A stretch of DNA of 64,000 nt from positions 62,001-126,000 of the forward strand of contig JADZDD010000017.1 of NCBI GenBank assembly GCA_020851235.1, given 5' to 3'. Shown one piece after another: positions 1-64,000 of this stretch. The notes beneath the pieces are model-generated. The model saw only the letters and a program-made list of their open reading frames with translations, made no database searches and had not been told where the DNA came from. The DNA comes from Burkholderiales bacterium. GTDB taxonomy: Bacteria > Pseudomonadota > Gammaproteobacteria > Burkholderiales > Casimicrobiaceae. Within the stretch, counting starts at the first letter, position 1; every line of letters begins with the position of its first letter. A program made the position numbers and the translations under genes.

Positions 1-980
1 TCGCCTATGCCTTGCTCCGAACGCAGCATGATGGTCTTCCCCACCAAGGGCTGGCCGTGCCAGAGCGGGCAATCGTAGCGCACCCGTGTGGCCAGCATCG
101 GCGCCCGGTACCACCGGGATTCATATTGCGACCAGCCTTCACGAAGCCGACCGACGGTCAGCAGCGCGATGGCGTACGAGGCGCTCAGGAATGCGTTCGG
201 CGTTGTCGTCAGCACCTCCTCGCACAACGCGAGCGCCTTTGCCTGCTGGCCCGTCTCGACTAGCGCCACGGCAAGGTGGCCCGCGGTCATGCTGCCGTCC
301 CCGGTCGCGAGCCCCAGCGCTCGCGCGTGCGCGAAAGTCGTGAACGCCTCGTCGTCGCGCCCGAGCATCTTCTGCAAGCGCGCAAGCAGGCACCAGGCTT
401 CCTCGCTCGCCGGGAAGTGATCGATCGCCTGCCGGGCAGCCGCCTCGGCGGCGGCGCCGTTGCCGAGCGCCAACTCCACATGACCCAGGGCGAGCCAAGC
501 ATCGGGATAGCCGGGCGCGAGGGCGAGCAGCCGGAGGAAGCCGTCCTTCGCCTCCGCCAGGGCTTTCAGGGAGAACTGCGCCGACGACGCGCCGAACAGC
601 GCATCGGTACTCGATGGGGATCGCGCGAGCACGCGGGCAAAGCAATCGAGCGCGGCCTGCGCGCGACCCAGCGCGTGAAAACACCAGCCGGCATCGACGA
701 GAACATGATCGTCGACGTCGGGGAATTGGGTCAGGCGCGCGAAGAGGGCGGCAGCTTCGCTGAAGCGTCGCCACGCCACGAGAATGAGGGCGTCGGCATG
801 GGTCCGGGCATCGGCATCGTCGGATGCGAGCTTCAGACCGCCCGTCAGTGCGTCATCGCGGAGTTCGCCGCGCAAACGCTCGCGCAGCGCGCCGAGCCTC
901 GATTCCGTCGCGCGTGCCGGTTCCTCATGCGCCGTGCCGGCTTGGGTGTGTTTCCGGCCGAGGATTCGCCCCAGTCCCAT
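1..980 (-). CDS. TPR protein with start of a glycosyltransferase-like domain (partial)
   Basis: About 326 codons are visible and the 3' end lies outside the window. Translation from the ATG at 980 begins MGLGRILGRKHTQAG and runs into a series of helical, Ala/Leu-rich 34-residue-like units (for example YPDAWLALGHVELALGNGAA), typical of tetratricopeptide repeats. The last visible part reads GWSQYESRWYRAP, then PLWHGQPLVGKTIMLRSEQG. In large TPR proteins of the SPINDLY/glycosyltransferase-41-or-9-like group this motif marks the junction between the TPR array and a C-terminal transferase domain. The ribosome-binding site is poor, so the start is not certain. The gene follows the pilin gene on the same strand, beyond a likely terminator. 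A role in protein or pilin glycosylation is possible but is only inference. Confidence 0.75.
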   Translation of the reverse strand, partial: MGLGRILGRKHTQAGTAHEEPARATESRLGALRERLRGELRDDALTGGLKLASDDADARTHADALILVAWRRFSEAAALFARLTQFPDVDDHVLVDAGWCFHALGRAQAALDCFARVLARSPSSTDALFGASSAQFSLKALAEAKDGFLRLLALAPGYPDAWLALGHVELALGNGAAAEAAARQAIDHFPASEEAWCLLARLQKMLGRDDEAFTTFAHARALGLATGDGSMTAGHLAVALVETGQQAKALALCEEVLTTTPNAFLSASYAIALLTVGRLREGWSQYESRWYRAPMLATRVRYDCPLWHGQPLVGKTIMLRSEQGIG

Positions 981-1070
981 GCTGCAATTGTTGAGGGCTC
1001 CTGGTTCAGTCGCGGCGTTGACACCCGCCCGGCGCCCCAACGAGACCGCTTCGCCGCGAAGAGCCATAAC

Positions 1071-1100
1071 AAAGGGCCGACGGTCGGCCGCCGGCCCTTT
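1071..1100 (-). terminator. Rho-independent-like terminator of the pilin gene
   Basis: A near-perfect inverted repeat has arms AAAGGGCCGACG and CGCCGGCCCTTT, with one mismatch and a six-base loop. Read on the minus strand the hairpin is followed by TTTGTTAT. It starts 19 bases after the pilin stop codon, the expected place for its terminator, and separates the pilin from the downstream TPR gene. Confidence 0.7.
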
Positions 1101-1118
1101 GCTGTCGGGCGATGTCGC

Positions 1119-1532
1119 TTAGCGGAAGGACGACGGTACGAACCGCGCAGCACAGCTCGTCGAGCCGGTCCATGTCGGAATCGAGTTCGACGTCATACCC
1201 GACGGAGTCATGGTCAGCGTGCAGTTTGCTGGAGTCGCGCCGGTATTCTGCGAGGTTGCCGTGATCACGCCTGCGGCCACGGTAAGCGTAGACATGAACT
1301 GCGTGGTGAGCGTCTGGCAGCCAGCATTTGCTGTATCGGGCAGCGTCCCCTTGGTCGAATAGTACTCAGAAACCGACGTCTTGCACGCCGCGATGGCCGC
1401 GACCGGCTCGGACATCTTCGACCGCACCACATAGTCCTGATACGCAGGCAACGCGATGGCTGCCAGGATGCCGACGATGGCCACCACGATCATCAGTTCG
1501 ATGAGCGTGAAGCCTTGTTGAATGCGCTTCAT
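1119..1532 (-). CDS. pilA: Type IVa major pilin-like prepilin
   Basis: A 137-residue type IV prepilin, the size of PilA/PilE major subunits. The leader MKRIQQG ends in the Gly of the PilD cleavage site. It is followed by [20 protein letters not shown], with Glu at position 5 of the mature protein, and then the usual [16 protein letters not shown] stretch. Four cysteines lie at about residues 50, 72, 104 and 127; the last two are placed to form the C-terminal disulfide loop. The start is set by AGGAG seven bases upstream. The reading frame stays open further upstream, but that extension would bury the leader and is rejected. A sigma-54 promoter lies about 65 bases upstream, so control by a PilS/PilR-type system is expected, although no such genes are in the window. 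The product would assemble into surface pili for twitching, adhesion or DNA uptake. Confidence 0.95.
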
Positions 1533-1596
1533 ATCGTGTCTCCTAGATTTGATTGACCACTCGTACAACGGCACCCAGCGATGCTGGACGTTGTTG

Positions 1597-1612
1597 AGCA
1601 ACGGCTGTGCCA
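1597..1612 (-). promoter_or_regulatory. Sigma-54 promoter of the pilin gene
   Basis: On the minus strand the sequence TGGCACAGCCGTTGCT matches the -24/-12 consensus TGGCAC-N5-TTGCT exactly. It lies 65 bases before the pilin ATG, which gives a leader of roughly 50 bases. Sigma-54 control of the major pilin through PilR is established in Pseudomonas and related bacteria. Confidence 0.85.
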
Positions 1613-1806
1613 GCGTTGCCAGCAGGGTGACCGCCTGTCGCCAACCCACGCAAGCCATTGATACGACGATGAAATTACGGAAAACCGCGCCGACGAACGG
1701 CGTCTCGTCGCAGGCGGCACGCCGGGGCTCGCGTGCGCGCCGACGGCGACCGTGCTTCACGGGTAAGGCCAGGTGACGCTACGCGGCACCCCGTGGCCGC
1801 TGCGGG

Positions 1807-2712
1807 TCAGGGGTGCGCGGCGAGTTCGAGCCGCACGCCCGCCACCTCGAAGGTGTCGCCGGGATGCAGGGGCGAGCCTTCGGGTGCCACCGCGGCGCCG
1901 TTGATGCGCAGCGGATCCTTGCCTTCGAGCGGGATCAGGAGATAGCCCCCGGCGTCGAGCCGGCGCACGACGGCCACCTGCACGCCGACACGACCGACGG
2001 TGAGATCAGGACCACGGAAGGCGACGGTACGACCACGGCTCGCACCCGAGAGCACGCGCACCGAGGGACCCGCCGGCACTGCTGCCGCTGCCGCGGTGGG
2101 AGCGGGGGCTGCCGCAGGGGATGCGGACGCCGCCACGGTCGGGCGCGGCGTCGCTGCGGAAGGCTCGGATGCCGCCGGTGGCTGCGGTGCAGGCGGAGGC
2201 GTCGATGACACCGACACGGGTACCGGTGCGACGTTGGTGGCGGCGAGGTGCCCGGCGAGGGCAGCGTCGAGATCGGCGGCAATGGGCTCGGGCCGCAAGG
2301 GCCCCGTGCGCATGCCCACGGTCACCGCGGGGCGCGGTGTGGGTCGCACGGCGGCCACGCGCTCGGGGATTCCCTTCGCCTGCCGCAGCACCATGTCGGG
2401 AGGCAGCGCGTCGGGCTTGGCGGTAACGTCGGCGAGGTACGTCAGCCGCTGGCGCCCGATGTCGATGGCGTCGCGGTCGCGCAGGAAGTGCTTGACGATG
2501 GGCTTGCCGTTGACGAGCGTTCCGTTGGTGCTGCCCAAGTCCTCGAGGAACGAATCGGCGAGGATCGTCACCACCTGCGCGTGCTCGCCGGACACGGCGG
2601 GAAACGGCAGGCACACGTCGTTGTCGGGGCGTCGCCCGATCGTGATGCGCTCGCGATCGAGGGGCACGTCGAGCGTCTTGCCGTCGGCGAGATAGATGAC
2701 GAGCTTGCCCAT
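1807..2712 (-). CDS. FHA-domain protein
   Basis: A 301-residue protein with an N-terminal forkhead-associated domain (about residues 1-95). It shows the conserved phosphothreonine-binding pattern: GRRPDND, SGEHAQV and LGSTNGTLVNG. A Pro/Ala-rich linker spans about residues 110-215. The C-terminal 85 residues (from about VRVLSGASRGRTVAF) look like a degenerate second FHA fold, because they keep the strand pattern and a GDTF/GRV-like layout but lack the SxxH motif. No signal peptide or membrane segment is seen, so it is probably cytoplasmic. It starts six bases after the PP2C phosphatase gene and is certainly co-transcribed with it. FHA proteins read threonine phosphorylation set by Ser/Thr kinases and removed by PP2C phosphatases. 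No kinase gene is nearby. Confidence 0.9.
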   Translation of the reverse strand: MGKLVIYLADGKTLDVPLDRERITIGRRPDNDVCLPFPAVSGEHAQVVTILADSFLEDLGSTNGTLVNGKPIVKHFLRDRDAIDIGRQRLTYLADVTAKPDALPPDMVLRQAKGIPERVAAVRPTPRPAVTVGMRTGPLRPEPIAADLDAALAGHLAATNVAPVPVSVSSTPPPAPQPPAASEPSAATPRPTVAASASPAAAPAPTAAAAAVPAGPSVRVLSGASRGRTVAFRGPDLTVGRVGVQVAVVRRLDAGGYLLIPLEGKDPLRINGAAVAPEGSPLHPGDTFEVAGVRLELAAHP

Positions 2713-2718
2713 CCTGCG

Positions 2719-3549
2719 CTATCCCTTCTTCTTCGCGAGCCAGCGCTGCGCCCACCCGCTCGCGGGAATGAACTCGGCCGGCACGCCGACCAGGATCAAC
2801 GAGATGTTGTCGCGGCCGCCGTTGCGATTGGCGAGGTCGATGAGCTCCCCGGCGGCAACCGCGAGATCGTCGTGCTTGGCCTCGACGATGGTGCGGATCA
2901 CCTCGGGCTCGACGGCGTCGGTGAGGCCATCGGAGCACAGGAGGTAGACGTCGTTGGCCTCGACGCGGTACTCGGCGATGTCGGTCGGCACGATCGCCTC
3001 GATGCCGAGCGCGCGCGTGACGAGGTTCTTGTTGAGCGAGAAGCGCGCCTGCTCGGGCGTGAGCACGCCGCTATCGATCTGCTCCTGCAGGAGCGAGTGG
3101 TCGCGCGTCAATTGTTCGAGCTTGTCGCCGCGCAGCCGGTAGCAGCGCGAGTCGCCGATGTGGCCGATCGACACGCGGTTGCCGCAAAAGACCGCGGCGA
3201 CGATCGTCGTGCCCATGCCGGCGCACTCGGGACGCGCCTGCGCGGCCTCGTAGATGCCCTTGTTGGCCGCGGCGATCTGCTGCTGGAGGAGGAGTGCGGC
3301 GTGCGTGAGCCCGCTCTGGATGTCGACCTTGCCGAGCGAGCGGCCGGACTGCAACTCGCGAATCATGCCGCCGCCAACGACGTTGACGGCGATGCCGCTT
3401 GCCACCTCGCCCGCGTTGTAGCCGCCCATGCCGTCGGCGAGCACGGCAATCCCGGCGATGCCGTCGACGAAGACCGCGTCCTCGTTATGCGAGCGCACCA
3501 TCCCCGGGTGCGACAGGCTCGCAACGTCGAGGGCGACGGGGGTGGACAT
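2719..3549 (-). CDS. PP2C-family Ser/Thr protein phosphatase
   Basis: A 276-residue Stp1/PrpC-like phosphatase. All metal-binding motifs of the family are visible: HNEDAVFVD near the N terminus, LADGMGGYNAGEVASG, IGDSRCYRLRGDKLEQLTRDHS, LCSDGLTD and GGRDNISLILV. The protein is soluble and close to the usual 240-280 residues. It is the first gene of a two-gene unit with the FHA protein, the arrangement found in bacterial threonine-phosphorylation circuits and in some type VI secretion loci. No secretion genes are present here. It would dephosphorylate Ser/Thr phosphoproteins in a Mn/Mg-dependent way; targets are unknown. Confidence 0.93.
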   Translation of the reverse strand: MSTPVALDVASLSHPGMVRSHNEDAVFVDGIAGIAVLADGMGGYNAGEVASGIAVNVVGGGMIRELQSGRSLGKVDIQSGLTHAALLLQQQIAAANKGIYEAAQARPECAGMGTTIVAAVFCGNRVSIGHIGDSRCYRLRGDKLEQLTRDHSLLQEQIDSGVLTPEQARFSLNKNLVTRALGIEAIVPTDIAEYRVEANDVYLLCSDGLTDAVEPEVIRTIVEAKHDDLAVAAGELIDLANRNGGRDNISLILVGVPAEFIPASGWAQRWLAKKKG

Positions 3550-3619
3550 GGAAGCGGCGGGGTCGGGTCGGCGAAAGCGTGGAGTTTATAACGGGAGGAC
3601 GGGCGCCCGGGTACCTGAG

Positions 3620-3706
3620 ATGGATAATCGCTACCTGCGCGTCATCCTCCTCGCGGATGGAGAAACGGTTCACAACGCGTTCTTTGACCGGCGTTTTCAA
3701 CCATGA
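3620..3706 (+). pseudogene. C-terminal remnant of a DUF4258-like toxin
   Basis: A 28-codon stretch reading MDNRYLRVILLADGETVHNA and then FFDRRFQP. It resembles the conserved C-terminal end of DUF4258-type proteins, which close with a pattern like RYLRV...V..AFFDRRF. The N-terminal two thirds of the family is missing: upstream in the same frame lies the phosphatase promoter region, not toxin sequence. The stop overlaps the start of the DUF2283 gene in ATGA, the coupling normal for such toxin-antitoxin pairs. The toxin therefore appears to be decayed by 5' truncation. The short length limits certainty. Confidence 0.5.
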
Positions 3707-3900
3707 GAATTCGATACTTTGCCGACACCGATACCTTGCTCATCGAGTTTCGCGATCTGCCTGTTGCCGAAACGCGCGATCTCGATGAGAACACGACGCT
3801 CGATGTCGACGCGAGCGGCAACATTTGCGCCATGACGATCGAGCATGCGTCGCAGCGCACCGACATTCCACGGTTCTCATACGAGCAGGTCGTCGCCTGA
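3703..3900 (+). CDS. DUF2283 protein (putative antitoxin)
   Basis: A 65-residue protein beginning MRIRYFADTDTLLIEFRDLP and ending in a SYEQVVA-like tail. The pattern of Y..D.DtLyI.f, then E.....D.....D.dg.....ieI, is typical of DUF2283 proteins. These often sit directly downstream of DUF4258 toxins and are thought to act as antitoxins. The ATG overlaps the stop of the toxin remnant (ATGA). No other gene lies between here and sucD, which is on the opposite strand; about 200 bases after the stop hold nothing recognisable. With the toxin truncated, this may be an orphan antitoxin on its way to loss. Confidence 0.75.
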   Translation: MRIRYFADTDTLLIEFRDLPVAETRDLDENTTLDVDASGNICAMTIEHASQRTDIPRFSYEQVVA

Positions 3901-4102
3901 CTGCGGTCCGTGCCTGGTACGCATCGGCTCCGAAAGGGCGTGATGAAACCGATGGGTCATCGCAAGATGCGTTCCATGACACTGAAGGGCTCCGGCACCT
4001 CGTTGGCGGAAGGTGCGCGCAACTCGACGCGCGCGGCGAGCTCGAGTCCCGTCGCCTTGCGACCTGCGACTTTGAGTCGCTACGGGGCCGGAGCCCCGCC
4101 GC

Positions 4103-4978
4103 TCACAGCACCGACTTCAGGAGCTTCCCCATCTCGGCCGGGTTCTTGGTGACCTTGATCCCGGAGGCCTCCATCACGGCGAGCTTCTCCTGCGCAGTGC
4201 CCTTGCCGCCGGAAATGATCGCGCCGGCGTGACCCATCCGCTTGCCGGGTGGCGCGGTCACGCCAGCGATGAAGCCGACGACGGGTTTTTTCATGTGGTC
4301 CTTGGCCCAAAGCGCCGCGGTCTCCTCGGCGCTGCCGCCGATCTCGCCGATCGTGATCACGGCGTCGGTGTCGGGGTCGTCGTTGAAGAGCTTCAGGATG
4401 TCGATGTGCTTCAAGCCGTTGACCGGGTCGCCGCCGATGCCCACCGCAGTGGACTGGCCCAGGCCGAGATCGGTCAGTTGACCCACGGCCTCGTAGGTCA
4501 GCGTGCCCGAGCGCGAGACCACGCCGATGCGCCCCTTCTTGTGGATGTGGCCTGGCATGATGCCGATCTTGATCTCGTCCGGGGTGATGACGCCGGGACA
4601 GTTGGGCCCGAGGAGCAGCGTCTTCTTGCCCTGCATCCGGTAGCGCGTGTTGACCATGTCGCGCACCGGGATGCCCTCGGTGATGCACACGACGAGGTCG
4701 AGTTCGGCGTCGACCGCCTCGTCGATCGCCGCCGCGGCAAACGGCGGCGGGACGTAGATGACGCTCACCGTGGCGCCGGTGGCCTGCTTCGCTTCCTTGA
4801 CGGTGGCGTAGATCGGCACGCCTTCGAAATCCTCGCCCGCCTTCTTGGGATTGACGCCGGCGACGAAGCACTGCTTGCCGTTGGCGTATTCGCGGCACAT
4901 GCGGGTGTGGAACTGGCCGGTCTTGCCGGTGATGCCCTGCGTGATGACCTTCGTGTTCCGGTTGACCAGAATGCTCAT
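4103..4978 (-). CDS. sucD: Succinyl-CoA synthetase alpha subunit
   Basis: A 291-residue alpha subunit of ADP-forming succinate-CoA ligase, a TCA-cycle enzyme that makes ATP from succinyl-CoA, ADP and phosphate. The N-terminal CoA-binding Rossmann domain includes [13 protein letters not shown]. The C-terminal ligase domain has the phosphohistidine loop [17 protein letters not shown]. The start [14 protein letters not shown] is preceded by GAGGGG. An in-frame ATG eight codons upstream is less likely. It lies downstream of sucC on the same strand with a gap of about 68 bases. A GGGGC/GCCCC hairpin just past the stop (about 4083-4096) lacks a T run. Confidence 0.97.
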
Positions 4979-5046
4979 GGGTAGCCCCTCAAAGTCACAC
5001 AAAGCGACGCGAGCGCGCCGCGGTGGTCGATCCTTGCGCCCTGATT

Positions 5047-6225
5047 TCAGTGAGCGGCGGCCTTGCCGCCGGCGGCGGCTACCACTTTCTCGGCCGCCTC
5101 GGCCATGTTGTCGGCGGCGATGATCGGCAGCCCCGACTTGGCGAGGATCTCGCGTCCGATCGCCTCGTTGGTGCCCTTCATGCGCACGACGAGCGGAACG
5201 TTGAGGTTGACCGCCTTGGATGCGGCGACGACGCCTTCCGCGATGGTGTCGCAGCGCATGATGCCGCCGAAGATGTTGACGAGGATCGCCTTGAGCTTCG
5301 GATTGCGCAGCATGATCTTGAAGGCCTCGGTGACCTTCTCCGCGGTCGCGCCGCCGCCGACGTCGAGAAAGTTGGCAGGCTCGCCGCCGTAGAGCTTGAT
5401 CGTGTCCATCGTCGCCATCGCGAGGCCCGCGCCGTTGACGAGGCAGCCGATGTTGCCGTCGAGCGAGATGTACGACAGATCGAACTTGGACGCCTCGACT
5501 TCGGCCGGATCCTCCTCGTCGAGATCGCGCATCTCGACGAGGTCGGGATGGCGGAAGAGCGCGTTGCTGTCGAAGTTGAGCTTGGCGTCGAGTGCGATCA
5601 CCTTGCCGTCACCGGTGATGACGAGCGGATTGATCTCGGCGAGCGAGGCGTCGGTCTCGACGAAGGTCTTGTAGAGCCCCTGCAGCATCGCGCGCGCCTG
5701 CGCCACGCTTCCTTCGGGCACACCGATCTTGCGCGCGACGTCGTCGGCTTCGGCGGCGGTCAAGCCCTTGACGGGATCGACGAAGACCTTGTGGATCTTC
5801 TCGGGCGTGGTCGCGGCGACGTGCTCGATGTCCATGCCGCCCTCGGATGACGCCATCAGCGCCACCCGCTGCGTGCCGCGATCGACGACCATGCCGACGT
5901 AGAGTTCCTTCCTGATGTCGGCGCCCTCCTCGATCAGGAGGCGGCGCACCTTCTGGCCTTCGGCGCCGGTCTGGTGCGTGACGAGTTGCATGCCGAGGAT
6001 CTCGCTTGCGCGCTGGCGCACCTCGTCGAGCGACTTGGCGACCTTGACGCCGCCGCCCTTGCCGCGACCGCCGGCGTGGATCTGCGCCTTGACGACCCAG
6101 ACCGCACCACCCAGCGTTTGCGCTGCCTTCACCGCCTCGTCGACGGTGAACGCGGGAATGCCACGCGGAACGGGCATGCCGAACTTGCGGAAGAGCTCCT
6201 TACCCTGATACTCATGGATCTTCAC
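5047..6225 (-). CDS. sucC: Succinyl-CoA synthetase beta subunit
   Basis: A 392-residue ATP-grasp subunit that binds nucleotide and succinate. It starts with the invariant [20 protein letters not shown], encoded from a GTG codon preceded by a strong AGGAGG. Further motifs are [16 protein letters not shown] for ATP binding, [18 protein letters not shown], and [16 protein letters not shown] near the C terminus. The reading frame continues open upstream, but homologues begin at KIHEYQ. The GTG overlaps the stop of the upstream DUF2889 gene (GTGA), so the two are translationally coupled. The order DUF2889-sucC-sucD recurs in betaproteobacteria, in my recollection. Confidence 0.97.
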
Positions 6226-6812
6226 GAACGTTCCTCCTCGGTGACGCGGGAAGTGGTGGCAGCGGGCACGCCGCCGCGATACCACCGCGGATAGTAGCGG
6301 CGCACGGTGTCGCCGCGGGTGGCAAGCGCATGACAGCGGTCGAGCTGGAAGGGCTTGGTCTCGCCCGAATCCTCGCGGCGCAGGCTCGAAAACGTCTGGA
6401 TGGCGGCGGTCGGCAGATACGACAGCATCTCGGTCAGATGCGTGCAGCCGTGCACCCCGCCCAGCGTGTCGTGCAGCCGCTTGCGGAAGCCGTCGATGAG
6501 ATTCGCGCCGATGAGCGCCCGATACGCCGGAGTGATGGTGTGGCACACACCCGGATACGGCGAGCTCTCGGTGGAGGACTCGATCGCGTGGATCACGAAG
6601 GCGCGGTCGATCGTGGCGCGGATCCACATGTCGTGCACCGGGACACCGGAGGGCCGCACGCCGGTCAGGAGCGTGAAATCGTGGTCCTTGACGTCGGTCA
6701 GGTGCGCCTCGATGTCGAACAGGCCGTCGGAGCGCGCGAAGCCGTCGAAGGTCACCGTCCGGCGGTGCAGCCGCTCGCGGGCGACGGTGGGAAGTGTCAG
6801 CGGAGGCGTCAC
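6222..6812 (-). CDS. DUF2889 protein
   Basis: A 196-residue soluble protein matching the DUF2889 family. Visible features are the [20 protein letters not shown] opening, the W-I-RAT segment, and the conserved [18 protein letters not shown] block followed by [17 protein letters not shown]. The Cys/His in these blocks could bind a metal. The function of the family is not known. It heads the sucC-sucD unit and its stop overlaps the sucC start. That coupling suggests a link to succinyl-CoA metabolism, though this is inference. Confidence 0.88.
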
Positions 6813-6946
6813 GGCGGGTGCTCGTTCGAGGTCTCGTCGAAAGACCGTTCCTGCGCGGACCCGCGTGGTCGACGGCTGGCTAGAATGGCGACAACGCCAT
6901 GATTTTACGACGCCGCGCGCACCGCCGGCAACGGGAGAGAGAACCC

Positions 6947-8425
<1,479 letters not shown>

Positions 8426-8465
8426 GGCGGATGTCCCGCGGCAGCGATGCTACGATGCTGCGCGC

Positions 8466-9683
8466 ATGACTCCGCATCGCGCCGATTGGCGCACCCCCAC
8501 TGCGGTGCTCGTCGCCGCATCGATCATCCTCTCGCTGGCGATGGGCATTCGCCACGGCTTCGGCCTCTTCCTGCAGCCGGTGTCGAGCGAACTCGGCTGG
8601 GGCCGCGAGACGTTCGCGCTCGCGCTCGCGGTGCAGAACCTGACCTGGGGCGCGACGCAGCCCTTTGCCGGCATGATCGCCGACCGCTTCGGCTCGGCGC
8701 GCGTGCTGGCGACCGGAGCGCTTCTGTACGTGGTCGGCCTCGTCACGATGTCGATCGCCACGTCGCCGTGGCTCTTCATCCTGACCGCGGGAGTGCTGAT
8801 CGGCGCCGGGCAGTCGGGCGTGACGTACAGCGTGGTCTCGGGCGTGCTCGGCCGGACGTATCCGCCGGACCGCCACAGCATGGTGCTCGGCGTCTCGGCC
8901 GCCGCCGGGTCGTTCGGCCAGTTCGCGATGCTGCCGGCGACGCAATGGATGCTCACGCACATCGGCTGGCACGGCACGCTCTACGGCCTCGCCGCGGTCG
9001 CGCTTCTCATCGTGCCGCTCGCGGCGGTCCTGGTCGAGCGCCGGCAGGCGATCAGCCACGCCTTCCAGCAGTCGGTGGGCGAGGCGGTGCGCGAGGCCTT
9101 CGGGCACCGGCCCTACGTGCTGCTGACGCTGGGCTACTTCGTCTGCGGCTTCCAGGTCGTGTTCGTCGGCGTGCATCTGCCCGCGTACCTCGCCGACCAC
9201 GGCCTGCCCGCGCACGTGGCGGTCACCGCGCTCGCGCTCGTGGGGCTCTTCAACATCATCGGCACCTATACCGCGGGCTGGCTCGGCGGACGTATCGCCA
9301 AGCGCTACATCCTGTCCGGAATCTACTTCGGGCGCACGCTCGTCTTCGTGCTCTTCTTCTTCCTGCCGCTGTCGCCCTTGTCGGTGTATCTGTTCGCGAT
9401 GACGCTGGGCTTCCTGTGGCTGTCCACGGTGCCACCCACCAATGCGCTCGTCGGGCAGATCTTCGGCGTGCGCTACATGGCGATGCTCACCGGCTTCACG
9501 TTCTTCTCGCACCAGGTGGGCAGCTTCCTCGGCGCCTGGCTCGGCGGCAAGCTCTACGACACGACGGGCAGCTACGACGTCGTGTGGTACCTCGCGATGG
9601 CGCTGGGGATCGTCGCCGGGCTCTTGAACCTGCCCATCGACGAGCGCGCGATCGACCGGTCGCGGGCCGCACCGGCGACGTGA
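8466..9683 (+). CDS. MFS transporter
   Basis: A 405-residue integral membrane protein with about 12 hydrophobic segments and the major-facilitator layout. The first segments run ILSLAMGIRHGFGLFLQPVSS with ELGWGRETFALALA, and the loop-2/3 motif is GMIADRFGSARVLATGALLY. The second half repeats it with GWLGGRIAKRYILSG. The shape matches MFS carriers of small organic acids (oxalate/formate and monocarboxylate-like groups), but the substrate cannot be told. The gene follows glpK closely and may be co-transcribed. It is probably an inner-membrane symporter. Confidence 0.88.
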   Translation: MTPHRADWRTPTAVLVAASIILSLAMGIRHGFGLFLQPVSSELGWGRETFALALAVQNLTWGATQPFAGMIADRFGSARVLATGALLYVVGLVTMSIATSPWLFILTAGVLIGAGQSGVTYSVVSGVLGRTYPPDRHSMVLGVSAAAGSFGQFAMLPATQWMLTHIGWHGTLYGLAAVALLIVPLAAVLVERRQAISHAFQQSVGEAVREAFGHRPYVLLTLGYFVCGFQVVFVGVHLPAYLADHGLPAHVAVTALALVGLFNIIGTYTAGWLGGRIAKRYILSGIYFGRTLVFVLFFFLPLSPLSVYLFAMTLGFLWLSTVPPTNALVGQIFGVRYMAMLTGFTFFSHQVGSFLGAWLGGKLYDTTGSYDVVWYLAMALGIVAGLLNLPIDERAIDRSRAAPAT

Positions 9684-9814
9684 GCGGCGCGAGGGTGCGG
9701 GTCGCCGCATCCGCGGTGGCGCGCCTGTGCCGCGCCGCCTTTGAGGTGCGCTACCATTCCCGACGTAGCGGCCGCCGACGGCGGCACGCATTCCACGCGA
9801 AGGAGTGATTTTCC

Positions 9815-10999
9815 ATGTCCGACATCGTGATCGCCGGTGCACTGCGCACCGCCATCGGCAAGTTTGGCGGCACGCTCGCCAAGGTTCCCGCGCCCGAACT
9901 GGGTGCGACCGTCATCCGCGCGCTGCTCGCGCAAACCAAGGTGGCGCCGGACCAGGTCTCGGAGGTGATCCTGGGCCAGGTGCTTGCGGCGGGCAGCGGG
10001 CAGAACCCGGCGCGGCAGGCGCTGCTCAAGGCCGGGATCGCAAAGGAAGTTCCCGGCATGACGATCAACATGGTCTGCGGCTCGGGCCTCCGCGCGGTGA
10101 TGCTCGCCGCGCAGGCGGTGAAGTCGGGCGACGCCGACATCGTGGTGGCCGGCGGGCAGGAGAACATGAGCGCGTCGCCGCACGTGCTGCCGGGCTCGCG
10201 CGACGGCTTCCGCATGGGGGATGCCAAGCTCATCGACACGATGATCGTCGACGGGCTGTGGGACGTCTACAACCAGTACCACATGGGCGTGACCGCCGAG
10301 AACATCGCCAAGAAGTACGAGATCAGCCGCGCGCAGCAGGATGAATTTGCGGTCGCCTCGCAGCACAAGGCGGAGAAGGCGCAAAAGGCCGGTGTCTTCA
10401 AGGACGAGATCACGCCGGTCATGATTGCGCAGCGCAAGGGTGATCCCGTCGCCTTCGACACCGACGAATTCCCCAAGCACGGCGTGACGCTGGAATCGAT
10501 CGCCGGCTTGCGCCCCGCGTTCCAGAAGGACGGCTCGGTCACGGCGGCCAATGCCTCGGGGATCAACGATGGCGCCGCCGCGGTGCTCGTCATGACGGCC
10601 GAGCGCGCCGCCAAGCTTGGCTTGACGCCGCTTGCCCGGATCAAGGCGTTCGCGACCGCCGGCGTCGATCCCGCCTACATGGGCATGGGACCGGTGCCGG
10701 CGTCGACGCGTTGCCTCGAGAAGGCGGGATGGCGCGCCGCCGACCTCGACCTCATGGAGATCAACGAGGCGTTCGCGGCGCAGGCCTGCGCAGTGAACAA
10801 GGAGATGGGCTGGGACACGAGCAAGATCAACGTCAACGGCGGCGCGATCGCGCTCGGCCACCCCATCGGCGCTTCCGGCTGCCGCGTGCTCGTCACGCTG
10901 CTCCACGAGATGCGCCGGCGCCAGGCGAAGAAGGGTCTCGCTTCGCTTTGCATCGGCGGCGGCATGGGCGTGGCGCTCGCCGTCGAGCGCCAGGCATAG
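9815..10999 (+). CDS. phaA: Acetyl-CoA acetyltransferase (beta-ketothiolase)
   Basis: A 394-residue biosynthetic thiolase that condenses two acetyl-CoA to acetoacetyl-CoA. The active-site Cys lies in [17 protein letters not shown]. The second catalytic set is in [20 protein letters not shown] with the following [13 protein letters not shown]. The length is that of PhaA (about 393). AAGGAG precedes the ATG by eight bases. phaB follows after 79 bases, so the pair supplies (R)-3-hydroxybutyryl-CoA for polyhydroxybutyrate. No phaC synthase gene is in the window. Confidence 0.95.
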
Positions 11000-11078
11000 C
11001 AGCAAATTCGCCGCCGGACGCCCGTCCGGCGGCACCGTGCGGCAACCACAATGCGAAGACGACAAAGGAGGAGGCATC

Positions 11079-11831
11079 ATGGCAAGCGACAAGCATCGCG
11101 TGGCACTCGTGACCGGCGGCATGGGGGGTCTTGGTGAGGCGATCTGCATCAAGATGGCCGCGCTGGGCTACACCGTGGTCACGACGTACTCGCCGGGCAA
11201 CACCAAGTCGGCCGCCTGGCTCGCGGCGATGAAGGAGCAGGGCTACACGTTCCGCGCGTATCCCTGCGACGTCGCGGACTGGGATTCGGCGGTCGCCTGC
11301 GTCAAGAAGGTCGCCGAGGAGGTGGGTCCGGTCGACGTGCTGGTCAACAACGCCGGCATCACGCGCGACATGACCTTCAAGAAGATGGACAAGGCGAACT
11401 GGGACGCGGTGATGAAGACCAACCTCGATTCCTGCTTCAACATGACGAAGCAGGTTTGCGACGGCATGGCCGACCGCGGCTGGGGACGCGTCATCAACAT
11501 CTCGTCGGTGAACGGACAGAAGGGCGCTTTCGGCCAGACCAACTACTCCGCGGCGAAGGCCGGCATGCACGGGTTCACCAAGGCGCTCGCGCTCGAGTAC
11601 GCGCGCAAGGGCGTCACGTCGAACACGATCTCGCCGGGCTACATCGGGACGAAGATGGTGATGGCGATCCCGAAGGAGGTGCTCGACGGCAAGATCATTC
11701 CGCAGATCCCGATGGGGCGACTCGGCAAGCCCGAGGAAGTCGCCGGCCTCGTCGCCTATCTCGCCAGCGAGGAGGCGGCGTTTCTCACCGGCGCCAACAT
11801 CGCCATCAACGGCGGCCAGCACATGTTCTGA
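11079..11831 (+). CDS. phaB: Acetoacetyl-CoA reductase
   Basis: A 250-residue short-chain dehydrogenase that reduces acetoacetyl-CoA to (R)-3-hydroxybutyryl-CoA with NADPH. Visible motifs are the cofactor loop VTGGMGGLGEAIC, NNAGITRD, the catalytic ISSVNGQKGAFGQTNYSAAK (Ser-Tyr-Lys) and the PhaB-type ending SPGYIGTKMV with NGGQHMF. The ATG is preceded by AAGGAGGAG; an upstream in-frame ATG is not used by homologues. It lies downstream of phaA and is followed by a strong stem-loop. Together with phaA, phaP and phaR in the same window it marks a polyhydroxybutyrate-storing organism. Confidence 0.96.
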   Translation: MASDKHRVALVTGGMGGLGEAICIKMAALGYTVVTTYSPGNTKSAAWLAAMKEQGYTFRAYPCDVADWDSAVACVKKVAEEVGPVDVLVNNAGITRDMTFKKMDKANWDAVMKTNLDSCFNMTKQVCDGMADRGWGRVINISSVNGQKGAFGQTNYSAAKAGMHGFTKALALEYARKGVTSNTISPGYIGTKMVMAIPKEVLDGKIIPQIPMGRLGKPEEVAGLVAYLASEEAAFLTGANIAINGGQHMF

Positions 11832-11840
11832 TCCCGCCTG

Positions 11841-11877
11841 CGCGCTTGCCGTCCGTCACCGGCGGACGGTAAGCGCG
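11841..11877 (+). terminator. Stem-loop terminator after phaB
   Basis: Two 15-base arms (11841-11855 and 11863-11877, CGCGCTTGCCGTCCG against CGGACGGTAAGCGCG) pair with one mismatch around a seven-base loop. The structure begins nine bases after the phaB stop. A second small GC hairpin follows, then TTCCGTT. It likely ends the phaAB transcript. Confidence 0.65.
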
Positions 11878-11969
11878 GCGGGCCCCCGCCTTCCGTTAGA
11901 ATCGCCCGCCACCGTGCGTCGCAGGGTTCTGCGACGCCGCCTGGCACGAGTCACTCGCGGAGGAGCCCG

Positions 11970-14522
11970 ATGGTGGTTGCACGATCCTTGGCACTGCACG
12001 TTTCCGCACCACACCCCTCCCACCACGTACGCCGCCGGATCCGCACGCTCGGCGTCATCGCCGCCACCCTGCTCGTTCCTCTCGTCGCGATCGACGCCAG
12101 CGCGGCGACCCCGGCAACCCGCGCTCCCACCGCGAGCGCACCGGCCGCCGATCCCGCGACGCGCTGGCCGCACACGGTCAGCGGCCCGAACGGAACGGCC
12201 ACGATCTACCAGCCGCAGGTCGTGTCGTGGCCCGACCAGCGCACGCTCAATACCCGCGTGGCGGTCGGCATCACGCCCAACGGCGCACCGAAGGCCACGC
12301 TCGGCGTCGTCGAAATCGCCTTCACGACGCACACCGACCTTGCCGAGCGCACGGTCGTCCTCACCGAGCCGCGTCTGGTCAAGGCGCAGTTTCCGTCGCT
12401 CGACGCGGCCGGCCAGGCGCGCTTCGAGGAACGCATCCGCGAGGCGCTCACCCACCTCGGCGTGAAGCGCGTGCCGCTTGCCATGGTCACCGCGAGCCTG
12501 CGCGAGCAGGAGAAGCCACGCGAGGTCGCCGTCGACAACAACCCGCCGCGGATCTTCGTCAGCACACGTTCGGCGAGCCTCGTCGTCTTCGATGGCGAGC
12601 CCGTGTTCGCGCCGATTTCGGGCACCTCGCTCGCCGCCGCGGTCAACACGAACTGGGACGTCTTCCGGGACGGCGCCACCAACACGCTCTACCTCCTCGA
12701 CAACGGCGGCTGGCTCATGGCCGCCGACGCCAAGGGGCCGTGGATGCCGGCGGGCACGTTGCCGCCCGTCTTCGGCGCCCTGCCCAACGACGCCAACTTC
12801 GCCGCCGTGAAGAAGGCCATTCCCGGCCGGGCGCTCACACCCGCCACGGTGCCGACGATCTTCGTGTCGACGACCCCGGCGGCGATCATCGTGACCAACG
12901 GCGCGCCGCAGTACACGGCGATTCCCGGCACGGGGCTCCACTACGTCGCCAATACCGACGCCGCGCTCTTTCGTGATGCCGCCGGCACGTACTACTACCT
13001 CGTCTCCGGTCGCTGGTTCGCCGCGCGCAGTCTCGACGGGCCGTGGACCTTTGCCACCGCGACGCTGCCCGACGACTTCCGGCGCATTCCCGCCAACGGG
13101 CCGCGCGGCTTCGTGCTGGTGTCGGTGCCGGGCACGCCGCAGGCCGAGCAGGCGCTCATCGAGGCGCAGATTCCGCAACAGGCGACCCTCTCGCGCGCCA
13201 ACGCCCAACTCGACGTCGTCTACGCCGGCGCGCCGCAGTTCGCGCCGATCGCCGACACTACGCTCCAGTACGCGACGAACACGTCGTTCCGGGTCATCCA
13301 GGCCGGCAACGTCTTCTACTCGTGCTACCAGGGCGCGTGGTTCACGGCGAGCGTCGCAACCGGGCCGTGGACGCTCGCGGCCAGCGTGCCCGACGTCATC
13401 TACACGATTCCGCCGAGCAATCCGCTGTACCCGTGCACCTACGTGCGCGTGTACGCGGCGACCCCGGAGGCGGTGACCTTCGGCTACACGGCCGGCTACG
13501 CGATGGGCTTCGTGAGCGCGGGCGTCCTCGTCTACGGCACGGGGTACTACTACCCGCCGTACCTGTATCCGGCGCCGATTCCGATCTACTATCCGCGCCC
13601 GTATTCGTACGCGGGCGCGACCTACTACAACCCGGCCACGGGGGCGTGGGCGCACGGCGGCGCGATCTACGGGCCGTATGCCGGCGCCCGCGGCGGCACC
13701 GCGTACAACCCGTCGACCGGCGCCTGGGCCCAAGGCGGCAGCATCTACGGACCCAACGGCGGCGCCGGCGCGTTCTCGGCGTACAACCCGAGCAATGGAA
13801 GCTACGCGCACGGCAGCGCAGCGTGGGGGCCGAACGGCGCCGCCGGGAACGCGAGCTGGTACAACGCCAACACCGGACGCTCGGGGTCGACGCAGCAGAA
13901 CGCCAACGCCTACAGCCGCTGGGGCTCGTCGACGATCAGCGGTCCCAACCAGACGGTGCACACGCAAAGCCGGAGCAATGCGCACGGCAGCGCGGGATCA
14001 TTCGAATCGTCGAGCGGCGCCCGCGGTGCCGCGGTCTCGGGGTCGGGCGGCAATCGCGCCGGCGCAGTGCAGACTTCCGGCGGCAACGTCTACGCCGGAG
14101 CCGACGGCAACGTCTACAAGAAGACCGACGATGGCTGGCAGAAGTACGACAACGGGTCGTGGAACAACGTCGACAAGCCGTCGTCGCCGCGCGCCGGAAC
14201 AGCGAACGGCGCGACGCCCTCGTCGCGCAACGCGCAGGCGACGACGGCGCCGGCGCGCGCGGCTGCGCCATCGGGTGACGCGGCGCGGCCCGCCGGCACG
14301 ACGCGCCCCGGCGCATCCACCGATGCGAGTGCGCGGGCAGGCACCTTCGGCCAGGGCGGCAATGCCGGTCGCTTCGAAGGCTACGGCCAGCTCGAGCAGG
14401 ATCGCAACGCGCGCATGATGGGCAACCAGCGCCAGCGCGAATTCGAGAGCATGCGCAGCGGCTTTGAGGGCCGCGGGCGCGGGGGGTTCGAAGGTCACGG
14501 TCGCGGCGGCTTCCGTCGGTAG
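11970..14522 (+). CDS. Large exported repeat protein of unknown function
   Basis: An 850-residue protein. The N terminus has an Arg-rich start, a hydrophobic stretch (LGVIAATLLVPLVAI) and an AxA-like site (DASAA), so it is probably exported. A unit of about 75-80 residues recurs three times (from about residues 194, 296 and 406). Its pattern is I.VST...A.LVV..G.P.F.PI.GT.L..A.NT...VFRD....YYLL..G.W..A....GPW. A Tyr/Pro-rich segment (GYYYPPYLYPAPIPIYYPRP) follows. Then come four in-frame 26-residue repeats (YNP.TGAWA.GG.IYGP), a Ser/Gly-rich region and a Gly/Arg-rich tail. I recall similar proteins being annotated as carbohydrate-binding family V/XII, but no enzymatic motif is visible. It may be an envelope or surface protein. 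The start follows a GGAG site. Confidence 0.8.
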   Translation: MVVARSLALHVSAPHPSHHVRRRIRTLGVIAATLLVPLVAIDASAATPATRAPTASAPAADPATRWPHTVSGPNGTATIYQPQVVSWPDQRTLNTRVAVGITPNGAPKATLGVVEIAFTTHTDLAERTVVLTEPRLVKAQFPSLDAAGQARFEERIREALTHLGVKRVPLAMVTASLREQEKPREVAVDNNPPRIFVSTRSASLVVFDGEPVFAPISGTSLAAAVNTNWDVFRDGATNTLYLLDNGGWLMAADAKGPWMPAGTLPPVFGALPNDANFAAVKKAIPGRALTPATVPTIFVSTTPAAIIVTNGAPQYTAIPGTGLHYVANTDAALFRDAAGTYYYLVSGRWFAARSLDGPWTFATATLPDDFRRIPANGPRGFVLVSVPGTPQAEQALIEAQIPQQATLSRANAQLDVVYAGAPQFAPIADTTLQYATNTSFRVIQAGNVFYSCYQGAWFTASVATGPWTLAASVPDVIYTIPPSNPLYPCTYVRVYAATPEAVTFGYTAGYAMGFVSAGVLVYGTGYYYPPYLYPAPIPIYYPRPYSYAGATYYNPATGAWAHGGAIYGPYAGARGGTAYNPSTGAWAQGGSIYGPNGGAGAFSAYNPSNGSYAHGSAAWGPNGAAGNASWYNANTGRSGSTQQNANAYSRWGSSTISGPNQTVHTQSRSNAHGSAGSFESSSGARGAAVSGSGGNRAGAVQTSGGNVYAGADGNVYKKTDDGWQKYDNGSWNNVDKPSSPRAGTANGATPSSRNAQATTAPARAAAPSGDAARPAGTTRPGASTDASARAGTFGQGGNAGRFEGYGQLEQDRNARMMGNQRQREFESMRSGFEGRGRGGFEGHGRGGFRR
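13620..13931 (+). repeat. Four tandem 78-base in-frame repeats inside the 850-residue protein
   Basis: Copies begin at 13620, 13698, 13776 and 13854 with an exact 78-base period. They encode TYYNPATGAWAHGGAIYGP, TAYNPSTGAWAQGGSIYGP, SAYNPSNGSYAHGSAAWGP and a diverged SWYNANTGRSG unit. The protein-level pattern is better kept than the DNA, so selection acts on the protein repeat. Confidence 0.8.
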
Positions 14523-14639
14523 CGTGGGCGATCGCGCCGTCATCACCCGGCGCGCTCGTCCTCGACGCGGTGTTGCGCGTGTGCAGGGACATCCACGCGG
14601 AGTGCTCGCAGGCGCGGCCGTGAGCGTGGACGGCGTGAC

Positions 14640-15722
14640 CTAGGCGCGCGCGCGCTGCGCGAGGTCGAGGACGAGCCCGACGAAGGCGAGGGTCCACGCC
14701 GCGAGCGCGATCCAGAAGAAGAGCTGCGGCAGCCAGGTCAGGAAGTCGAAGTGCATCGCCAGCACGAGCTCGTGCGTGCACGCGGCGTACATGCCGAGCG
14801 GGAAGACCGCCCCCCAGTACAGCGGGTCGTAGCGGAGCGGAAAGCGGCGCACGAGGTGGCGCCACACGCCCAGGATCAGGAGCATCGGGATCCACCACGT
14901 CCCGGTCGCCCAGTAGAACACCGTGAAGCCCTTGATGAACGGCAGCAGCGACTGGAGGAAGGGCGCGTCGTTCACGTTGACGATGAGCAGCGACCCGGCC
15001 AAGGTCGAGATCGCCATCGCACCCATGTTGATCCAGTACGGCGGGGCGAGATCGCCGGGAGCGAGCGGAAAGAACGTGTAGCGATAGAAGATGAGCGACA
15101 TCATCCAGATGTAGAGCATCCCGCCCCACAGCCACATCGACAGCGCGAGGAAGTTGAGCTCGAGCCGGTACGGCGCGCCGAGGTGCGGGGCGAGCAGCGC
15201 CGCGAGCACCGCGATCGACTGCGTGGCCACGACCGCGAGCAGCCACGCGCCGCTGATCCCGTCGCGCAGCGTCGGCTTCTCCTCCTTCACCGTGAGGCCG
15301 GTGAGGATCGTGTACATGAGCAGGACCCACAGCACGACGGCGGCGATCCACAGGGCCATCGCGCTGTTGCGATCGCCGTGCAGGACCAGGACCTGGCTGC
15401 CGAGCACCCCCGTGGCGGCGACCGTGGTGAAGAATCCGGGGCCGCGCAGATGATCGATCATGTCGCCGAAGAAGCGCCGCGGATACAGGACGGCGCGCAG
15501 CAGCGTCAGCACCCACAGCACGGCGTACGCGGTGAGGTTGAGCCAGAACAGTCCCGCCGCGAGCACCGTCCACCCCAGAAGGTGCGCCGCGAGCGACACG
15601 ATGCCGGTCGCCATGACCATGCCGAAGTACGCCGGCGACAGGCGCGCGAGTTCGGCAAACGACGGACGCGGTATCGCGTCGGATGCCTGCGGGGCAGCGT
15701 CGTGCCCCGCGTCGACCCTCAT
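14640..15722 (-). CDS. SLAC1/TehA-family anion channel or dicarboxylate transporter
   Basis: A 360-residue membrane protein with about ten hydrophobic helices. It carries the family opening LARLSPAYFGMVMATGIVSL, the segment PRRFFGDMIDHLRGPGFFTT and Trp-rich helices such as FYWATGTWWIPMLL. This is the TehA/SLAC1/Mae1 fold, whose members move small anions (malate, sulfite, nitrate or chloride) or give tellurite tolerance; the substrate is undetermined here. The start MRVDAGHD overlaps the stop of the upstream small Cys-rich gene (ATGA), so both are made together. An open frame continues upstream but belongs to the shadow of that small gene. Confidence 0.88.
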   Translation of the reverse strand: MRVDAGHDAAPQASDAIPRPSFAELARLSPAYFGMVMATGIVSLAAHLLGWTVLAAGLFWLNLTAYAVLWVLTLLRAVLYPRRFFGDMIDHLRGPGFFTTVAATGVLGSQVLVLHGDRNSAMALWIAAVVLWVLLMYTILTGLTVKEEKPTLRDGISGAWLLAVVATQSIAVLAALLAPHLGAPYRLELNFLALSMWLWGGMLYIWMMSLIFYRYTFFPLAPGDLAPPYWINMGAMAISTLAGSLLIVNVNDAPFLQSLLPFIKGFTVFYWATGTWWIPMLLILGVWRHLVRRFPLRYDPLYWGAVFPLGMYAACTHELVLAMHFDFLTWLPQLFFWIALAAWTLAFVGLVLDLAQRARA

Positions 15723-16105
15723 CGCGACTCCGGTGATGCCGGCACGTCGGACGCGCGTGCCGCGACGTCCGCCGGCGCGGCACCCGGCGGACCGGAGCGC
15801 GGGGGATCGCCGGCGAGTTCGACGTAGCGGGCGAGCGCCTGCCGTGCGCGCGCCTGCAGCGCACGATACGAACGCTCCCATTCGCCGTCGCGCGGCGTGA
15901 TCGTGGCGAGTTGGCGCACGATCCCCTCCAGGGTGGCGACGTGCGCGCGCACCTCTTCCACGCGCGCGAGCGCCGCCTCGTAGTCCGCCGCGTAGACGAA
16001 TTCCACGCGAACGTCGCGGCAGATCCCGACGCAGGTCTGCGGCGCCTCGATCTTGCCGCAGCCGATGCACTGCCAAGCCTTCACATACTCGATCGTCGAC
16101 TCCAT
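15719..16105 (-). CDS. Small CxxC protein coupled to the SLAC1/TehA channel
   Basis: A 128-residue soluble protein that I do not recognise as a named family. The N terminus MESTIEYVKAWQ is followed by CIGCGKIEAPQTCVGIC, two cysteine pairs (CxxC and CxxxC) spaced like a zinc or iron-sulfur site. A long charged helix (about residues 40-90: YEAALARVEEVRAHVATLEG) has coiled-coil character. The C-terminal 30 residues are Pro/Ala-rich and probably disordered. The stop overlaps the channel start in ATGA, which argues for a shared job, perhaps redox or metal-dependent control of the channel (inference). A start 20 codons upstream is possible but lacks the conserved look. Confidence 0.75.
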   Translation of the reverse strand: MESTIEYVKAWQCIGCGKIEAPQTCVGICRDVRVEFVYAADYEAALARVEEVRAHVATLEGIVRQLATITPRDGEWERSYRALQARARQALARYVELAGDPPRSGPPGAAPADVAARASDVPASPESR

Positions 16106-16246
16106 GTCGCCCACCACCTCGAAAACGGATGTCGCGCGATGGCGACACCTGTGCCATGTTGCCACGAACGGACCGAGGCGACACGCTGTGGTGGCGGACG
16201 CACCAAAGAAAAGCGCCCCACGATCTGCATCGCGAGGCGCTGGAGT

Positions 16247-16278
16247 CTGTATCGGTCAGGAGGAGGAGATCGATACAG
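16247..16278. repeat. Inverted repeat CTGTATCG-N16-CGATACAG
   Basis: Two perfect 8-base arms (16247-16254 and 16271-16278) surround a GA-rich spacer. It lies in the 294-base gap between the small Cys-rich gene (start at 16105, minus) and the phasin gene (end at 16400, minus). It could be a regulator operator upstream of the channel unit. Nothing else is recognised in this gap apart from a stem-loop at 16351-16369. Confidence 0.35.
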
Positions 16279-16350
16279 TGGGAGACATCACCTTCAGTTC
16301 GTCAGATGAGGGTGCGTTGCATCGTTTCAACCCTCACTTCACGCTGCGAC

Positions 16351-16369
16351 GGCGGGAGAGGCTCCCGCC
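16351..16369 (-). terminator. Stem-loop after phaP
   Basis: A perfect hairpin GGCGGGAG-AGG-CTCCCGCC lies about 30-50 bases after the phasin stop on the minus strand. There is no clear T run after it, so it may protect the 3' end or act as a weak terminator. Confidence 0.4.
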
Positions 16370-16399
16370 GGCAGCGCAGCGATCTTGCAACGACCCTGC

Positions 16400-16942
16400 T
16401 TACGCCTTCTTGGCGCCCTTGACGGCCTTGCTCGCGGTCGCGGCAGCGGCGCGCACGTTCGCGTCGGCGATGTCGGCAACCTGCTTCGTCGCCTTCTGGA
16501 ACTGGTCGAAGGCGGCGGTCGTGGCGGCGAGCGTCGACTTGAACGCGTTGACCGCGGCGTCGGATCCCGGGGGCGCCGACTTGCTCGCCTTGTCGACGAA
16601 CGCGGCCATGCCCTTGCTGTAGACGCCGAACGACTCCTCGGCGAGCGCCGAGTATTCGGCGTGCGCTTCGGTCGCGAGGTCGTACAGGTTGCGCGAGTAA
16701 CCCATTGCGGTTTGCATCTGCGCTTCGGCAAACTTGCTGCGCAGCGCGATCAGTTCCTGCACGTCCTTGACGCCGGCGACCGCATTCGCGTTCTCGACCG
16801 ACTGCGCGAAGACGTTACGCGCGGCGCCGAGCTGGAAGCGCACGAGCTTCTCGGCGTTGTCGAGCGAGAGCGCCGCGAACTTCGTCGCTTGCGCCACGTT
16901 GTTCCGGTTGATTTCGGCGAAATCCTGGGTCGGGTTGTACAT
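16400..16942 (-). CDS. phaP: Phasin
   Basis: A 180-residue phasin, the amphipathic helical protein that coats polyhydroxybutyrate granules. It starts MYNPTQDFAEINRNNVAQAT and shows the family core NAEKLVRFQLGAARNVFAQS and KDVQELIALRSKFAEAQMQT. It ends in an Ala/Lys-rich tail (ASKAVKGAKKA). AAAGGAAA precedes the ATG. It is divergent from phaR, and its promoter is flanked by two PhaR-like palindromes. This fits the known scheme in which PhaR represses phaP until granules form and titrate it away. Confidence 0.96.
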   Translation of the reverse strand: MYNPTQDFAEINRNNVAQATKFAALSLDNAEKLVRFQLGAARNVFAQSVENANAVAGVKDVQELIALRSKFAEAQMQTAMGYSRNLYDLATEAHAEYSALAEESFGVYSKGMAAFVDKASKSAPPGSDAAVNAFKSTLAATTAAFDQFQKATKQVADIADANVRAAAATASKAVKGAKKA

Positions 16943-17115
16943 GGTGTTTCCTTTCGAGTGAGTGAGGGATCGACAGACGGTGGTTCGTTGCAATGTCCGG
17001 TTGAACGGCCGCACCACGCCGGGACACCAACCCCGGCACGAGGGATGCGTGAGCGGTCCCTGGACATCACCGACAGGCCGCTCGCGGCGAGCGTCCGGGG
17101 CTATCGCCCCCCTCA

Positions 17116-17131
17116 TTGCTGCACCGCACAA
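17116..17131. promoter_or_regulatory. PhaR operator candidate 1 (phaP start-site side)
   Basis: TTGCTGCACCGCACAA is an imperfect palindrome with TGC and GCA half-sites, the theme of known PhaR sites. It lies just downstream of the phaP -10 box, where a bound repressor would block transcription. Confidence 0.6.
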
Positions 17132-17136
17132 TTCAC

Positions 17137-17165
17137 ATTGTAGGGACGCCTGGTGGGTAAGTCAA
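17137..17165 (-). promoter_or_regulatory. Sigma-70 promoter of phaP
   Basis: On the minus strand TTGACT (17165-17160) and TACAAT (17142-17137) are separated by exactly 17 bases, a near-consensus promoter. It would give a phaP leader of about 190 bases. Operator-like palindromes lie on both sides. Confidence 0.8.
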
Positions 17166-17173
17166 GGATTTTC

Positions 17174-17188
17174 TTGTGCGTCGCACAA
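17174..17188. promoter_or_regulatory. PhaR operator candidate 2 (perfect palindrome)
   Basis: TTGTGCGTCGCACAA has perfect seven-base arms around one central base and contains TGC and GCA half-sites. It lies nine bases upstream of the phaP -35 box, between the two divergent genes, so one PhaR dimer could affect phaP and phaR. Confidence 0.7.
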
Positions 17189-17241
17189 TCCCTGCCGAAC
17201 CCCCTTCGGAGCGCGTGCAAACGCGAGATAAATCAGCGGGT

Positions 17242-17247
17242 TATAAT
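17242..17247 (+). promoter_or_regulatory. -10 box of phaR
   Basis: A perfect TATAAT stands 44 bases before the phaR ATG in an otherwise GC-rich stretch. No good -35 box is seen at 16-18 bases upstream, so the promoter may be weak or helped by the nearby site. Confidence 0.55.
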
Positions 17248-17290
17248 TTGGCCGCGCCGCAATTCCTGGCGCCGTGAGGAGAGCCATGCG

Positions 17291-17860
17291 ATGACCACTG
17301 CCGTGCGCACGATCAAGAAGTACCCCAATCGGCGTCTGTACGACACCGCCAACAGCGGCTACATCACGCTCGCCGATGTGAAGCAGATGGTGCTCGACCA
17401 TGTCGACTTCGTCGTCGTCGACGCCAAGAGCGGCGACGACCTCACGCGCTCGATCCTGTTGCAGATCATCCTCGACGAGGAAGGCGGCGGCGTGCCGATG
17501 TTCAGCTCCGAGATGCTCGCGCAGATGATCCGCTTCTACGGCACCGCGCAGCAGACGGTCATGGGCCAGTACATGGAGCAGAACGTCAAGGCGTTCCTCG
17601 CGATCCAGAAGAAGTTGCAGGAGCAGGCCAAGCAGGTCTACGGCGACAAGATGATGCTCACGCCCGACCTGTGGAAACAGTTCATGCAGATGCAGGCGCC
17701 GGCGATGCAGGGCATGCTCGGCAATTACCTCGAGCAGAGCGCGCGGCTCTTCCTCGACATGCAGCAGCGCATGCAGGACCAGACGCGCGGCATGTTCACC
17801 TCCTTCCCGTTCCCCAATTTCGCAGCGGCCGCCCCTGCCGACGACGAGCGCAAGCGCTGA
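17291..17860 (+). CDS. phaR: Polyhydroxyalkanoate synthesis repressor
   Basis: A 189-residue PhaR. The N-terminal DNA-binding domain has the invariant TIKKYPNRRLYDTANSGYIT and LADVKQMVLDHVDFVVVDAK. The middle PHB-accumulation domain carries MFSSEMLAQMIRFYGTAQQ. The C-terminal helical part binds granules and ends FPFPNFAAAAPADDERKR. The start is fixed by GAGGAGAG seven bases upstream; an ATG six bases earlier is out of frame and stops at once. It senses nascent PHB granules and represses phaP and itself. It is divergent from phaP over a 348-base spacer that holds the sites listed here. Confidence 0.97.
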   Translation: MTTAVRTIKKYPNRRLYDTANSGYITLADVKQMVLDHVDFVVVDAKSGDDLTRSILLQIILDEEGGGVPMFSSEMLAQMIRFYGTAQQTVMGQYMEQNVKAFLAIQKKLQEQAKQVYGDKMMLTPDLWKQFMQMQAPAMQGMLGNYLEQSARLFLDMQQRMQDQTRGMFTSFPFPNFAAAAPADDERKR

Positions 17861-17987
17861 TTCGCGAATGCGCCGCAATATCGGCATGTTTCGATCGCGT
17901 CGTGCTGCATCGCGTTAGACGCCGGCGCGCAACGCCCCACGTGAGTCTTCCGCACCACCCCGCCGCGGCGCGTGCCGCCGCCCCGCC

Positions 17988-19346
17988 GTGGTGAAGCGCA
18001 GCCCCGCGACCGCGCGCCACGACGCGCCGCGGGTCGGCTTCGTCTCGCTCGGTTGCCCGAAGGCGCTCGTCGACTCGGAGCGCATCCTCACGCAACTGCG
18101 CGCCGAGGGCTACACGATCGCGCCCGACTACGGCGGCGCGGACCTCGTCGTCGTCAATACCTGCGGCTTCATCGATGCCGCCGTGGCCGAGTCGCTCGAC
18201 GCGATTGGCGAGGCCCTCGCCGAGAACGGCAAGGTCATCGTCACCGGCTGCCTCGGCGCCCGCGAGGGCGGCGAGTTCGTGCGCGAGGCGCACCCCCGGG
18301 TGCTCGCCGTCACTGGCCCGCACGCGACGGCGGAGGTGATGCACGCGGTGCACGCGCACCTGCCCCGCCCCCACGACCCCTTCGTCGACCTCGTCCCGCC
18401 GCAGGGCATCAAGCTCACGCCGACGCACTACGCGTACCTGAAGATCAGCGAGGGCTGCAACCATCGCTGCACGTTCTGCATCATTCCGTCGCTGCGCGGT
18501 GACCTCGTGAGCCGCCCGTTCGGCGACGTCATGCAGGAGGCGGAGAACCTCGTCCGCGCCGGCGTGAAGGAGCTGCTCGTCGTGTCGCAGGACACGAGCG
18601 CCTACGGTGTCGACGTGCGCTACCGCACGGGCTTCTGGCAGGGGCGTCCGGTCAAGACCCGCCTGACCGAGCTCGCGGCAGCGCTCGGCAGTCTCGGCGT
18701 GTGGGTTCGGCTGCATTACGTGTATCCGTATCCGCACGTCGACGCCGTGCTTCCGCTCATGGCCGAGGGTCGGATCCTGCCGTACCTCGACGTCCCCTTC
18801 CAGCACGCGAGCCCGCGCATCCTCAAGCTCATGAAGCGCCCGGCCAATGCCGAGAACACGCTCGCGCGCATCGCGGCGTGGCGCGCGATCTGTCCCGAGC
18901 TCACGTTGCGCTCGACCTTCATCGTGGGCTTTCCGGGCGAGACCGAAGCCGAGTTCGAGGAACTCCTCGCCTTCCTCGAGGCCGCCCAACTCGACCGCGT
19001 GGGCTGCTTCGCGTACTCGCCGGTGGAAGGCGCCACCGCCAACGCGCTGCCCGACCCGGTGCCCGAGGCCCTGCGTGAGGAGCGGCGCGCGCGCTTCATG
19101 GCGGTGCAGGCGAGGATCAGCGCCGCGCGGCTGGCCCGCAAGGTCGGCACCACGCTCGACGTCCTCGTCGACGCAGTGACGGGGTCGCGGGCGCAGGCCC
19201 GGTCGAAGGCGGACGCCCCCGAGATCGATGGCGTGGTGCACGTCACGCAGGCCAAGGGATTGCGCGCGGGGGACCTGGCGCGCGTGACGGTGACCGCTGC
19301 CGACACGCACGACTTGACCGGCAAGCGCGTCGCCTCCGACACGTAG
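17988..19346 (+). CDS. rimO: Ribosomal protein S12 methylthiotransferase
   Basis: A 452-residue radical-SAM methylthiotransferase that modifies Asp88/89 of ribosomal protein S12. The N-terminal UPF0004 domain has [28 protein letters not shown] and [10 protein letters not shown], which supply the three auxiliary-cluster cysteines. The radical-SAM CxxxCxxC is in [20 protein letters not shown]. The C-terminal TRAM domain ends in LTGKRV. RimO rather than MiaB is indicated by CPKALVDSE and the overall length. The start is GTG, with a second in-frame GTG directly after it. Confidence 0.96.
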
Positions 19347-19486
19347 CGGCGCCGGCGCCGCCGACTCGTGCGATCATTGGCGCGCGTCGCGCCATGAATC
19401 GCCTTCGACCGCATCGGCGTGCCGGTGCGCGGCGCGACGTGCCGTTGGCCGTACCCCCCCGTCGTCGCCTGTCGTCACCCGCGCCC

Positions 19487-20731
19487 ATGAGCCCTTGCCG
19501 TTCGCGCCTCGCCCACGTCGTACCCTTCCTTGCCGTGGCTGCGCTCGTCGCCGCATGCAGCAAGGAAGTGCCACCGCCGCCCCGACCGGCGCCCGAGGTC
19601 GCCGTCGTCACGATCGAGCCGCGGACGATTCCCTACACGCCGACCTTCGTCGCGCAAACGGAGAGCTCGCGTCAGGTCAACATCGTCGCCCGCGTGTCGG
19701 GCTTTCTCGACAGCATCGCGTATTCGGAAGGCGATCTCGTCAAGCAAGGCCAGCTCATGTTCAAGCTGGATACCAAGCCCTTCCTCGCGCAGCTCAATGC
19801 CGCCAAGGGCGAACTGCAGGCGCAGCAGGCGCGCCTCGACACCGCGCAGGTGACCTACCGGCGCGTGAAGCCGCTCGCCGACCAGGATGCGTTGCCGCAG
19901 ATGGACCTCGACCGGGCCAAGGGCGAACTCGACGCCGCGCGCGCCGCCGTGTTCTCGGCGCAGGCCAAGGTCGAGGAAGCGACGCTGAATCTCGGTTACG
20001 CGACGATCACCTCGCCGGTCACCGGTGTGGCGAGCCGCTCGCTGCAGCGCCAGGGCGCGTACGTGAACGCGCTCGCCGACAGCGCCAACCTCACCTACGT
20101 GGCCGCCCTCGATCCCATCTGGGTGAACTTCAGCATCTCGCAAAACCAGATGGCGCACTTCCAGGAGCTCGCCGAAAAGCATCTCGTCGTCGCGCCCAGG
20201 GACGACAACTTCGACGTCGAGATCATCCTTCCCAACGGCACGCCGTACGCGAAGCGCGGCCAGATCGGCTTTGCCGACCCCTCGTTCAGCCCCGACACCG
20301 GCGCGTTCCTGGTTCGCGCGGTGATCCCCAATCCCAGGCACGAACTGCGCCCCGGCATGTTCGTCACCGCGCGCCTCTTGGGCGCCGTGCGCCCCAATGC
20401 CATCGTGGTGCCGCAGCTCGCGGTGCAGCAGGGCAGCAACGGTCACGCGGTCTTCGTGGTCGGCGCCAACGGCGTTGCCGAAGTGCGCCCGGTGATCGTC
20501 GGCGACTACGTCGGCGACAAGGACATCGTGATCCAGACCGGGCTCAATCCCGGTGATCGGGTGATCGTCGACGGCATGATGCGCGTCGTGCCGGGACAGC
20601 CGGTGCGCATCGCGGCGACGAGCGCCACCCCCGCAGCGGCGGCGCCTGCGGGTGGTGCCGCGCCGGCAGCCGGCGGCGCCACCGCGGGCAAGCCGACGGA
20701 CGCGAGCAAGGCCGACGCCAAGAAGAAGTAG
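19487..20731 (+). CDS. RND efflux periplasmic adaptor lipoprotein (system 1)
   Basis: A 414-residue membrane-fusion protein of the AcrA/MexA group. It has a lipoprotein signal with the lipobox VAACS, then the adaptor domains: lipoyl half-motifs (VNIVARVSGFLDSIAYSEGD and LGYATITSPVTGVASRSL), an alpha-hairpin between them, and a beta-barrel (FADPSFSPDTGAFLVRAVIP with RPGMFVTARL). The C terminus ends in an Ala/Pro/Gly-rich tail and KADAKKK, longer than usual. Only three bases separate it from the RND pump gene. It would bridge that pump to the outer-membrane factor. Confidence 0.94.
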   Translation: MSPCRSRLAHVVPFLAVAALVAACSKEVPPPPRPAPEVAVVTIEPRTIPYTPTFVAQTESSRQVNIVARVSGFLDSIAYSEGDLVKQGQLMFKLDTKPFLAQLNAAKGELQAQQARLDTAQVTYRRVKPLADQDALPQMDLDRAKGELDAARAAVFSAQAKVEEATLNLGYATITSPVTGVASRSLQRQGAYVNALADSANLTYVAALDPIWVNFSISQNQMAHFQELAEKHLVVAPRDDNFDVEIILPNGTPYAKRGQIGFADPSFSPDTGAFLVRAVIPNPRHELRPGMFVTARLLGAVRPNAIVVPQLAVQQGSNGHAVFVVGANGVAEVRPVIVGDYVGDKDIVIQTGLNPGDRVIVDGMMRVVPGQPVRIAATSATPAAAAPAGGAAPAAGGATAGKPTDASKADAKKK

Positions 20732-20734
20732 CCG

Positions 20735-23700
20735 ATGTTCACGCATTTCTTCATCGACCGGCCGATCCTGTCGTCGGTCATCTCGATCCTGTTCGTGCTC
20801 GCGGGGCTGGTCGCAATGTCGGTCGCCCCGATCGAGCAGTACCCGGAGCTCGCACCGCCGTCGGTGTCGATCTCGGCCTCGTATCCGGGAGCCACGGCGG
20901 AGGTGATCGCCAACCAGGTGGCCGCCCCGATCGAGGCGCAGATCAACGGCGTGGACAACCTCCTGTACTTCTCGTCGACTTCCTCGTCGTCAGGGAGCGT
21001 ATCGATCCAGGCGGTGTTCGCGCCGGGGAGCGACCCCGACATCAACCAGGTGAACGTGCAAAACCGCGTGAACCAGGCGCTCTCGCAGTTGCCGCAGACG
21101 GTCACGCAGCAGGGGGTGACCGTCGAGAAGGTGTCGTCGGCGATCATGATGGTGCTGTCGATCTATTCCAACGACGACCGCTACACGTCGACCTACGTCG
21201 ACAACTACACGAACCTCTACGTCCTCGACGAGTTGAAGCGCGTGCCGGGCGCCAATCGCGCCTCGGTGCTCGGCATGCCCGACATCGCGATGCGCGTGTG
21301 GCTGCAGCCGGATCGCATGGCGCAGCTCGGGATCACCGTCCAGGAGGTCGCCAACGCGCTGCAAAGCCAGAACCAGACCTTCGGCATCGGCCAGATCGGC
21401 GGCCAGCCCGCGGTCCCGGGAACGCAGCAGACGTTCGTGATCACCGCGCAGGGCCTGCTCACCCGGCCCGAGGAATTCGAGGACGTGATCATCCGTGCCG
21501 ACAAGACCGGTGCCGCGACGGTGCGCCTGCGCGACATCGGCCGGGTCGAGCTCGACAAGCGCGACTACTCGGTGGTCAGCCGCATGAACGGCAAGATCTC
21601 GACCACGATCGCGATCTACCAGCAGCCGGGCGCGAATGCGGTGGCCACCGCCAAGGCGGTGCGCGCGCGCCTCGCCGAATTGAAGCCGTCGTTTCCCACC
21701 GGCCTCGACTACCGCATCGCGCTCGATACCAGCCTCTTCACGCTGAACTCGATCGACAAGGTCGTGCACACGTTCTTCGAGGCGGTGGTGCTCGTCGTGC
21801 TCGTCGTGTTCGTGTTCCTGCAGTCGCTGCGCGCGACGGTGATCCCGATCCTCGCCGTGCCGGTGTCGATCATCGGCACCTTCGTCGGGATGCACCTGCT
21901 CGGCTTCTCGATCAACATGCTGACGCTCTTCGGCATGATCCTCGCCATCGGGCTCGTCGTCGACGATGCGATCGTCGTCGTCGAGAGCGTCGAGGCCAAC
22001 ATGGCCGAGCGCGGGATCGGTCCGCTCGCCGCGGCCAAGCTCACGATGACGCAGATCGCAAGCGCGCTCATCTCGATCGTCCTCGTGCTGGTCGCCGTCT
22101 TCCTGCCGGTCGCCTTCCTCGGCGGCGTGACCGGCAAGCTCTACCAGCAGTTCGCGGTGACGATCGCGATCTCGATGGTGATCTCGGGGATCATGGCGCT
22201 TACCCTCTCGCCGGCGCTGGCCGCCCTCATCCTGAAGGCACAGCACGGGACGAAGAACCGTTTCTTTCGCGCCTTCGAGCGCGGCTTCGAAGTGATCCGC
22301 GACGGCTACCTCGGGGTGATCGCCCGCGCGCTGCGCGGCTGGCCGCTCGCGCTCATCGCCTTCGCCGTGATCCTCGCCGGCATCGGCTACATGTTCCGCA
22401 CGCTCCCCTCGAGCTTCGTGCCCGAGGAGGACCAGGGCTACTTCTTCACCGCGATCGTGGCACCGGACACGGCGAGCCTCGAGGTGACCGCCGCGATCAC
22501 GAAGCGCGTGCAGGAAGCGGTGTCCGCGGACCCTGCCGTGCAGGACGTCGCGTCGGTCGCCGGCTACAGCCTCCTCGACGGCCAGCTCGCCAACAACGGC
22601 GCGATCCTCTTCGCGTCGATGAAGCCCTTCGAGGAGCGCACCGACGCCTCGCTGCTGTCGTTTGCCGTGCTGCCGCGGATCAACGCCAAGCTCGCGCAGA
22701 TCCGCGAAGCCTTCACCCTCGCGATCAATCCACCGTCGATTCCCGGCATGGGGTCGATCGGCGGCTTCGAGTTCTACCTGCAAAGCCGCGGCAGCGCCGA
22801 TCCTCGCGCGCTTGGTGCGGCGGTGAATGCCTTCATCGCCAAGGCGCGCGAGCGGCCCGAGCTGCAAGGCGTGTCGACCACGTATCGACCGGCGACGCAG
22901 CAGCTCTTCGTCGATCTCGACCGCAGCAAGGCCGAGGTCCTGGGCGTCACCGTCGCCGAGGCGTTTGCCACCATGCAGGCGTTCTTCGGCTCGCAGGTCG
23001 TCGGCCAGTTCGCACAGTTCTCGCGCGTGTGGTGGGTGATCCTGCAGGCCGACGCCGACTACCGCATGCGGCCGTCCGACTTCGACAAGATCTTCGTGCG
23101 CTCACGTTCGGGCGCCAACGTCCCGCTCTCCTCGCTCATCACGACGAGATACGTCGCCTCCCCGAAGCTCGTGACGCGCTTCAACGGCTTCACGGCGGTG
23201 AAGATCACCGGCTCGCAGGCGCCGGGCTTCAGTTCGGGTCAGGCGCTCGCCGCGATGGAAGAGGTCGCGCGCGAGCTTCCCGGCGACTTCTCGTACGCAT
23301 GGGCGGGGCAGGCGCTGCAGGAGAAGCAGTCGGGCAGCACGTCGAGCTCGGCGTTCGTCTTCGGATTGATCCTCGTCTTCCTGCTGCTCGCCGCGCAGTT
23401 CGAGAAATGGACGCTGCCGATCGCCGTGGTGCTCACCATTCCGGTGGCGGTGCTCGGCGCCTTGCTCCTCACCTGGGCGGTGGGGCTCGAAAACGACGTC
23501 TACTTCCAGGTCGGCCTCGTCACGCTCGTGGGACTGTCCGCCAAGAACGCGATCCTGATCTGCGAGGTGGCCATCGAGCACGTGCGCGACGGCATGCCAC
23601 CCCGCGAGGCGGCGCTCGTCGCCGCGAAGGCGCGGCTGCGCGCGATCGTCATGACCTCACTCGCCTTCGGCTTCGGCTGCGTGCCGCTCGCGCTCGCCAC

Positions 23701-23929
23701 CGGCGCCGGCGCCAACAGCCTGCGCGCGATCGGCACCGGCGTCATCGGCGGCATCGCGGCGTCGATGCTGGTTGCCGTGATCTTCGCGCCGCTCTTCTTC
23801 TTCCTGCTGGAGTCGCTGTCGCAGCGCGTCGCCGGCAAGCGCCACGGCGGCACGCGCGACACCGCCGCCACGACGCCAACCCGGGCGAGCACGCCGCCGG
23901 CGGGCGACGCGACGCCCGATGCGCACTGA
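20735..23929 (+). CDS. RND multidrug efflux pump, HAE1 family (system 1)
   Basis: A 1064-residue AcrB/MexB-like proton-drug antiporter of the inner membrane. It has 12 predicted membrane helices in the family arrangement with two large periplasmic loops. The proton relay pair lies in LVVDDAIVVVESVEANMAE (about residues 410-411), and the partner Lys in GLSAKNAILICEVAIEH. The N terminus MFTHFFIDRPILSSVISIL is canonical, as is FVPEEDQGYFF. Substrates cannot be predicted. It lies between its adaptor and its outer-membrane factor, and its last 11 bases overlap the latter. No TetR or two-component regulator is adjacent. Confidence 0.95.
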   Translation: MFTHFFIDRPILSSVISILFVLAGLVAMSVAPIEQYPELAPPSVSISASYPGATAEVIANQVAAPIEAQINGVDNLLYFSSTSSSSGSVSIQAVFAPGSDPDINQVNVQNRVNQALSQLPQTVTQQGVTVEKVSSAIMMVLSIYSNDDRYTSTYVDNYTNLYVLDELKRVPGANRASVLGMPDIAMRVWLQPDRMAQLGITVQEVANALQSQNQTFGIGQIGGQPAVPGTQQTFVITAQGLLTRPEEFEDVIIRADKTGAATVRLRDIGRVELDKRDYSVVSRMNGKISTTIAIYQQPGANAVATAKAVRARLAELKPSFPTGLDYRIALDTSLFTLNSIDKVVHTFFEAVVLVVLVVFVFLQSLRATVIPILAVPVSIIGTFVGMHLLGFSINMLTLFGMILAIGLVVDDAIVVVESVEANMAERGIGPLAAAKLTMTQIASALISIVLVLVAVFLPVAFLGGVTGKLYQQFAVTIAISMVISGIMALTLSPALAALILKAQHGTKNRFFRAFERGFEVIRDGYLGVIARALRGWPLALIAFAVILAGIGYMFRTLPSSFVPEEDQGYFFTAIVAPDTASLEVTAAITKRVQEAVSADPAVQDVASVAGYSLLDGQLANNGAILFASMKPFEERTDASLLSFAVLPRINAKLAQIREAFTLAINPPSIPGMGSIGGFEFYLQSRGSADPRALGAAVNAFIAKARERPELQGVSTTYRPATQQLFVDLDRSKAEVLGVTVAEAFATMQAFFGSQVVGQFAQFSRVWWVILQADADYRMRPSDFDKIFVRSRSGANVPLSSLITTRYVASPKLVTRFNGFTAVKITGSQAPGFSSGQALAAMEEVARELPGDFSYAWAGQALQEKQSGSTSSSAFVFGLILVFLLLAAQFEKWTLPIAVVLTIPVAVLGALLLTWAVGLENDVYFQVGLVTLVGLSAKNAILICEVAIEHVRDGMPPREAALVAAKARLRAIVMTSLAFGFGCVPLALATGAGANSLRAIGTGVIGGIAASMLVAVIFAPLFFFLLESLSQRVAGKRHGGTRDTAATTPTRASTPPAGDATPDAH

Positions 23930-25427
23930 CATGCGCCCGCTCACCCCGCATTCGACCTGGCATCGGCGCGCCGCTCGCGGCGCAGCCGCCCTCGCCTGGT
24001 GCGCGCTCGCCGCGTGCACCGTCGGCCCCGACTACGTGCAGCCCACGGTGCCAACGCCCCCCGCGTGGCGCGTCACCTACGACACCGCCGCCGACATCGC
24101 CAACACCCGCTGGTGGGAGCACTTTGGCGACCCCGTGCTCACCGGCCTCATCGAATCCGCGCTGCGCGAGAACCGCGACCTCGTGATCGCCGCGGCCCGG
24201 GTCGACGCCTTCATCGGCCAGCTCCAGGCCACGCGCGCGCAGTATTACCCGCAGGTCAACTACAGCCTCGATGCAAGCCGCAACCGCACGACGCGGGTGG
24301 GCGCGTCCCCGCTGCCCGAAGGTGCGGACCCCTACTATTCGCTCTACCAGGGCGCGCTCGGCGCGTCGTGGCAGGTGGACCTCTTCGGTCGCGTGCGGCG
24401 GCAGACGGAGGCGGCGCAAGCGCGCGTCTACGCCACCGAGCAGGGGCGCCGCGGCGTCGTGCTGTCGGTGGTGACGAGCGTGGCGGCGAGCTACATCGCG
24501 CTGCGCGCGCTCGACAAGCAACTCGAGATCTCGCAGCGAACGGCGCAGAACAACGCCAATACGCTGCGCATCTTCGATCTGCGGCACAAGGGTGGCGTCG
24601 TCTCGCGCCTGGAGCTCGAGCAGGTGCAATCGCAGTACCAGCAGGCGCTCGCTGCGATCCCCGCGATCGAGCAGCGGATCGCCGCGCAGGAAAATCTCCT
24701 CGCCGCACTGCAGGGCCGTAACCCGTATCCGATCCCGCGCGGCAAGCCGATCGATGCACTCGTGCTGCCGCCGATCCCCGCCGACCTTCCAGCCTCGCTC
24801 CTCACCCGCCGGCCCGACCTCCTGCAGGCCGAGCAGGACATGATCGCCGCCAACGCCGACGTCGGCGCGGCCGAGGCGCTGTACTACCCGCAGTTCAACC
24901 TCACCGCCTCGCTCGGCTCGATCAGCGCCGCCTTCGGCAACTTCCTCACCGGTCCGGCGAGCGCGTGGACGCTGGCCGCCGGCCTCGCCGGTCCGCTCTT
25001 TACCGCGGGCGCCATCGAAGGCCAGGTCGCCGCCGCGAAGGCTTCCTCGGCCGCGGCGGTCGCCGCGTACCAGCAGGCGATTCTCATCGCCTTCCGCGAG
25101 ACCAACGACGCGCTCGCCGGGACCGTGAAGAAGCGCGTCGAGGCCGCGGCGCAGGCAAAGCGGGTCACCTCGCTGCGTGAGTACGCGCGCCTGTCGCGCG
25201 TGCGCTTCAACAGCGGCTATGCGAGCTACCTCGAGGTGCTCTACGCCGAAAACGAGCTCTTCGCCGCCGAACTCACCGCGGTGCAGACCTACGCCGACGG
25301 CTACACGCAGCTCGTCGCGGTGTACCGGGCGATGGGCGGTGGCTGGATCGATCTTGCCGATGCGGGAACCGCCGCAGGCGCCCGTGTCCCGGCGCGCGAG
25401 CGCGCGGCGCGGCAGCCGCTCTTCTGA
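23919..25427 (+). CDS. RND outer-membrane factor lipoprotein, NodT family (system 1)
   Basis: A 502-residue TolC/OprM-like channel. It carries a lipoprotein signal (ALAACTVGPDY), the early RWWEHFGDPVL block, and the paired repeats of the family (ASWQVDLFGRVRRQTEAAQA and SLLTRRPDLLQAEQDMIAAN). It starts inside the end of the pump gene. A second ATG four codons later is an equally good start. It completes a three-gene tripartite pump. Confidence 0.93.
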   Translation: MRTDMRPLTPHSTWHRRAARGAAALAWCALAACTVGPDYVQPTVPTPPAWRVTYDTAADIANTRWWEHFGDPVLTGLIESALRENRDLVIAAARVDAFIGQLQATRAQYYPQVNYSLDASRNRTTRVGASPLPEGADPYYSLYQGALGASWQVDLFGRVRRQTEAAQARVYATEQGRRGVVLSVVTSVAASYIALRALDKQLEISQRTAQNNANTLRIFDLRHKGGVVSRLELEQVQSQYQQALAAIPAIEQRIAAQENLLAALQGRNPYPIPRGKPIDALVLPPIPADLPASLLTRRPDLLQAEQDMIAANADVGAAEALYYPQFNLTASLGSISAAFGNFLTGPASAWTLAAGLAGPLFTAGAIEGQVAAAKASSAAAVAAYQQAILIAFRETNDALAGTVKKRVEAAAQAKRVTSLREYARLSRVRFNSGYASYLEVLYAENELFAAELTAVQTYADGYTQLVAVYRAMGGGWIDLADAGTAAGARVPARERAARQPLF

Positions 25428-25521
25428 GCGGCCTGCGCCGCATCCGTGACCCACGACCAAGCCGCTGCGCGGGCGGCGCGAAGGTCGCGATCGGCCGCCC
25501 CCGCCTGTCGCGATAGGCGAT

Positions 25522-25537
25522 ATCTTCGCGCGAAGAT
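25522..25537. promoter_or_regulatory. Perfect palindrome ATCTTCGCGCGAAGAT in the yiaW promoter
   Basis: A 16-base perfect palindrome lies directly upstream of a TATAAT (25544-25549), where a -35/spacer region would be. The outer flanks (GCGAT and ATCGC) extend the symmetry with a two-base offset. It looks like the operator of an unlinked regulator. Confidence 0.6.
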
Positions 25538-25543
25538 CGCTCC

Positions 25544-25549
25544 TATAAT
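25544..25549 (+). promoter_or_regulatory. -10 box (TATAAT) before the yiaW-yiaV-OMF unit
   Basis: A perfect TATAAT overlaps the first possible ATG of the DUF3302 gene (25548). If used, transcription would start near 25556 and translation at the next in-frame ATG (25575). No good -35 box is visible, as expected for a regulated promoter. Confidence 0.5.
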
Positions 25550-26114
25550 GCTCCGCCTTCTCGCCACCTCGCCCATGCGCGCCCTGCTTCGCTGCTACCT
25601 CGCCGTTGGCGTCACCCTCTTCGCCCCGCTCGCCCGGGCGTCGTTCCTCTCTGGCGACGCGCTCGACACCATGGCCGACTGGATCGCGATCATCGTGCTG
25701 GTGGTCGTCCCCCTCGGCGTGCTCGTCGTGTTCTGGATGATCCACGTCCTGCCCGAGAAGATCGCCGAGAAGCGCCACCACCCGCAGAAGGACGCGATCA
25801 ATACCGTTTGCCTCCTGTCGCTCGTGTTCGGCGGATTGCTGTGGCCCATTGCGTGGATCTGGGCATACACGAAGCCCGTGGCCTACCGCGCCGCCTACGG
25901 CACCGACAAGCACGACGACTACTACCTCGACATGGGCGAGCGCGCGCGGTCAGGTGAGCTGACCGACACCGGCATCGCGCACCTGCGCCAAGAACTCGAC
26001 ACGATGGCGCGACGCGGCGGTGGGCTCTCCCCGGCGCTGGTCGCGCTGCGCTCCGAGCTCGACGCGCCGCCGGTGCATGCGCATGCCGATGCGGCAACGA
26101 CGCCAGGGGCATGA
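25548..26114 (+). CDS. yiaW: DUF3302 inner-membrane protein, YiaW-like
   Basis: A 188-residue protein (179 if started at 25575). It has an N-terminal signal or membrane helix (CYLAVGVTLFAPLARAS), then the DUF3302 core of two hydrophobic helices around HVLPEKIAEKRHHPQKDAIN. The core closes with LVFGGLLWPIAWIWAYTKP, as in E. coli YiaW. The C-terminal 70 residues are a soluble extension absent from the roughly 107-residue E. coli protein. It is followed after three bases by the yiaV-like HlyD gene, the same pairing as in E. coli. Its function is unknown; it may help the adaptor insert or serve as the inner-membrane part of an export system. Confidence 0.82.
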   Translation: MLRLLATSPMRALLRCYLAVGVTLFAPLARASFLSGDALDTMADWIAIIVLVVVPLGVLVVFWMIHVLPEKIAEKRHHPQKDAINTVCLLSLVFGGLLWPIAWIWAYTKPVAYRAAYGTDKHDDYYLDMGERARSGELTDTGIAHLRQELDTMARRGGGLSPALVALRSELDAPPVHAHADAATTPGA

Positions 26115-26117
26115 CGC

Positions 26118-27341
26118 GTGGAAGCTCTCCTCCTCGGCATCTATTCGTTCTTCGTCTGGCTCATCTTCATCAAGCTGAAGTGGCTGCCGTGGAACATCAC
26201 GTCGCAGGTCATCGTGGTGATCATCCCGGTCGTGGCGCTGACGGCGATGGTGCTCACCTTGAACGTCGTCGCGCCGACGTCGGGCAACCTGCGCGTGTAC
26301 AAGTACACGATCCCCATCGTGTCGCAGGTGAAGGGCCGCGTGCTGGAGGTGCCGGTGGAGGAAGGCAATCGCCTCGTGCACAAGGGCGACGTGTTGTTCC
26401 GTGTCGACCCGACGCCGTACCACCTCGACGTGTCGAACCTCGAAGCGCAACTTGCGCTGGCCGAAGGTGGACAACGCGAGACGCAAGAATCACTCGCGGG
26501 CGCGGCCGCGAAGGTGGCCGAGGCGCGCGCGACGATCGCGCAGGCCGCCGCGCGTCTTGCAGAAGTGGATGCCCGCCTCGGCCTTGCGCGCAAGCGCGTC
26601 GAACAGCACCGCGAGCTCGTGGCGTCGGGCGCCGGCAACCGCTTCGACCTCGAGCAGGCCGAGGCGACGGTGGCCGAACTCACCGGCCAGCGCGAGTCCG
26701 TGCTCGGCACCGAGGCGCAGGCGCGCGCCGCCGAGGCGCAGGCGCAGGCATCGGTTGCGCAGATCCGCCAGAAGCTCGGCACCAAGGTGGATGGCACGTA
26801 CGCGCAGGTCGCGCAGATCCGCGCCCAACTCGACAACGCACGCTGGCTCCTCGAGCAAACCACCACGGTCTCACCGTGCGAATGCCACGTGATCAACTTG
26901 CAGCTTCGCGAGGGTGCCTTCGTCGCCGGCGTTCCCTTGAATCCGGTGATGACGCTCGTCGAGGCCGACGGCCAGATCGTGGCGTTCTACGCGCAAAACG
27001 AGCTCACCCGCGTGCAGGCGGGTGACGAGGCGGAATTCGCACTCGACACCTACCCGGGTCGCATCGTGAAGGGCAAGGTCGACTCGATCGTGTGGGCGAT
27101 CGGACAAGGGTCGCTGCCGCCGTCCGGCACCATTCCGCTGTCGACGCTCGCGACCCAGCCGCCGGGGCAATTCGCCGTGAAGTTCGACCTCGCGCCGCGC
27201 GACAAGGACGTATTCCTCGCCGCCGGCGCGGTCGGTCAGGCCGCGATCTATACGCAGTACGGGGTCATGCTGCACGTGGTGCGCAAGGTCATCCTGCGTG
27301 TGGGATCGTATCTCAACTACCTCATCCTCAAGCTGCACTGA
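26118..27341 (+). CDS. yiaV: HlyD-family membrane-fusion protein, YiaV-like
   Basis: A 407-residue adaptor. The start is a GTG (MEALLLGIYSFFVWLIFIKL). Two N-terminal hydrophobic helices are followed by the barrel-sandwich half-motif (YTIPIVSQVKGRVLEVPVEE), a long Ala/Glu/Gln-rich coiled-coil hairpin (about residues 110-250), the second half (TTVSPCECHVINLQLREGAF) and a beta-barrel. It ends in a hydrophobic segment (YGVMLHVVRKVILRVGSYLN). The dual N-terminal helix layout is that of E. coli YiaV/YibH/EmrA-AaeA relatives. It sits between DUF3302 and an outer-membrane factor. There is no FUSC, ABC or MFS pump in the unit. Confidence 0.88.
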   Translation: MEALLLGIYSFFVWLIFIKLKWLPWNITSQVIVVIIPVVALTAMVLTLNVVAPTSGNLRVYKYTIPIVSQVKGRVLEVPVEEGNRLVHKGDVLFRVDPTPYHLDVSNLEAQLALAEGGQRETQESLAGAAAKVAEARATIAQAAARLAEVDARLGLARKRVEQHRELVASGAGNRFDLEQAEATVAELTGQRESVLGTEAQARAAEAQAQASVAQIRQKLGTKVDGTYAQVAQIRAQLDNARWLLEQTTTVSPCECHVINLQLREGAFVAGVPLNPVMTLVEADGQIVAFYAQNELTRVQAGDEAEFALDTYPGRIVKGKVDSIVWAIGQGSLPPSGTIPLSTLATQPPGQFAVKFDLAPRDKDVFLAAGAVGQAAIYTQYGVMLHVVRKVILRVGSYLNYLILKLH

Positions 27342-27345
27342 CGCC

Positions 27346-28845
27346 ATGCGCGCGCTCGTGGCAAGCCTGGCGGTCGCGCTACTCGTCGCCGGCTGCGCGC
27401 TGGCGCCGCCACCCCCGATCGCCGAGACGCGACAGGCGGCGCTGCCGCAGATGGTGATACCGCCGCGCTACGCCGCGCAGCCTTCGCCCGCCGCAGCGGC
27501 AGGCGAAGGCGCGGCGAGCATCGCGCGAGCACCGGCTGTGGTCACGGATGGCTGGATCGCCGCCTTCCACGATCCGACGCTGGTCGCGCTCGTGGCCGAG
27601 GCCATCGCCTACAACAGCGACCTGCGGATCGCCCAGGCGCGCGTCGAGCAAGCACAGGCCTACCTCAAGATCGCCGGCGCCACCCTCTACCCCCAGGTGA
27701 GCGTACTCGGTCGCGGTGGCGGCAAGATGTCCGACAGCAGCGGATTGTCCGGCATCGGCGTGTTCGTGAACTGGGAGCTCGATCTGTGGGGTCGCGTGCG
27801 CTCGGGTCAGGCGTTCGCGCAAGCGCAGTACGACGCCGCGCAACTCGATGCCGAGTACGCGCGCCAATCCGTCGCGGCTCTTGTCGCCAAGGGCTGGTTC
27901 CTGGCCACCGAGGCGCGCTTGCAGCAAGCGCAGGCGAGTGCGATGCGCGAAGCCGCCACCAAGCTTGCCGACCTCGCGCAGGAGCGCGGCCGGGTCGGTC
28001 GCGGCGACGAGCTCGACGTCGCACTCGCGCAGGCCGCGGTCGCCTCGCTGCGCGATACCGAGCGCGCACTCGCGGCGGCATATCAGCAAGCAGTCCGCGG
28101 CGTGGAGACGCTTGTCGGGCGCTATCCCGCGGCCTCACTCGAAGTGCCCGTCACACTCGCCGCCTGGCCCGGCGACGTTCCGGTGGGACTGCCGTCGGAA
28201 TTGCTCGAGCGGCGCCCCGACGTGGTGGCGGCCGAACGACGCGTCGCCGGCGCCTTTCATCGCACCGAGGAGGCCAAGGCTGCTCGCCTGCCGCGCATCA
28301 CGCTCACCGCCAGCATCACCACGATCTCGAGCGAGCTTTTCTTCCTCAAGAGCCACGACAACCCGGTGTGGAGCCTCGGCGCGGGTCTGCTGCAACCCAT
28401 CTTCCTCGGCGGTCAGCTCCAGGGTCAGGTGGAGGTGCGCACCGCCGAGCAGCAGCAGGCCGTCGCCGAGTACGGCCGCATCGGTGCGCGGGCGTTTGCC
28501 GAGGTCGAGGAGTCGCTGTCGAACGGTTACGCGCTGGCCGATCGTGAGGCGCTGCTCGCCACTGCGGTGCGCGAGAATGCGCGCGCGCTCGACCTCGCCG
28601 GAGTGCGTTATCGCGTGGGCGTGGGTGACCTGCGCGCCGTGCAGCAGCAGCAACTCGCCCTCCACGCGGCGCAGGTGCAGCTCCTGCGCGTGCAAGCCGA
28701 GCGGCGGGTGCAGCGCGTCAACCTGCACCTGGCGCTCGGCGGCAGCTTCGACGCGCCGTCGCAGATGAGCCGCGGCGTGGGCACACCCACGCACGACGAA
28801 GCGAGAACCGCCGCCGGCGCCACCTCCACGGCCAGCGGCCGCTAG
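27346..28845 (+). CDS. Outer-membrane factor lipoprotein, NodT family (YiaVW-linked)
   Basis: A 499-residue TolC/OprM-type channel with a lipoprotein signal (VALLVAGCALAPPPP). The family repeats are visible: FVNWELDLWGRVRSGQAFAQ in the first half and SELLERRPDVVAAERRVAGA in the second. It ends with a Ser/Thr/Ala-rich tail. It starts five bases after the HlyD gene stop, so this is a DUF3302-HlyD-OMF operon. It is clearly less like the other two OMFs of the array than those two are like each other (they share CTVGPDY and RRPDL.QAE). Confidence 0.92.
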   Translation: MRALVASLAVALLVAGCALAPPPPIAETRQAALPQMVIPPRYAAQPSPAAAAGEGAASIARAPAVVTDGWIAAFHDPTLVALVAEAIAYNSDLRIAQARVEQAQAYLKIAGATLYPQVSVLGRGGGKMSDSSGLSGIGVFVNWELDLWGRVRSGQAFAQAQYDAAQLDAEYARQSVAALVAKGWFLATEARLQQAQASAMREAATKLADLAQERGRVGRGDELDVALAQAAVASLRDTERALAAAYQQAVRGVETLVGRYPAASLEVPVTLAAWPGDVPVGLPSELLERRPDVVAAERRVAGAFHRTEEAKAARLPRITLTASITTISSELFFLKSHDNPVWSLGAGLLQPIFLGGQLQGQVEVRTAEQQQAVAEYGRIGARAFAEVEESLSNGYALADREALLATAVRENARALDLAGVRYRVGVGDLRAVQQQQLALHAAQVQLLRVQAERRVQRVNLHLALGGSFDAPSQMSRGVGTPTHDEARTAAGATSTASGR

Positions 28846-28985
28846 ACACGCACGCGGCGTCGCCCCCAATCGGTCCGGTTCGACAAGAGGGGGCCGGCTG
28901 ATGTAAAACGTCAGTCCGCCATGCTGCCCCGCTGCCTCGTGCAGCCGCTCGCCGTGCCCGCTGTTCGCCGCTCGATCCACCTCGC

Positions 28986-30557
28986 ATGATCGCCCCACCC
29001 GTCCTGCCGCCGCGATGCGCGGCGCGTGTCGGCCTCGTCGCGCTCGTCCTTGCCGCACTCGTTGCCGGCTGCGGCCGCGAGCCGCCCAAGGCGCCGGAGA
29101 AGGGCCCCGTCGCGGTCACCACACAGGCGATCCAGCGCCACGACGTGCCGCTCACCGCGGTCTACGTCGCGCAAACGCAAAGCTCGCAGGCGGTGAACAT
29201 CCAGGCGCGCGTCGCGGGCTGGCTCGACAAGCGCCTGTACGTCGAAGGCGCGGTCGTGCGCCGCGGGCAGGTCCTGTTCCAGATGGATGCCAAGCCCTTC
29301 CAGGCGCAGCTCGACGCCGCGAAGGCGGCGCTCCAGCGCAACGAGGCGGCGCTGCAGGTGGCCCGTGCCAACCTCAATCGCACGAAGCCGCTCGCGCAAC
29401 TGAACGCGCTGTCGCAAAAGGACCTCGACGACGCCCAGGGTCAATACGAGCAGGCGGCCGCCGCGGTCGCGCAGGCGCGCGCGCAGGTGACCGAGGCCGA
29501 GCTCAACCTCTCCTACACGACGATTCGCTCGCCGGTCGATGGCGTGTCGAGCTTCGCGGTGGTCGCCGACGGCACGTACCTGTCGCCCAGCAATTCGCAG
29601 CTCACCACCGTGTCGGTGCTCACCCCGATGTGGGTCAACTTCAGCGTTTCCGAGAATGAGATGGAGCGGATCCGCAACGAAGTGCGCGCCGGGCAGTTGC
29701 GCCTGCCCGAAGGCGGCCGCTTCGTGGTCGAGATCGAAATGGTCGACGGCAACCTCTTTCCGTATTCGGGTGCCATCACCTTCGCGGATCCGTCGTACAA
29801 CCCGACCACGGGCACGTTCATGCTCCGCGCCACGGTGAACAACCCCGCCGGCGTGCTGCGCCCGAACCAGTACGTGCGCGTGCGACTCAACGGCGCGGTG
29901 CGGCCGAACGCGATCGTCGTGCCGCAGCGCGCCGTGCAGCAAAGCGCCAAGGGCCACTTCGTGTGGGTGGTGGACAAGAGCGCGCACGCGGAGCTGCGCC
30001 CGGTGGTCGTCGGTGACTGGAAAGGAGAAGGCTGGATCATCGCCGACGGCCTGAACGACGGCGACCAGGTCGTGATCGACGGCGGCGTCCGTCTCACCGA
30101 GGGCGCCGCCGTGAAGGCGACGCCGTACGTGCCGGCTTCACCGCCGGCGCCGGCCGCAGCGGGAGGCACGCCGCAAAAGGGCGCCGCGGGCGTCGATCCG
30201 GGCCGCGGCGCAACCCCGCTGCCGGCGCCGTATCCGTCCGCCACGCCATCGAGCGTCGCGGTCTACTTCCCGAAGGGGCTCGCGAGCCTCGACGCGGCGG
30301 CGCTGCGCACGCTGCGCCTCGCCGCCGCAGCGTACGTCGGCATCGGCACCAGGATCGAAGTGACCGGTTACGCCGACCGCACCGGCAACGCCGCCGCCAA
30401 TGTCGAGCTTGCACAAAAGCGCGCCCAAGCGGTGCGCGACGAGCTCGTGCATCTTGGCGTCAAGGCGCAGCGCATCGCCCTCGTCGCGCCCGTGGCGGTG
30501 ACCGGGTCGGGCCCCGACGACCAGGCGCGTCGCGTCGATCTGCGCGTCCAGCAGTAG
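28986..30557 (+). CDS. RND efflux adaptor fused to an OmpA-like peptidoglycan-binding domain (system 2)
   Basis: A 523-residue protein. Residues 1-28 form a lipoprotein signal with lipobox LVAGC. Residues about 40-375 are a complete AcrA-type adaptor (AVNIQARVAGWLDKRLYVEG, YTTIRSPVDGVSSFAV, FADPSYNPTTGTFMLRATVN, RPNQYVRVRL). A Pro/Ala/Gly linker spans about 376-420. Residues about 422-523 are an OmpA/MotB-like domain: VAVYFPKG opening, VTGYADRTGNAAANVELAQK with RAQAVRDELVHLGV, and ARRVDLRV at the end. Asp464 and Arg479, 15 residues apart, match the diaminopimelate-binding pair of OmpA (Asp271/Arg286 in Acinetobacter). Normal adaptors stop near residue 380-400. The pump gene follows after 12 bases. 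Confidence 0.9.
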   Translation: MIAPPVLPPRCAARVGLVALVLAALVAGCGREPPKAPEKGPVAVTTQAIQRHDVPLTAVYVAQTQSSQAVNIQARVAGWLDKRLYVEGAVVRRGQVLFQMDAKPFQAQLDAAKAALQRNEAALQVARANLNRTKPLAQLNALSQKDLDDAQGQYEQAAAAVAQARAQVTEAELNLSYTTIRSPVDGVSSFAVVADGTYLSPSNSQLTTVSVLTPMWVNFSVSENEMERIRNEVRAGQLRLPEGGRFVVEIEMVDGNLFPYSGAITFADPSYNPTTGTFMLRATVNNPAGVLRPNQYVRVRLNGAVRPNAIVVPQRAVQQSAKGHFVWVVDKSAHAELRPVVVGDWKGEGWIIADGLNDGDQVVIDGGVRLTEGAAVKATPYVPASPPAPAAAGGTPQKGAAGVDPGRGATPLPAPYPSATPSSVAVYFPKGLASLDAAALRTLRLAAAAYVGIGTRIEVTGYADRTGNAAANVELAQKRAQAVRDELVHLGVKAQRIALVAPVAVTGSGPDDQARRVDLRVQQ

Positions 30558-30569
30558 CGGACGAGCCAC

Positions 30570-33500
30570 ATGCTGTCGCGCTTCTTCATCGAGCGACCGG
30601 TCTTCGCGGCCGTCGTCGCGCTCCTCATCTGCCTCACCGGCGTCGTGGCGATGCTGCAGCTTCCCGTCGCCCAGTACCCGACGATCACGCCGGTGCAGGT
30701 CACGGTGTCGGCGACGTATCCGGGCGCGGATTCGCGCACGCTCGCCGAGTCGGTCGCCTCGCCGCTCGAGCAGCAGATCAACGGCGTGGACAAGATGCTC
30801 TACATGTCATCGACGTCGAGCTCCACCGGGCAGCTCACGATGACGATCTACTTCTCGCTCGACACCGATCCGGACATCGCGCAGGTGCAGGTGCAAAACC
30901 GGGTGAACCTCGCGCTGCCGCAGTTGCCGTCGGCGGTGGTGCAGCAGGGCGTCAACGTGCAGAAGAAGTCCTCGTCGATCATGATGCTCGTGGGCATCTA
31001 CGCCAGGGACAATCGCTACGGCGCGAACTACATCGCCAACTACGCGAACGTGTACGTGCTGGAGGCGCTGAAGCGCGTCAACGGCGCCGGCCAGGCGCAG
31101 ATCATGGGCGTGCCCAACCAGGCGATGCGCATCTGGATGAACCCGGACCGCATGGCCTCGCTCGGCATCACGACATCCGACATCGCCAACGCGATCAACC
31201 AGCAGAACCAGCTCTTCGGCGCCGGCCAGATCGGCCAGCAGCCCAATGCCGGGCCGGTCGAACTCACCTTCCCCGTCATCACCCAGCCGCAGTACACCGA
31301 TCCGCGGCAGTACGAGAACATCATCCTGCGCGCATCGCAGGATGGCACCGCGATCGTGCGCGTGGGCGACGTCGCGCGCGCGGAGATCGGCCTGCAGCAG
31401 TACATCGTCAACAGCGAGCTCAACGGCACGCCGGCGACGATCATCGCGGTCTACCAGCAGCCGGGCGCCAACGGCCTCGCGGTGTCGAAGGCGGTGCGCG
31501 ACACGCTGGCGCAGATGAAGACCAAGTTTCCCGACGGGATGGACTACGTCGTCGCGCTCGACACCAACGACTTCGTGCGCCTGTCGATCAAGGAAGTCAT
31601 CAAGACGCTGTTCGAGGCGATCGTTCTGGTCGTGCTCGTCGTGTACCTCTTCCTGCAGAGCTTCCGCACCACGATCATCTGCTCGGTGGCGATCGTGATC
31701 GCGCTGATCGCAACCTTCGCCGGCATGCTGGCCCTCGGCTTTTCGATCAACCTCCTGACGCTGTTCGGACTGGTGCTCGCGATCGGCATGGTGGTCGACG
31801 ATGCGATCGTGGTCGTCGAGAACGTCGAGCGCAACATGGCGCAGCATCACCTGGCGCCGAAGGCGGCGACGATCCAGGCGATGGACGAGATCGCAAGCTC
31901 GCTCGTTGCGGTGGTGCTCGTGATGTGCTCGGTGTTCATCCCCGCGGCCTTCCTGCCCGGGACCACCGGCCAGCTCTACAAGCAGTTCGCAATCACCATC
32001 GTGATCTCGGTTTCGGTGTCGGGCTTCGTCGCGCTCACCGTGACGCCGGCGATGTGCGCGGCGCTGCTCAGGCACAACCCGCCGCCGACACGGGGCCCCT
32101 TCGCCTGGTTCAATCGCCAGGTCGATCGCGTCACCGCGGCCTTCGGCACCGCCGTGACGTACGTCATCAAGCATGCGGCGGTGGCGCTCGTCCTGCTCGC
32201 GGTGTTCCTCTACTCGATCTATCACCTGTTCACGGTGCTGCCGACGAGCTTCGTCCCCAACGAGGACCAGGGCTACGCCTTCGCGGCGATCATCATGCCG
32301 CAGGCAGCAAGCCTCGCCCGCACGCAGGAGATCGCCGCGCGCGCCGATGCGATCTTCAAGGAGATCCCCGGCGTGCGCACGCGCACCGTGGTGACCGGCT
32401 ACAGCCTCCTCGACAGCGGCTTCAAGACCAACGCCGGGACGATCTTCGTCACCTTCGACGACTTCGAGAAGCGCTACGCCGACCTCGCCACCACGAAGGC
32501 GCAGAATGCGCGCGCGATCCTGCAGGCCTTCTACGCGAAGGCGAGCCAGATCGAGGGGGCGATCGTGGTGCCGATCGCGCCACCGGCCATTCCCGGCATC
32601 GGCACCACGGGCGGCTTCGAGTTCTGGATCCAGGACACCGGCACCGGCGACCCCGTCGCACTCGGCAACGTGCTGCAGGACTTTCTCAAGGCGGCCCGCG
32701 CGCGACCCGAACTCACCGGGCTCGCCTCGACGTACTCGGCATCGACGCAGCAGCTCAAGGCCGACGTCGACCGCGAGAAGGCGCAGCTCCTCGGCATTCC
32801 CATCCAGGACGTGTACAGCGCGATCCAGACGCAGTTCGGCTCGCTCGCGGTGAGCCAGTACAACCTCTTCTCGAACGTGTGGTGGGTGATCCTGCAATCC
32901 GACGCACCGTACCGGCAAAACCCCGAGGACCTGACCCGCCTGTACACGCGCAACGCGCACAACCAGATGGTGCCGCTGTCGTCGGTGGTGACCACGCATT
33001 GGACCTCGGGGCCGGACATCCTGCCGCACTTCAACGGCTTCACCGCGGCCAAGATCAACGGCAACGCGGCGGCCGGCTACAGCTCGGGCGATGCCATCGC
33101 GACCATGGAAGCGGTGGCGCAACAGGTGCTGCCGCCCGGCTACACGTTTGCGTGGTCGGGCCTCGCGTTCGAGGAGAAGCAGTCGGGAGGCACTTCGGGC
33201 CTCGCCTTCGTCTTCGGCTTCATCATCGTTTTCCTCGTGCTCGCCGCGCAGTACGAATCGTGGACGCTGCCCGGCGCGGTGATGTCGGCGGTCCCGTTCG
33301 GCATCCTGGGCGCGCTCCTCACCAACCACCTGCGCGGACTCGACAACGACGTGTACTTCCAGATCGGCCTTCTCGTCCTCATCGGCCTCGGAGCCAAGAA
33401 TGCCGTGCTGCGCGTATCGGCGGCGATCGACTTCCGCAAGCAGGGCAAGTCGATCATGGAGGCGACGATCCTCGCCGGCGAGCAGCGGTTGCGGCCGATC

Positions 33501-33770
33501 ATCATGACGTCGCTCGCCTTTGCCGTGGGCTGCCTGCCGCTCGCGCTCGCCGTCGGCGCCGGCGCCAATGCCCGCCATTCGATCGGCACCGGCATCATCG
33601 GCGGCATGCTGGGCGAGACCACGCTCGCCATGCTCTACGTGCCGCTGCTCTTCTATCTGTTTGACCGCATGCGCGAAGGCAAGGACGAGGGCCACGTCGA
33701 GGGCAAGGGCGAAGCCAGCGCCGAGACCAACGCCGCGGCCAGCGCGCCGGCCGCGCCGCGCACCGACTGA
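30570..33770 (+). CDS. RND multidrug efflux pump, HAE1 family (system 2)
   Basis: A 1066-residue AcrB-like pump starting MLSRFFIERPVFAAVVALLI, with 12 predicted helices and two large periplasmic loops. The proton-relay acidic pair is in MVVDDAIVVVENVERNMAQ, and Lys943 is in GLGAKNAVLRVSAAIDF. In that helix AcrB-type pumps read AKNAILIVEFA; here an Arg (948) and a Ser (950) replace the usual aliphatic residue and the Glu. The C-terminal tail is charged (KDEGHVEGKGEASAE). It follows the OmpA-fused adaptor. Its stop shares one base with the start of the outer-membrane factor (TGATG). Substrate unknown. Confidence 0.95.
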   Translation: MLSRFFIERPVFAAVVALLICLTGVVAMLQLPVAQYPTITPVQVTVSATYPGADSRTLAESVASPLEQQINGVDKMLYMSSTSSSTGQLTMTIYFSLDTDPDIAQVQVQNRVNLALPQLPSAVVQQGVNVQKKSSSIMMLVGIYARDNRYGANYIANYANVYVLEALKRVNGAGQAQIMGVPNQAMRIWMNPDRMASLGITTSDIANAINQQNQLFGAGQIGQQPNAGPVELTFPVITQPQYTDPRQYENIILRASQDGTAIVRVGDVARAEIGLQQYIVNSELNGTPATIIAVYQQPGANGLAVSKAVRDTLAQMKTKFPDGMDYVVALDTNDFVRLSIKEVIKTLFEAIVLVVLVVYLFLQSFRTTIICSVAIVIALIATFAGMLALGFSINLLTLFGLVLAIGMVVDDAIVVVENVERNMAQHHLAPKAATIQAMDEIASSLVAVVLVMCSVFIPAAFLPGTTGQLYKQFAITIVISVSVSGFVALTVTPAMCAALLRHNPPPTRGPFAWFNRQVDRVTAAFGTAVTYVIKHAAVALVLLAVFLYSIYHLFTVLPTSFVPNEDQGYAFAAIIMPQAASLARTQEIAARADAIFKEIPGVRTRTVVTGYSLLDSGFKTNAGTIFVTFDDFEKRYADLATTKAQNARAILQAFYAKASQIEGAIVVPIAPPAIPGIGTTGGFEFWIQDTGTGDPVALGNVLQDFLKAARARPELTGLASTYSASTQQLKADVDREKAQLLGIPIQDVYSAIQTQFGSLAVSQYNLFSNVWWVILQSDAPYRQNPEDLTRLYTRNAHNQMVPLSSVVTTHWTSGPDILPHFNGFTAAKINGNAAAGYSSGDAIATMEAVAQQVLPPGYTFAWSGLAFEEKQSGGTSGLAFVFGFIIVFLVLAAQYESWTLPGAVMSAVPFGILGALLTNHLRGLDNDVYFQIGLLVLIGLGAKNAVLRVSAAIDFRKQGKSIMEATILAGEQRLRPIIMTSLAFAVGCLPLALAVGAGANARHSIGTGIIGGMLGETTLAMLYVPLLFYLFDRMREGKDEGHVEGKGEASAETNAAASAPAAPRTD

Positions 33771-35305
33771 TGGCCGTGCCGCGCACCCTCCCCCCCGGTA
33801 CCGCGGCCCCGCGCGCATGGCGCAGGCGCGCGCGGCATCGCGCGTGGCGCGTGCTCGCCGCCGCGCTGGGTGCAGTGCTCGCGACCGGCTGCACCGTCGG
33901 CCCCGACTACGCGCGCCCGACGATCGCTACGCCGACGCGCTTCGCGTACCTGCCCAAGGACGCCGCCGAGGTCGCCAACAGCCGCTGGTGGCAGCAGTTC
34001 GACGACCCGGTCCTCGACGCGCTCATCGCCGAGGCGCTCGCGCACAACGAGAACGTGAAGGTCGCCGCCGGCAACGTCGAAGCGGCCGCCGGCATCCTCA
34101 CGCAGACGCGCTCGGCCGCGTTCCCGCAGGTGGGTTACGACGCGAGCGCCGGACGCACGCGCACCAGCGAGGCCGGCATGGCGCCCGAACTCGCGGCACG
34201 CATTCCCAATCCGCAGGGCGCGTACCAGGCACTGCTCTCGGCGAGCTGGGAGATCGACCTGTGGGGTCGCATCCGGCGCCTGTCCGAAGCGGCGCGGGCG
34301 AATCTCCTGGCCACCGACGAGGCGCGCAAGGGCGTGATCCTGACGCTCGTCGCCGGTGTGGCGACCAACTACCTCACGCTGCGCGGCCTCGACCAGCAAC
34401 TCATCGTCGCGAAGCAGACACTCGCCGCGTACGGCGAGTCGTTGCAACTGTTCAAGCTGCAGTTCCAGTACGGCCAGATCTCGCAGATGAACGTGGCGCA
34501 GGTGCAGTCGCAATACGAAACCGCCGCCGCGCAGATCCCGCAGATCGAATCGCAGATCGCGCAGATCGAGCTTGCCTTGGGCGTGCTGCTCGGCCGCAAC
34601 CCCGGCCCGATCCCGCGCGGCAAGTCGATCTACGAGCTGGTGCTGCCGGCCGTGCCGGCGGGACTGCCGTCGCAGCTTCTCACGCGGCGGCCCGATCTCG
34701 TGCAGGCGGAGAACGAGCTGATTGCGGCCAACGCACAGATCGGCGCCGCGCGCGCGCTGTACTTCCCCACCGTCTCGCTCACCGGAGGCGGCGGCACGGC
34801 GAGCGCGTCGCTGTCCGATCTGTTCCACGGGCCGGCGCGCGTGTGGAGCTACGCCGGCGCGCTCGCCGGACCGATCTTCACGTTCGGTGCGGTGAGCGGC
34901 CAGGTCGCGCAGGCCGAAGGCGCGCGCGAAGCGGCACTCGCCGGCTACCGCTACGCGATCCAGAATGCATTTGCCGAGGTCGACACCTCGCTCGTGGCGA
35001 ACCAGAAGGTGCAAGAGCAGCTCGCCGCGCAGCAGCGCCTGGTCGATGCGCTGAAGGACTACGCGCGGCTCGCGCATCTGCAATACGACGGCGGCTACAC
35101 GTCGTACACGACGGTGCTGCAGGCCGAGCAGCAGCTCTTTCCGGCGGAACTCGCGCTGGCGGCGGTGCGCGCTTCCACGTTCAGCTCGAGCGTGGCGATC
35201 TACAAGGCGATGGGCGGTGGCTGGATCGTCGACGCCGACCGCATGACCGGCAACGCCGCGCCGCCCCCGGCCACGCGCGCCACGGGGATGCCGCCGCTGT
35301 TCTAA
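33770..35305 (+). CDS. RND outer-membrane factor lipoprotein, NodT family (system 2)
   Basis: A 511-residue OprM-type channel. An Arg-rich start and hydrophobic stretch end in the lipobox VLATGCTVGPDYARP. It has the early SRWWQQFDDPVLDALIAEAL, then SWEIDLWGRIRRLSEAARAN and SQLLTRRPDLVQAENELIAA. It is translationally coupled to the pump (TGATG) and ends the nine-gene efflux array. The 85 bases beyond it, facing the convergent AspT gene, contain no obvious terminator. Confidence 0.93.
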   Translation: MAVPRTLPPGTAAPRAWRRRARHRAWRVLAAALGAVLATGCTVGPDYARPTIATPTRFAYLPKDAAEVANSRWWQQFDDPVLDALIAEALAHNENVKVAAGNVEAAAGILTQTRSAAFPQVGYDASAGRTRTSEAGMAPELAARIPNPQGAYQALLSASWEIDLWGRIRRLSEAARANLLATDEARKGVILTLVAGVATNYLTLRGLDQQLIVAKQTLAAYGESLQLFKLQFQYGQISQMNVAQVQSQYETAAAQIPQIESQIAQIELALGVLLGRNPGPIPRGKSIYELVLPAVPAGLPSQLLTRRPDLVQAENELIAANAQIGAARALYFPTVSLTGGGGTASASLSDLFHGPARVWSYAGALAGPIFTFGAVSGQVAQAEGAREAALAGYRYAIQNAFAEVDTSLVANQKVQEQLAAQQRLVDALKDYARLAHLQYDGGYTSYTTVLQAEQQLFPAELALAAVRASTFSSSVAIYKAMGGGWIVDADRMTGNAAPPPATRATGMPPLF

Positions 35306-35390
35306 GACGCCCGCGTCGCGGTCGCACCGCGCCCGGCGGCCCTGGCCGCGTGCGCTGTACGTACGTCCGCGACGTGGCGACGCCCGACCG

Positions 35391-37085
35391 TCAGGCGATG
35401 AGGAGCACCATCACCGTGCCCCACGCCGTCAGCAGGATGTGTCCGATCGCCACCGTTCCGGAGTAACCCAGCACCGCGACGGAGCTGCCTGACCGCTCCT
35501 GCACCGCGGCCAGCGCCGGGGTCATCGTCTGCGCGCCCGCGATGCCGCCCAACAGCAGCAGGGGATTGAGCTTCAGCACGTAGCGCCCGAAGTACAACCC
35601 GACGAACAACGGCACGAGCGTGACGATCATGCCGCCGAAGAAGAGGCCGAAGCCCGATTCGCGCACGGCGCTCACGAAATGCGGACCCGCACCCAATCCG
35701 ATCATCGCAATGAATCCAGCGAGGCCGAGCGCGATCATCAGTGAGACCGCACCGGAAGGAATGCGTCCGAACGTCGGGCGCACCGAGTGCACGTAACCCA
35801 CCACGAGCCCGGCGAGCAGCGTTCCGACACTCGTGCCCATGGCGATGCGCATCGCACCGAGCGGGATGATGAAGGCGGCACCCACGAGCGCGCCGGCGAC
35901 GATCCCCAAACCCAATGCCACGAAGTCGGTCGCGTCGGTCGGCATCACGGTCTTGCCGATGGCGTCGGCAGCCCGGGTCACGGCGGCCACGCGGCCGGAC
36001 AGGTAGACGACATCGCCGCGCTCGATCGTCGTCCCCGGCGCGATGGGAATCTCCTGCCCACCCCGCGTGATGCTGCGCAGGAAGACGCCGCGCAAGGGCG
36101 TGTCCGACTGCGCGATCTCGCCGATCGTCTTGCCGGCGATCGAGCGGCTCGATACGAACACCCCGTAAGCGCTCACCGGAACGTCGAGCACCTCGCGGTC
36201 ATCGACTTCGGTGGCATGCCCACGGCCGATCGTTTCCGCGAGCACGTCGCGCCGACCCGACACGGCGAGCACGTCGCCGACCTGCACCAGCATGGTGGGA
36301 TCGGCCTCGACGATGCGACCATCGCGCCGGATGCGCTCGATGAAAATGCGCGCCCCCGGCAAGAGGTGCTCGATCGCATCGACCGTGCGCCCCACAACCT
36401 GCCCACCCGGCTCGATCCGATACGCGCGCACCTCGAACGGACGCCACGCCGACGCCCGACCAGCGCCGGTGCGCTCGATGCCAAGCGAGCGCTCGACGGC
36501 CTCCGCCTCGCGCTGCAGGTCCACGCGCAGGAGCTTGGGCCCGACCACGCTGCAGAAGACGATGACCCCCAGCGCCCCGAAGACATAGCAGACGGCGTCG
36601 GCCACCGCGACGTGCCCGACGAGACGGTTGCGCACGTCTTCAGGCAGGGGTAGTGCGTTGATGGCCTCGGTGGCCGTGCCGATGGCCGGAGACTCGGTCA
36701 GTGCACCCGACATCATCCCGGCCGCAAGTCCCGGATCGAGTCCGAGGAAGCGGGCGACACCGTACGCCGTCGCGAGGCCCGTCAGCGCCATGACGGCCGC
36801 AAGCGCGGCCCAGCGCACGCCACTGCCCTTCATGGCCTTGAAGAACTGCGGGCCGACGGAATAGCCGATGGCGAACAGGAACAGCAGGAACAGCACCGAC
36901 TTCGCGGTCGACGACACGGGGACCGGTACGAGGTAGCCGACCGCGAGGCCAACGAGCAGCGACCCTGTCACCGGTCCCAGGCCGAATCCCTTGATCTTGA
37001 AGCTGCCGACCCAGTACCCGATGCCCACGACAAGGAACACCGCGAGCTCGGGGTACTTGGTGAGCGTCGTTGCAAGCCAGGTCAT
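35391..37085 (-). CDS. aspT: AspT/YidE-family aspartate-alanine exchanger (copy 1)
   Basis: A 564-residue inner-membrane protein of the AAE family. Five or six N-terminal helices (FLVVGIGYWVGSFKIKGFGL, LLFLFAIGYSVGPQFFKAM) are followed by a central soluble pair of TrkA-C/RCK-C-like domains (about residues 200-380; YRIEPGGQVVGRTVDAIEH and DVVYLSGR). A second membrane half follows (GTLLAGLVVGYVHSVRPTFG, IGLGAGPHFVSAVRESGFGL). AspT exchanges aspartate for alanine, an electrogenic swap that with the decarboxylase yields a proton gradient. It directly follows aspD on the same strand. The closeness to aspD supports the aspartate assignment, but YidE-like members of other substrates exist. Confidence 0.85.
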   Translation of the reverse strand: MTWLATTLTKYPELAVFLVVGIGYWVGSFKIKGFGLGPVTGSLLVGLAVGYLVPVPVSSTAKSVLFLLFLFAIGYSVGPQFFKAMKGSGVRWAALAAVMALTGLATAYGVARFLGLDPGLAAGMMSGALTESPAIGTATEAINALPLPEDVRNRLVGHVAVADAVCYVFGALGVIVFCSVVGPKLLRVDLQREAEAVERSLGIERTGAGRASAWRPFEVRAYRIEPGGQVVGRTVDAIEHLLPGARIFIERIRRDGRIVEADPTMLVQVGDVLAVSGRRDVLAETIGRGHATEVDDREVLDVPVSAYGVFVSSRSIAGKTIGEIAQSDTPLRGVFLRSITRGGQEIPIAPGTTIERGDVVYLSGRVAAVTRAADAIGKTVMPTDATDFVALGLGIVAGALVGAAFIIPLGAMRIAMGTSVGTLLAGLVVGYVHSVRPTFGRIPSGAVSLMIALGLAGFIAMIGLGAGPHFVSAVRESGFGLFFGGMIVTLVPLFVGLYFGRYVLKLNPLLLLGGIAGAQTMTPALAAVQERSGSSVAVLGYSGTVAIGHILLTAWGTVMVLLIA

Positions 37086-37104
37086 GTCGCACCCCGTGCC
37101 GCGC

Positions 37105-38784
37105 TTACTTCCGCGCCCCGCTGCCCTTGCGGCCCTTGGTCCCGGTGGTCTTGGTCAACTTCGCCGTCCCGGCCGCCGTCCCCCCCGCCGCCTTCGACGC
37201 CTCGTAGGCCCGGCGATAGCCGCGCGCGATGGCGCGTACCGCGCGCCCGATGTCGTCGTAGACGTGTTCATCGAGGTTCGCGAAGGAGATGCGCACCGAC
37301 CAATCCGGCGCGGCGAAGCCACTGCCGTTGAGCAGCACGATGCCGTAGTCCTCGGCAAGCCGGAACACGATGTCGAGCGGATGCACATTCTCCTTCATCC
37401 ACGCGACGATCTCCTCGCCCAGGTACTTGCGCGCCCAGAACTCGAAGTCGATGAGACCATAGTAATAGTCGTATTCCTCGTTGCTGCCGACCTCGATGCC
37501 CAGCCCCTCGATCGTGGCGGCGAAGCGCTTCTTGACGATGCCGAGGCAGGCCTTCTGATAGTCCTTCTTCGTATCCATCAGCTCGTAGAGCGAGAAGAGC
37601 GACATCATGACCTGCTGCGGCAGCGAAAGGCCCGCCGTGTGATTGAGCGCAACGTCGCGGCTGTCGGCGACGATGCGGTCGATGAACGCGAGCTTCCTGG
37701 GCTCGAGCGTGAGCCCGCCGTAGCGCTTGTCGAGGAGCTTCCTCGTCGACTCGGGATGTCGGGCGATCATCGCGTCGAAGATGTTGTCCTCGTGGACCGC
37801 GACGACGCCGAGCCGCCATCCGGTACAGCCGAAGTACTTGCTGTACGAGTACACGCCGATGGTGTTCTTCGGGAACGCGCCCATCAGCGAGCGAAAGCCG
37901 GGCACGAACGTGCCGTAGACGTCATCCGTCAGCAGGATGAGGTCCGGGCGTTTCTCGAGCACCTTGCCGATCTTTCCGATGGTGCGCGCGTCGAGCGCCA
38001 CGGCAAACGGGTTGCCCGGGTTGACGATGAAGAAGGCCTTGATCCTGGGATCGAGGAGCTTCTCGATCTCCTCGTCGGGATACTGGAATTTCGCTTCCTG
38101 CTTCGCGTGGATCTCGACGAACTTGAGATCGTAATCTTCGAGGTGCGCCATCTCGATATACGGCGTGAAGATCGGCACGCCGAGCGCAATGGTGTCGCCG
38201 GGATTGAGCAGGCGATTGCTCTTGAGCGACTTGAAGATGTAGCACATCGCGGCAGTGCCGCCTTCCACGGCATAGAGCTTGAACGTGCCCTTGGGTCGTG
38301 GGTTGCCGCACATCGCCCATTGCAGGTACTCGCGGACGATCTGCTCGTTGTGCACGAGCATGCGATCCGGGACCGGATAGTGGTCGCCGATGATCGAATC
38401 GACGAGCTCGTGCACGAAGGCGTCGGCGTCGAAGCCGAACTTCTTCAGGGTCCACGGCAGCAGCGCCTGCAGGAACGGCGCACCCGGCATCTCGTTGTAC
38501 TTCGCAAGCCACGCCTCGAGGCGTCCGGCGATGCCGGGCGCCTTCGGCATGCCGCCGACCCCGGGCGGGAGATCGAGCACCCGCTTGCACTCGGTCACCG
38601 CAAACTGGCCGAGAAGGAAGAACGCCTCGCGCGGCTCCGTCGCCACCCAGTTCGGATTGCCGCGACCGGCATTGAGGTACGACAAGGACGACTCGCGTGC
38701 CGTGGCCGATGCCGCCTTCTGGAGGAAGTCCTTGATCTCGAACGGACCGAGTTTCTCGTACTGCTTGAGCTTCATGTCATCCAT
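37105..38784 (-). CDS. aspD: Bifunctional aspartate transaminase/aspartate 4-decarboxylase
   Basis: A 559-residue fold-type-I PLP enzyme, longer than ordinary aminotransferases and matching AspD/AsdA in length. Diagnostic parts are the N-terminal LSYLNAGRGNPNW, LYAVEGGTAAMCYIFKSLKS, FFIVNPGNPFAVAL, the LTDDVYGTFVPGFRS loop and the PLP lysine in YSYSKYFGCTGWRLGV. It converts aspartate to alanine and CO2, using up a proton. A Lys/Gly-rich tail closes the protein. AGGAG lies upstream of the ATG; an ATG three codons later is an alternative. It is flanked on both sides by aspT-type genes on the same strand. Confidence 0.95.
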   Translation of the reverse strand: MDDMKLKQYEKLGPFEIKDFLQKAASATARESSLSYLNAGRGNPNWVATEPREAFFLLGQFAVTECKRVLDLPPGVGGMPKAPGIAGRLEAWLAKYNEMPGAPFLQALLPWTLKKFGFDADAFVHELVDSIIGDHYPVPDRMLVHNEQIVREYLQWAMCGNPRPKGTFKLYAVEGGTAAMCYIFKSLKSNRLLNPGDTIALGVPIFTPYIEMAHLEDYDLKFVEIHAKQEAKFQYPDEEIEKLLDPRIKAFFIVNPGNPFAVALDARTIGKIGKVLEKRPDLILLTDDVYGTFVPGFRSLMGAFPKNTIGVYSYSKYFGCTGWRLGVVAVHEDNIFDAMIARHPESTRKLLDKRYGGLTLEPRKLAFIDRIVADSRDVALNHTAGLSLPQQVMMSLFSLYELMDTKKDYQKACLGIVKKRFAATIEGLGIEVGSNEEYDYYYGLIDFEFWARKYLGEEIVAWMKENVHPLDIVFRLAEDYGIVLLNGSGFAAPDWSVRISFANLDEHVYDDIGRAVRAIARGYRRAYEASKAAGGTAAGTAKLTKTTGTKGRKGSGARK

Positions 38785-38824
38785 CGCATTGCTCCTCGTG
38801 GGCTCGTGGCGGCGTGCGGCAACT

Positions 38825-40516
38825 TCAGGACAGCAGCATGATGACGACCATGCCCCAGATCGTCAGCAGCGTGTTGCCAACGGCGTAGGTCACGGTGTAA
38901 CCGAGTGCCGGTATCTGACTCTTGGCCTGATCGCAGACCAGCCCGAGCGACGCGGTGGTGGTGCGCGATCCGGAAATGATGCCGAGGTTCAGTGCGTCAT
39001 GGAACTTGAAGACGTACTTGGCCACGTACATGCCGAGGATCAGCGGGATCGTGGTGGCGGCCACCCCCCAGAGGAACAGGCCGATGCCCTGCGTCTTGAG
39101 GCCGTTGACGAAGCCAGGGCCCGCCGAGATGCCCACGATGGCGATGAAGATGTTGAGTCCCACCGAGTTCATGAACCAGACGGTCGGTGTGGGGATGCGC
39201 CCGAAGCTCGGGCGCACCGAACGCAACCAGCCGCCGATGATGCCGGCGATGAGCGCGCCGCCCGCGGTCGACAGCGTGAGCGGGACGCCCGCCACCTTGA
39301 ACATCAGCGCACCGATGAGGCCGCCCACGACGATGAAGGCACCGACGAAGGCCATGTCGGTCATGTCGGTAGGACGGTCCGCGACGCCCAGCATCCTCGT
39401 CGCTGCCGCGACATCCGGCGTGCGCCCGACGAGCGTCAGGAGGTCACCGCGATGGATTTCGGTGCCTGCCATGATCGGAATGTCGGTCGCGGTGGCCCCG
39501 CGCGTGATCTTGCGCAGGAAGACGCCGCGCGCCTCGGGCCGCTCGGCGAGGTCCGCGAGCGTCTTGCCGTCGACCGTCTTGTTCGTCACGAGCACGTCGA
39601 CACCCTCGATCGGCACGGCGAGAAGCTCGCGATCGTCGACCTCTTCCGCGCTTTGGAGGGCCGCTACGATCGTCTCGCGGTCGCCCGCGACCGCGACGAC
39701 GTCGCCTGCCTTGAGGACGAGGTCCGCCGTCGCCTCCACGATCTGGCCGTCGCGACGCACACGCAGGATGAACAGACGCGTCTCGGCCACCAGCGCCTCG
39801 GCTTCCTGGACGCGCATTCCGGCGACCTTGCCGCCTGGCTGCACGCGGTAGGCGCGGATGACGCGCTGGTACCAACCCGTGCCCGGTCCGCCGATCGCCT
39901 TCTTGCCGCCGCCGAATTTTTCCTCGTAGTCCTTGCACGCCGCAACGAGATCGATGCCGAGGAGCTTCGGTCCGATGATCGCGATGACCACCGCGGACCC
40001 CATGGTGCCGAACATGTAAGTGACGGCATAGGCGATCGGCATCGCATCGAGCATCGCCTTGGTCTGGTCGGCGGGGAGCCCGAGACGATTGATGGCGTCG
40101 GTGGATAGCCCCATCGCGGCGGAGATCGTCTGCGAACCCGAATAGAATCCCGCCGCGTATCCCAGGTCGTAGCCCGCGATCTTGGCGATCACCACGCAGG
40201 CGACCAGACTGAACACGCACTGGACCGCCGAGAAGATCGCCTGCGGCAGGCCCGAGCTCGCGATGCCGCGGACGAACTGCGGACCGACGGCATACCCTAC
40301 TGCGAACAGGAACATGAGGAACGAGAACGCCTTGAGCGGCTGGTTGATCGTGATCCCGATCTGCCCGATCACGACACCGGCGATCAAGGTGGCGGTCACC
40401 GCCCCGAGGCCGATGCCCTTGAAGGTGAACTTGCCGAAGTAGTAGCCCAGCGCCAGCGTGAGGAATATCGCGAGCTCAGGGTACTGTTTGAGCGTGTCGA
40501 AAAACCATTGGATCAT
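38825..40516 (-). CDS. aspT: AspT-family aspartate-alanine exchanger (copy 2)
   Basis: A 563-residue paralogue of the exchanger on the other side of aspD. It has the same layout: membrane half ([40 protein letters not shown]), two central RCK-C-like domains ([40 protein letters not shown]) and a second membrane half ([20 protein letters not shown]). It looks somewhat closer to the known AspT proteins, to judge from the LGYYFGKF opening. It precedes aspD by 40 bases and would be co-transcribed. The pair may form a hetero-dimer or serve two different exchange modes. Confidence 0.87.
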
Positions 40517-40551
40517 CGTGGCCTCCCTCGTTGCGTCGAATCCCGTCGCGA

Positions 40552-43323
40552 TCAGTGCCGGCCGCCCGAACCCCGCCGGGTGGCGAGCGCTTCCGGCTTG
40601 AGCAGCTCGAACCCCTTCGCGGCGTTGAAGCCGTGAATCTCCTTGACGTCGAGCTTGCGCATGAACGCGATCGTCTCCCGGGTGATGACCTGACCCGGCA
40701 CCAGGATCGGAAAGCCGGGGGGATAGGGGATCACGAATTTGGCCGACACCAGCGCCGGGCCCTTCGCCACCCGCGCGTCGATCGCCGGATCGTTGAGCTT
40801 CAGGTATTCGCAGTTCGCCGGGTCGTATGCCAGGTAATACGCGGCCCGCATGTCGCCCTCCGACGTCGCGCTCTTCGCATCGTCGCGGAACGCATCGTGG
40901 AAGCGGCTGAAGTTGGGCAGGTCCGGCACGTCCTCCACGAGCGCCTTCACGCGCGAGGCGAACGCCGTGCGCTCCGCTTCGCCACCCTCGGCCAGGCGCC
41001 GCTCGATCGCGCGCGACATGTCGGCAAGGGCCTTGATGAGGTGCGCCATGTCGCTCCTGGTGTTGTTGATGTTGATCTGGACGAGCACGCTATTGCGCGA
41101 GGTCTTGTTGATCTGGATGTCGTACTCGCTGGCGAGCAGGCCCTTGAACTGCGATCCGTCGTAACCGGCATGCCCGCACAGCAGCGTGATGCGCGTCGGG
41201 TCGAGGAAGAACTCGTCCTCGCGCAACGCCGCGACGGTGTCACCTAACGTGCGCCCCGCCTCACCATAATCAGCGAAGCCCGAAAGCCGGTATTCGCTCG
41301 GAATCATTTCGGCGGGTGTGGCCGCCCGGAAATATTTCGAGATGAGACGATGCCCGTTGATCTCGCGCCTGATCTCGACCGCGAGCTGGATCGCGCGCTG
41401 CACGAGCTCGTAGCCCTCGAGCTCCATCTGCCGGCGCGCGAGGTCGAGCGACGCGATGATTTGCAGATTCGGTGAGGTCGACGTGTGCGTGAAGAACGCC
41501 TCCTTGAAGGCAGCCTCGACACGGGTGAAGTCCTGGTCCGCAACGACGATGATCGAGCCCTGGCGCAGCGCCGACATCGACTTGTGCACCGAGTCGCTCT
41601 CGTAGACACGGATGCGGACCTTGTCCGGGTCGGGCAGCAGGCAGGTGTCCAGCAGTTTCCGGTTCTTCGGGTCGATCTCGCCGTACTCGGCCTTGAACTT
41701 CGCGTAGCGCTCGCGATACGCCGCGTCGCGCAGCATCGCCCGGAGTTTCGCCGCGGCGCCCATTGCCGTGCGTCCGCGCAGGAACGGCGAGAAGCGCGCG
41801 TACCCGAACCACGCCTCGTCCCACAGGAAGATGAGATCCGGCTTGATCGCGAGGCACTCCTGCATCGTGCGCTCGACGTTCGCGACGTGGCCGTCGAACG
41901 TGCAGTTGGTCAGCACCAGCATCTTCGCGCGGTCGAGCTTGCCCTCCGCCTTCAGTGCGAGCAGCGCCTCCTTGATCGGGCGGATCGCGAGGCTTCCGTA
42001 CATCGAGTACTGGGTCAGCGGGAACGCATCGATGTACAGCGGCTGGGCGCCGGCGAGCACGATGCCGTAGTGGTGCGACTTGTGGCAGTCGCGGTCGATC
42101 AGCACGATGTCGCCGGGCGCGAGCAGCGCCTGGTGGATGATCTTGTTCGACGTCGACGTGCCGTTGGTCACGAAGAAGCTGCGGTCGCCGCCGAAGGCGC
42201 GCGCGGCCTTGTCCTGCGCGACCTTGATGTTGCCGGTCGGCTCGAGGAGGCTGTCGAGGCCGCCGGTCGTCGCACTCGACTCCGCGAGGAACAGGTTCGC
42301 GCCGTAGAACTCGCCCATGTCGCGGATCCAGTTCGACTTGAAGATCGACTTGCCGCGCGCGACCGGAAGCGCGTGGAACGTGCCGATCGGCCGCGCCGCG
42401 TAGTTCTTCAGGTTGTCGAAGTACGGGGTCTCGTAGCGGTCCTTGATGCCATCGAGGACCGAGAGGTGGATCTCCATCGGTTCCTCGACGCCGTAGAACA
42501 CGCGCCGGATGCCGCCGGCGTCGTCCGCGCCGGCGAGCGCGGCGATGTCGTGGTCGGTGACGAGGAAGAGGTCGAGTTCGGGCCGCAGTACCTTCAGCAC
42601 GCGCGCGAGCGAGGTGCCGAGGTCCGCGCCGGCCGCGGGCGAGGCCGGCAGGTGCGGCGCGATCAATTCGCGCAGCGACGCGAGCGGATGGCGGGACGCA
42701 TACGTGAGCCCGTCGAGGATCACCACCGACTGGAGGTTGTAGTTGAAGAGTGTCGCGAGCACCGCGTCTTCGTAGGATCCGACCACCACGGGCTCGTAGA
42801 CGAATGCATCCTCGTCGCGCCGCAACTTCCGGAAGGTCTCGCGCAGTGCCGGCCACGTCCCGCGCTCGCCCGCCGAGACGATCAGGATCTCGAAGTACGG
42901 TCGTCGCGCGCGACCCTCCCCGACCGAAGGCGGCAGCACGTCGGGCATCTCGGCGTCGGCGTCGTCGTCGGCGGCCCACGCCGCCGCGTCGTCGCGGTAC
43001 GCATTGCTCATCAAGGCCATGCCGATGCGCTGAACCAGGCGAGCGAACCCTGCGGAGTCGTTCTCTTCCAGGCGCTCGCGCAACTGGCCGAGCAGGCGCG
43101 TCCCCGGATAGGCGTTGACTTCCTCGATGGGGCCAAGCTCGGCCACGAGCCGCGCCGCCTCCGCCTTGGCGGCGTCGGGCCCGCCCGGCCCGCCCGACGC
43201 CATCGCACGGGCAACGCGCCCCAGCAGGCGCCAGCGATCGATGCGAACCTCCGCTGCGGAGAAGAACTGGCTGAATGCCCCGGGCACGGGTCGTCCCGCC
43301 GGCACGCTTGCGGTCTTGGTCAT
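40552..43323 (-). CDS. Orn/Lys/Arg-type amino-acid decarboxylase, long form
   Basis: A 923-residue PLP decarboxylase of the large wing-domain group (AdiA/CadA/SpeF relatives are about 710-755). About 190 extra N-terminal residues precede a response-regulator-like wing (from about residue 145, [20 protein letters not shown]). The PLP core follows: [59 protein letters not shown] and the Schiff-base lysine in [16 protein letters not shown]. The C-terminal domain has [26 protein letters not shown] precedes the ATG. It is the first gene of the unit with the aspT-aspD-aspT genes. Arginine is the likeliest substrate, but lysine or ornithine cannot be excluded. Confidence 0.88.
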
Positions 43324-43453
43324 GGACTCCTCCTGTCGTCGCTGCTCACGGGACGGCGGCGGGTAACGCGCAGCGATCCCTTCGGGTGCGCATCATTACC
43401 GCCTGCAACAGGGCGCGTCCTTGCAATTCTCGACAATCGAGGGCGCCGGGCGG

Positions 43454-43482
43454 GGCGACGGCGTGGCGTGCACGCCGTCGCC
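43454..43482 (-). terminator. Strong GC stem-loop downstream of the AraC-type gene
   Basis: Perfect 11-base arms GGCGACGGCGT and ACGCCGTCGCC surround a seven-base loop, 25 bases after the stop of the AraC-type gene. There is no T run. It probably separates that gene from the decarboxylase transcript that begins in this same 183-base gap. Confidence 0.5.
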
Positions 43483-43506
43483 GAGCGTCGCGGCGACGGG
43501 AAACGA

Positions 43507-44577
43507 TCAGTCGGCGGCGCGCGCCCCCGCAACCTCGACGCTGCGTTTTGCGCGACGCCAGCGCGCCGGGGTCTCCCCCGACCAGCGCCGGAACGTGCGT
43601 TGGAACGCGGCGAGACCGCTATAGCCGAGGCTCATGGCGATCTCGTCCATCGGAAGCGTTCCGTTCGCGAGAAGCTCGCAGGCCACCTCGAAGCGCACGC
43701 TGTCGAGCAGTTCCTGAAAACTCGTGCCCTGCGCCTTGAGCCGGCGGTTCAACGTCCGGCGATGCAGCGCCAGCATCTGCGCGACGTCGTCGCCAGAGTG
43801 CCGGCCGGCGATGAGCAGGGTGCGCAGCGAACGCACGACGCGCTCGATGAAGTCGCCCGGCCCCAACTTGAGCACCTCGTCCTCGAGCGCGCGGCGCCGC
43901 GCCGCACTCGCTCCGGCAACGGGGCGAGCGAGCCAGTCGCTGCGAAAACGCAGCGCTGCGCGGTCGTTGTCGAACGACACGGAGCAGCGGAAGACCCGGC
44001 GAAACGCATCCGCATGCGCCGGCCGTGCAAACGGGAAGAGCACGGTTTCAACCGGACACCCACCGCCGGCGAGCTCACTGAGGTAGTTGCAGCCCGCCGC
44101 GAGTATGGCGCCATAGATCTGATCGCTGCCGACGACCCCGTGATGGTAGATTGCGTAGCCGAAGTCGGCGGTGCGCTCGTAATCGATCAGATAAGCGAGC
44201 CCACCGCCGCTGTTCAGGCGCTGATGAACCACGAGCGCGCGGAGCGCGTCGCCCACGGTCGCGCCGTTGCGCGCAATCTCTCCCACCACGCCGAGATCGG
44301 CAAGGTGCCACGCTTGTCCGAAGGCGAGCCCGAAGTGCGGACAGTTCGTGTGCTGCGCCGCGACGTGCAACAACCTGCCGTGGACAGCATAGGGAATCCG
44401 CTTGTCGGGGTGATCGAGGTCGGTCGCTTCGATGCCCACCTCGCGCAAGACCGCGGCCGGATCGCCACCCCTCTCGCGCACCATCGACGGCAACCGCGAG
44501 AAGGCTCCGACCCGCTGTTCGCCGAGGGGGGCGAGCATCGCACGGTGCAGCATCGGGCTTGTGATCCGGTCTTGCAT
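43507..44577 (-). CDS. AraC-family transcriptional regulator
   Basis: A 356-residue regulator with the N-terminal ligand domain of the OruR/ArgR-like AraC group (FSRLPSMVRERGGDPAAVLR, then CPHFGLAFGQAWHLADLGVV). The C-terminal double helix-turn-helix reads VAQMLALHRRTLNRRLKAQG and DEIAMSLGYSGLAAFQRTFR with WSGETPARWRR. The start chosen has AAGGA eight bases upstream; in-frame ATGs three and 26 codons earlier are possible. It lies upstream of the decarboxylase unit on the same strand. Regulators of this subgroup often respond to amino acids, so control of the decarboxylase cluster is a reasonable guess. Confidence 0.9.
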   Translation of the reverse strand: MQDRITSPMLHRAMLAPLGEQRVGAFSRLPSMVRERGGDPAAVLREVGIEATDLDHPDKRIPYAVHGRLLHVAAQHTNCPHFGLAFGQAWHLADLGVVGEIARNGATVGDALRALVVHQRLNSGGGLAYLIDYERTADFGYAIYHHGVVGSDQIYGAILAAGCNYLSELAGGGCPVETVLFPFARPAHADAFRRVFRCSVSFDNDRAALRFRSDWLARPVAGASAARRRALEDEVLKLGPGDFIERVVRSLRTLLIAGRHSGDDVAQMLALHRRTLNRRLKAQGTSFQELLDSVRFEVACELLANGTLPMDEIAMSLGYSGLAAFQRTFRRWSGETPARWRRAKRSVEVAGARAAD

Positions 44578-44745
44578 TCGGGGCATCCTTGCGTCAATCG
44601 GTCGCCGGAGCTCCTCGGTCGCGAACACTGCGCGTGCGCCCGACGGCACGATCACGTCATGGCCAGTTGATTATGCCAAGCGCGTTGGCGGAATGTCGAG
44701 ATTTGCAAAGACGATCCGTCGCAGCCGACCGAGAATCCGTCGCGA

Positions 44746-44763
44746 GCGAGCCAGGTGGCTCGC
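44746..44763. promoter_or_regulatory. Palindrome GCGAGCCAGGTGGCTCGC
   Basis: Perfect eight-base arms around a GG centre lie 24 bases before the ATG of the small exported protein and just upstream of its GAAGGAG site. It could be a DNA operator or an RNA hairpin near the ribosome-binding site. Confidence 0.45.
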
Positions 44764-44786
44764 ACGCCAACCACGAAGGAGCGGAC

Positions 44787-45200
44787 ATGAAGGCGATATT
44801 CCTGGGGCTGGTCGCGCTTGCGGTGACGGGTGTCGCATGGGCACAGCAGGCCTCGACCGCACCCGCAGACCCCGCGAAGGACAACGCTGCACAGAAGGCG
44901 GAGCGCAACGCGAAGGCGCAAAAGGACCTCAAGAGCGCGACCGCGGGCACCGAAAAGGGCTACGTGGGTGCGGCAGCGGAGGGATCGGCGAAGGCGGCCG
45001 CGCACAAAGGCACCCCCAAGGTCACGCCCGATGCGGCGGCCAAGCGCAAGGCCGTCAAGGAGGGCACCGCCGGTGCCGGAAAAGGCTACGGCGAAGCCGC
45101 TGCGGAATCGGCCGCTGTTGCCGCCAAGGACAAGTCGCCGCGCGCGCCTCTGCCGAAGCCCAAGGCCGGCACGCCGGAGATGAACAAGGTGGTGCCGTAA
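44787..45200 (+). CDS. Small exported Ala/Lys-rich protein
   Basis: A 137-residue protein of unrecognised family. It has a clear signal peptide (MKAIFLGLVALAVTGVAWAQ, cleavage after AWA) and then a mature part of Ala, Lys, Gly and Pro. A loose repeat is visible: TAGTEKGYVGAAAEGSAKAA and TAGAGKGYGEAAAESAAVAA. There are no cysteines. GAAGGAG precedes the ATG. It is divergent from the AraC-type gene and followed 38 bases later by the radical-SAM gene. Its basic, low-complexity nature suggests a periplasmic, possibly stress-related, small protein; nothing firmer can be said. Confidence 0.75.
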   Translation: MKAIFLGLVALAVTGVAWAQQASTAPADPAKDNAAQKAERNAKAQKDLKSATAGTEKGYVGAAAEGSAKAAAHKGTPKVTPDAAAKRKAVKEGTAGAGKGYGEAAAESAAVAAKDKSPRAPLPKPKAGTPEMNKVVP

Positions 45201-45238
45201 CCACGCCTTTGCGGCTGCATCGGCCATGACGGGCCGCG

Positions 45239-46096
45239 ATGGCCGACACGCTCGTGGGCAGTCGTTACGCGTTTCACGTCGCGCAGCGCGGCGTGAACGA
45301 AGGCAAGGTCGCGCCTGATTACCATGCCGCTCGCCCCGGCGACGTCGAGCTCGAGGCGCCGTCGAGCGATCTCGTCGGCTACGTGCATTCCTACGAGATC
45401 GGCAGCGTCGCGGATGGCCCCGGCGTACGTTTCGTCGCCATCCTCACCGGATGCCCGTCACGCTGCGTGTACTGCTACAACCCCGACACCTGGCACAAGC
45501 ACAACGGGCGCGCGGTGACGGTGTCACGCATGATGAGAACCATCGGCAGGTACGCCGACGCGCTACGCCGATCGGGCGGTGGCATCACGTTGTCCGGAGG
45601 GGAGCCGATCGTGCAGCGCGCGTTCGTCGTCGACGTATTCCGTCGCTGCCGGGCGCTCGGACTGCACACCTGCCTCGACACCTCGGGGCGCTTGGGCGAG
45701 CGCCTGAGCGACTCCGATCTTGCCACCATCGATCTCCATCTTCTGGACATCAAGGCGGGCGATCCCGCGGTCCACGAGCGCATCACGGGGCAACCGCTGG
45801 CACCGACGCTCGACTACGCAAGACGCCTGTCGGCGCTCGGGCGTCCGTTATGGATCCGGTATCCGCTGGTGCCGGGGCTCACCGACGATCACGATAACGT
45901 CGAGCGCGCCGCCGCATTCTGCGCGAGCCTCGCGACGGTCGAGCGGCTGGAAGTGCTGCGCTTCCACCACATGGGCCACGACAAGTGGGACAGGCTCGGG
46001 ATCGACAACGTGCTCCGCGACGTCGCGCCGCCCGACGCGAACCTCACCGAGCGGGTGCGCCAACAGTTCCGTGCACATGGTCTTGCCGTCCACTGA
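45239..46096 (+). CDS. pflA: Pyruvate formate-lyase activating enzyme-like radical SAM protein
   Basis: A 285-residue radical-SAM activase. The match to PflA is close over the core: GSVADGPGVRFVAILTGCPS leads to the CPSRCVYC cluster motif (CxxxCxxC) and YNPDTWHKHNGR. Also visible are GGGITLSGGEPIVQ, HTCLDTSGR, LLDIKAGDPAVHERITG, IRYPLVPGLTDDHDNV and FHHMGHDKWDRLG. It has about 45 extra N-terminal residues compared with the 246-residue E. coli enzyme. There is no extra ferredoxin-type cluster domain. It would generate the glycyl radical on a partner enzyme, but no pyruvate formate-lyase or other glycyl-radical enzyme is present in the window. Confidence 0.88.
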   Translation: MADTLVGSRYAFHVAQRGVNEGKVAPDYHAARPGDVELEAPSSDLVGYVHSYEIGSVADGPGVRFVAILTGCPSRCVYCYNPDTWHKHNGRAVTVSRMMRTIGRYADALRRSGGGITLSGGEPIVQRAFVVDVFRRCRALGLHTCLDTSGRLGERLSDSDLATIDLHLLDIKAGDPAVHERITGQPLAPTLDYARRLSALGRPLWIRYPLVPGLTDDHDNVERAAAFCASLATVERLEVLRFHHMGHDKWDRLGIDNVLRDVAPPDANLTERVRQQFRAHGLAVH

Positions 46097-46184
46097 ACCG
46101 TCGCTGCGGGCGTGCGCAGGTCGCGCGTGCCGCGGCCGAACGCCGCGTCCGGAGGTCAGCGCCAGCGCTGCGTCGCAGGGCGCG

Positions 46185-47384
46185 CTACGGCCGGAACCAG
46201 GCGTTGCCAACGATGAGGTAGACGGCGGTGGTCCCGCGGCTGGCCGCGACGTCGACGCCGACGTGCATCCCGAAGCGGCGTGCAAGCTCGTAGCGAACCC
46301 CGGCGCCGCCGCTGCCCACGCCCTGCGCGGAAGACACGCGGTCGTCGCGCGTCCACGTTTGCCCCGCCCCCCCGAAAGCCACGACGCTCCAGCGGCCATG
46401 GAACTGCCAGCGTGCCTCGATCTCGAGCGAACCTGCCTCGTCGCCCTGGAAGCGCATCGCCGGCACGCCGCGCAGCATCACGAACGGCCGCAAGAAGAAG
46501 GGGGTGGTCGACGACGACCACGCGTACTTGCCACGCGCACCGAGGAACACGTTATCGCCCAGGGGGCGCCAGCCGAGCAGTGTCTGGTCAAAGCGCTCGA
46601 AGTCGACACTTGCCCCGAGCGCCTGCCGCGAGGCGAGGTATGCCGACTCCGAATACACGCCACGAGTGGGTGTGAAGATGTTGTCGCGCGTGTCGTACTC
46701 CACGACCGCCGTCGGTGCGGAAATCGTCACCCGGGTACGATCCGCGAGTCCCGGGAACAACGGCGTGTCGCGCAGCCTCGGCTCGACCTCGGCCCATACG
46801 TAGCGCACGCCTGCTGCCCACGGCGATTCCTGCGCGAGCTGCCAGTTGGCCTGGCCCACGACAGCCGTGACGTCGAGCGAGTAGCGAACCGCCCGATCCC
46901 GCGCGTCGGCCCCTCCCGACAATCCGTAGAAGTCGAGGTTGACAACGCCTGTGCCGCCACCCGCGAGGGTGCGCAGGCGGCCGTCGAGCCAGCGGCTCGC
47001 ATCCCCCGCAAAGGTCATCCAAGTCCCATTCTGCGTCGCGATCCCGCCGATGGCGGAAATATCCGGTCGCGCCCACCCTTCCTCACCGGCCGCATGGCGG
47101 GGCCGAAGAAAGAGTCCGACGCCACCACCGCCATAGCCCACGGCCGGCTCGGTGACGATGATCGGAACCGGAAGGAAGCGATGCGGCTGGGCGAGGAACT
47201 CGGAAATGTCGAACTGCCCGTCCGCCGGATCGATGAAGCGCGCCGTGATCGGCCGCAACACCGCGCCGATCGACGCGTCCGGTGCGGCCTCCTGCGCATA
47301 CGTCCCTCCGCCATGCAGTGCGAAGGTGGCGAGTGCGAGCATGCCGAGGCGGCGGCAGTGACGAGGCATGGATGCGGTGGGCAT
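46185..47384 (-). CDS. BamA/TamA-type (surface antigen D15-like) outer-membrane protein
   Basis: A 399-residue beta-barrel protein. It has a signal peptide (LGMLALATFALHGGGTYAQ), a short N-terminal part with the FLPVPIIVTEPAVGYGGGGV motif, and then alternating strands. The late segments FVMLRGVPAMRFQGDEAGSL and LEIEARWQFHGRWSVVAFGG correspond to the G-Y/RG strand region of Omp85 barrels. The protein ends in aromatic NAWFRP. No POTRA repeats are visible, unlike BamA. This shorter type is known as a BamA/TamA-family outer-membrane protein of unknown role. It is divergent from the Crp/Fnr gene. The start could also be five codons later. Confidence 0.82.
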   Translation of the reverse strand: MPTASMPRHCRRLGMLALATFALHGGGTYAQEAAPDASIGAVLRPITARFIDPADGQFDISEFLAQPHRFLPVPIIVTEPAVGYGGGGVGLFLRPRHAAGEEGWARPDISAIGGIATQNGTWMTFAGDASRWLDGRLRTLAGGGTGVVNLDFYGLSGGADARDRAVRYSLDVTAVVGQANWQLAQESPWAAGVRYVWAEVEPRLRDTPLFPGLADRTRVTISAPTAVVEYDTRDNIFTPTRGVYSESAYLASRQALGASVDFERFDQTLLGWRPLGDNVFLGARGKYAWSSSTTPFFLRPFVMLRGVPAMRFQGDEAGSLEIEARWQFHGRWSVVAFGGAGQTWTRDDRVSSAQGVGSGGAGVRYELARRFGMHVGVDVAASRGTTAVYLIVGNAWFRP

Positions 47385-47494
47385 GGGACGCTGCTGCTCA
47401 TCGGACGCCTCGCCGACGTGGCGCGGCCGGGCAACAGACCGGGGCGAGGATGCCACAGCGGCGATCGGCGCGTGCTGATCTCGCGCAGGAACTG

Positions 47495-48286
47495 ATGCCA
47501 TTCACGGTCGATGGGAACGAACCGGCACGAGGTCGTGAGATGAGCGAGACCCTGTCCGCGTCGCGCTGCACCGCTGACGACACGGCGCGCGCGCCACGGG
47601 CCCACGGCACCCGACGCACCTTGTTCCGGCACGCGACCGGCCGCGCGAACGAACTCGCGTGGGGTCTCACGGAATCGGGTGTCCCGGACGTTCGCCTGGG
47701 GCGCCGCGACACCCTGCTGCGCAGCGGCACGCGTTTCGAGGCGCTGTACGTCATCCGTGCCGGCTCGTGCAAGCTCGTCGTCACCAATCCCGACGGAGAA
47801 GAGCACATCGTCGCCTTCTGCCTCCCTGGCGAGGTCATCGGGCTCGAAGCGCTCGGGAGCGGAGTTCATGCCACGACGGCGTATGCACTCGAGGCGCTCA
47901 CCTGCTGGCGCATCGCAGCGGAGCGAGTGGACATGCTGCTGCGCCACAACGGCGCATTCGCGCGAGCCGTCGTGGATGTGCTCTCGCTCGACGTCGGTCG
48001 CGGGCTGCGTGCCCTCACCATGCTGGGGACCATGACCGCCGCCCAGCGGCTTGCGTCGTTCCTGCTCGACCTCGCCGAGCGCTACCAGCAGTTGGGCTTC
48101 TCGGGCAGCGCGTTCGAATTGCGCATGACACGAACGGAGATCGGTGACCACTTGGGCCTGTCCACGGAAACGGTGAGCCGCACGCTCTCGCGACTTCGTA
48201 CCGATGGCCTGGTCAGCGTCAGCGGGCGAAGCGTGCGTTTGCGCGACCGCACGGCGTTGGGGCAAATCCTGCTGCATGGTGCCTGA
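47495..48286 (+). CDS. Crp/Fnr-family transcriptional regulator
   Basis: A 263-residue regulator with an N-terminal cyclic-nucleotide-binding-like beta-roll (LRSGTRFEALYVIRAGSCKL, AFCLPGEVIGLEALGSG), a dimer helix and a C-terminal winged helix (MTRTEIGDHLGLSTETVSRT, LSRLRTDGLVSVSGRSVRL). The recognition helix ETVSR is of the Fnr type. The N-terminal region before the roll has only one cysteine, so it lacks the Fnr iron-sulfur ligands and may sense something else. AGGA lies six bases before the ATG at 47495; an ATG at 47540 is an alternative. It may control the outer-membrane protein divergent from it or the energy-stress genes downstream. Confidence 0.9.
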   Translation: MPFTVDGNEPARGREMSETLSASRCTADDTARAPRAHGTRRTLFRHATGRANELAWGLTESGVPDVRLGRRDTLLRSGTRFEALYVIRAGSCKLVVTNPDGEEHIVAFCLPGEVIGLEALGSGVHATTAYALEALTCWRIAAERVDMLLRHNGAFARAVVDVLSLDVGRGLRALTMLGTMTAAQRLASFLLDLAERYQQLGFSGSAFELRMTRTEIGDHLGLSTETVSRTLSRLRTDGLVSVSGRSVRLRDRTALGQILLHGA

Positions 48287-48373
48287 CCCTGATGCGCGAG
48301 CGCGCAATGCACGACCACCACACCGGCGGCGCGCCACCCCAAAGCGGCGCGCCGTGCTGCACAATGCGCCTCC

Positions 48374-49690
48374 ATGAGCCCCGCCACTGCGGTCGACGAC
48401 TCGGTCGCCCACCCTCGGGCGCGCACGGCATTCATCCTGCTCTTCGCGCTCATGGTGGTGAACTATCTCGACCGCCAGGTCGTCGTGGCGATGTTCGTAC
48501 CGCTCAAGGCGACCTGGAACCTGCAGGACAGCGATCTCGGCCTGCTCTCGGCCGTCACCTCGATCGTCATCGCGTTCGGTGCGGTGCCGCTGGCGCTGCT
48601 CGCCGAACGCTGGACACGGGTACGCGCCATCGCGACGATGGCGATCGTGTGGAGCATCGCCACGGTCGCGAGCGCGTTCGCACCGAGCTACACGATGCTG
48701 CTCGGCGCTCGCGCGCTCGTCGGCCTCGGTGAGGCGACCTTTGGCGCCGTGGGGGTGGCGCTGCTCGCGACGCTCTATCCGCATCGCGCGCGAAGCACGG
48801 TGCTCGGCGCATTCTTCGTGGCAAGCATCGTCGGCACCACGCTTGGCATCGGCGGCGGCGGGATCGTGGTCCACCATTGGGGCTGGCGAGCCACATTCCT
48901 CACCGCCGGCCTCCCGGGCATCGCTCTGGCCGTTGTCTTCATGGCGGCGATGCGCCGGTATCGTGAGACCGGCGCGGTCGCCGGCGCGGGCGTACCCGCG
49001 CCCGCGGTGCGTGCGGTTCTCGCCGCTGCGGTGCGCCCCCGCACAGTGCCGCTGGTATGTGCAGGCAGCGCACTGCAACTGCTGACGGTGTCGATGATCT
49101 ATGCCTGGGTTCCCACCTATCTCGCGCGGTACCACGGCCTCGATGTACGAGGTGCTGGGCTGGCCGCGGGCATTCTCGTGGTAGCGAGTGGCGTGGGCGT
49201 CCTGGCGAGCTCGGCGCTCGCCGATCGCCTCGGGCGGCGCGTCCCCAGTGCGCGCGTGTTCGTCCCGGCACTCGGGGCGTCCCTCACGTTCGCGATCTTC
49301 ACGCCGACGTTCGCGCTCGTCCCGGCCGGTACGGCGCAGTTCGTCCTCATGACCATCGGCAGCATCGTCATGATGTCGAGCGTGGGACCCGGCGCGGCCG
49401 TGGTCCAGGACGTCGTGCCGGAACGCGTGCGAGCCACCGCGGCTGCGGTGCAGGCGATGGTGCTGAATCTCGTCGGCCTCGCCGGCGGCGCGGCGCTCAC
49501 GGGAGCGTTGTCCGATCGGGTGGGCTTGCAAGCGGCGCTCGCCCTCGTCCCCATTGCGTCGCTGGCGGCAGCGCTGTGCTTCGCGCTCGCGCGGCGCACG
49601 TATGCGGACGATGCGTCACGCGCCATGACCGATCCTGCATGGCGCGGCAGCATCGAGGTCCCCCCCGCCTGCGCCAATTCCATGCGGTAG
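48374..49690 (+). CDS. MFS transporter
   Basis: A 438-residue carrier with 12 predicted helices. The opening FILLFALMVVNYLDRQVVVA with the LAERWTRVRAIATMAIVWSI loop and the LVGLGEATFGAVGVALLATL helix is typical of the spinster/anion-cation symporter branch of the major facilitator family. The C-terminal half has GVLASSALADRLGRRVPSAR. Substrate unknown. It lies 87 bases after the Crp/Fnr gene on the same strand. The 206 bases after it contain no gene; a short TACTC/GAGTA symmetry near 49718 is the only feature seen. Confidence 0.87.
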   Translation: MSPATAVDDSVAHPRARTAFILLFALMVVNYLDRQVVVAMFVPLKATWNLQDSDLGLLSAVTSIVIAFGAVPLALLAERWTRVRAIATMAIVWSIATVASAFAPSYTMLLGARALVGLGEATFGAVGVALLATLYPHRARSTVLGAFFVASIVGTTLGIGGGGIVVHHWGWRATFLTAGLPGIALAVVFMAAMRRYRETGAVAGAGVPAPAVRAVLAAAVRPRTVPLVCAGSALQLLTVSMIYAWVPTYLARYHGLDVRGAGLAAGILVVASGVGVLASSALADRLGRRVPSARVFVPALGASLTFAIFTPTFALVPAGTAQFVLMTIGSIVMMSSVGPGAAVVQDVVPERVRATAAAVQAMVLNLVGLAGGAALTGALSDRVGLQAALALVPIASLAAALCFALARRTYADDASRAMTDPAWRGSIEVPPACANSMR

Positions 49691-49896
49691 ATCATGCCCC
49701 ACACCTCGTGCTCGCATTACTCTTCGCGAGTAGTGGCATACTGCGCGTCCTCCCAGGGCGCTGGACGGCGCGGGCAGCACGAACGGACCTGCCGGAAGAC
49801 ACCGCTACCTGCACAACTGCAACCGCCACGCTCGGCCTGCCGCCACGCGTCTCCTGCGTGCGTAGACATCCGGGGTCATACGATCAAGTGAGGCCC

Positions 49897-51219
49897 ATGC
49901 GCTCCCTCCCCTTCGCAACCTACGTCGCCGCATTTGCCTGCGCGGCCCTCGCGCCCGCGCTGCACGCGCAGGCGCCCGCTCCCACGAGTCCTCCGGCCGC
50001 AGCAGCGACCGCGGCGCCGGCGGGCCCCACGTTCTCGCAACAGGAGCTCGAACAGCTCGTGGCCCCGATCGCGCTGTATCCCGACGCCCTGCTCTCGCAA
50101 GTGCTGATGGCGTCGACGTATCCGCTGGAGGTCGTGTCGGCCGAGCGTTGGGTCAAGGCGAATCCGGGCCTCAAGGACAAGGCGCTCGAGGACGCGCTGC
50201 AAAAACAGCCTTGGGACGCGAGCGTCAAGTCGCTCACCGCATTTCCACAGGTGCTCACCATGATGAGCGAGAAGCTCGAATGGACGCAAAAGCTCGGCGA
50301 CGCCGTCCTCGCCCAGCAAAAGGACGTCCTCGCGACGGCGCAGACACTGCGCAACAAGGCGGTGGCGCAAGGCTCGCTCAAGGACTCGAAGGAGCAGAAG
50401 GTCGTCACGGCGCAGGAGAACAACACGACGATCATCAAGATCGAGCCCACCAATCCCGAGGTGGTGTACGTGCCGACCTACAATCCGACCGTCGTCTACG
50501 GCGCCTGGCCGTACCCGTCCTACCCCCCTTACTACTGGTATCCCCCAGGCTATTACGCCGGTGGCGCCCTCCTGGGGTTCACCGCCGGGGTGATCGTCGG
50601 GGGCGCGCTGTGGGGTGGCGTCAACTGGGGTCACGGCGACATCGACATCGACGTGAACCGGTACAACAACTTCAATCGCACGAACATCGGCAACGGCAAC
50701 TGGCAACACAACGTCGACCACCGGGGCGGCGTGCCGTATCGGGACAAGGCGACGGCGACCCAGTACGGCCGCGGCCAGGCGAAGGATGCCGCGTCACGCG
50801 ACGCCTTCCGTGGTCGCGCCGACACCGGCCGGCAGCAGATCCAGCGCGGTGAGGTCACGGCGCGCGACGTGCCGGGGAACCGGGCCGCCGGCGCGGGTGA
50901 TCGCGGACCCGGCGGAGCCCAAGGTGGTCTCGGCAGCGGTGACCGCGGCATGGCGGGTGGCGGCGGCAACGTAGCCGATCGCGGGGGCGCCGGCGTGAGC
51001 GATCGTGCTGCCGGCAGCCCAGGAGGTGGCGGGTTCGCCGCGCGGGATCACGGCGGCTCCGCGTTCGATACGCGTAACGCCGGCCAGGCGCGCGACGCCG
51101 GTAGCCGTGGTGCCACGAGCATGAACGCGTCGCGTGGTGCAGGGAACATGTCGCGCAGCGCGGGTGGCGGCGGTGGCGCCCGCGGCGGTGGCGGTGGCGG
51201 ACGTGGGGGACGGCGATGA
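49897..51219 (+). CDS. DUF3300 exported protein
   Basis: A 440-residue protein with a signal peptide (FACAALAPALHAQA). The DUF3300 domain is clear: FSQQELEQLVAPIALYPDAL, LLSQVLMASTYPLEVVSAER, WDASVKSLTAFPQVLTMMSE and NPEVVYVPTYNPTVVYG. One hydrophobic helix (LLGFTAGVIVGGALWGGVNW) follows. The remaining 180 residues are Gly/Arg/Asp-rich and repetitive, ending in a poly-Gly/Arg tail. The in-frame ORF extends far upstream, but the signal peptide fixes the start. Its stop overlaps the DUF2950 start (ATGA). Function unknown. Confidence 0.9.
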   Translation: MRSLPFATYVAAFACAALAPALHAQAPAPTSPPAAAATAAPAGPTFSQQELEQLVAPIALYPDALLSQVLMASTYPLEVVSAERWVKANPGLKDKALEDALQKQPWDASVKSLTAFPQVLTMMSEKLEWTQKLGDAVLAQQKDVLATAQTLRNKAVAQGSLKDSKEQKVVTAQENNTTIIKIEPTNPEVVYVPTYNPTVVYGAWPYPSYPPYYWYPPGYYAGGALLGFTAGVIVGGALWGGVNWGHGDIDIDVNRYNNFNRTNIGNGNWQHNVDHRGGVPYRDKATATQYGRGQAKDAASRDAFRGRADTGRQQIQRGEVTARDVPGNRAAGAGDRGPGGAQGGLGSGDRGMAGGGGNVADRGGAGVSDRAAGSPGGGGFAARDHGGSAFDTRNAGQARDAGSRGATSMNASRGAGNMSRSAGGGGGARGGGGGGRGGRR

Positions 51220-52202
51220 TCCGGTCTGTCATGTGGATGTGCTCGCTCGTGGCGTCGCGTCTCGTCGCACGCGGTTACGGCTCTCGCCGCCGCACAGATG
51301 GCGTGATGGCGGTCCTCGTCACCGTGGCGCTCCTGGGCCTCCCGGCGCAGGCCAGCGCGGCGAAGCAGACGACGTTCGCCACACCCGAAGACGCGGTCGT
51401 CGCGCTCGTCGCTGCGGCGAGGGCCAACGATATCGACGCGGTCCGCGCCGTTCTGGGCAACGACCGTGGTGACCTCGCCTCCGGCGACGCCGTGGCCGAT
51501 CGGGCGTTACGTGACGGCTTCGTCGCAGCCTATGACGCCAAACACGCGCTCGTTGCTGCGGGTGATGCGCTGCAACTTACCGTCGGCCCCGATGCCTTCC
51601 CCTTTGCCTTCCCGCTGGTGAAGACCGGCGATCGCTGGCGCTTCGATACCGCGAAAGGCCGCGACGAGCTCCTCGCGCGCCGCATCGGCGGCAACGAACT
51701 CGGCGCGATCAAGGTCTTGCAGGCGATCGTCGATGCGCAGCGCGAGTACGCGTCCGCGGATCGCGACGACAACGGCGCTGCCGAGTACGCGCGCCGCTTC
51801 GCGAGCCGCCCCGGCAAGCACGATGGACTGTATTGGCCCTCGGCGCCGGGTAAGCCCGACAGCCCCCTGGGCGAGCTCGTCGCACACGCGGCCGGTGAGG
51901 GCTATCGCAGCAAGGAATCCGCGCCCACGCCGTACCACGGCTACTATTTCCGCATGCTCACCGGCCAGACCGCCCGCGCCCGCGGCGGGGCGACCGACTA
52001 CGTCGTGCGTGGGCGGGCGATCGGCGGCTTTGGCGTGATCGCGTATCCGGCGAAGTACGCGAGCTCCGGGATCATGACGTTCATCGTCAATCAGGACGGC
52101 ATCGTCTATCAGGCGGACCTCGGCCCCGACACCGGTGCCAAGGCCGCGCGCATCCGCAAGTTCGATCCCGGTCCGGGCTGGACACCTGCCGTTTCGCCCT
52201 GA
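51216..52202 (+). CDS. DUF2950 exported protein
   Basis: A 328-residue protein of the DUF2950 family. A longish N-terminal region ends in a signal-like stretch (MAVLVTVALLGLPAQASAA). The domain then shows FATPEDAVVALVAAARANDI, RIGGNELGAIKVLQAIVDAQ, HDGLYWPS, PTPYHGYYFRMLTGQ and FIVNQDGIVYQADLG, the family's hallmark blocks. It overlaps the DUF3300 gene by four bases. The two families occur together in many proteobacteria, so they probably form one envelope system of unknown task. The true start may be the Met at about residue 30. Confidence 0.9.
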   Translation: MIRSVMWMCSLVASRLVARGYGSRRRTDGVMAVLVTVALLGLPAQASAAKQTTFATPEDAVVALVAAARANDIDAVRAVLGNDRGDLASGDAVADRALRDGFVAAYDAKHALVAAGDALQLTVGPDAFPFAFPLVKTGDRWRFDTAKGRDELLARRIGGNELGAIKVLQAIVDAQREYASADRDDNGAAEYARRFASRPGKHDGLYWPSAPGKPDSPLGELVAHAAGEGYRSKESAPTPYHGYYFRMLTGQTARARGGATDYVVRGRAIGGFGVIAYPAKYASSGIMTFIVNQDGIVYQADLGPDTGAKAARIRKFDPGPGWTPAVSP

Positions 52203-52239
52203 ACTCCTCGTGCCTCACCCATCCCAGGAACATGTCCTC

Positions 52240-52830
52240 ATGAAACGCTCGACCTTCGTACGCGTACTCGCCGTTGTCGCACTCGCCGCGGCCCCTTCGG
52301 TGCATGCTCAATCCGGTGCGGTGGTGGCCGGATCCGGGCCCGGCGCGGTCGCCGCAGCGCAGACGATCAAGGTCACGGCAACCATCACCGCGATCGACAA
52401 GGCCACGCGCGACGTCACGCTGAAGGGGCCACAAGGCGACATCGCCGTCGTGACCGCCGGTCCCGAGGTGAAGAATTTCGACCAGCTCAAGGTGGGCGAC
52501 CGCGTCGACTTGCAGTACGTCGAGGCGCTCGCGATCGAGCTGAGGAAGGGGGGCGGTCTTGTCGTGGGCAGGACGTCGAGCGCAGATGGCGCCCGCGCCA
52601 AGCCTGGTGCCGCACCCGGTGGCTCCGTCGGTCGCGAGGTCACGATCGTCGCCGACGTCGTGGCGGTGGATCCCGCGCACCAGGCGGTCACGCTGCGCGG
52701 ACCCAACCGCACGGTCACGCTGCGCATCGCGGATCCCGAGCAGTTCAAGCGCATCGCCAAGGGCGATCAGGTCGAAGCGAAGTACGTGCAGGCGATCGCG
52801 ATCGCCGTCGGGCCCGCCGCCGGGAAGTGA
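52240..52830 (+). CDS. Exported protein with two OB-like repeats
   Basis: A 196-residue protein with a signal peptide (STFVRVLAVVALAAAPSVHA). The mature part has two similar halves. The first is TIKVTATITAIDKATRDVTL with FDQLKVGDRVDLQYVEALAI. The second is EVTIVADVVAVDPAHQAVTL with FKRIAKGDQVEAKYVQAIAI. Each looks like a small beta-barrel of the kind seen in DUF5666-like proteins. I do not recognise a specific family name. It lies 37 bases after the DUF2950 gene and 13 before the DUF2254 gene, inside a tight gene run. Probably periplasmic. Confidence 0.8.
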   Translation: MKRSTFVRVLAVVALAAAPSVHAQSGAVVAGSGPGAVAAAQTIKVTATITAIDKATRDVTLKGPQGDIAVVTAGPEVKNFDQLKVGDRVDLQYVEALAIELRKGGGLVVGRTSSADGARAKPGAAPGGSVGREVTIVADVVAVDPAHQAVTLRGPNRTVTLRIADPEQFKRIAKGDQVEAKYVQAIAIAVGPAAGK

Positions 52831-52843
52831 CACCCCGCGCGCC

Positions 52844-54298
52844 ATGATGGCGCGCGCAGCCGGTCTCCGCTGGCGATCCACCCACCCGATCCACCCCCCC
52901 GTGCGCCAGGGCAGCAGCATTGCGCAGCGGGTTCAACGGCGGTATGCGCGCGCCGCCTTGCATGTCGAACTGCGCGTGCGGCGCCTCGCGCGGCGGCTCC
53001 GCCGGCGCCTTGCATGGGGACGCACGTACCGGCTCACGAGCTACCTGCGCTCCGCGCTGTGGACGGTTCCCCTCGTCGCCATCGGGCTCGTGCTGCTGCT
53101 GGTGCCTCCGCTACGCTGGGTCGATGACTGGCTCCACTGGGACTGGAGCGCTCTCGCCCCGGCTGGCGCCGAGGCGCTGTTCCAGACGGTGATCACGCTC
53201 ACGCTGTCCTTTCTCGTGTTCACCTTCGGCTCGCTGCTCGTGGCAATCCAGGTCGCGAGCGGCCAGCTCACGCCGCGCATCATCGCCACGATCCTGCTGC
53301 GCAACGACGTGGTGCGCTACAGCGTGGGGCTGTTCGTGTTCACGCTCGTGTTTGCGGTGATGGCGCTCAATCGCCACGATGCCACGGTGAGCCAGCTCGT
53401 CGCGTTCCTGACGGCGATCCTCGGTATCGCCTGCATCGCCGATTTCCTCTTTCTCATCGACTATGCGGCGCGGCTGTTGCGTCCGGTGAGCGTCGTGGCA
53501 CATGTCGGCAATGCAGCCGTGGACGTGATCGACGGCATGTATCCGGAGCCGACGAACGAGGATGGCGCCGACACCGCGCCCGCCGCATCTTTCGCACCCG
53601 CGCGCGTGGTGACGCACGCCGGCGCGGCGGGCATCGTCCTTGCGGTGGATCTCGCGTCGCTCGTCACGCTGGCGCAGCGCCACGCCGGCCTCGTCGAGTT
53701 CCTGCCGCGCATCGGCGATTTCCTCGCCGAGGACACTCCCTTATTTGCACTGCACGGTCCGGCCGCCGCGAGCGAGGATCGGCTGCTCAGGCAGACCGTC
53801 GCGGTTGGCGTGGAGCGCACGCTCGAACAGGATCCGATGTTTGCGCTGCGCATCCTGGTCGACATCGCGCTCAAGGCATTGTCCCCGGCGATCAACGATC
53901 CGACCACCGCGGTGCTCGCTCTCGATCAGGTCCATCGCGTGATGCGGCTCCTCGGCCGCCGTGACCTGCGGCGCGACGTCATCCGCGACGCCACCGGCAC
54001 ACCGCGCGTGGTCTTTCGCGCGCCGGACTGGGAAGACTATGTCACCGTCGCCTGTCGGGAGATCCGCGCCTGCGGCGGCAACAGTTTGCAGGTGGTGCGC
54101 CGGATGCGCGCCATGCTCATCGATCTGCACGCGTCGGTTCCGCCCCTGCGCCGGGCGCTGATCGCACGCGAGTTGCAACTGCTCGATGCCACCATCGACG
54201 CGGCAATGCCGCTTCCCGACGATCGCCGACTCGCGCACCGTGCCGATGTGCAGGGGCTCGGTGGCGCACCGCCACCCGGAACCGCGTCGAGGCCATGA
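52844..54298 (+). CDS. DUF2254 membrane protein
   Basis: A 484-residue protein. An Arg-rich N terminus is followed by four hydrophobic helices (ALWTVPLVAIGLVLLLVPPL, LTLSFLVFTFGSLLVAIQVA, GLFVFTLVFAVMALN, LTAILGIACIADFLFLIDYA). A large soluble C-terminal domain contains FALRILVDIALKALSPAIND, PTTAVLALDQVHRVMRLLGR and VTVACREIRACGGNSLQVVR. This is the DUF2254 pattern, whose function is unknown; the SPAINDPTTA motif is highly typical. The exact start within the Arg-rich region is uncertain. Its stop overlaps the following carrier gene (ATGA). Confidence 0.88.
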   Translation: MMARAAGLRWRSTHPIHPPVRQGSSIAQRVQRRYARAALHVELRVRRLARRLRRRLAWGRTYRLTSYLRSALWTVPLVAIGLVLLLVPPLRWVDDWLHWDWSALAPAGAEALFQTVITLTLSFLVFTFGSLLVAIQVASGQLTPRIIATILLRNDVVRYSVGLFVFTLVFAVMALNRHDATVSQLVAFLTAILGIACIADFLFLIDYAARLLRPVSVVAHVGNAAVDVIDGMYPEPTNEDGADTAPAASFAPARVVTHAGAAGIVLAVDLASLVTLAQRHAGLVEFLPRIGDFLAEDTPLFALHGPAAASEDRLLRQTVAVGVERTLEQDPMFALRILVDIALKALSPAINDPTTAVLALDQVHRVMRLLGRRDLRRDVIRDATGTPRVVFRAPDWEDYVTVACREIRACGGNSLQVVRRMRAMLIDLHASVPPLRRALIARELQLLDATIDAAMPLPDDRRLAHRADVQGLGGAPPPGTASRP

Positions 54299-55164
54299 TG
54301 TCGGGTGGCATCGTTCCCGATTGGCTGCTCTCGATCGCCGCAGCGATCACGCTCTTCGCCGTCATGCTCGACCTGGGTCTTGCCATCGTGCCTGCCGAGT
54401 TCGCGCCGCTACTGCGACAGCCAGGCCCGATGCTGCGCGCCCTGTTCGCGGTGCTCGTCGCCGTCCCGGCAATCGTGTGGTTCACGGCGCGCATCTTCGA
54501 CGTCGCGCGCCCGGCGGAGGTCGGCATGATGCTGATGGCGATCTCACCAGGGGCTCCAGTGGCCTTGCGCCGGGCGCTCGGCGCGGGTGGGGACCGCAGC
54601 TTTGCGCCCGCGTTGCAGATCGCGCTCGCCTGTGCGGCGATCGTCTCCGTGCCGCTGTGGATCGCCGCGCTCGACGAATATTACGCAGGCTCGGCGTCAG
54701 CCGATCCCCGTCACCTCGCGCGCCAGGTGCTCGTCGCACAACTGGCCCCGCTCGCGCTCGGCATGTTGCTGCGCCGCTGCGCGCCGCGCGCGAGTTCGCG
54801 GCTGGCGGCGCCGCTGGGGCGCATCGCCACCGTGGCGTTACTCGCGCTCGCCGCGCTCGCGCTGATCGACGTCCACCCCACGGTGATCGACGCCGGCCCG
54901 CGCGTCGGCGCCGCGATCATCGCCGCGACGGTGCTGGCGCTCGCCACCGGGCACCTGCTCGGCGGAGCGGCGCCGGCGACGCGCACCACCACGGCGATCG
55001 CCTGCGGATCGCGCAATACCGGCCTCGCACTGCTCGTGGCCGCGCTCAATCACGCCACGGCCCCCGTCGTGGCCGCGGTGCTCGCCTATTTCGTGCTTTC
55101 GGCGGCAGCCGTATTTCCGTACGCGCTGTGGCGGCGGCACATGGCCGCGACCCGCACGACCTGA
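54295..55164 (+). CDS. BASS-family (bile acid:sodium symporter-like) transporter
   Basis: A 289-residue membrane protein with about nine helices. The segments MLDLGLAIVPAEFAPLLRQP, GMMLMAISPGAPVALRRALG and, near the end, AIACGSRNTGLALLVAALNH fit the two inverted halves of bile acid:sodium symporter-like proteins, whose crossover helices carry such Pro/Gly and NTG motifs. The natural substrate could be any organic anion. It overlaps DUF2254 by four bases, and PPK2 follows 24 bases later. An in-frame ATG directly after the first is an alternative start. Confidence 0.78.
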   Translation: MMSGGIVPDWLLSIAAAITLFAVMLDLGLAIVPAEFAPLLRQPGPMLRALFAVLVAVPAIVWFTARIFDVARPAEVGMMLMAISPGAPVALRRALGAGGDRSFAPALQIALACAAIVSVPLWIAALDEYYAGSASADPRHLARQVLVAQLAPLALGMLLRRCAPRASSRLAAPLGRIATVALLALAALALIDVHPTVIDAGPRVGAAIIAATVLALATGHLLGGAAPATRTTTAIACGSRNTGLALLVAALNHATAPVVAAVLAYFVLSAAAVFPYALWRRHMAATRTT

Positions 55165-55188
55165 AATCCACCACGAGGAGGACCCACC

Positions 55189-55998
55189 ATGGCCAAGACC
55201 AGAACAAGCGCAAGGACGCAGGACACGAAGCTCTCGAACAAGGAATACGCCAGCGCGCTCAAGGCGCTGCACGTCGAACTCGTCAAGCTCCAGCTCTGGG
55301 TGCAAGCGAAGGGCACCAAGGTCTGCGTCGTCTTCGAAGGCCGCGACGGCGCCGGCAAGGGAGGCACCATCAAGGCGCTCACCGAGCGGGTGAGTCCGCG
55401 CGTATTTCGCGTCGTGGCGCTGCCCGCTCCGACCGAACGCGAGCGCTCGCAGATGTACGTGCAGCGCTACCTCCCGCATCTGCCCGCCGCCGGTGAGATC
55501 GTCATCTTCGACCGGAGCTGGTACAACCGCGCCGGCGTTGAGCGCGTCATGGGCTTCACCCCAGAGGACCAGGTGGAGCGCTTCCTCAAGGGCCTGCCGC
55601 TCGTCGAGAAGGCCATCGTCGACTCCGGGGTCCTGCTGCTGAAATACTGGCTCGAAGTCTCCCCGGAAGAGCAGACGCGGCGCCTGAAGGCGCGCATCGA
55701 CGATGGTCGGAAGATCTGGAAGCTCTCGCCGATGGATCTGCGCTCGTACAGTCGCTGGTACGACTACTCGCGGGCTCGCGATGCCATGTTCGCCGCCACC
55801 GATACCGCCTGGGCGCCGTGGTACGTCGCGAACTCGGAGAGCAAGAAGCGTGTACGGCTCAACATCATCTCGCACCTGCTGGCCCAGATCCCTTACGAGG
55901 AGCTGCCGCGCGACAAGGTCGTGCTTCCGGCGCGCCAGAAGGCAAAGGGCTACCGGGAGCCCGACTACGCCTACAAGCGCGTGCCCGAAAAATACTGA
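55189..55998 (+). CDS. ppk2: Polyphosphate kinase 2
   Basis: A 269-residue class I PPK2 that transfers phosphate between polyphosphate and nucleoside diphosphates, mainly making GTP or ATP. The Walker A loop is VVFEGRDGAGKGGTIKALTE and the Walker B/lid parts are IVIFDRSWYNRAGVERVMGF and SPEEQTRRLKARIDDGRKIW. KLSPMDLRSYSRWYDYSRAR and the C-terminal RVRLNIISHLLAQIPYEELP complete the family. AGGAGG precedes the ATG. It is the last gene of the run starting at DUF3300. It provides nucleotide triphosphate without respiration. Confidence 0.95.
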   Translation: MAKTRTSARTQDTKLSNKEYASALKALHVELVKLQLWVQAKGTKVCVVFEGRDGAGKGGTIKALTERVSPRVFRVVALPAPTERERSQMYVQRYLPHLPAAGEIVIFDRSWYNRAGVERVMGFTPEDQVERFLKGLPLVEKAIVDSGVLLLKYWLEVSPEEQTRRLKARIDDGRKIWKLSPMDLRSYSRWYDYSRARDAMFAATDTAWAPWYVANSESKKRVRLNIISHLLAQIPYEELPRDKVVLPARQKAKGYREPDYAYKRVPEKY

Positions 55999-56075
55999 AC
56001 GCGCCTGCATCGCGCCTGCAAGCCGACGCCGCGATCCCGTCCGCAGCCGCTGCCGACCTGCGGACTGCGGCGCGG

Positions 56076-57764
56076 TCAGTCGCGCACTGCGGCATCGAGC
56101 GTGACGCGACGATCCACGTCGGCACTCGACACGACCCGCCGCAGGAGATCGCGCACCGTGGCGCGGGCCTCGACGAGCCGCAGCTCCACACGACGCGACG
56201 CGAGCTCTGTCTGCAGCGCGGCGAGAAAGCGCGCGCCGGCGATGTCGACGTAGGGCGAGCTCGACAGGTCCCACACGACGCGCCGCAGCGAGCTCCCGGC
56301 GCCGGCGATGAGCCGCGTCACCTCGTCGCCGACGTGCCCCACGTTGAAATACATGAGACTCGCCTCGACGCGGACGACAAGAACGTCCGGAACGTCCTCG
56401 TTCTCCGGATGACGCGCGACGTCCGAGTAGCGCTGCGTGCCTGGAATGCGCCCGAGCTTCGCCACGTGCGGGCGCGCGGCCCGGCCGATGAGCAACAGCA
56501 TCGAGACGATGGCCGCGAGCAGCACGCCCTGCAGGATTCCGAGCAGCAGCACGCCTGCCAATGCCACCATCGCGATCCAGAACTCGGTCCTTGCCAGCGC
56601 GTACGTGCGCCGCAACTCGCGCACGTCGACGAGACCTTTCACGGCCACGAGAACGATCGCGGCGAGCACGACGTCGGGAAGATTGCGCAGCAGGTCCGTG
56701 AGGTAGAGAAGGCAAAGCGCAATCGTCGCCGAGGCGAAGACGAGGGCAAGGGGCGTGCGTGCGCCCGCCTTGTCGTTGACTGTCGATTGCGACAGGCCAC
56801 CGGCCACGGGATACCCCTGGCCGAGTGCGGCTGCGAGATTGGCGGCGCCGAGGCCCAGGAGCTCCTGGCGCGGATCGATCGTCTGCCCATGCCGCTGCGC
56901 GAGCGCACGCGCCGCCGACACGCCCTCGATGTACGCGAGAAGGAAGCAGGCAATCGCGAGGGGAACGACACCGTCGATCGCTGCGGGTCGCAACGCGGGC
57001 AGCGCAAGACTGGGCAGACCCGACGGCAGCGCGCCGACGGTCTTGAATCCCATCTGGGCCAGCGGCGTGACCGAGAGGGCGACGATGGCGAGCGCGACGA
57101 CGACGAGCGCGACGGGGCGCCCAGGAAGGAAGTGCTCGCCCGCCATGAGCAGGAGGATCGCGGCCACGCCGAAGCCCAGGACGGCGAGATTCGTCGACGG
57201 AATCTGCGCGACGAGTATCCACCCGCGCTCGAAGAAATGCCCGCCACCGCCTGGCACGCCGAAGAGCTTGGGGAGCTGGGTCATCGCGATCGTGAGCGCC
57301 GCGCCGGCCTTGAAACCGAGCAGGACCGTCTCGCTGACGAAGTTGACGAGAGTGGAAAGGCGCAAGACCCACGCGATCACACTCACGACGGCAAAGAGCA
57401 GCGCCGTCAGCGCCGCCACCGCGGCGTACTGCGAAGGACCGGCGAGCGCCATGCCCCCAAGCGTGCTTCCGACGAGGATCGAGATCGCGGAGGTCGGCCC
57501 AATGGCGAGCTGCCGGGACGAGCCGAAGAGCGCGTACGCGGGGCCGGCGACGAGATAGCAATAGATGCCGTAGTACGGCGGAAGACCGGCGAGTGTGGCG
57601 TAGGCGAGCGAGACCGGTATCGCATACGCGGCGAGCGTCATGCCGGCCACGGCATCGTGCGGCAACCAATGCATGGGGTAGCTGCGCAGCCACCGCGCCG
57701 CCGGAACGAGGGCGAGCACGCGGCTCGAACCCTGCTGCGGCGACGCGTTCATCGGGCCGTCCAT
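56076..57764 (-). CDS. SulP-family anion transporter with STAS domain
   Basis: A 562-residue transporter. It has the SulP signature in the first helices (DAVAGMTLAAYAIPVSLAYA, LAGLPPYYGIYCYLVAGPAY, ALFGSSRQLAIGPTSAISIL), about 12 to 14 helices in all, and a C-terminal STAS domain (residues about 440-555: LVVRVEASLMYFNVGHVGDE, VVWDLSSSPYVDIAGARFLA). Such proteins carry sulfate, bicarbonate or other anions; the substrate is not evident. It is convergent with ppk2. The 145 bases before its start contain a stem-loop at 57862-57883. Confidence 0.92.
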   Translation of the reverse strand: MDGPMNASPQQGSSRVLALVPAARWLRSYPMHWLPHDAVAGMTLAAYAIPVSLAYATLAGLPPYYGIYCYLVAGPAYALFGSSRQLAIGPTSAISILVGSTLGGMALAGPSQYAAVAALTALLFAVVSVIAWVLRLSTLVNFVSETVLLGFKAGAALTIAMTQLPKLFGVPGGGGHFFERGWILVAQIPSTNLAVLGFGVAAILLLMAGEHFLPGRPVALVVVALAIVALSVTPLAQMGFKTVGALPSGLPSLALPALRPAAIDGVVPLAIACFLLAYIEGVSAARALAQRHGQTIDPRQELLGLGAANLAAALGQGYPVAGGLSQSTVNDKAGARTPLALVFASATIALCLLYLTDLLRNLPDVVLAAIVLVAVKGLVDVRELRRTYALARTEFWIAMVALAGVLLLGILQGVLLAAIVSMLLLIGRAARPHVAKLGRIPGTQRYSDVARHPENEDVPDVLVVRVEASLMYFNVGHVGDEVTRLIAGAGSSLRRVVWDLSSSPYVDIAGARFLAALQTELASRRVELRLVEARATVRDLLRRVVSSADVDRRVTLDAAVRD

Positions 57765-57861
57765 GTCGCCGCGACACCCGTGGCGCCGTCGGCGAAAACG
57801 CCGGACGCGCTTTCAGCGCCCGCGTGCCCCCGGTGCCCCGCCGGCGACACCGGATGCAACG

Positions 57862-57883
57862 TGCGCCACCCGTGGGTGGCGCA
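57862..57883 (-). terminator. Stem-loop between the small conserved gene and the SulP gene
   Basis: Perfect ten-base arms TGCGCCACCC and GGGTGGCGCA are separated by two bases. The structure lies 27-48 bases past the stop of the small minus-strand gene. There is no T run, so termination is likely but not proven. Confidence 0.5.
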
Positions 57884-57909
57884 GGCACGAGCGGACCGCG
57901 GCCGGGCGT

Positions 57910-58242
57910 CTACGAAGGCTCTCCGCCCAATCGATCGCCGAGACGCTTGCGAATGTTGGCGACGATCTCGGCGATGACTTCGGCGGTTGCCGCTTCGCCC
58001 ATGGCTTCCACGGCCTTTTCGCGCACGTGGTAGTGCATCATGAGGCTGGTGCGCAGCTTGTCGAAGGCAGGCTTGTTGGCCGTGCCGCATACCGATTCGT
58101 CGTTGCGCACGACGCGCTCGATGATGCCCGGGTCGAGAAGACGCACCTTGCACAGCATCGCGAGGCGGGCCACTTCGCGATCGACGTCGTCGAGGTTCCT
58201 CGCCCACCAGCCGGCACCCAGGTTGGTCTTCTCGCTGCTCAT
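57910..58242 (-). CDS. Small conserved protein of unknown function
   Basis: A 110-residue soluble, mostly helical protein starting MSSEKTNLGAGWWARNLDDV. It has a block DREVARLAMLCKVRLLDPGI, two cysteines (in LCKVR and VCGTAN), and HYHVREKAVEAMGEAATAEV with a basic C-terminal helix (IRKRLGDRLGGEPS). I do not recognise the family. The coding choice is supported by typical codon use and by the absence of a competing gene on either strand. It stands between the kinase-fusion gene and the SulP gene on the same strand. Confidence 0.65.
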   Translation of the reverse strand: MSSEKTNLGAGWWARNLDDVDREVARLAMLCKVRLLDPGIIERVVRNDESVCGTANKPAFDKLRTSLMMHYHVREKAVEAMGEAATAEVIAEIVANIRKRLGDRLGGEPS

Positions 58243-58286
58243 CTTGCCACTCTACGCGGGTCGGTGCCGAAGCGCCATGAGTTGGA

Positions 58287-59969
58287 TCACGCGACCCCGC
58301 CGCCGCGACCGTCGGCGATTTCGGTCAGCGTTTCGGGCAGGCCAAGACGCGCACGGACCTCATGCCACGCCTGCGGCCGGAAGGCATCGGCAAGCGGCGC
58401 CTCGGCGTCGCAACGCACGACGTCGCGCGACTCTTCGGCTGCCAGCGGCTCGCACGTCGCGATCTGCCGGGCGAGCACCGCGAGGTCGGCGTCCGAAGCG
58501 TCGCCCCCGGCGCGCGAGCGCGCGACGATGCGTTGCTCGAGCGTGGCGCGCTCCGCCTCGAAGCTGAGGATCGCGAATGGCACGTGCAGTTGGTGCGCGA
58601 GCGCGCGGGCGAGATCACGCTGCCAGCGCTTGAGGAAGGTGCCGTCGAGGATCGCAACGCGCCCCGAGGCGACGACCTGCCGCGCGAGCGCGCACACGCG
58701 CTCGTAGGTGGCGCGCGTGGCGGCAGGATCGTAGAGCCCGACGTCGATCCCCGAATGCGTGCGCGCGGTGGCGCTCATCCCCGCACCGCGCTTGCGCTCG
58801 ACGTCGGTGCGCACGCGCACGGCACCGGCCTGCTCGAGGAAGGCCTGCGAGCGCGACGTCTTGCCGGAGCCCGAGAGGCCGTGGGTGACGACGATCGCCG
58901 GGTGCCCCGGCGCCGCGTGCCGCGTGGCAAGCGCGACGTAGCGGCGACAGTCGCGATCGAGCGCGGCACGCTCCCCCACCGGCAACTGCGCCGCGCGCAG
59001 CGCCGCGACCTTGGCGCGCACCAGCGCCCGATAGACGACGAAAAAGGAGAGGAGCGCAAGGCCCGCGTAGTCGCCCGTGACCGACAGGTAGGCATCGACG
59101 AAGCGGTGCGCGAGATCGCGCCGGCCGTGATCCTCGAGGTCCATCGCGGTGAAGGCGATCTCGCTCATGACGTCGATCCAGCGCAGCTCATCGTTGAAGT
59201 CGATGCCGTCGAACACGACGAGGCGGGCGTCGATGCGCGCGATGTTGCGCAAGTGCAGGTCGCCGTGACACTCGCGCACGAAGCCGGCGGCGACGCGGGA
59301 CGCAAGCGTCGCGCGCAGGGCGTCGAACGCGCGCTCGGTCCACGCGCTCAAGGCGGCGAGCGCCGCGCACTCGTCCGGATCGTGGCGCAGGCGCGCAAGC
59401 TCGTCGAAGTTCTCGCGCGCGTAGGCGAGCACCTCCTGTGGTGAGCCGTGACCGGCGGCGGGGGTGGCGACGGCGACGTCAGCGTGGAAGCGCGCGACGA
59501 TGACGGCGAGGGCATCGATGTCGGATGCGGTGAGCGCGCCACGCGCGATTTCGTGCGTGAGCAGCCCCTCCTGCGCAAACTCGCGCATGCGCACGGCGTA
59601 CTCGATGGCCGCACCCGCTCCGTCGAGCTGCGGCGCGTCGACGCTGCCGGTGATCGGCACGACATCGAGATAGATCGCAGGCGCGAGCCGCCGGTTGAGC
59701 CTGATCTCCTCGTCGCAATAGTGGCGGCGCCGGGCGAGCGTCGAGAAGTCGACGAAGCCGAGCGAGAGCGCCTTCTTGATCTTGTAGGCGTGCGACCCGG
59801 TCAGGAGGACGTAGGAAAGATGCGTCTCGATGAGCCGCACTTCGCCGCTACCGGCCCTTGCGCGCAACGCGTCGCGCAGCGCCGCGACGAGCCGCGCCTG
59901 CCCGGCGGGAGCAAGCTCGACGCCGCGGTCGCCGTTGCCGGCCGTCGGCGGCTTCCCTTCACGCACCAT
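58287..59969 (-). CDS. Phosphotransferase-AAA kinase fusion protein
   Basis: A 560-residue two-domain protein. Residues about 40-330 form an aminoglycoside-phosphotransferase-like kinase: ETHLSYVLLTGSHAYKIKKA with its Lys, then the catalytic ECHGDLHLRNIARIDARLVV and the metal site VFDGIDFNDELRWIDVMSEI. Residues about 355-550 are a P-loop kinase domain: VVTHGLSGSGKTSRSQAFLE, RTDVERKRGAG and LDGTFLKRWQRDLA. This architecture is known as bifunctional aminoglycoside phosphotransferase/ATP-binding protein and is found near stress genes. The true substrate is unknown; drug resistance should not be assumed. It is 52 bases downstream of ackA on the same strand. Confidence 0.88.
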   Translation of the reverse strand: MVREGKPPTAGNGDRGVELAPAGQARLVAALRDALRARAGSGEVRLIETHLSYVLLTGSHAYKIKKALSLGFVDFSTLARRRHYCDEEIRLNRRLAPAIYLDVVPITGSVDAPQLDGAGAAIEYAVRMREFAQEGLLTHEIARGALTASDIDALAVIVARFHADVAVATPAAGHGSPQEVLAYARENFDELARLRHDPDECAALAALSAWTERAFDALRATLASRVAAGFVRECHGDLHLRNIARIDARLVVFDGIDFNDELRWIDVMSEIAFTAMDLEDHGRRDLAHRFVDAYLSVTGDYAGLALLSFFVVYRALVRAKVAALRAAQLPVGERAALDRDCRRYVALATRHAAPGHPAIVVTHGLSGSGKTSRSQAFLEQAGAVRVRTDVERKRGAGMSATARTHSGIDVGLYDPAATRATYERVCALARQVVASGRVAILDGTFLKRWQRDLARALAHQLHVPFAILSFEAERATLEQRIVARSRAGGDASDADLAVLARQIATCEPLAAEESRDVVRCDAEAPLADAFRPQAWHEVRARLGLPETLTEIADGRGGGVA

Positions 59970-60021
59970 GTCGTCGGCCCGTCCTTGCGGCTCGCAGCGT
60001 TCCTCGCTGCCTCGGCAGATC

Positions 60022-61233
60022 CTATCGCGTCGCGAGATACGCCTGCGCGTGCTGCGCGATCATGAGTTCCTCGTCGGTGGGAACGACCCACGCGCTCGTG
60101 CGGCTGTCGGCGGTGCTGATGCGTGCGCCGTGTCGCGCATTGGCCTCGGCGTCGAGTTCGACGCCCAGCCAGGCCGCGGCCCGGCAGACCCGCTCGCGCA
60201 AGGCGACGCTGTGTTCCCCGATGCCGGCGGTGAAGACGATCGCGTCGAGGCCACCCAGCGCCGCGGCCAGCGCGCCGAGATCGCAGCCGATGCGATACAC
60301 GAAGAGCTCGATCGCCTCGCGCGCATGCGGATCGGCGCTCGCCTCCAGCGTGCGCATGTCGCTCGACACGCCCGACACGCCGAGCAAGCCCGATTGCTGG
60401 TAGATGAGGCGCTCGACGGCGGCCGCGTCCATGCGCAGCTCGGTCATGCAGTAGAGGAGCACTCCGGGGTCGAGCGCACCGCACCGCGTGCCCATCGGCA
60501 GGCCGTCGACCGTGGTGAAGCCCATCGTGGTGGCGGCGCTGCGCCCGGCGGCGAGCGCGCACATGCTGGCACCGTTGCCCAGGTGGAGAACGACCGTGCG
60601 CCCGGCGGCCGCCCGCGCGTCGAGCGCGGGCAGCGCCTGCGCGATGTACTCGTACGACAGGCCGTGGAAGCCGTAGCGCACGATCCCGCGCGCGGTCAGC
60701 TCGCGCGGCAGCGCGAAGGTGCGCGCAACCGCCGGCTGCGTGCGATGGAACGCCGTGTCGAAGCAAACGACCTGCGGCACGTCGGGCAAGCGCTCGAGCA
60801 ACACCCGGATCGGCGCCAGCGTGTGCGACTGGTGCAGCGGCGCGAGCGGCACCAGACGATCGAGCGCGGCGACGAGCGCGGCGTCGGCGCGCACCGGCAG
60901 CATGAATTCGGCGCCGCCATGCACGACGCGATGGCCGACCGCGGTGAGCGTGAGCCCGGTGAACTGCCGGTCCAGAAAAGCGAGGAGGTAGTCGAGTGCG
61001 CTTTGATGATCGAGCGTTCCCGGAGGAAGCTTCTCGTCGGCGACGACGCGGCCGGCGGCGCGCGCGACGAAGCGCGGCGACACGCCCAGGCCTTCGAGTT
61101 GCCCACGCAGCGTGGGCGTGAGCGCGCCGCCCGCGGTGCGGTACAGCGCGAACTTGAGGCTCGACGACCCGGCGTTGAGCGAGAGGATGGTCCCGTCCGC
61201 GAGCGCGTGACGGGCCGTGGCCGCCGCACTCAT
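60022..61233 (-). CDS. ackA: Acetate kinase
   Basis: A 403-residue acetate kinase that makes ATP from acetyl phosphate and ADP. Motifs in order: ILSLNAGSSSLKFALYR, AVGHRVVHGGAEF, VCFDTAFHRTQP with the catalytic Asp, YGFHGLSYEYIAQ, LHLGNGASMCALAAG, MGTRCGALDPGVLL, IVFTAGIGEHS and the final PTDEELMIAQHA with the metal Glu. The start MSAAATARHAL overlaps the stop of the MCE-linked lipoprotein gene (ATGA). The frame continues upstream but only as a shadow. No pta or phosphoketolase is in the window. Confidence 0.96.
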   Translation of the reverse strand: MSAAATARHALADGTILSLNAGSSSLKFALYRTAGGALTPTLRGQLEGLGVSPRFVARAAGRVVADEKLPPGTLDHQSALDYLLAFLDRQFTGLTLTAVGHRVVHGGAEFMLPVRADAALVAALDRLVPLAPLHQSHTLAPIRVLLERLPDVPQVVCFDTAFHRTQPAVARTFALPRELTARGIVRYGFHGLSYEYIAQALPALDARAAAGRTVVLHLGNGASMCALAAGRSAATTMGFTTVDGLPMGTRCGALDPGVLLYCMTELRMDAAAVERLIYQQSGLLGVSGVSSDMRTLEASADPHAREAIELFVYRIGCDLGALAAALGGLDAIVFTAGIGEHSVALRERVCRAAAWLGVELDAEANARHGARISTADSRTSAWVVPTDEELMIAQHAQAYLATR

Positions 61234-61853
61234 GCGACGGGCAGCGTCACCGCTGCCAGGTCGTGCGCAAGTTCGGCGAGGATCCCGGAGAACGCCTTGT
61301 TCTGCGCCTCGATGTACGCGGCAGCACTGCCGCTCGCGAACGGGATCGCGCGCTCGTACGCGCGTGACCACGTCGGCACGCCGGCTTCGCCCGCGTACGG
61401 GCGCAGGAACCAGGTGATGCGCAGGATGGCGAGCGGCTTGGCCTCGACCCGGCCGTCGCCGTAGAGCGCATCGACGAAACCATCGAGCACCCAGTCGGGC
61501 TCGACCTGCGCGCTGGGCGGCACCACCGAGGCAAAGACCTTCGCGGCGGCGAGCGCGCGTGCCGTCGCTTCGGCGATGTTGGCGGCGGGCGCAACCAGGA
61601 ACTCGTGATAGTAGTCGGTCTCGAACTTGAGGTCGGTCTCGCGATAGACGAAGGTGCGACCCCGGTACGGCGCGGCGACGGTGACGCTGCCGACGCGCAG
61701 AAGCCCGGGCTGCGTGCGCGCCACGACCGGCGGCAGCGCAGGTTCCAGGATGTAGGTCCCCTTGACGGGTGCGGGGCGGGAGCAACCGGCCACGGCCACG
61801 ACGGCAGCGCTCGCCGCGGCGAGATGAACGAAACGACGGCGGGAGACGGTCAT
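61230..61853 (-). CDS. ABC-type transport auxiliary lipoprotein (PqiC/MCE-linked)
   Basis: A 207-residue lipoprotein with a twin-arginine-like start (MTVSRRRFVHLAAASAAVV) and lipobox AVAGCSRP. The mature part has the family flow: YILEPALPP, LLRVGSVTVAAPYRGRTFVY, FETDYYHEFLVAPAANIAEA, EPDWVLDGFVDALYGDG and YIEAQNKAFSGILAEL. These lipoproteins sit in the outer membrane or periplasm and accompany MCE-type lipid transporters. Its start overlaps the stop of the MlaD-type gene, and its stop overlaps the ackA start. It is the fourth gene of the operon. Confidence 0.88.
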   Translation of the reverse strand: MTVSRRRFVHLAAASAAVVAVAGCSRPAPVKGTYILEPALPPVVARTQPGLLRVGSVTVAAPYRGRTFVYRETDLKFETDYYHEFLVAPAANIAEATARALAAAKVFASVVPPSAQVEPDWVLDGFVDALYGDGRVEAKPLAILRITWFLRPYAGEAGVPTWSRAYERAIPFASGSAAAYIEAQNKAFSGILAELAHDLAAVTLPVA

Positions 61854-62911
61854 GGCTTGCGCTCCAGTGGTTTGGGCGGCGCACCGAAGATCACGCTCCC
61901 CGGATAGCGCTTGGCGTCCTCGGTCAAATCGCGCAAGTTGTCGGTGATCTGGCGCAGGTTCTCGAAGGTCGTGGCGATATCGGCGTCCTGCGAGCCGAAG
62001 AGACGGTCGAAGCGGCCGACGATGCGCTCCAGGTCGGCGATCGTCTTCGCGAGCTTGGGATCGCTCACGAGCTTGCGCACGCTCACCATCGCCGCCGACG
62101 CGTCCTCGGGGATCTTGCGCCAGGCGGGATTGTCGAGTTGCTCCTTGAGCGCCGCGTTGGTCTTTCGCATCTCGCTCAGGAGCGCAACCGCCTCATCGCT
62201 CACCTTCCGGGTATCGAGGCCGTCGAGGGCGCGGTCGAGCTTGGCGAGCGTCGTTTCGGTCTGCGCCGCGAGCTTCCTCGTATCGATGCCGCCGATGCGA
62301 TCGGTGGTGACGTCGAGGAGCTTGTCGAGGCGCGTGATCGTGGCTTCGAAGTCGATGCGATGGAGCTTCTCGAGGATGTCCTGCGCCGCATTGACGATGG
62401 CGGTGACCGTCGATGGCGCGCTCGGGATGTACAGGTGCTCGGGCTCCCAGAAGATCGGCAGCGTCGGCGGCGGCGGATCGATGTAGTCCATCTCGAGGTA
62501 GTTCGTGCCGGTGATCCCCTGCGGCGCGAGGCGCACCCGCAAGCCCTTCTCCACCTCGAGCTTGCCCATCTTGGGGTCGGTCATGTCGCCCGCCGCTGCG
62601 CGTCCGCCGACCAGACGCGGCTGCAACTGCGCCTCGACGAGAACGTAGCGCTGGCGCTGGTTCATCGGGAGGTCGAGCTGGTAGCGCGTGTAGGTGAAGG
62701 TGATCTTCGTCACCTCGCCGATGGTGACCCCGCGATACTTGAAGCGCGAGCCGACGTCGAGGCCCTGCACCGACTCCTTGAAGTACGTCTCGATGAGCAC
62801 CTTGCGCTCGAACCAGCGGCCGGTGCCAATGATGACGAGGACCACGACGCCGGCGACGACCGCGCCGATCACGAACAGACCGAGCTTGAAGTAATTGGCT
62901 TTCTGGCTCAT
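61850..62911 (-). CDS. MlaD-family MCE protein
   Basis: A 353-residue protein with one N-terminal membrane helix (LGLFVIGAVVAGVVVLVIIG) followed by an MCE domain (about residues 35-125: GLDVGSRFKYRGVTIGEVTK, LRVRLAPQGITGTNYLEMDY). A long helical C-terminal region follows (TETTLAKLDRALDGLDTRKV, RIVGRFDRLFGSQDADI). It is longer than E. coli MlaD (183) and closer to the single-MCE type with a helical extension. The protein is a periplasmic substrate-binding ring of a lipid ABC transporter. Nine bases separate it from the ATPase gene. Confidence 0.92.
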   Translation of the reverse strand: MSQKANYFKLGLFVIGAVVAGVVVLVIIGTGRWFERKVLIETYFKESVQGLDVGSRFKYRGVTIGEVTKITFTYTRYQLDLPMNQRQRYVLVEAQLQPRLVGGRAAAGDMTDPKMGKLEVEKGLRVRLAPQGITGTNYLEMDYIDPPPPTLPIFWEPEHLYIPSAPSTVTAIVNAAQDILEKLHRIDFEATITRLDKLLDVTTDRIGGIDTRKLAAQTETTLAKLDRALDGLDTRKVSDEAVALLSEMRKTNAALKEQLDNPAWRKIPEDASAAMVSVRKLVSDPKLAKTIADLERIVGRFDRLFGSQDADIATTFENLRQITDNLRDLTEDAKRYPGSVIFGAPPKPLERKP

Positions 62912-62920
62912 GGAATGGGC

Positions 62921-63754
62921 TCACGCCGCCTGCGGGGCGAGGTCCGATTGCCGATGGAAGAACTGGCGCACGTAGGGGTCCGTGCTCTCGTCGCGCAGCT
63001 GGCGTGGATCGCCATCGGCGATGATCCCCTTCACCCGCTTGTCGAGCATGATGATCCGATCGGCGATGGCGAAGATCGACGCGAGCTCGTGCGTGACGAT
63101 CACGAAGGTCACGCCGAGGCTGTCGGCGAGGCGGCGGATGAGCGCATCGAGCTCGGCCGAGGTGATCGGATCGAGCCCCGCCGACGGCTCGTCGAGGAAG
63201 AGGATCGGCGGGTCGAGCGCCATCGCGCGGGCGATCGCCGCACGCTTTTGCATGCCCCCCGAGATCTCGCTCGGCAGGTGGCCGGTGAACTGGATGAGAC
63301 CGACGAGCGAGAGCTTCATCCGCGCGAGGAGGTCCATCTGCTCGGCGTCGAGGTCGGTGAACACCTCCATCGGCAGACGAACGTTCTCGAGCAGCGTCAT
63401 CGATCCGAAGAGCGCACCCGACTGGTACATGACGCCGATGCGACGCAGGATCGCGGTGCGCTCGTCGCCGCCCGTCGCGGTGATGTCCTGGTCCTCGATG
63501 AAGACGCGTCCGGCCATGACGTCGTACAGGCCGATCATGTGCTTCAACAGCGTGCTCTTGCCGCAACCCGAGCCGCCGAGGATCACGAACACCTCGCCGC
63601 GCTTCACGTCGAAACTGACGTTCTCGAGGATGGTGCGGCCGTCGTAGCCCGCGGTGAGGCCCTCGACGCGAATGATCGGTGCGCCGCGCGCGACGCGCGA
63701 GGCCGCGGCGCCTTCGGCCGCTGCCGGTGTCGGTGCGCGCGCGGCATCGCTCAT
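62921..63754 (-). CDS. MlaF-type ABC transporter ATPase
   Basis: A 277-residue ATPase. A flexible Ala-rich N terminus of about 25 residues precedes the core: Walker A in LGGSGCGKSTLLKHM, the Q-loop MYQSGALFGSMTLLENV, the signature EISGGMQKRAAIARAMA, Walker B in ILFLDEPSAGLDP and the switch His in VTHELASIFAIADRI. GSMTLLENV and the FASI-like end are typical of Mla/MCE ATPases. It overlaps the permease gene by four bases and powers lipid movement between the membranes. Confidence 0.95.
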   Translation of the reverse strand: MSDAARAPTPAAAEGAAASRVARGAPIIRVEGLTAGYDGRTILENVSFDVKRGEVFVILGGSGCGKSTLLKHMIGLYDVMAGRVFIEDQDITATGGDERTAILRRIGVMYQSGALFGSMTLLENVRLPMEVFTDLDAEQMDLLARMKLSLVGLIQFTGHLPSEISGGMQKRAAIARAMALDPPILFLDEPSAGLDPITSAELDALIRRLADSLGVTFVIVTHELASIFAIADRIIMLDKRVKGIIADGDPRQLRDESTDPYVRQFFHRQSDLAPQAA

Positions 63755-64000
63755 ATGTCGAGGAGGAAGTACACCACGGCGAAGATGCCGTCGACGATCA
63801 CGATCAGCACGATGCCCGAGACGACGGCGCGGGTGGCCGAATCACCCACCGCCGAGGCCCCGGCCGCGGTCTGCAGGCCGCGCAGGCAGCCGATGCCGGC
63901 GATGAGCAGCGCGAAGGCGAACGATTTCACCCATCCGGCCAGGAAATCGTCGAAGCTCACGATGGCCTCGACCTCGTTGACGAAGGTCACGAAGGGAATC
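63751..64000 (-). CDS. MlaE-type ABC permease (C-terminal part only)
   Basis: Only the last 82 codons are in the window; the gene starts beyond base 64000. The visible part contains two hydrophobic helices (WVKSFAFALLIAGIGCLRGL and ATRAVVSGIVLIVIVDGIFA). It also has the GLQTAAGASAVGDSATRAVV loop, which is the C-terminal signature of MlaE permeases, and ends YFLLDI. It overlaps the MlaF-type gene (ATGA) and is upstream of it in the operon. Confidence 0.9.
   Translation of the reverse strand, partial: IPFVTFVNEVEAIVSFDDFLAGWVKSFAFALLIAGIGCLRGLQTAAGASAVGDSATRAVVSGIVLIVIVDGIFAVVYFLLDI

Follow-up and report, generated by a model that had tools for sequence, protein, structure and literature searches.

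The gene at positions 28986 to 30557 of the window (the whole stretch of 64,000 nucleotides that was analysed) raises the question of whether the periplasmic adaptor of an RND efflux pump can carry a wall-binding domain of the OmpA type in the same polypeptide, and what such a domain would do there. A preliminary description, made from the letters of the DNA, had proposed this combination. The gene was found to be a single unbroken frame of 523 amino acids on the forward strand, and it is followed by the genes of a permease and a channel. The features are as follows:

28986 to 30557, forward strand: RND periplasmic adaptor with a C-terminal OmpA-like domain, 523 amino acids
28986 to 29072, forward strand: signal peptide ending in the lipobox LVAGC, with Cys29 at 29070 to 29072 (read from the sequence)
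29103 to 30119, forward strand: adaptor core of the AcrA/MexA type, residues 40-378
30120 to 30260, forward strand: disordered linker, residues 379-425, 79% Pro/Ala/Gly/Ser/Thr (from composition and pLDDT)
30261 to 30554, forward strand: compact OmpA-like domain, residues 426-523
30375 to 30377, forward strand: Asp464, the counterpart by motif of Asp271 of Acinetobacter OmpA
30420 to 30422, forward strand: Arg479, the counterpart by motif of Arg286 of Acinetobacter OmpA
30570 to 33770, forward strand: RND permease of the AcrB type, 1066 amino acids (ACR_tran, 1039 bits)
33770 to 35305, forward strand: outer-membrane channel of the NodT/TolC type, 511 amino acids (TIGR01845, 374 bits)

Both parts of the proposed fusion were recovered by profile searches and in a predicted model of the protein. 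The adaptor part matched the NCBIfam profile RND_mfp (TIGR01730) over residues 44-378 with 271 bits (cut-off 94.9; profile positions 1-321 of 322), Pfam HlyD_D23 matched residues 63-297, and the adaptor fold was found for the core in the model. The OmpA part matched PF00691 over residues 427-501 (E 1.6e-12, 48 bits against a gathering score of 27.2; profile positions 1-78 of 98). In the model, residues 423-522 form a strand-helix-strand-helix-strand-strand arrangement, an OmpA-like fold, and the linker has a pLDDT below 50 at residues 385-421, in agreement with the Pro/Ala linker that had been described. When the protein was compared with the PDB using Foldseek, the best 50 of 744 matches were all adaptors; its structural matches also include OmpA domains, for example TolB-Pal (2hqs) and YfiB-YfiR (5eb1). 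A chance OmpA match was rejected on the basis of the PF00691 E value and the profile and structural matches. The extra C-terminal part had been put at about 100 residues, which is correct for the OmpA domain alone, but about 145 residues follow the core when the linker is included. The expected N-terminal lipid anchor was also present as a motif match at Cys29: VAGC, read as a lipobox by its motif, is followed by GRE, and a lipobox-like motif was found in 13 fusion proteins, namely those with an aligned N-terminus. Gly-Arg-Glu after the Cys may fit an inner-membrane or an outer-membrane lipoprotein alike, and an outer-membrane anchor would alter the picture developed below.

The assignment to an efflux operon was borne out by the neighbourhood. 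The permease gene begins 12 nt past the stop codon of the adaptor gene, the channel gene follows directly, and an RND permease also follows the adaptor in all 14 fusion loci other than the window. In the neighbouring RND system, the adaptor (19394-20731, 445 amino acids) yielded no OmpA match. Between the two full RND operons of the window, 19394-25427 and 28986-35305, lies a further set of genes (25446-28845) that encodes a DUF3302 protein, an MdtN/EmrA-like adaptor and a NodT-type channel in a row, with no permease.

A sequencing or frame error that joined two separate genes would produce the same picture, and the junction at about 30120-30250 had been named as the place to look for it. No frame error was found there: the GC content at the third codon position stays between 0.80 and 0.96 throughout the gene without a change between core and tail, and the junction recurs in relatives. 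Altogether, a search for proteins with both domains yielded the same architecture in 15 loci of 13 genomes, window included (G000, G052, G049, G025, G043 with three loci, G046, G004, G050, G044, G051, G460, G619 and Variovorax dokdonensis, L034). Of the 15 loci, two are partial: one is cut by a contig end, and G619, whose pieces were kept apart, has an in-frame stop codon upstream. The G619 gene (L104, 1486-3054, reverse strand) is split within the adaptor part and represents either a pseudogene or an assembly error. No signs favouring the two-gene artefact were found, and since 12 other genomes, V. dokdonensis among them, have the architecture at 14 further loci and third-position composition is steady, we regard the probability of such an artefact as negligible.

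The substitution pattern was quantified for each part of the gene against three relatives using the Nei-Gojobori method. In the OmpA part the dN/dS ratio was 0.25-0.33; the core gave 0.10-0.26, and the linker, with its 28-37 codons, gave 0.17-0.75. Compared with the nearest relative, G052, the linker value of 0.17 (37 codons) was lower than that of the OmpA domain (0.33). The values for the OmpA domain indicate that it is under purifying selection, which is weaker than that acting on the core.

The distribution of tail-bearing adaptors was determined in samples of increasing breadth, and the counts are lower bounds because 7-23 candidates per genome were scored. Within the family, such adaptors occur in at least 10 of 64 genomes. 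The order sample has at least 4 genomes with them among 399 (G000, G044, G460 and G619), and the class sample at least 1 among 369; in the phylum sample (359 genomes), only the match of the window spans the tail. For the class genome G366 a match spans a stop codon, but a hidden tail was rejected, as no reading frame of at least 40 codons in L085 gave an OmpA profile match. The adaptor frames of the other class and order hits were read for tails behind long linkers, and they end without a tail. Among plasmid records, 8 of 72,556 matched P0001 at E 1e-60, none of them over 80% of P0001. The tail of a COX2 protein, one of the further carriers described below, had no match among the plasmid records, and the G460 tail had one, a Rhizobium OmpA protein.

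Ordinary adaptors lack the tail, as had been stated: the chain continues for 2-79 residues past the core in 75 complete adaptors without a tail, and for 126-193 in the fusions. AcrA, MexA and MexC (TIGR01730) share with the window adaptor the core domains, the lipobox and an operon with permease and channel, but they end shortly past the core and have no OmpA domain. The window protein is best classed as a new, two-domain form of RND adaptor. Three genomes of one genus with the window (G047, G058 and G059) encode adaptors that are 66-69% identical to it (cores 72-73%) and have no tail. Their operons look intact, with about 20 nt between the adaptor stop codon and the permease start, and no vestige of a tail was seen behind the three adaptor genes. 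These operons of close relatives indicate that the tail is dispensable.

Trees of the cores and of the tails did not give the same history. In the clade of the window's adaptor, 9 of 12 rows have the tail. With 89 adaptor cores in the tree, presence and absence of the tail require 6 changes, at least 4 of them forced by starred branches, and a single clade of the 13 tail-bearing cores was rejected (p-AU 2e-6; 87 rows, with L038 and L020 left out). When the tree of the tails was rooted with a standard OmpA outgroup, the tails were scattered (5 changes, of which starred branches force 4 or more), with one long-branched standard row falling among them. Only 2 changes were counted without the outgroup, on about 100 columns, and a tree with the tails as one clade fitted slightly better than the free tree (p-AU 0.72). 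Judged from these alignments, one of three histories would apply: more than one gain of the tail, its repeated loss, or its exchange between adaptors.

The preliminary description had noted in the tail the Asp and Arg with which OmpA binds diaminopimelate. In A. baumannii OmpA, Asp271 and Arg286 bind diaminopimelate, as given in the excerpted text of PMC5974059. Asp464 and Arg479 were read at their positions in the window adaptor, and their spacing of 15 residues is the same as that of the Acinetobacter pair; by motif and profile alignments they are the putative counterparts of the OmpA pocket residues. Both residues are kept in 14 of 15 adaptor tails. The exception is in G043, a genome with three adaptor-OmpA fusions (L101, L089 and L090): on contig 88 (L101, 7012-8616, reverse strand) Glu stands for Asp and Gln-Arg for Arg-Arg, as if the pocket were decaying. 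In the adaptor tail of G004, the distance from Asp to Arg is shorter by two residues. The substitutions in G043 and the spacing in G004 show that the pocket can drift or decay.

To find further copies of the domain, a profile (A1) was built from the 15 adaptor tails and the pyrophosphatase tail of the window's own genome. In that genome it has two strong places, the adaptor and the C-terminus of an H+-translocating pyrophosphatase (123.7 bits), compared with 54 and 50 bits for the ordinary OmpA and Pal proteins. The pyrophosphatase carries the compact tail after an Ala/Pro linker (L007, 1486-3387, reverse strand; G000 contig 39, 18056-18349). Among the matches listed for 41 relatives, including the window's own genome, the scores leave a gap from 64.7 to 78.5 bits. 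An A1 place with an E value up to 1e-20 is present in 60 of the 399 genomes sampled from the order. Across the phylum sample (349 genomes), domains of the ordinary long form scored as high as 75.2 bits, and the score gap is therefore not clean outside the order; places above this value belong to the same order, with one exception from the class (G1066). Carriers were named using Pfam on 20 proteins from the loci that had been fetched:

H_PPase: 1 of 20 proteins
COX2 with cytochrome c: 3 of 20 (L178, L182, L202)
cbb3 oxidase subunit CcoP/FixP: 2 of 20 (L220, L224)
Reaction-centre cytochrome PufC: 3 of 20 (L219, L143, L217)
DUF937: 3 of 20 (L139, L185, L221)
BON: 1 of 20 (L227)
Another c-type cytochrome: 1 of 20
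Short proteins with no further family above its cut-off: 4 of 20
Ordinary long-form OmpA protein: 1 of 20 (L229)
L226, 3440-5371, forward strand: fragment of an ammonium transporter (Amt) with an N-terminal compact domain behind a signal-like peptide, 89.7 bits

In 13 proteins without an assigned carrier, a simple scan found one hydrophobic stretch in ten, two in one and none in two. An alignment was made of 65 compact domains from the fetched loci, adaptor tails included, with at least 75 bits and more than 90 residues. Asp and Arg are kept in 63 of them; of the other two, an adaptor has Glu and a PufC has Ser. Four tails stand outside the 65, three with 72.2-73.3 bits and one cut at a contig end; 25 lower-scoring rows, including one of these three, all keep both residues. 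By eye, compact domains stand out by a shorter segment ahead of the last strand. This segment usually closes with Ala-Arg-Arg-Val, whereas ordinary OmpA domains have a longer insert that usually ends in Asn-Arg-Arg.

By these sequence comparisons, the adaptor tail is a member of a compact subfamily of OmpA domains found repeatedly on membrane proteins of the order. The tails on H+-pyrophosphatase, COX2, CcoP, PufC, Amt and DUF937 proteins belong to its subfamily, with at least 72 bits to A1, but the carriers are different proteins, and in Amt the domain is N-terminal. The window tail shares the fold and the Asp and Arg of the diaminopimelate pocket with the OmpA/Pal/MotB domain (PF00691); it differs in being compact and shortened before the last strand, and in its carrier, a transport adaptor and not an outer-membrane or motor protein. 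As far as the literature was searched, this tagging of inner-membrane machines is a wider habit that has not been described. The subfamily would represent a reusable wall tether attached to inner-membrane machines across the order. We tentatively propose, with less confidence than for the adaptor itself, that this one domain serves the order as a general-purpose wall tether and has been shuffled onto adaptors, a pyrophosphatase, oxidases, a photosynthetic reaction-centre cytochrome and an ammonium channel, such that these machines would be fixed to peptidoglycan with undescribed effects on their mobility, spacing or placement.

For the adaptor, we consider it likely that a component of a tripartite RND pump bears, on a linker, a compact OmpA-like domain that serves as a predicted peptidoglycan tether and pins the adaptor-permease subassembly. 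RND adaptors form a ring around the permease, and for this reason each assembly would have several wall-binding domains, each carried by a tether of 28-95 residues at the base of the adaptor. Each domain could hold a diaminopimelate stem peptide via Asp464 and Arg479, and many weak contacts together would pin the subassembly to the wall. The tethers might stop it from tilting under openings of the mesh, and the inner-membrane half would be held at the wall, ready until the outer-membrane channel docks.

It is also conceivable, but unlikely, that the OmpA-fold tail is a module for protein-protein interaction or oligomerisation that binds another envelope protein instead of peptidoglycan. The fold has such roles, as Pal binds TolB and YfiB binds YfiR, and both complexes are among the structural matches reported above. 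In addition, the aligned compact domains are shorter ahead of the last strand, and a possible effect of this on ligand binding is a caveat on the putative tether. However, the retention of Asp and Arg in 63 of 65 domains across unrelated carriers would not be explained by a carrier-specific partner. Even less probable, in our view, is a nearly neutral passenger that was recombined from another OmpA-tailed gene and has no effect on the pump. The patchy presence in the clade of the window's adaptor, the sister operons that are cleanly without a tail and the rarity in the order sample are in line with a passenger, and an exchange of tails would fit both trees, as the cores do not form one clade and one clade of tails was not rejected. 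Purifying selection on the OmpA domain and the ligand residues kept in all but one of the adaptor tails argue against it. The wall tether is the reading that we prefer.

Contact between an adaptor and the wall has been seen before. According to the excerpted text of PMC6570770, E. coli AcrA touches peptidoglycan in situ with its hairpin, TolC is missing from about 38% of the particles, and the authors suggest a possible role of the wall in anchoring the AcrAB subcomplex or in recruiting TolC. Because AcrA already touches peptidoglycan in that account, the tail would reinforce a known contact and not invent one. The tailed adaptors touch on a question raised by the same in situ work, the part of the wall in building tripartite pumps. 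The operons with and without the tail within one genus represent a natural matched experiment, and, if the domain binds, one residue could switch off the wall contact while the pump is left untouched. Since the tail recurs on energy-converting complexes, fixing inner-membrane machines to the wall may be a more general strategy.

No RND adaptor, pyrophosphatase or oxidase bearing an OmpA domain was found described in a targeted full-text search of the open-licence literature, in agreement with the initial statement that no such system was known. PMC10434189, a paper brought up by this search, proved to be unrelated in its excerpted text. Two further known systems come close. A bioenergetic membrane subunit, the photosystem I chain PsaB (7f4v_aB), has an OmpA-like C-terminal stretch (residues 755-831 of 872, E 3.3e-9), but carrier and phylum are unrelated to those of the window adaptor. 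This chain is presumably from Gloeobacter violaceus and belongs, we assume, to the Gloeobacter paper in eLife. In the excerpted text of that paper (eLife 73990), PsaB is modelled at residues 3-727, and the words peptidoglycan and OmpA do not occur. YbjP of AcrABZ-TolC (9tg4 and 9v53, by their entry titles) is likewise an extra envelope element on a tripartite pump; it is a separate lipoprotein bound to the pump, whereas in the window the element is a domain of the adaptor itself.
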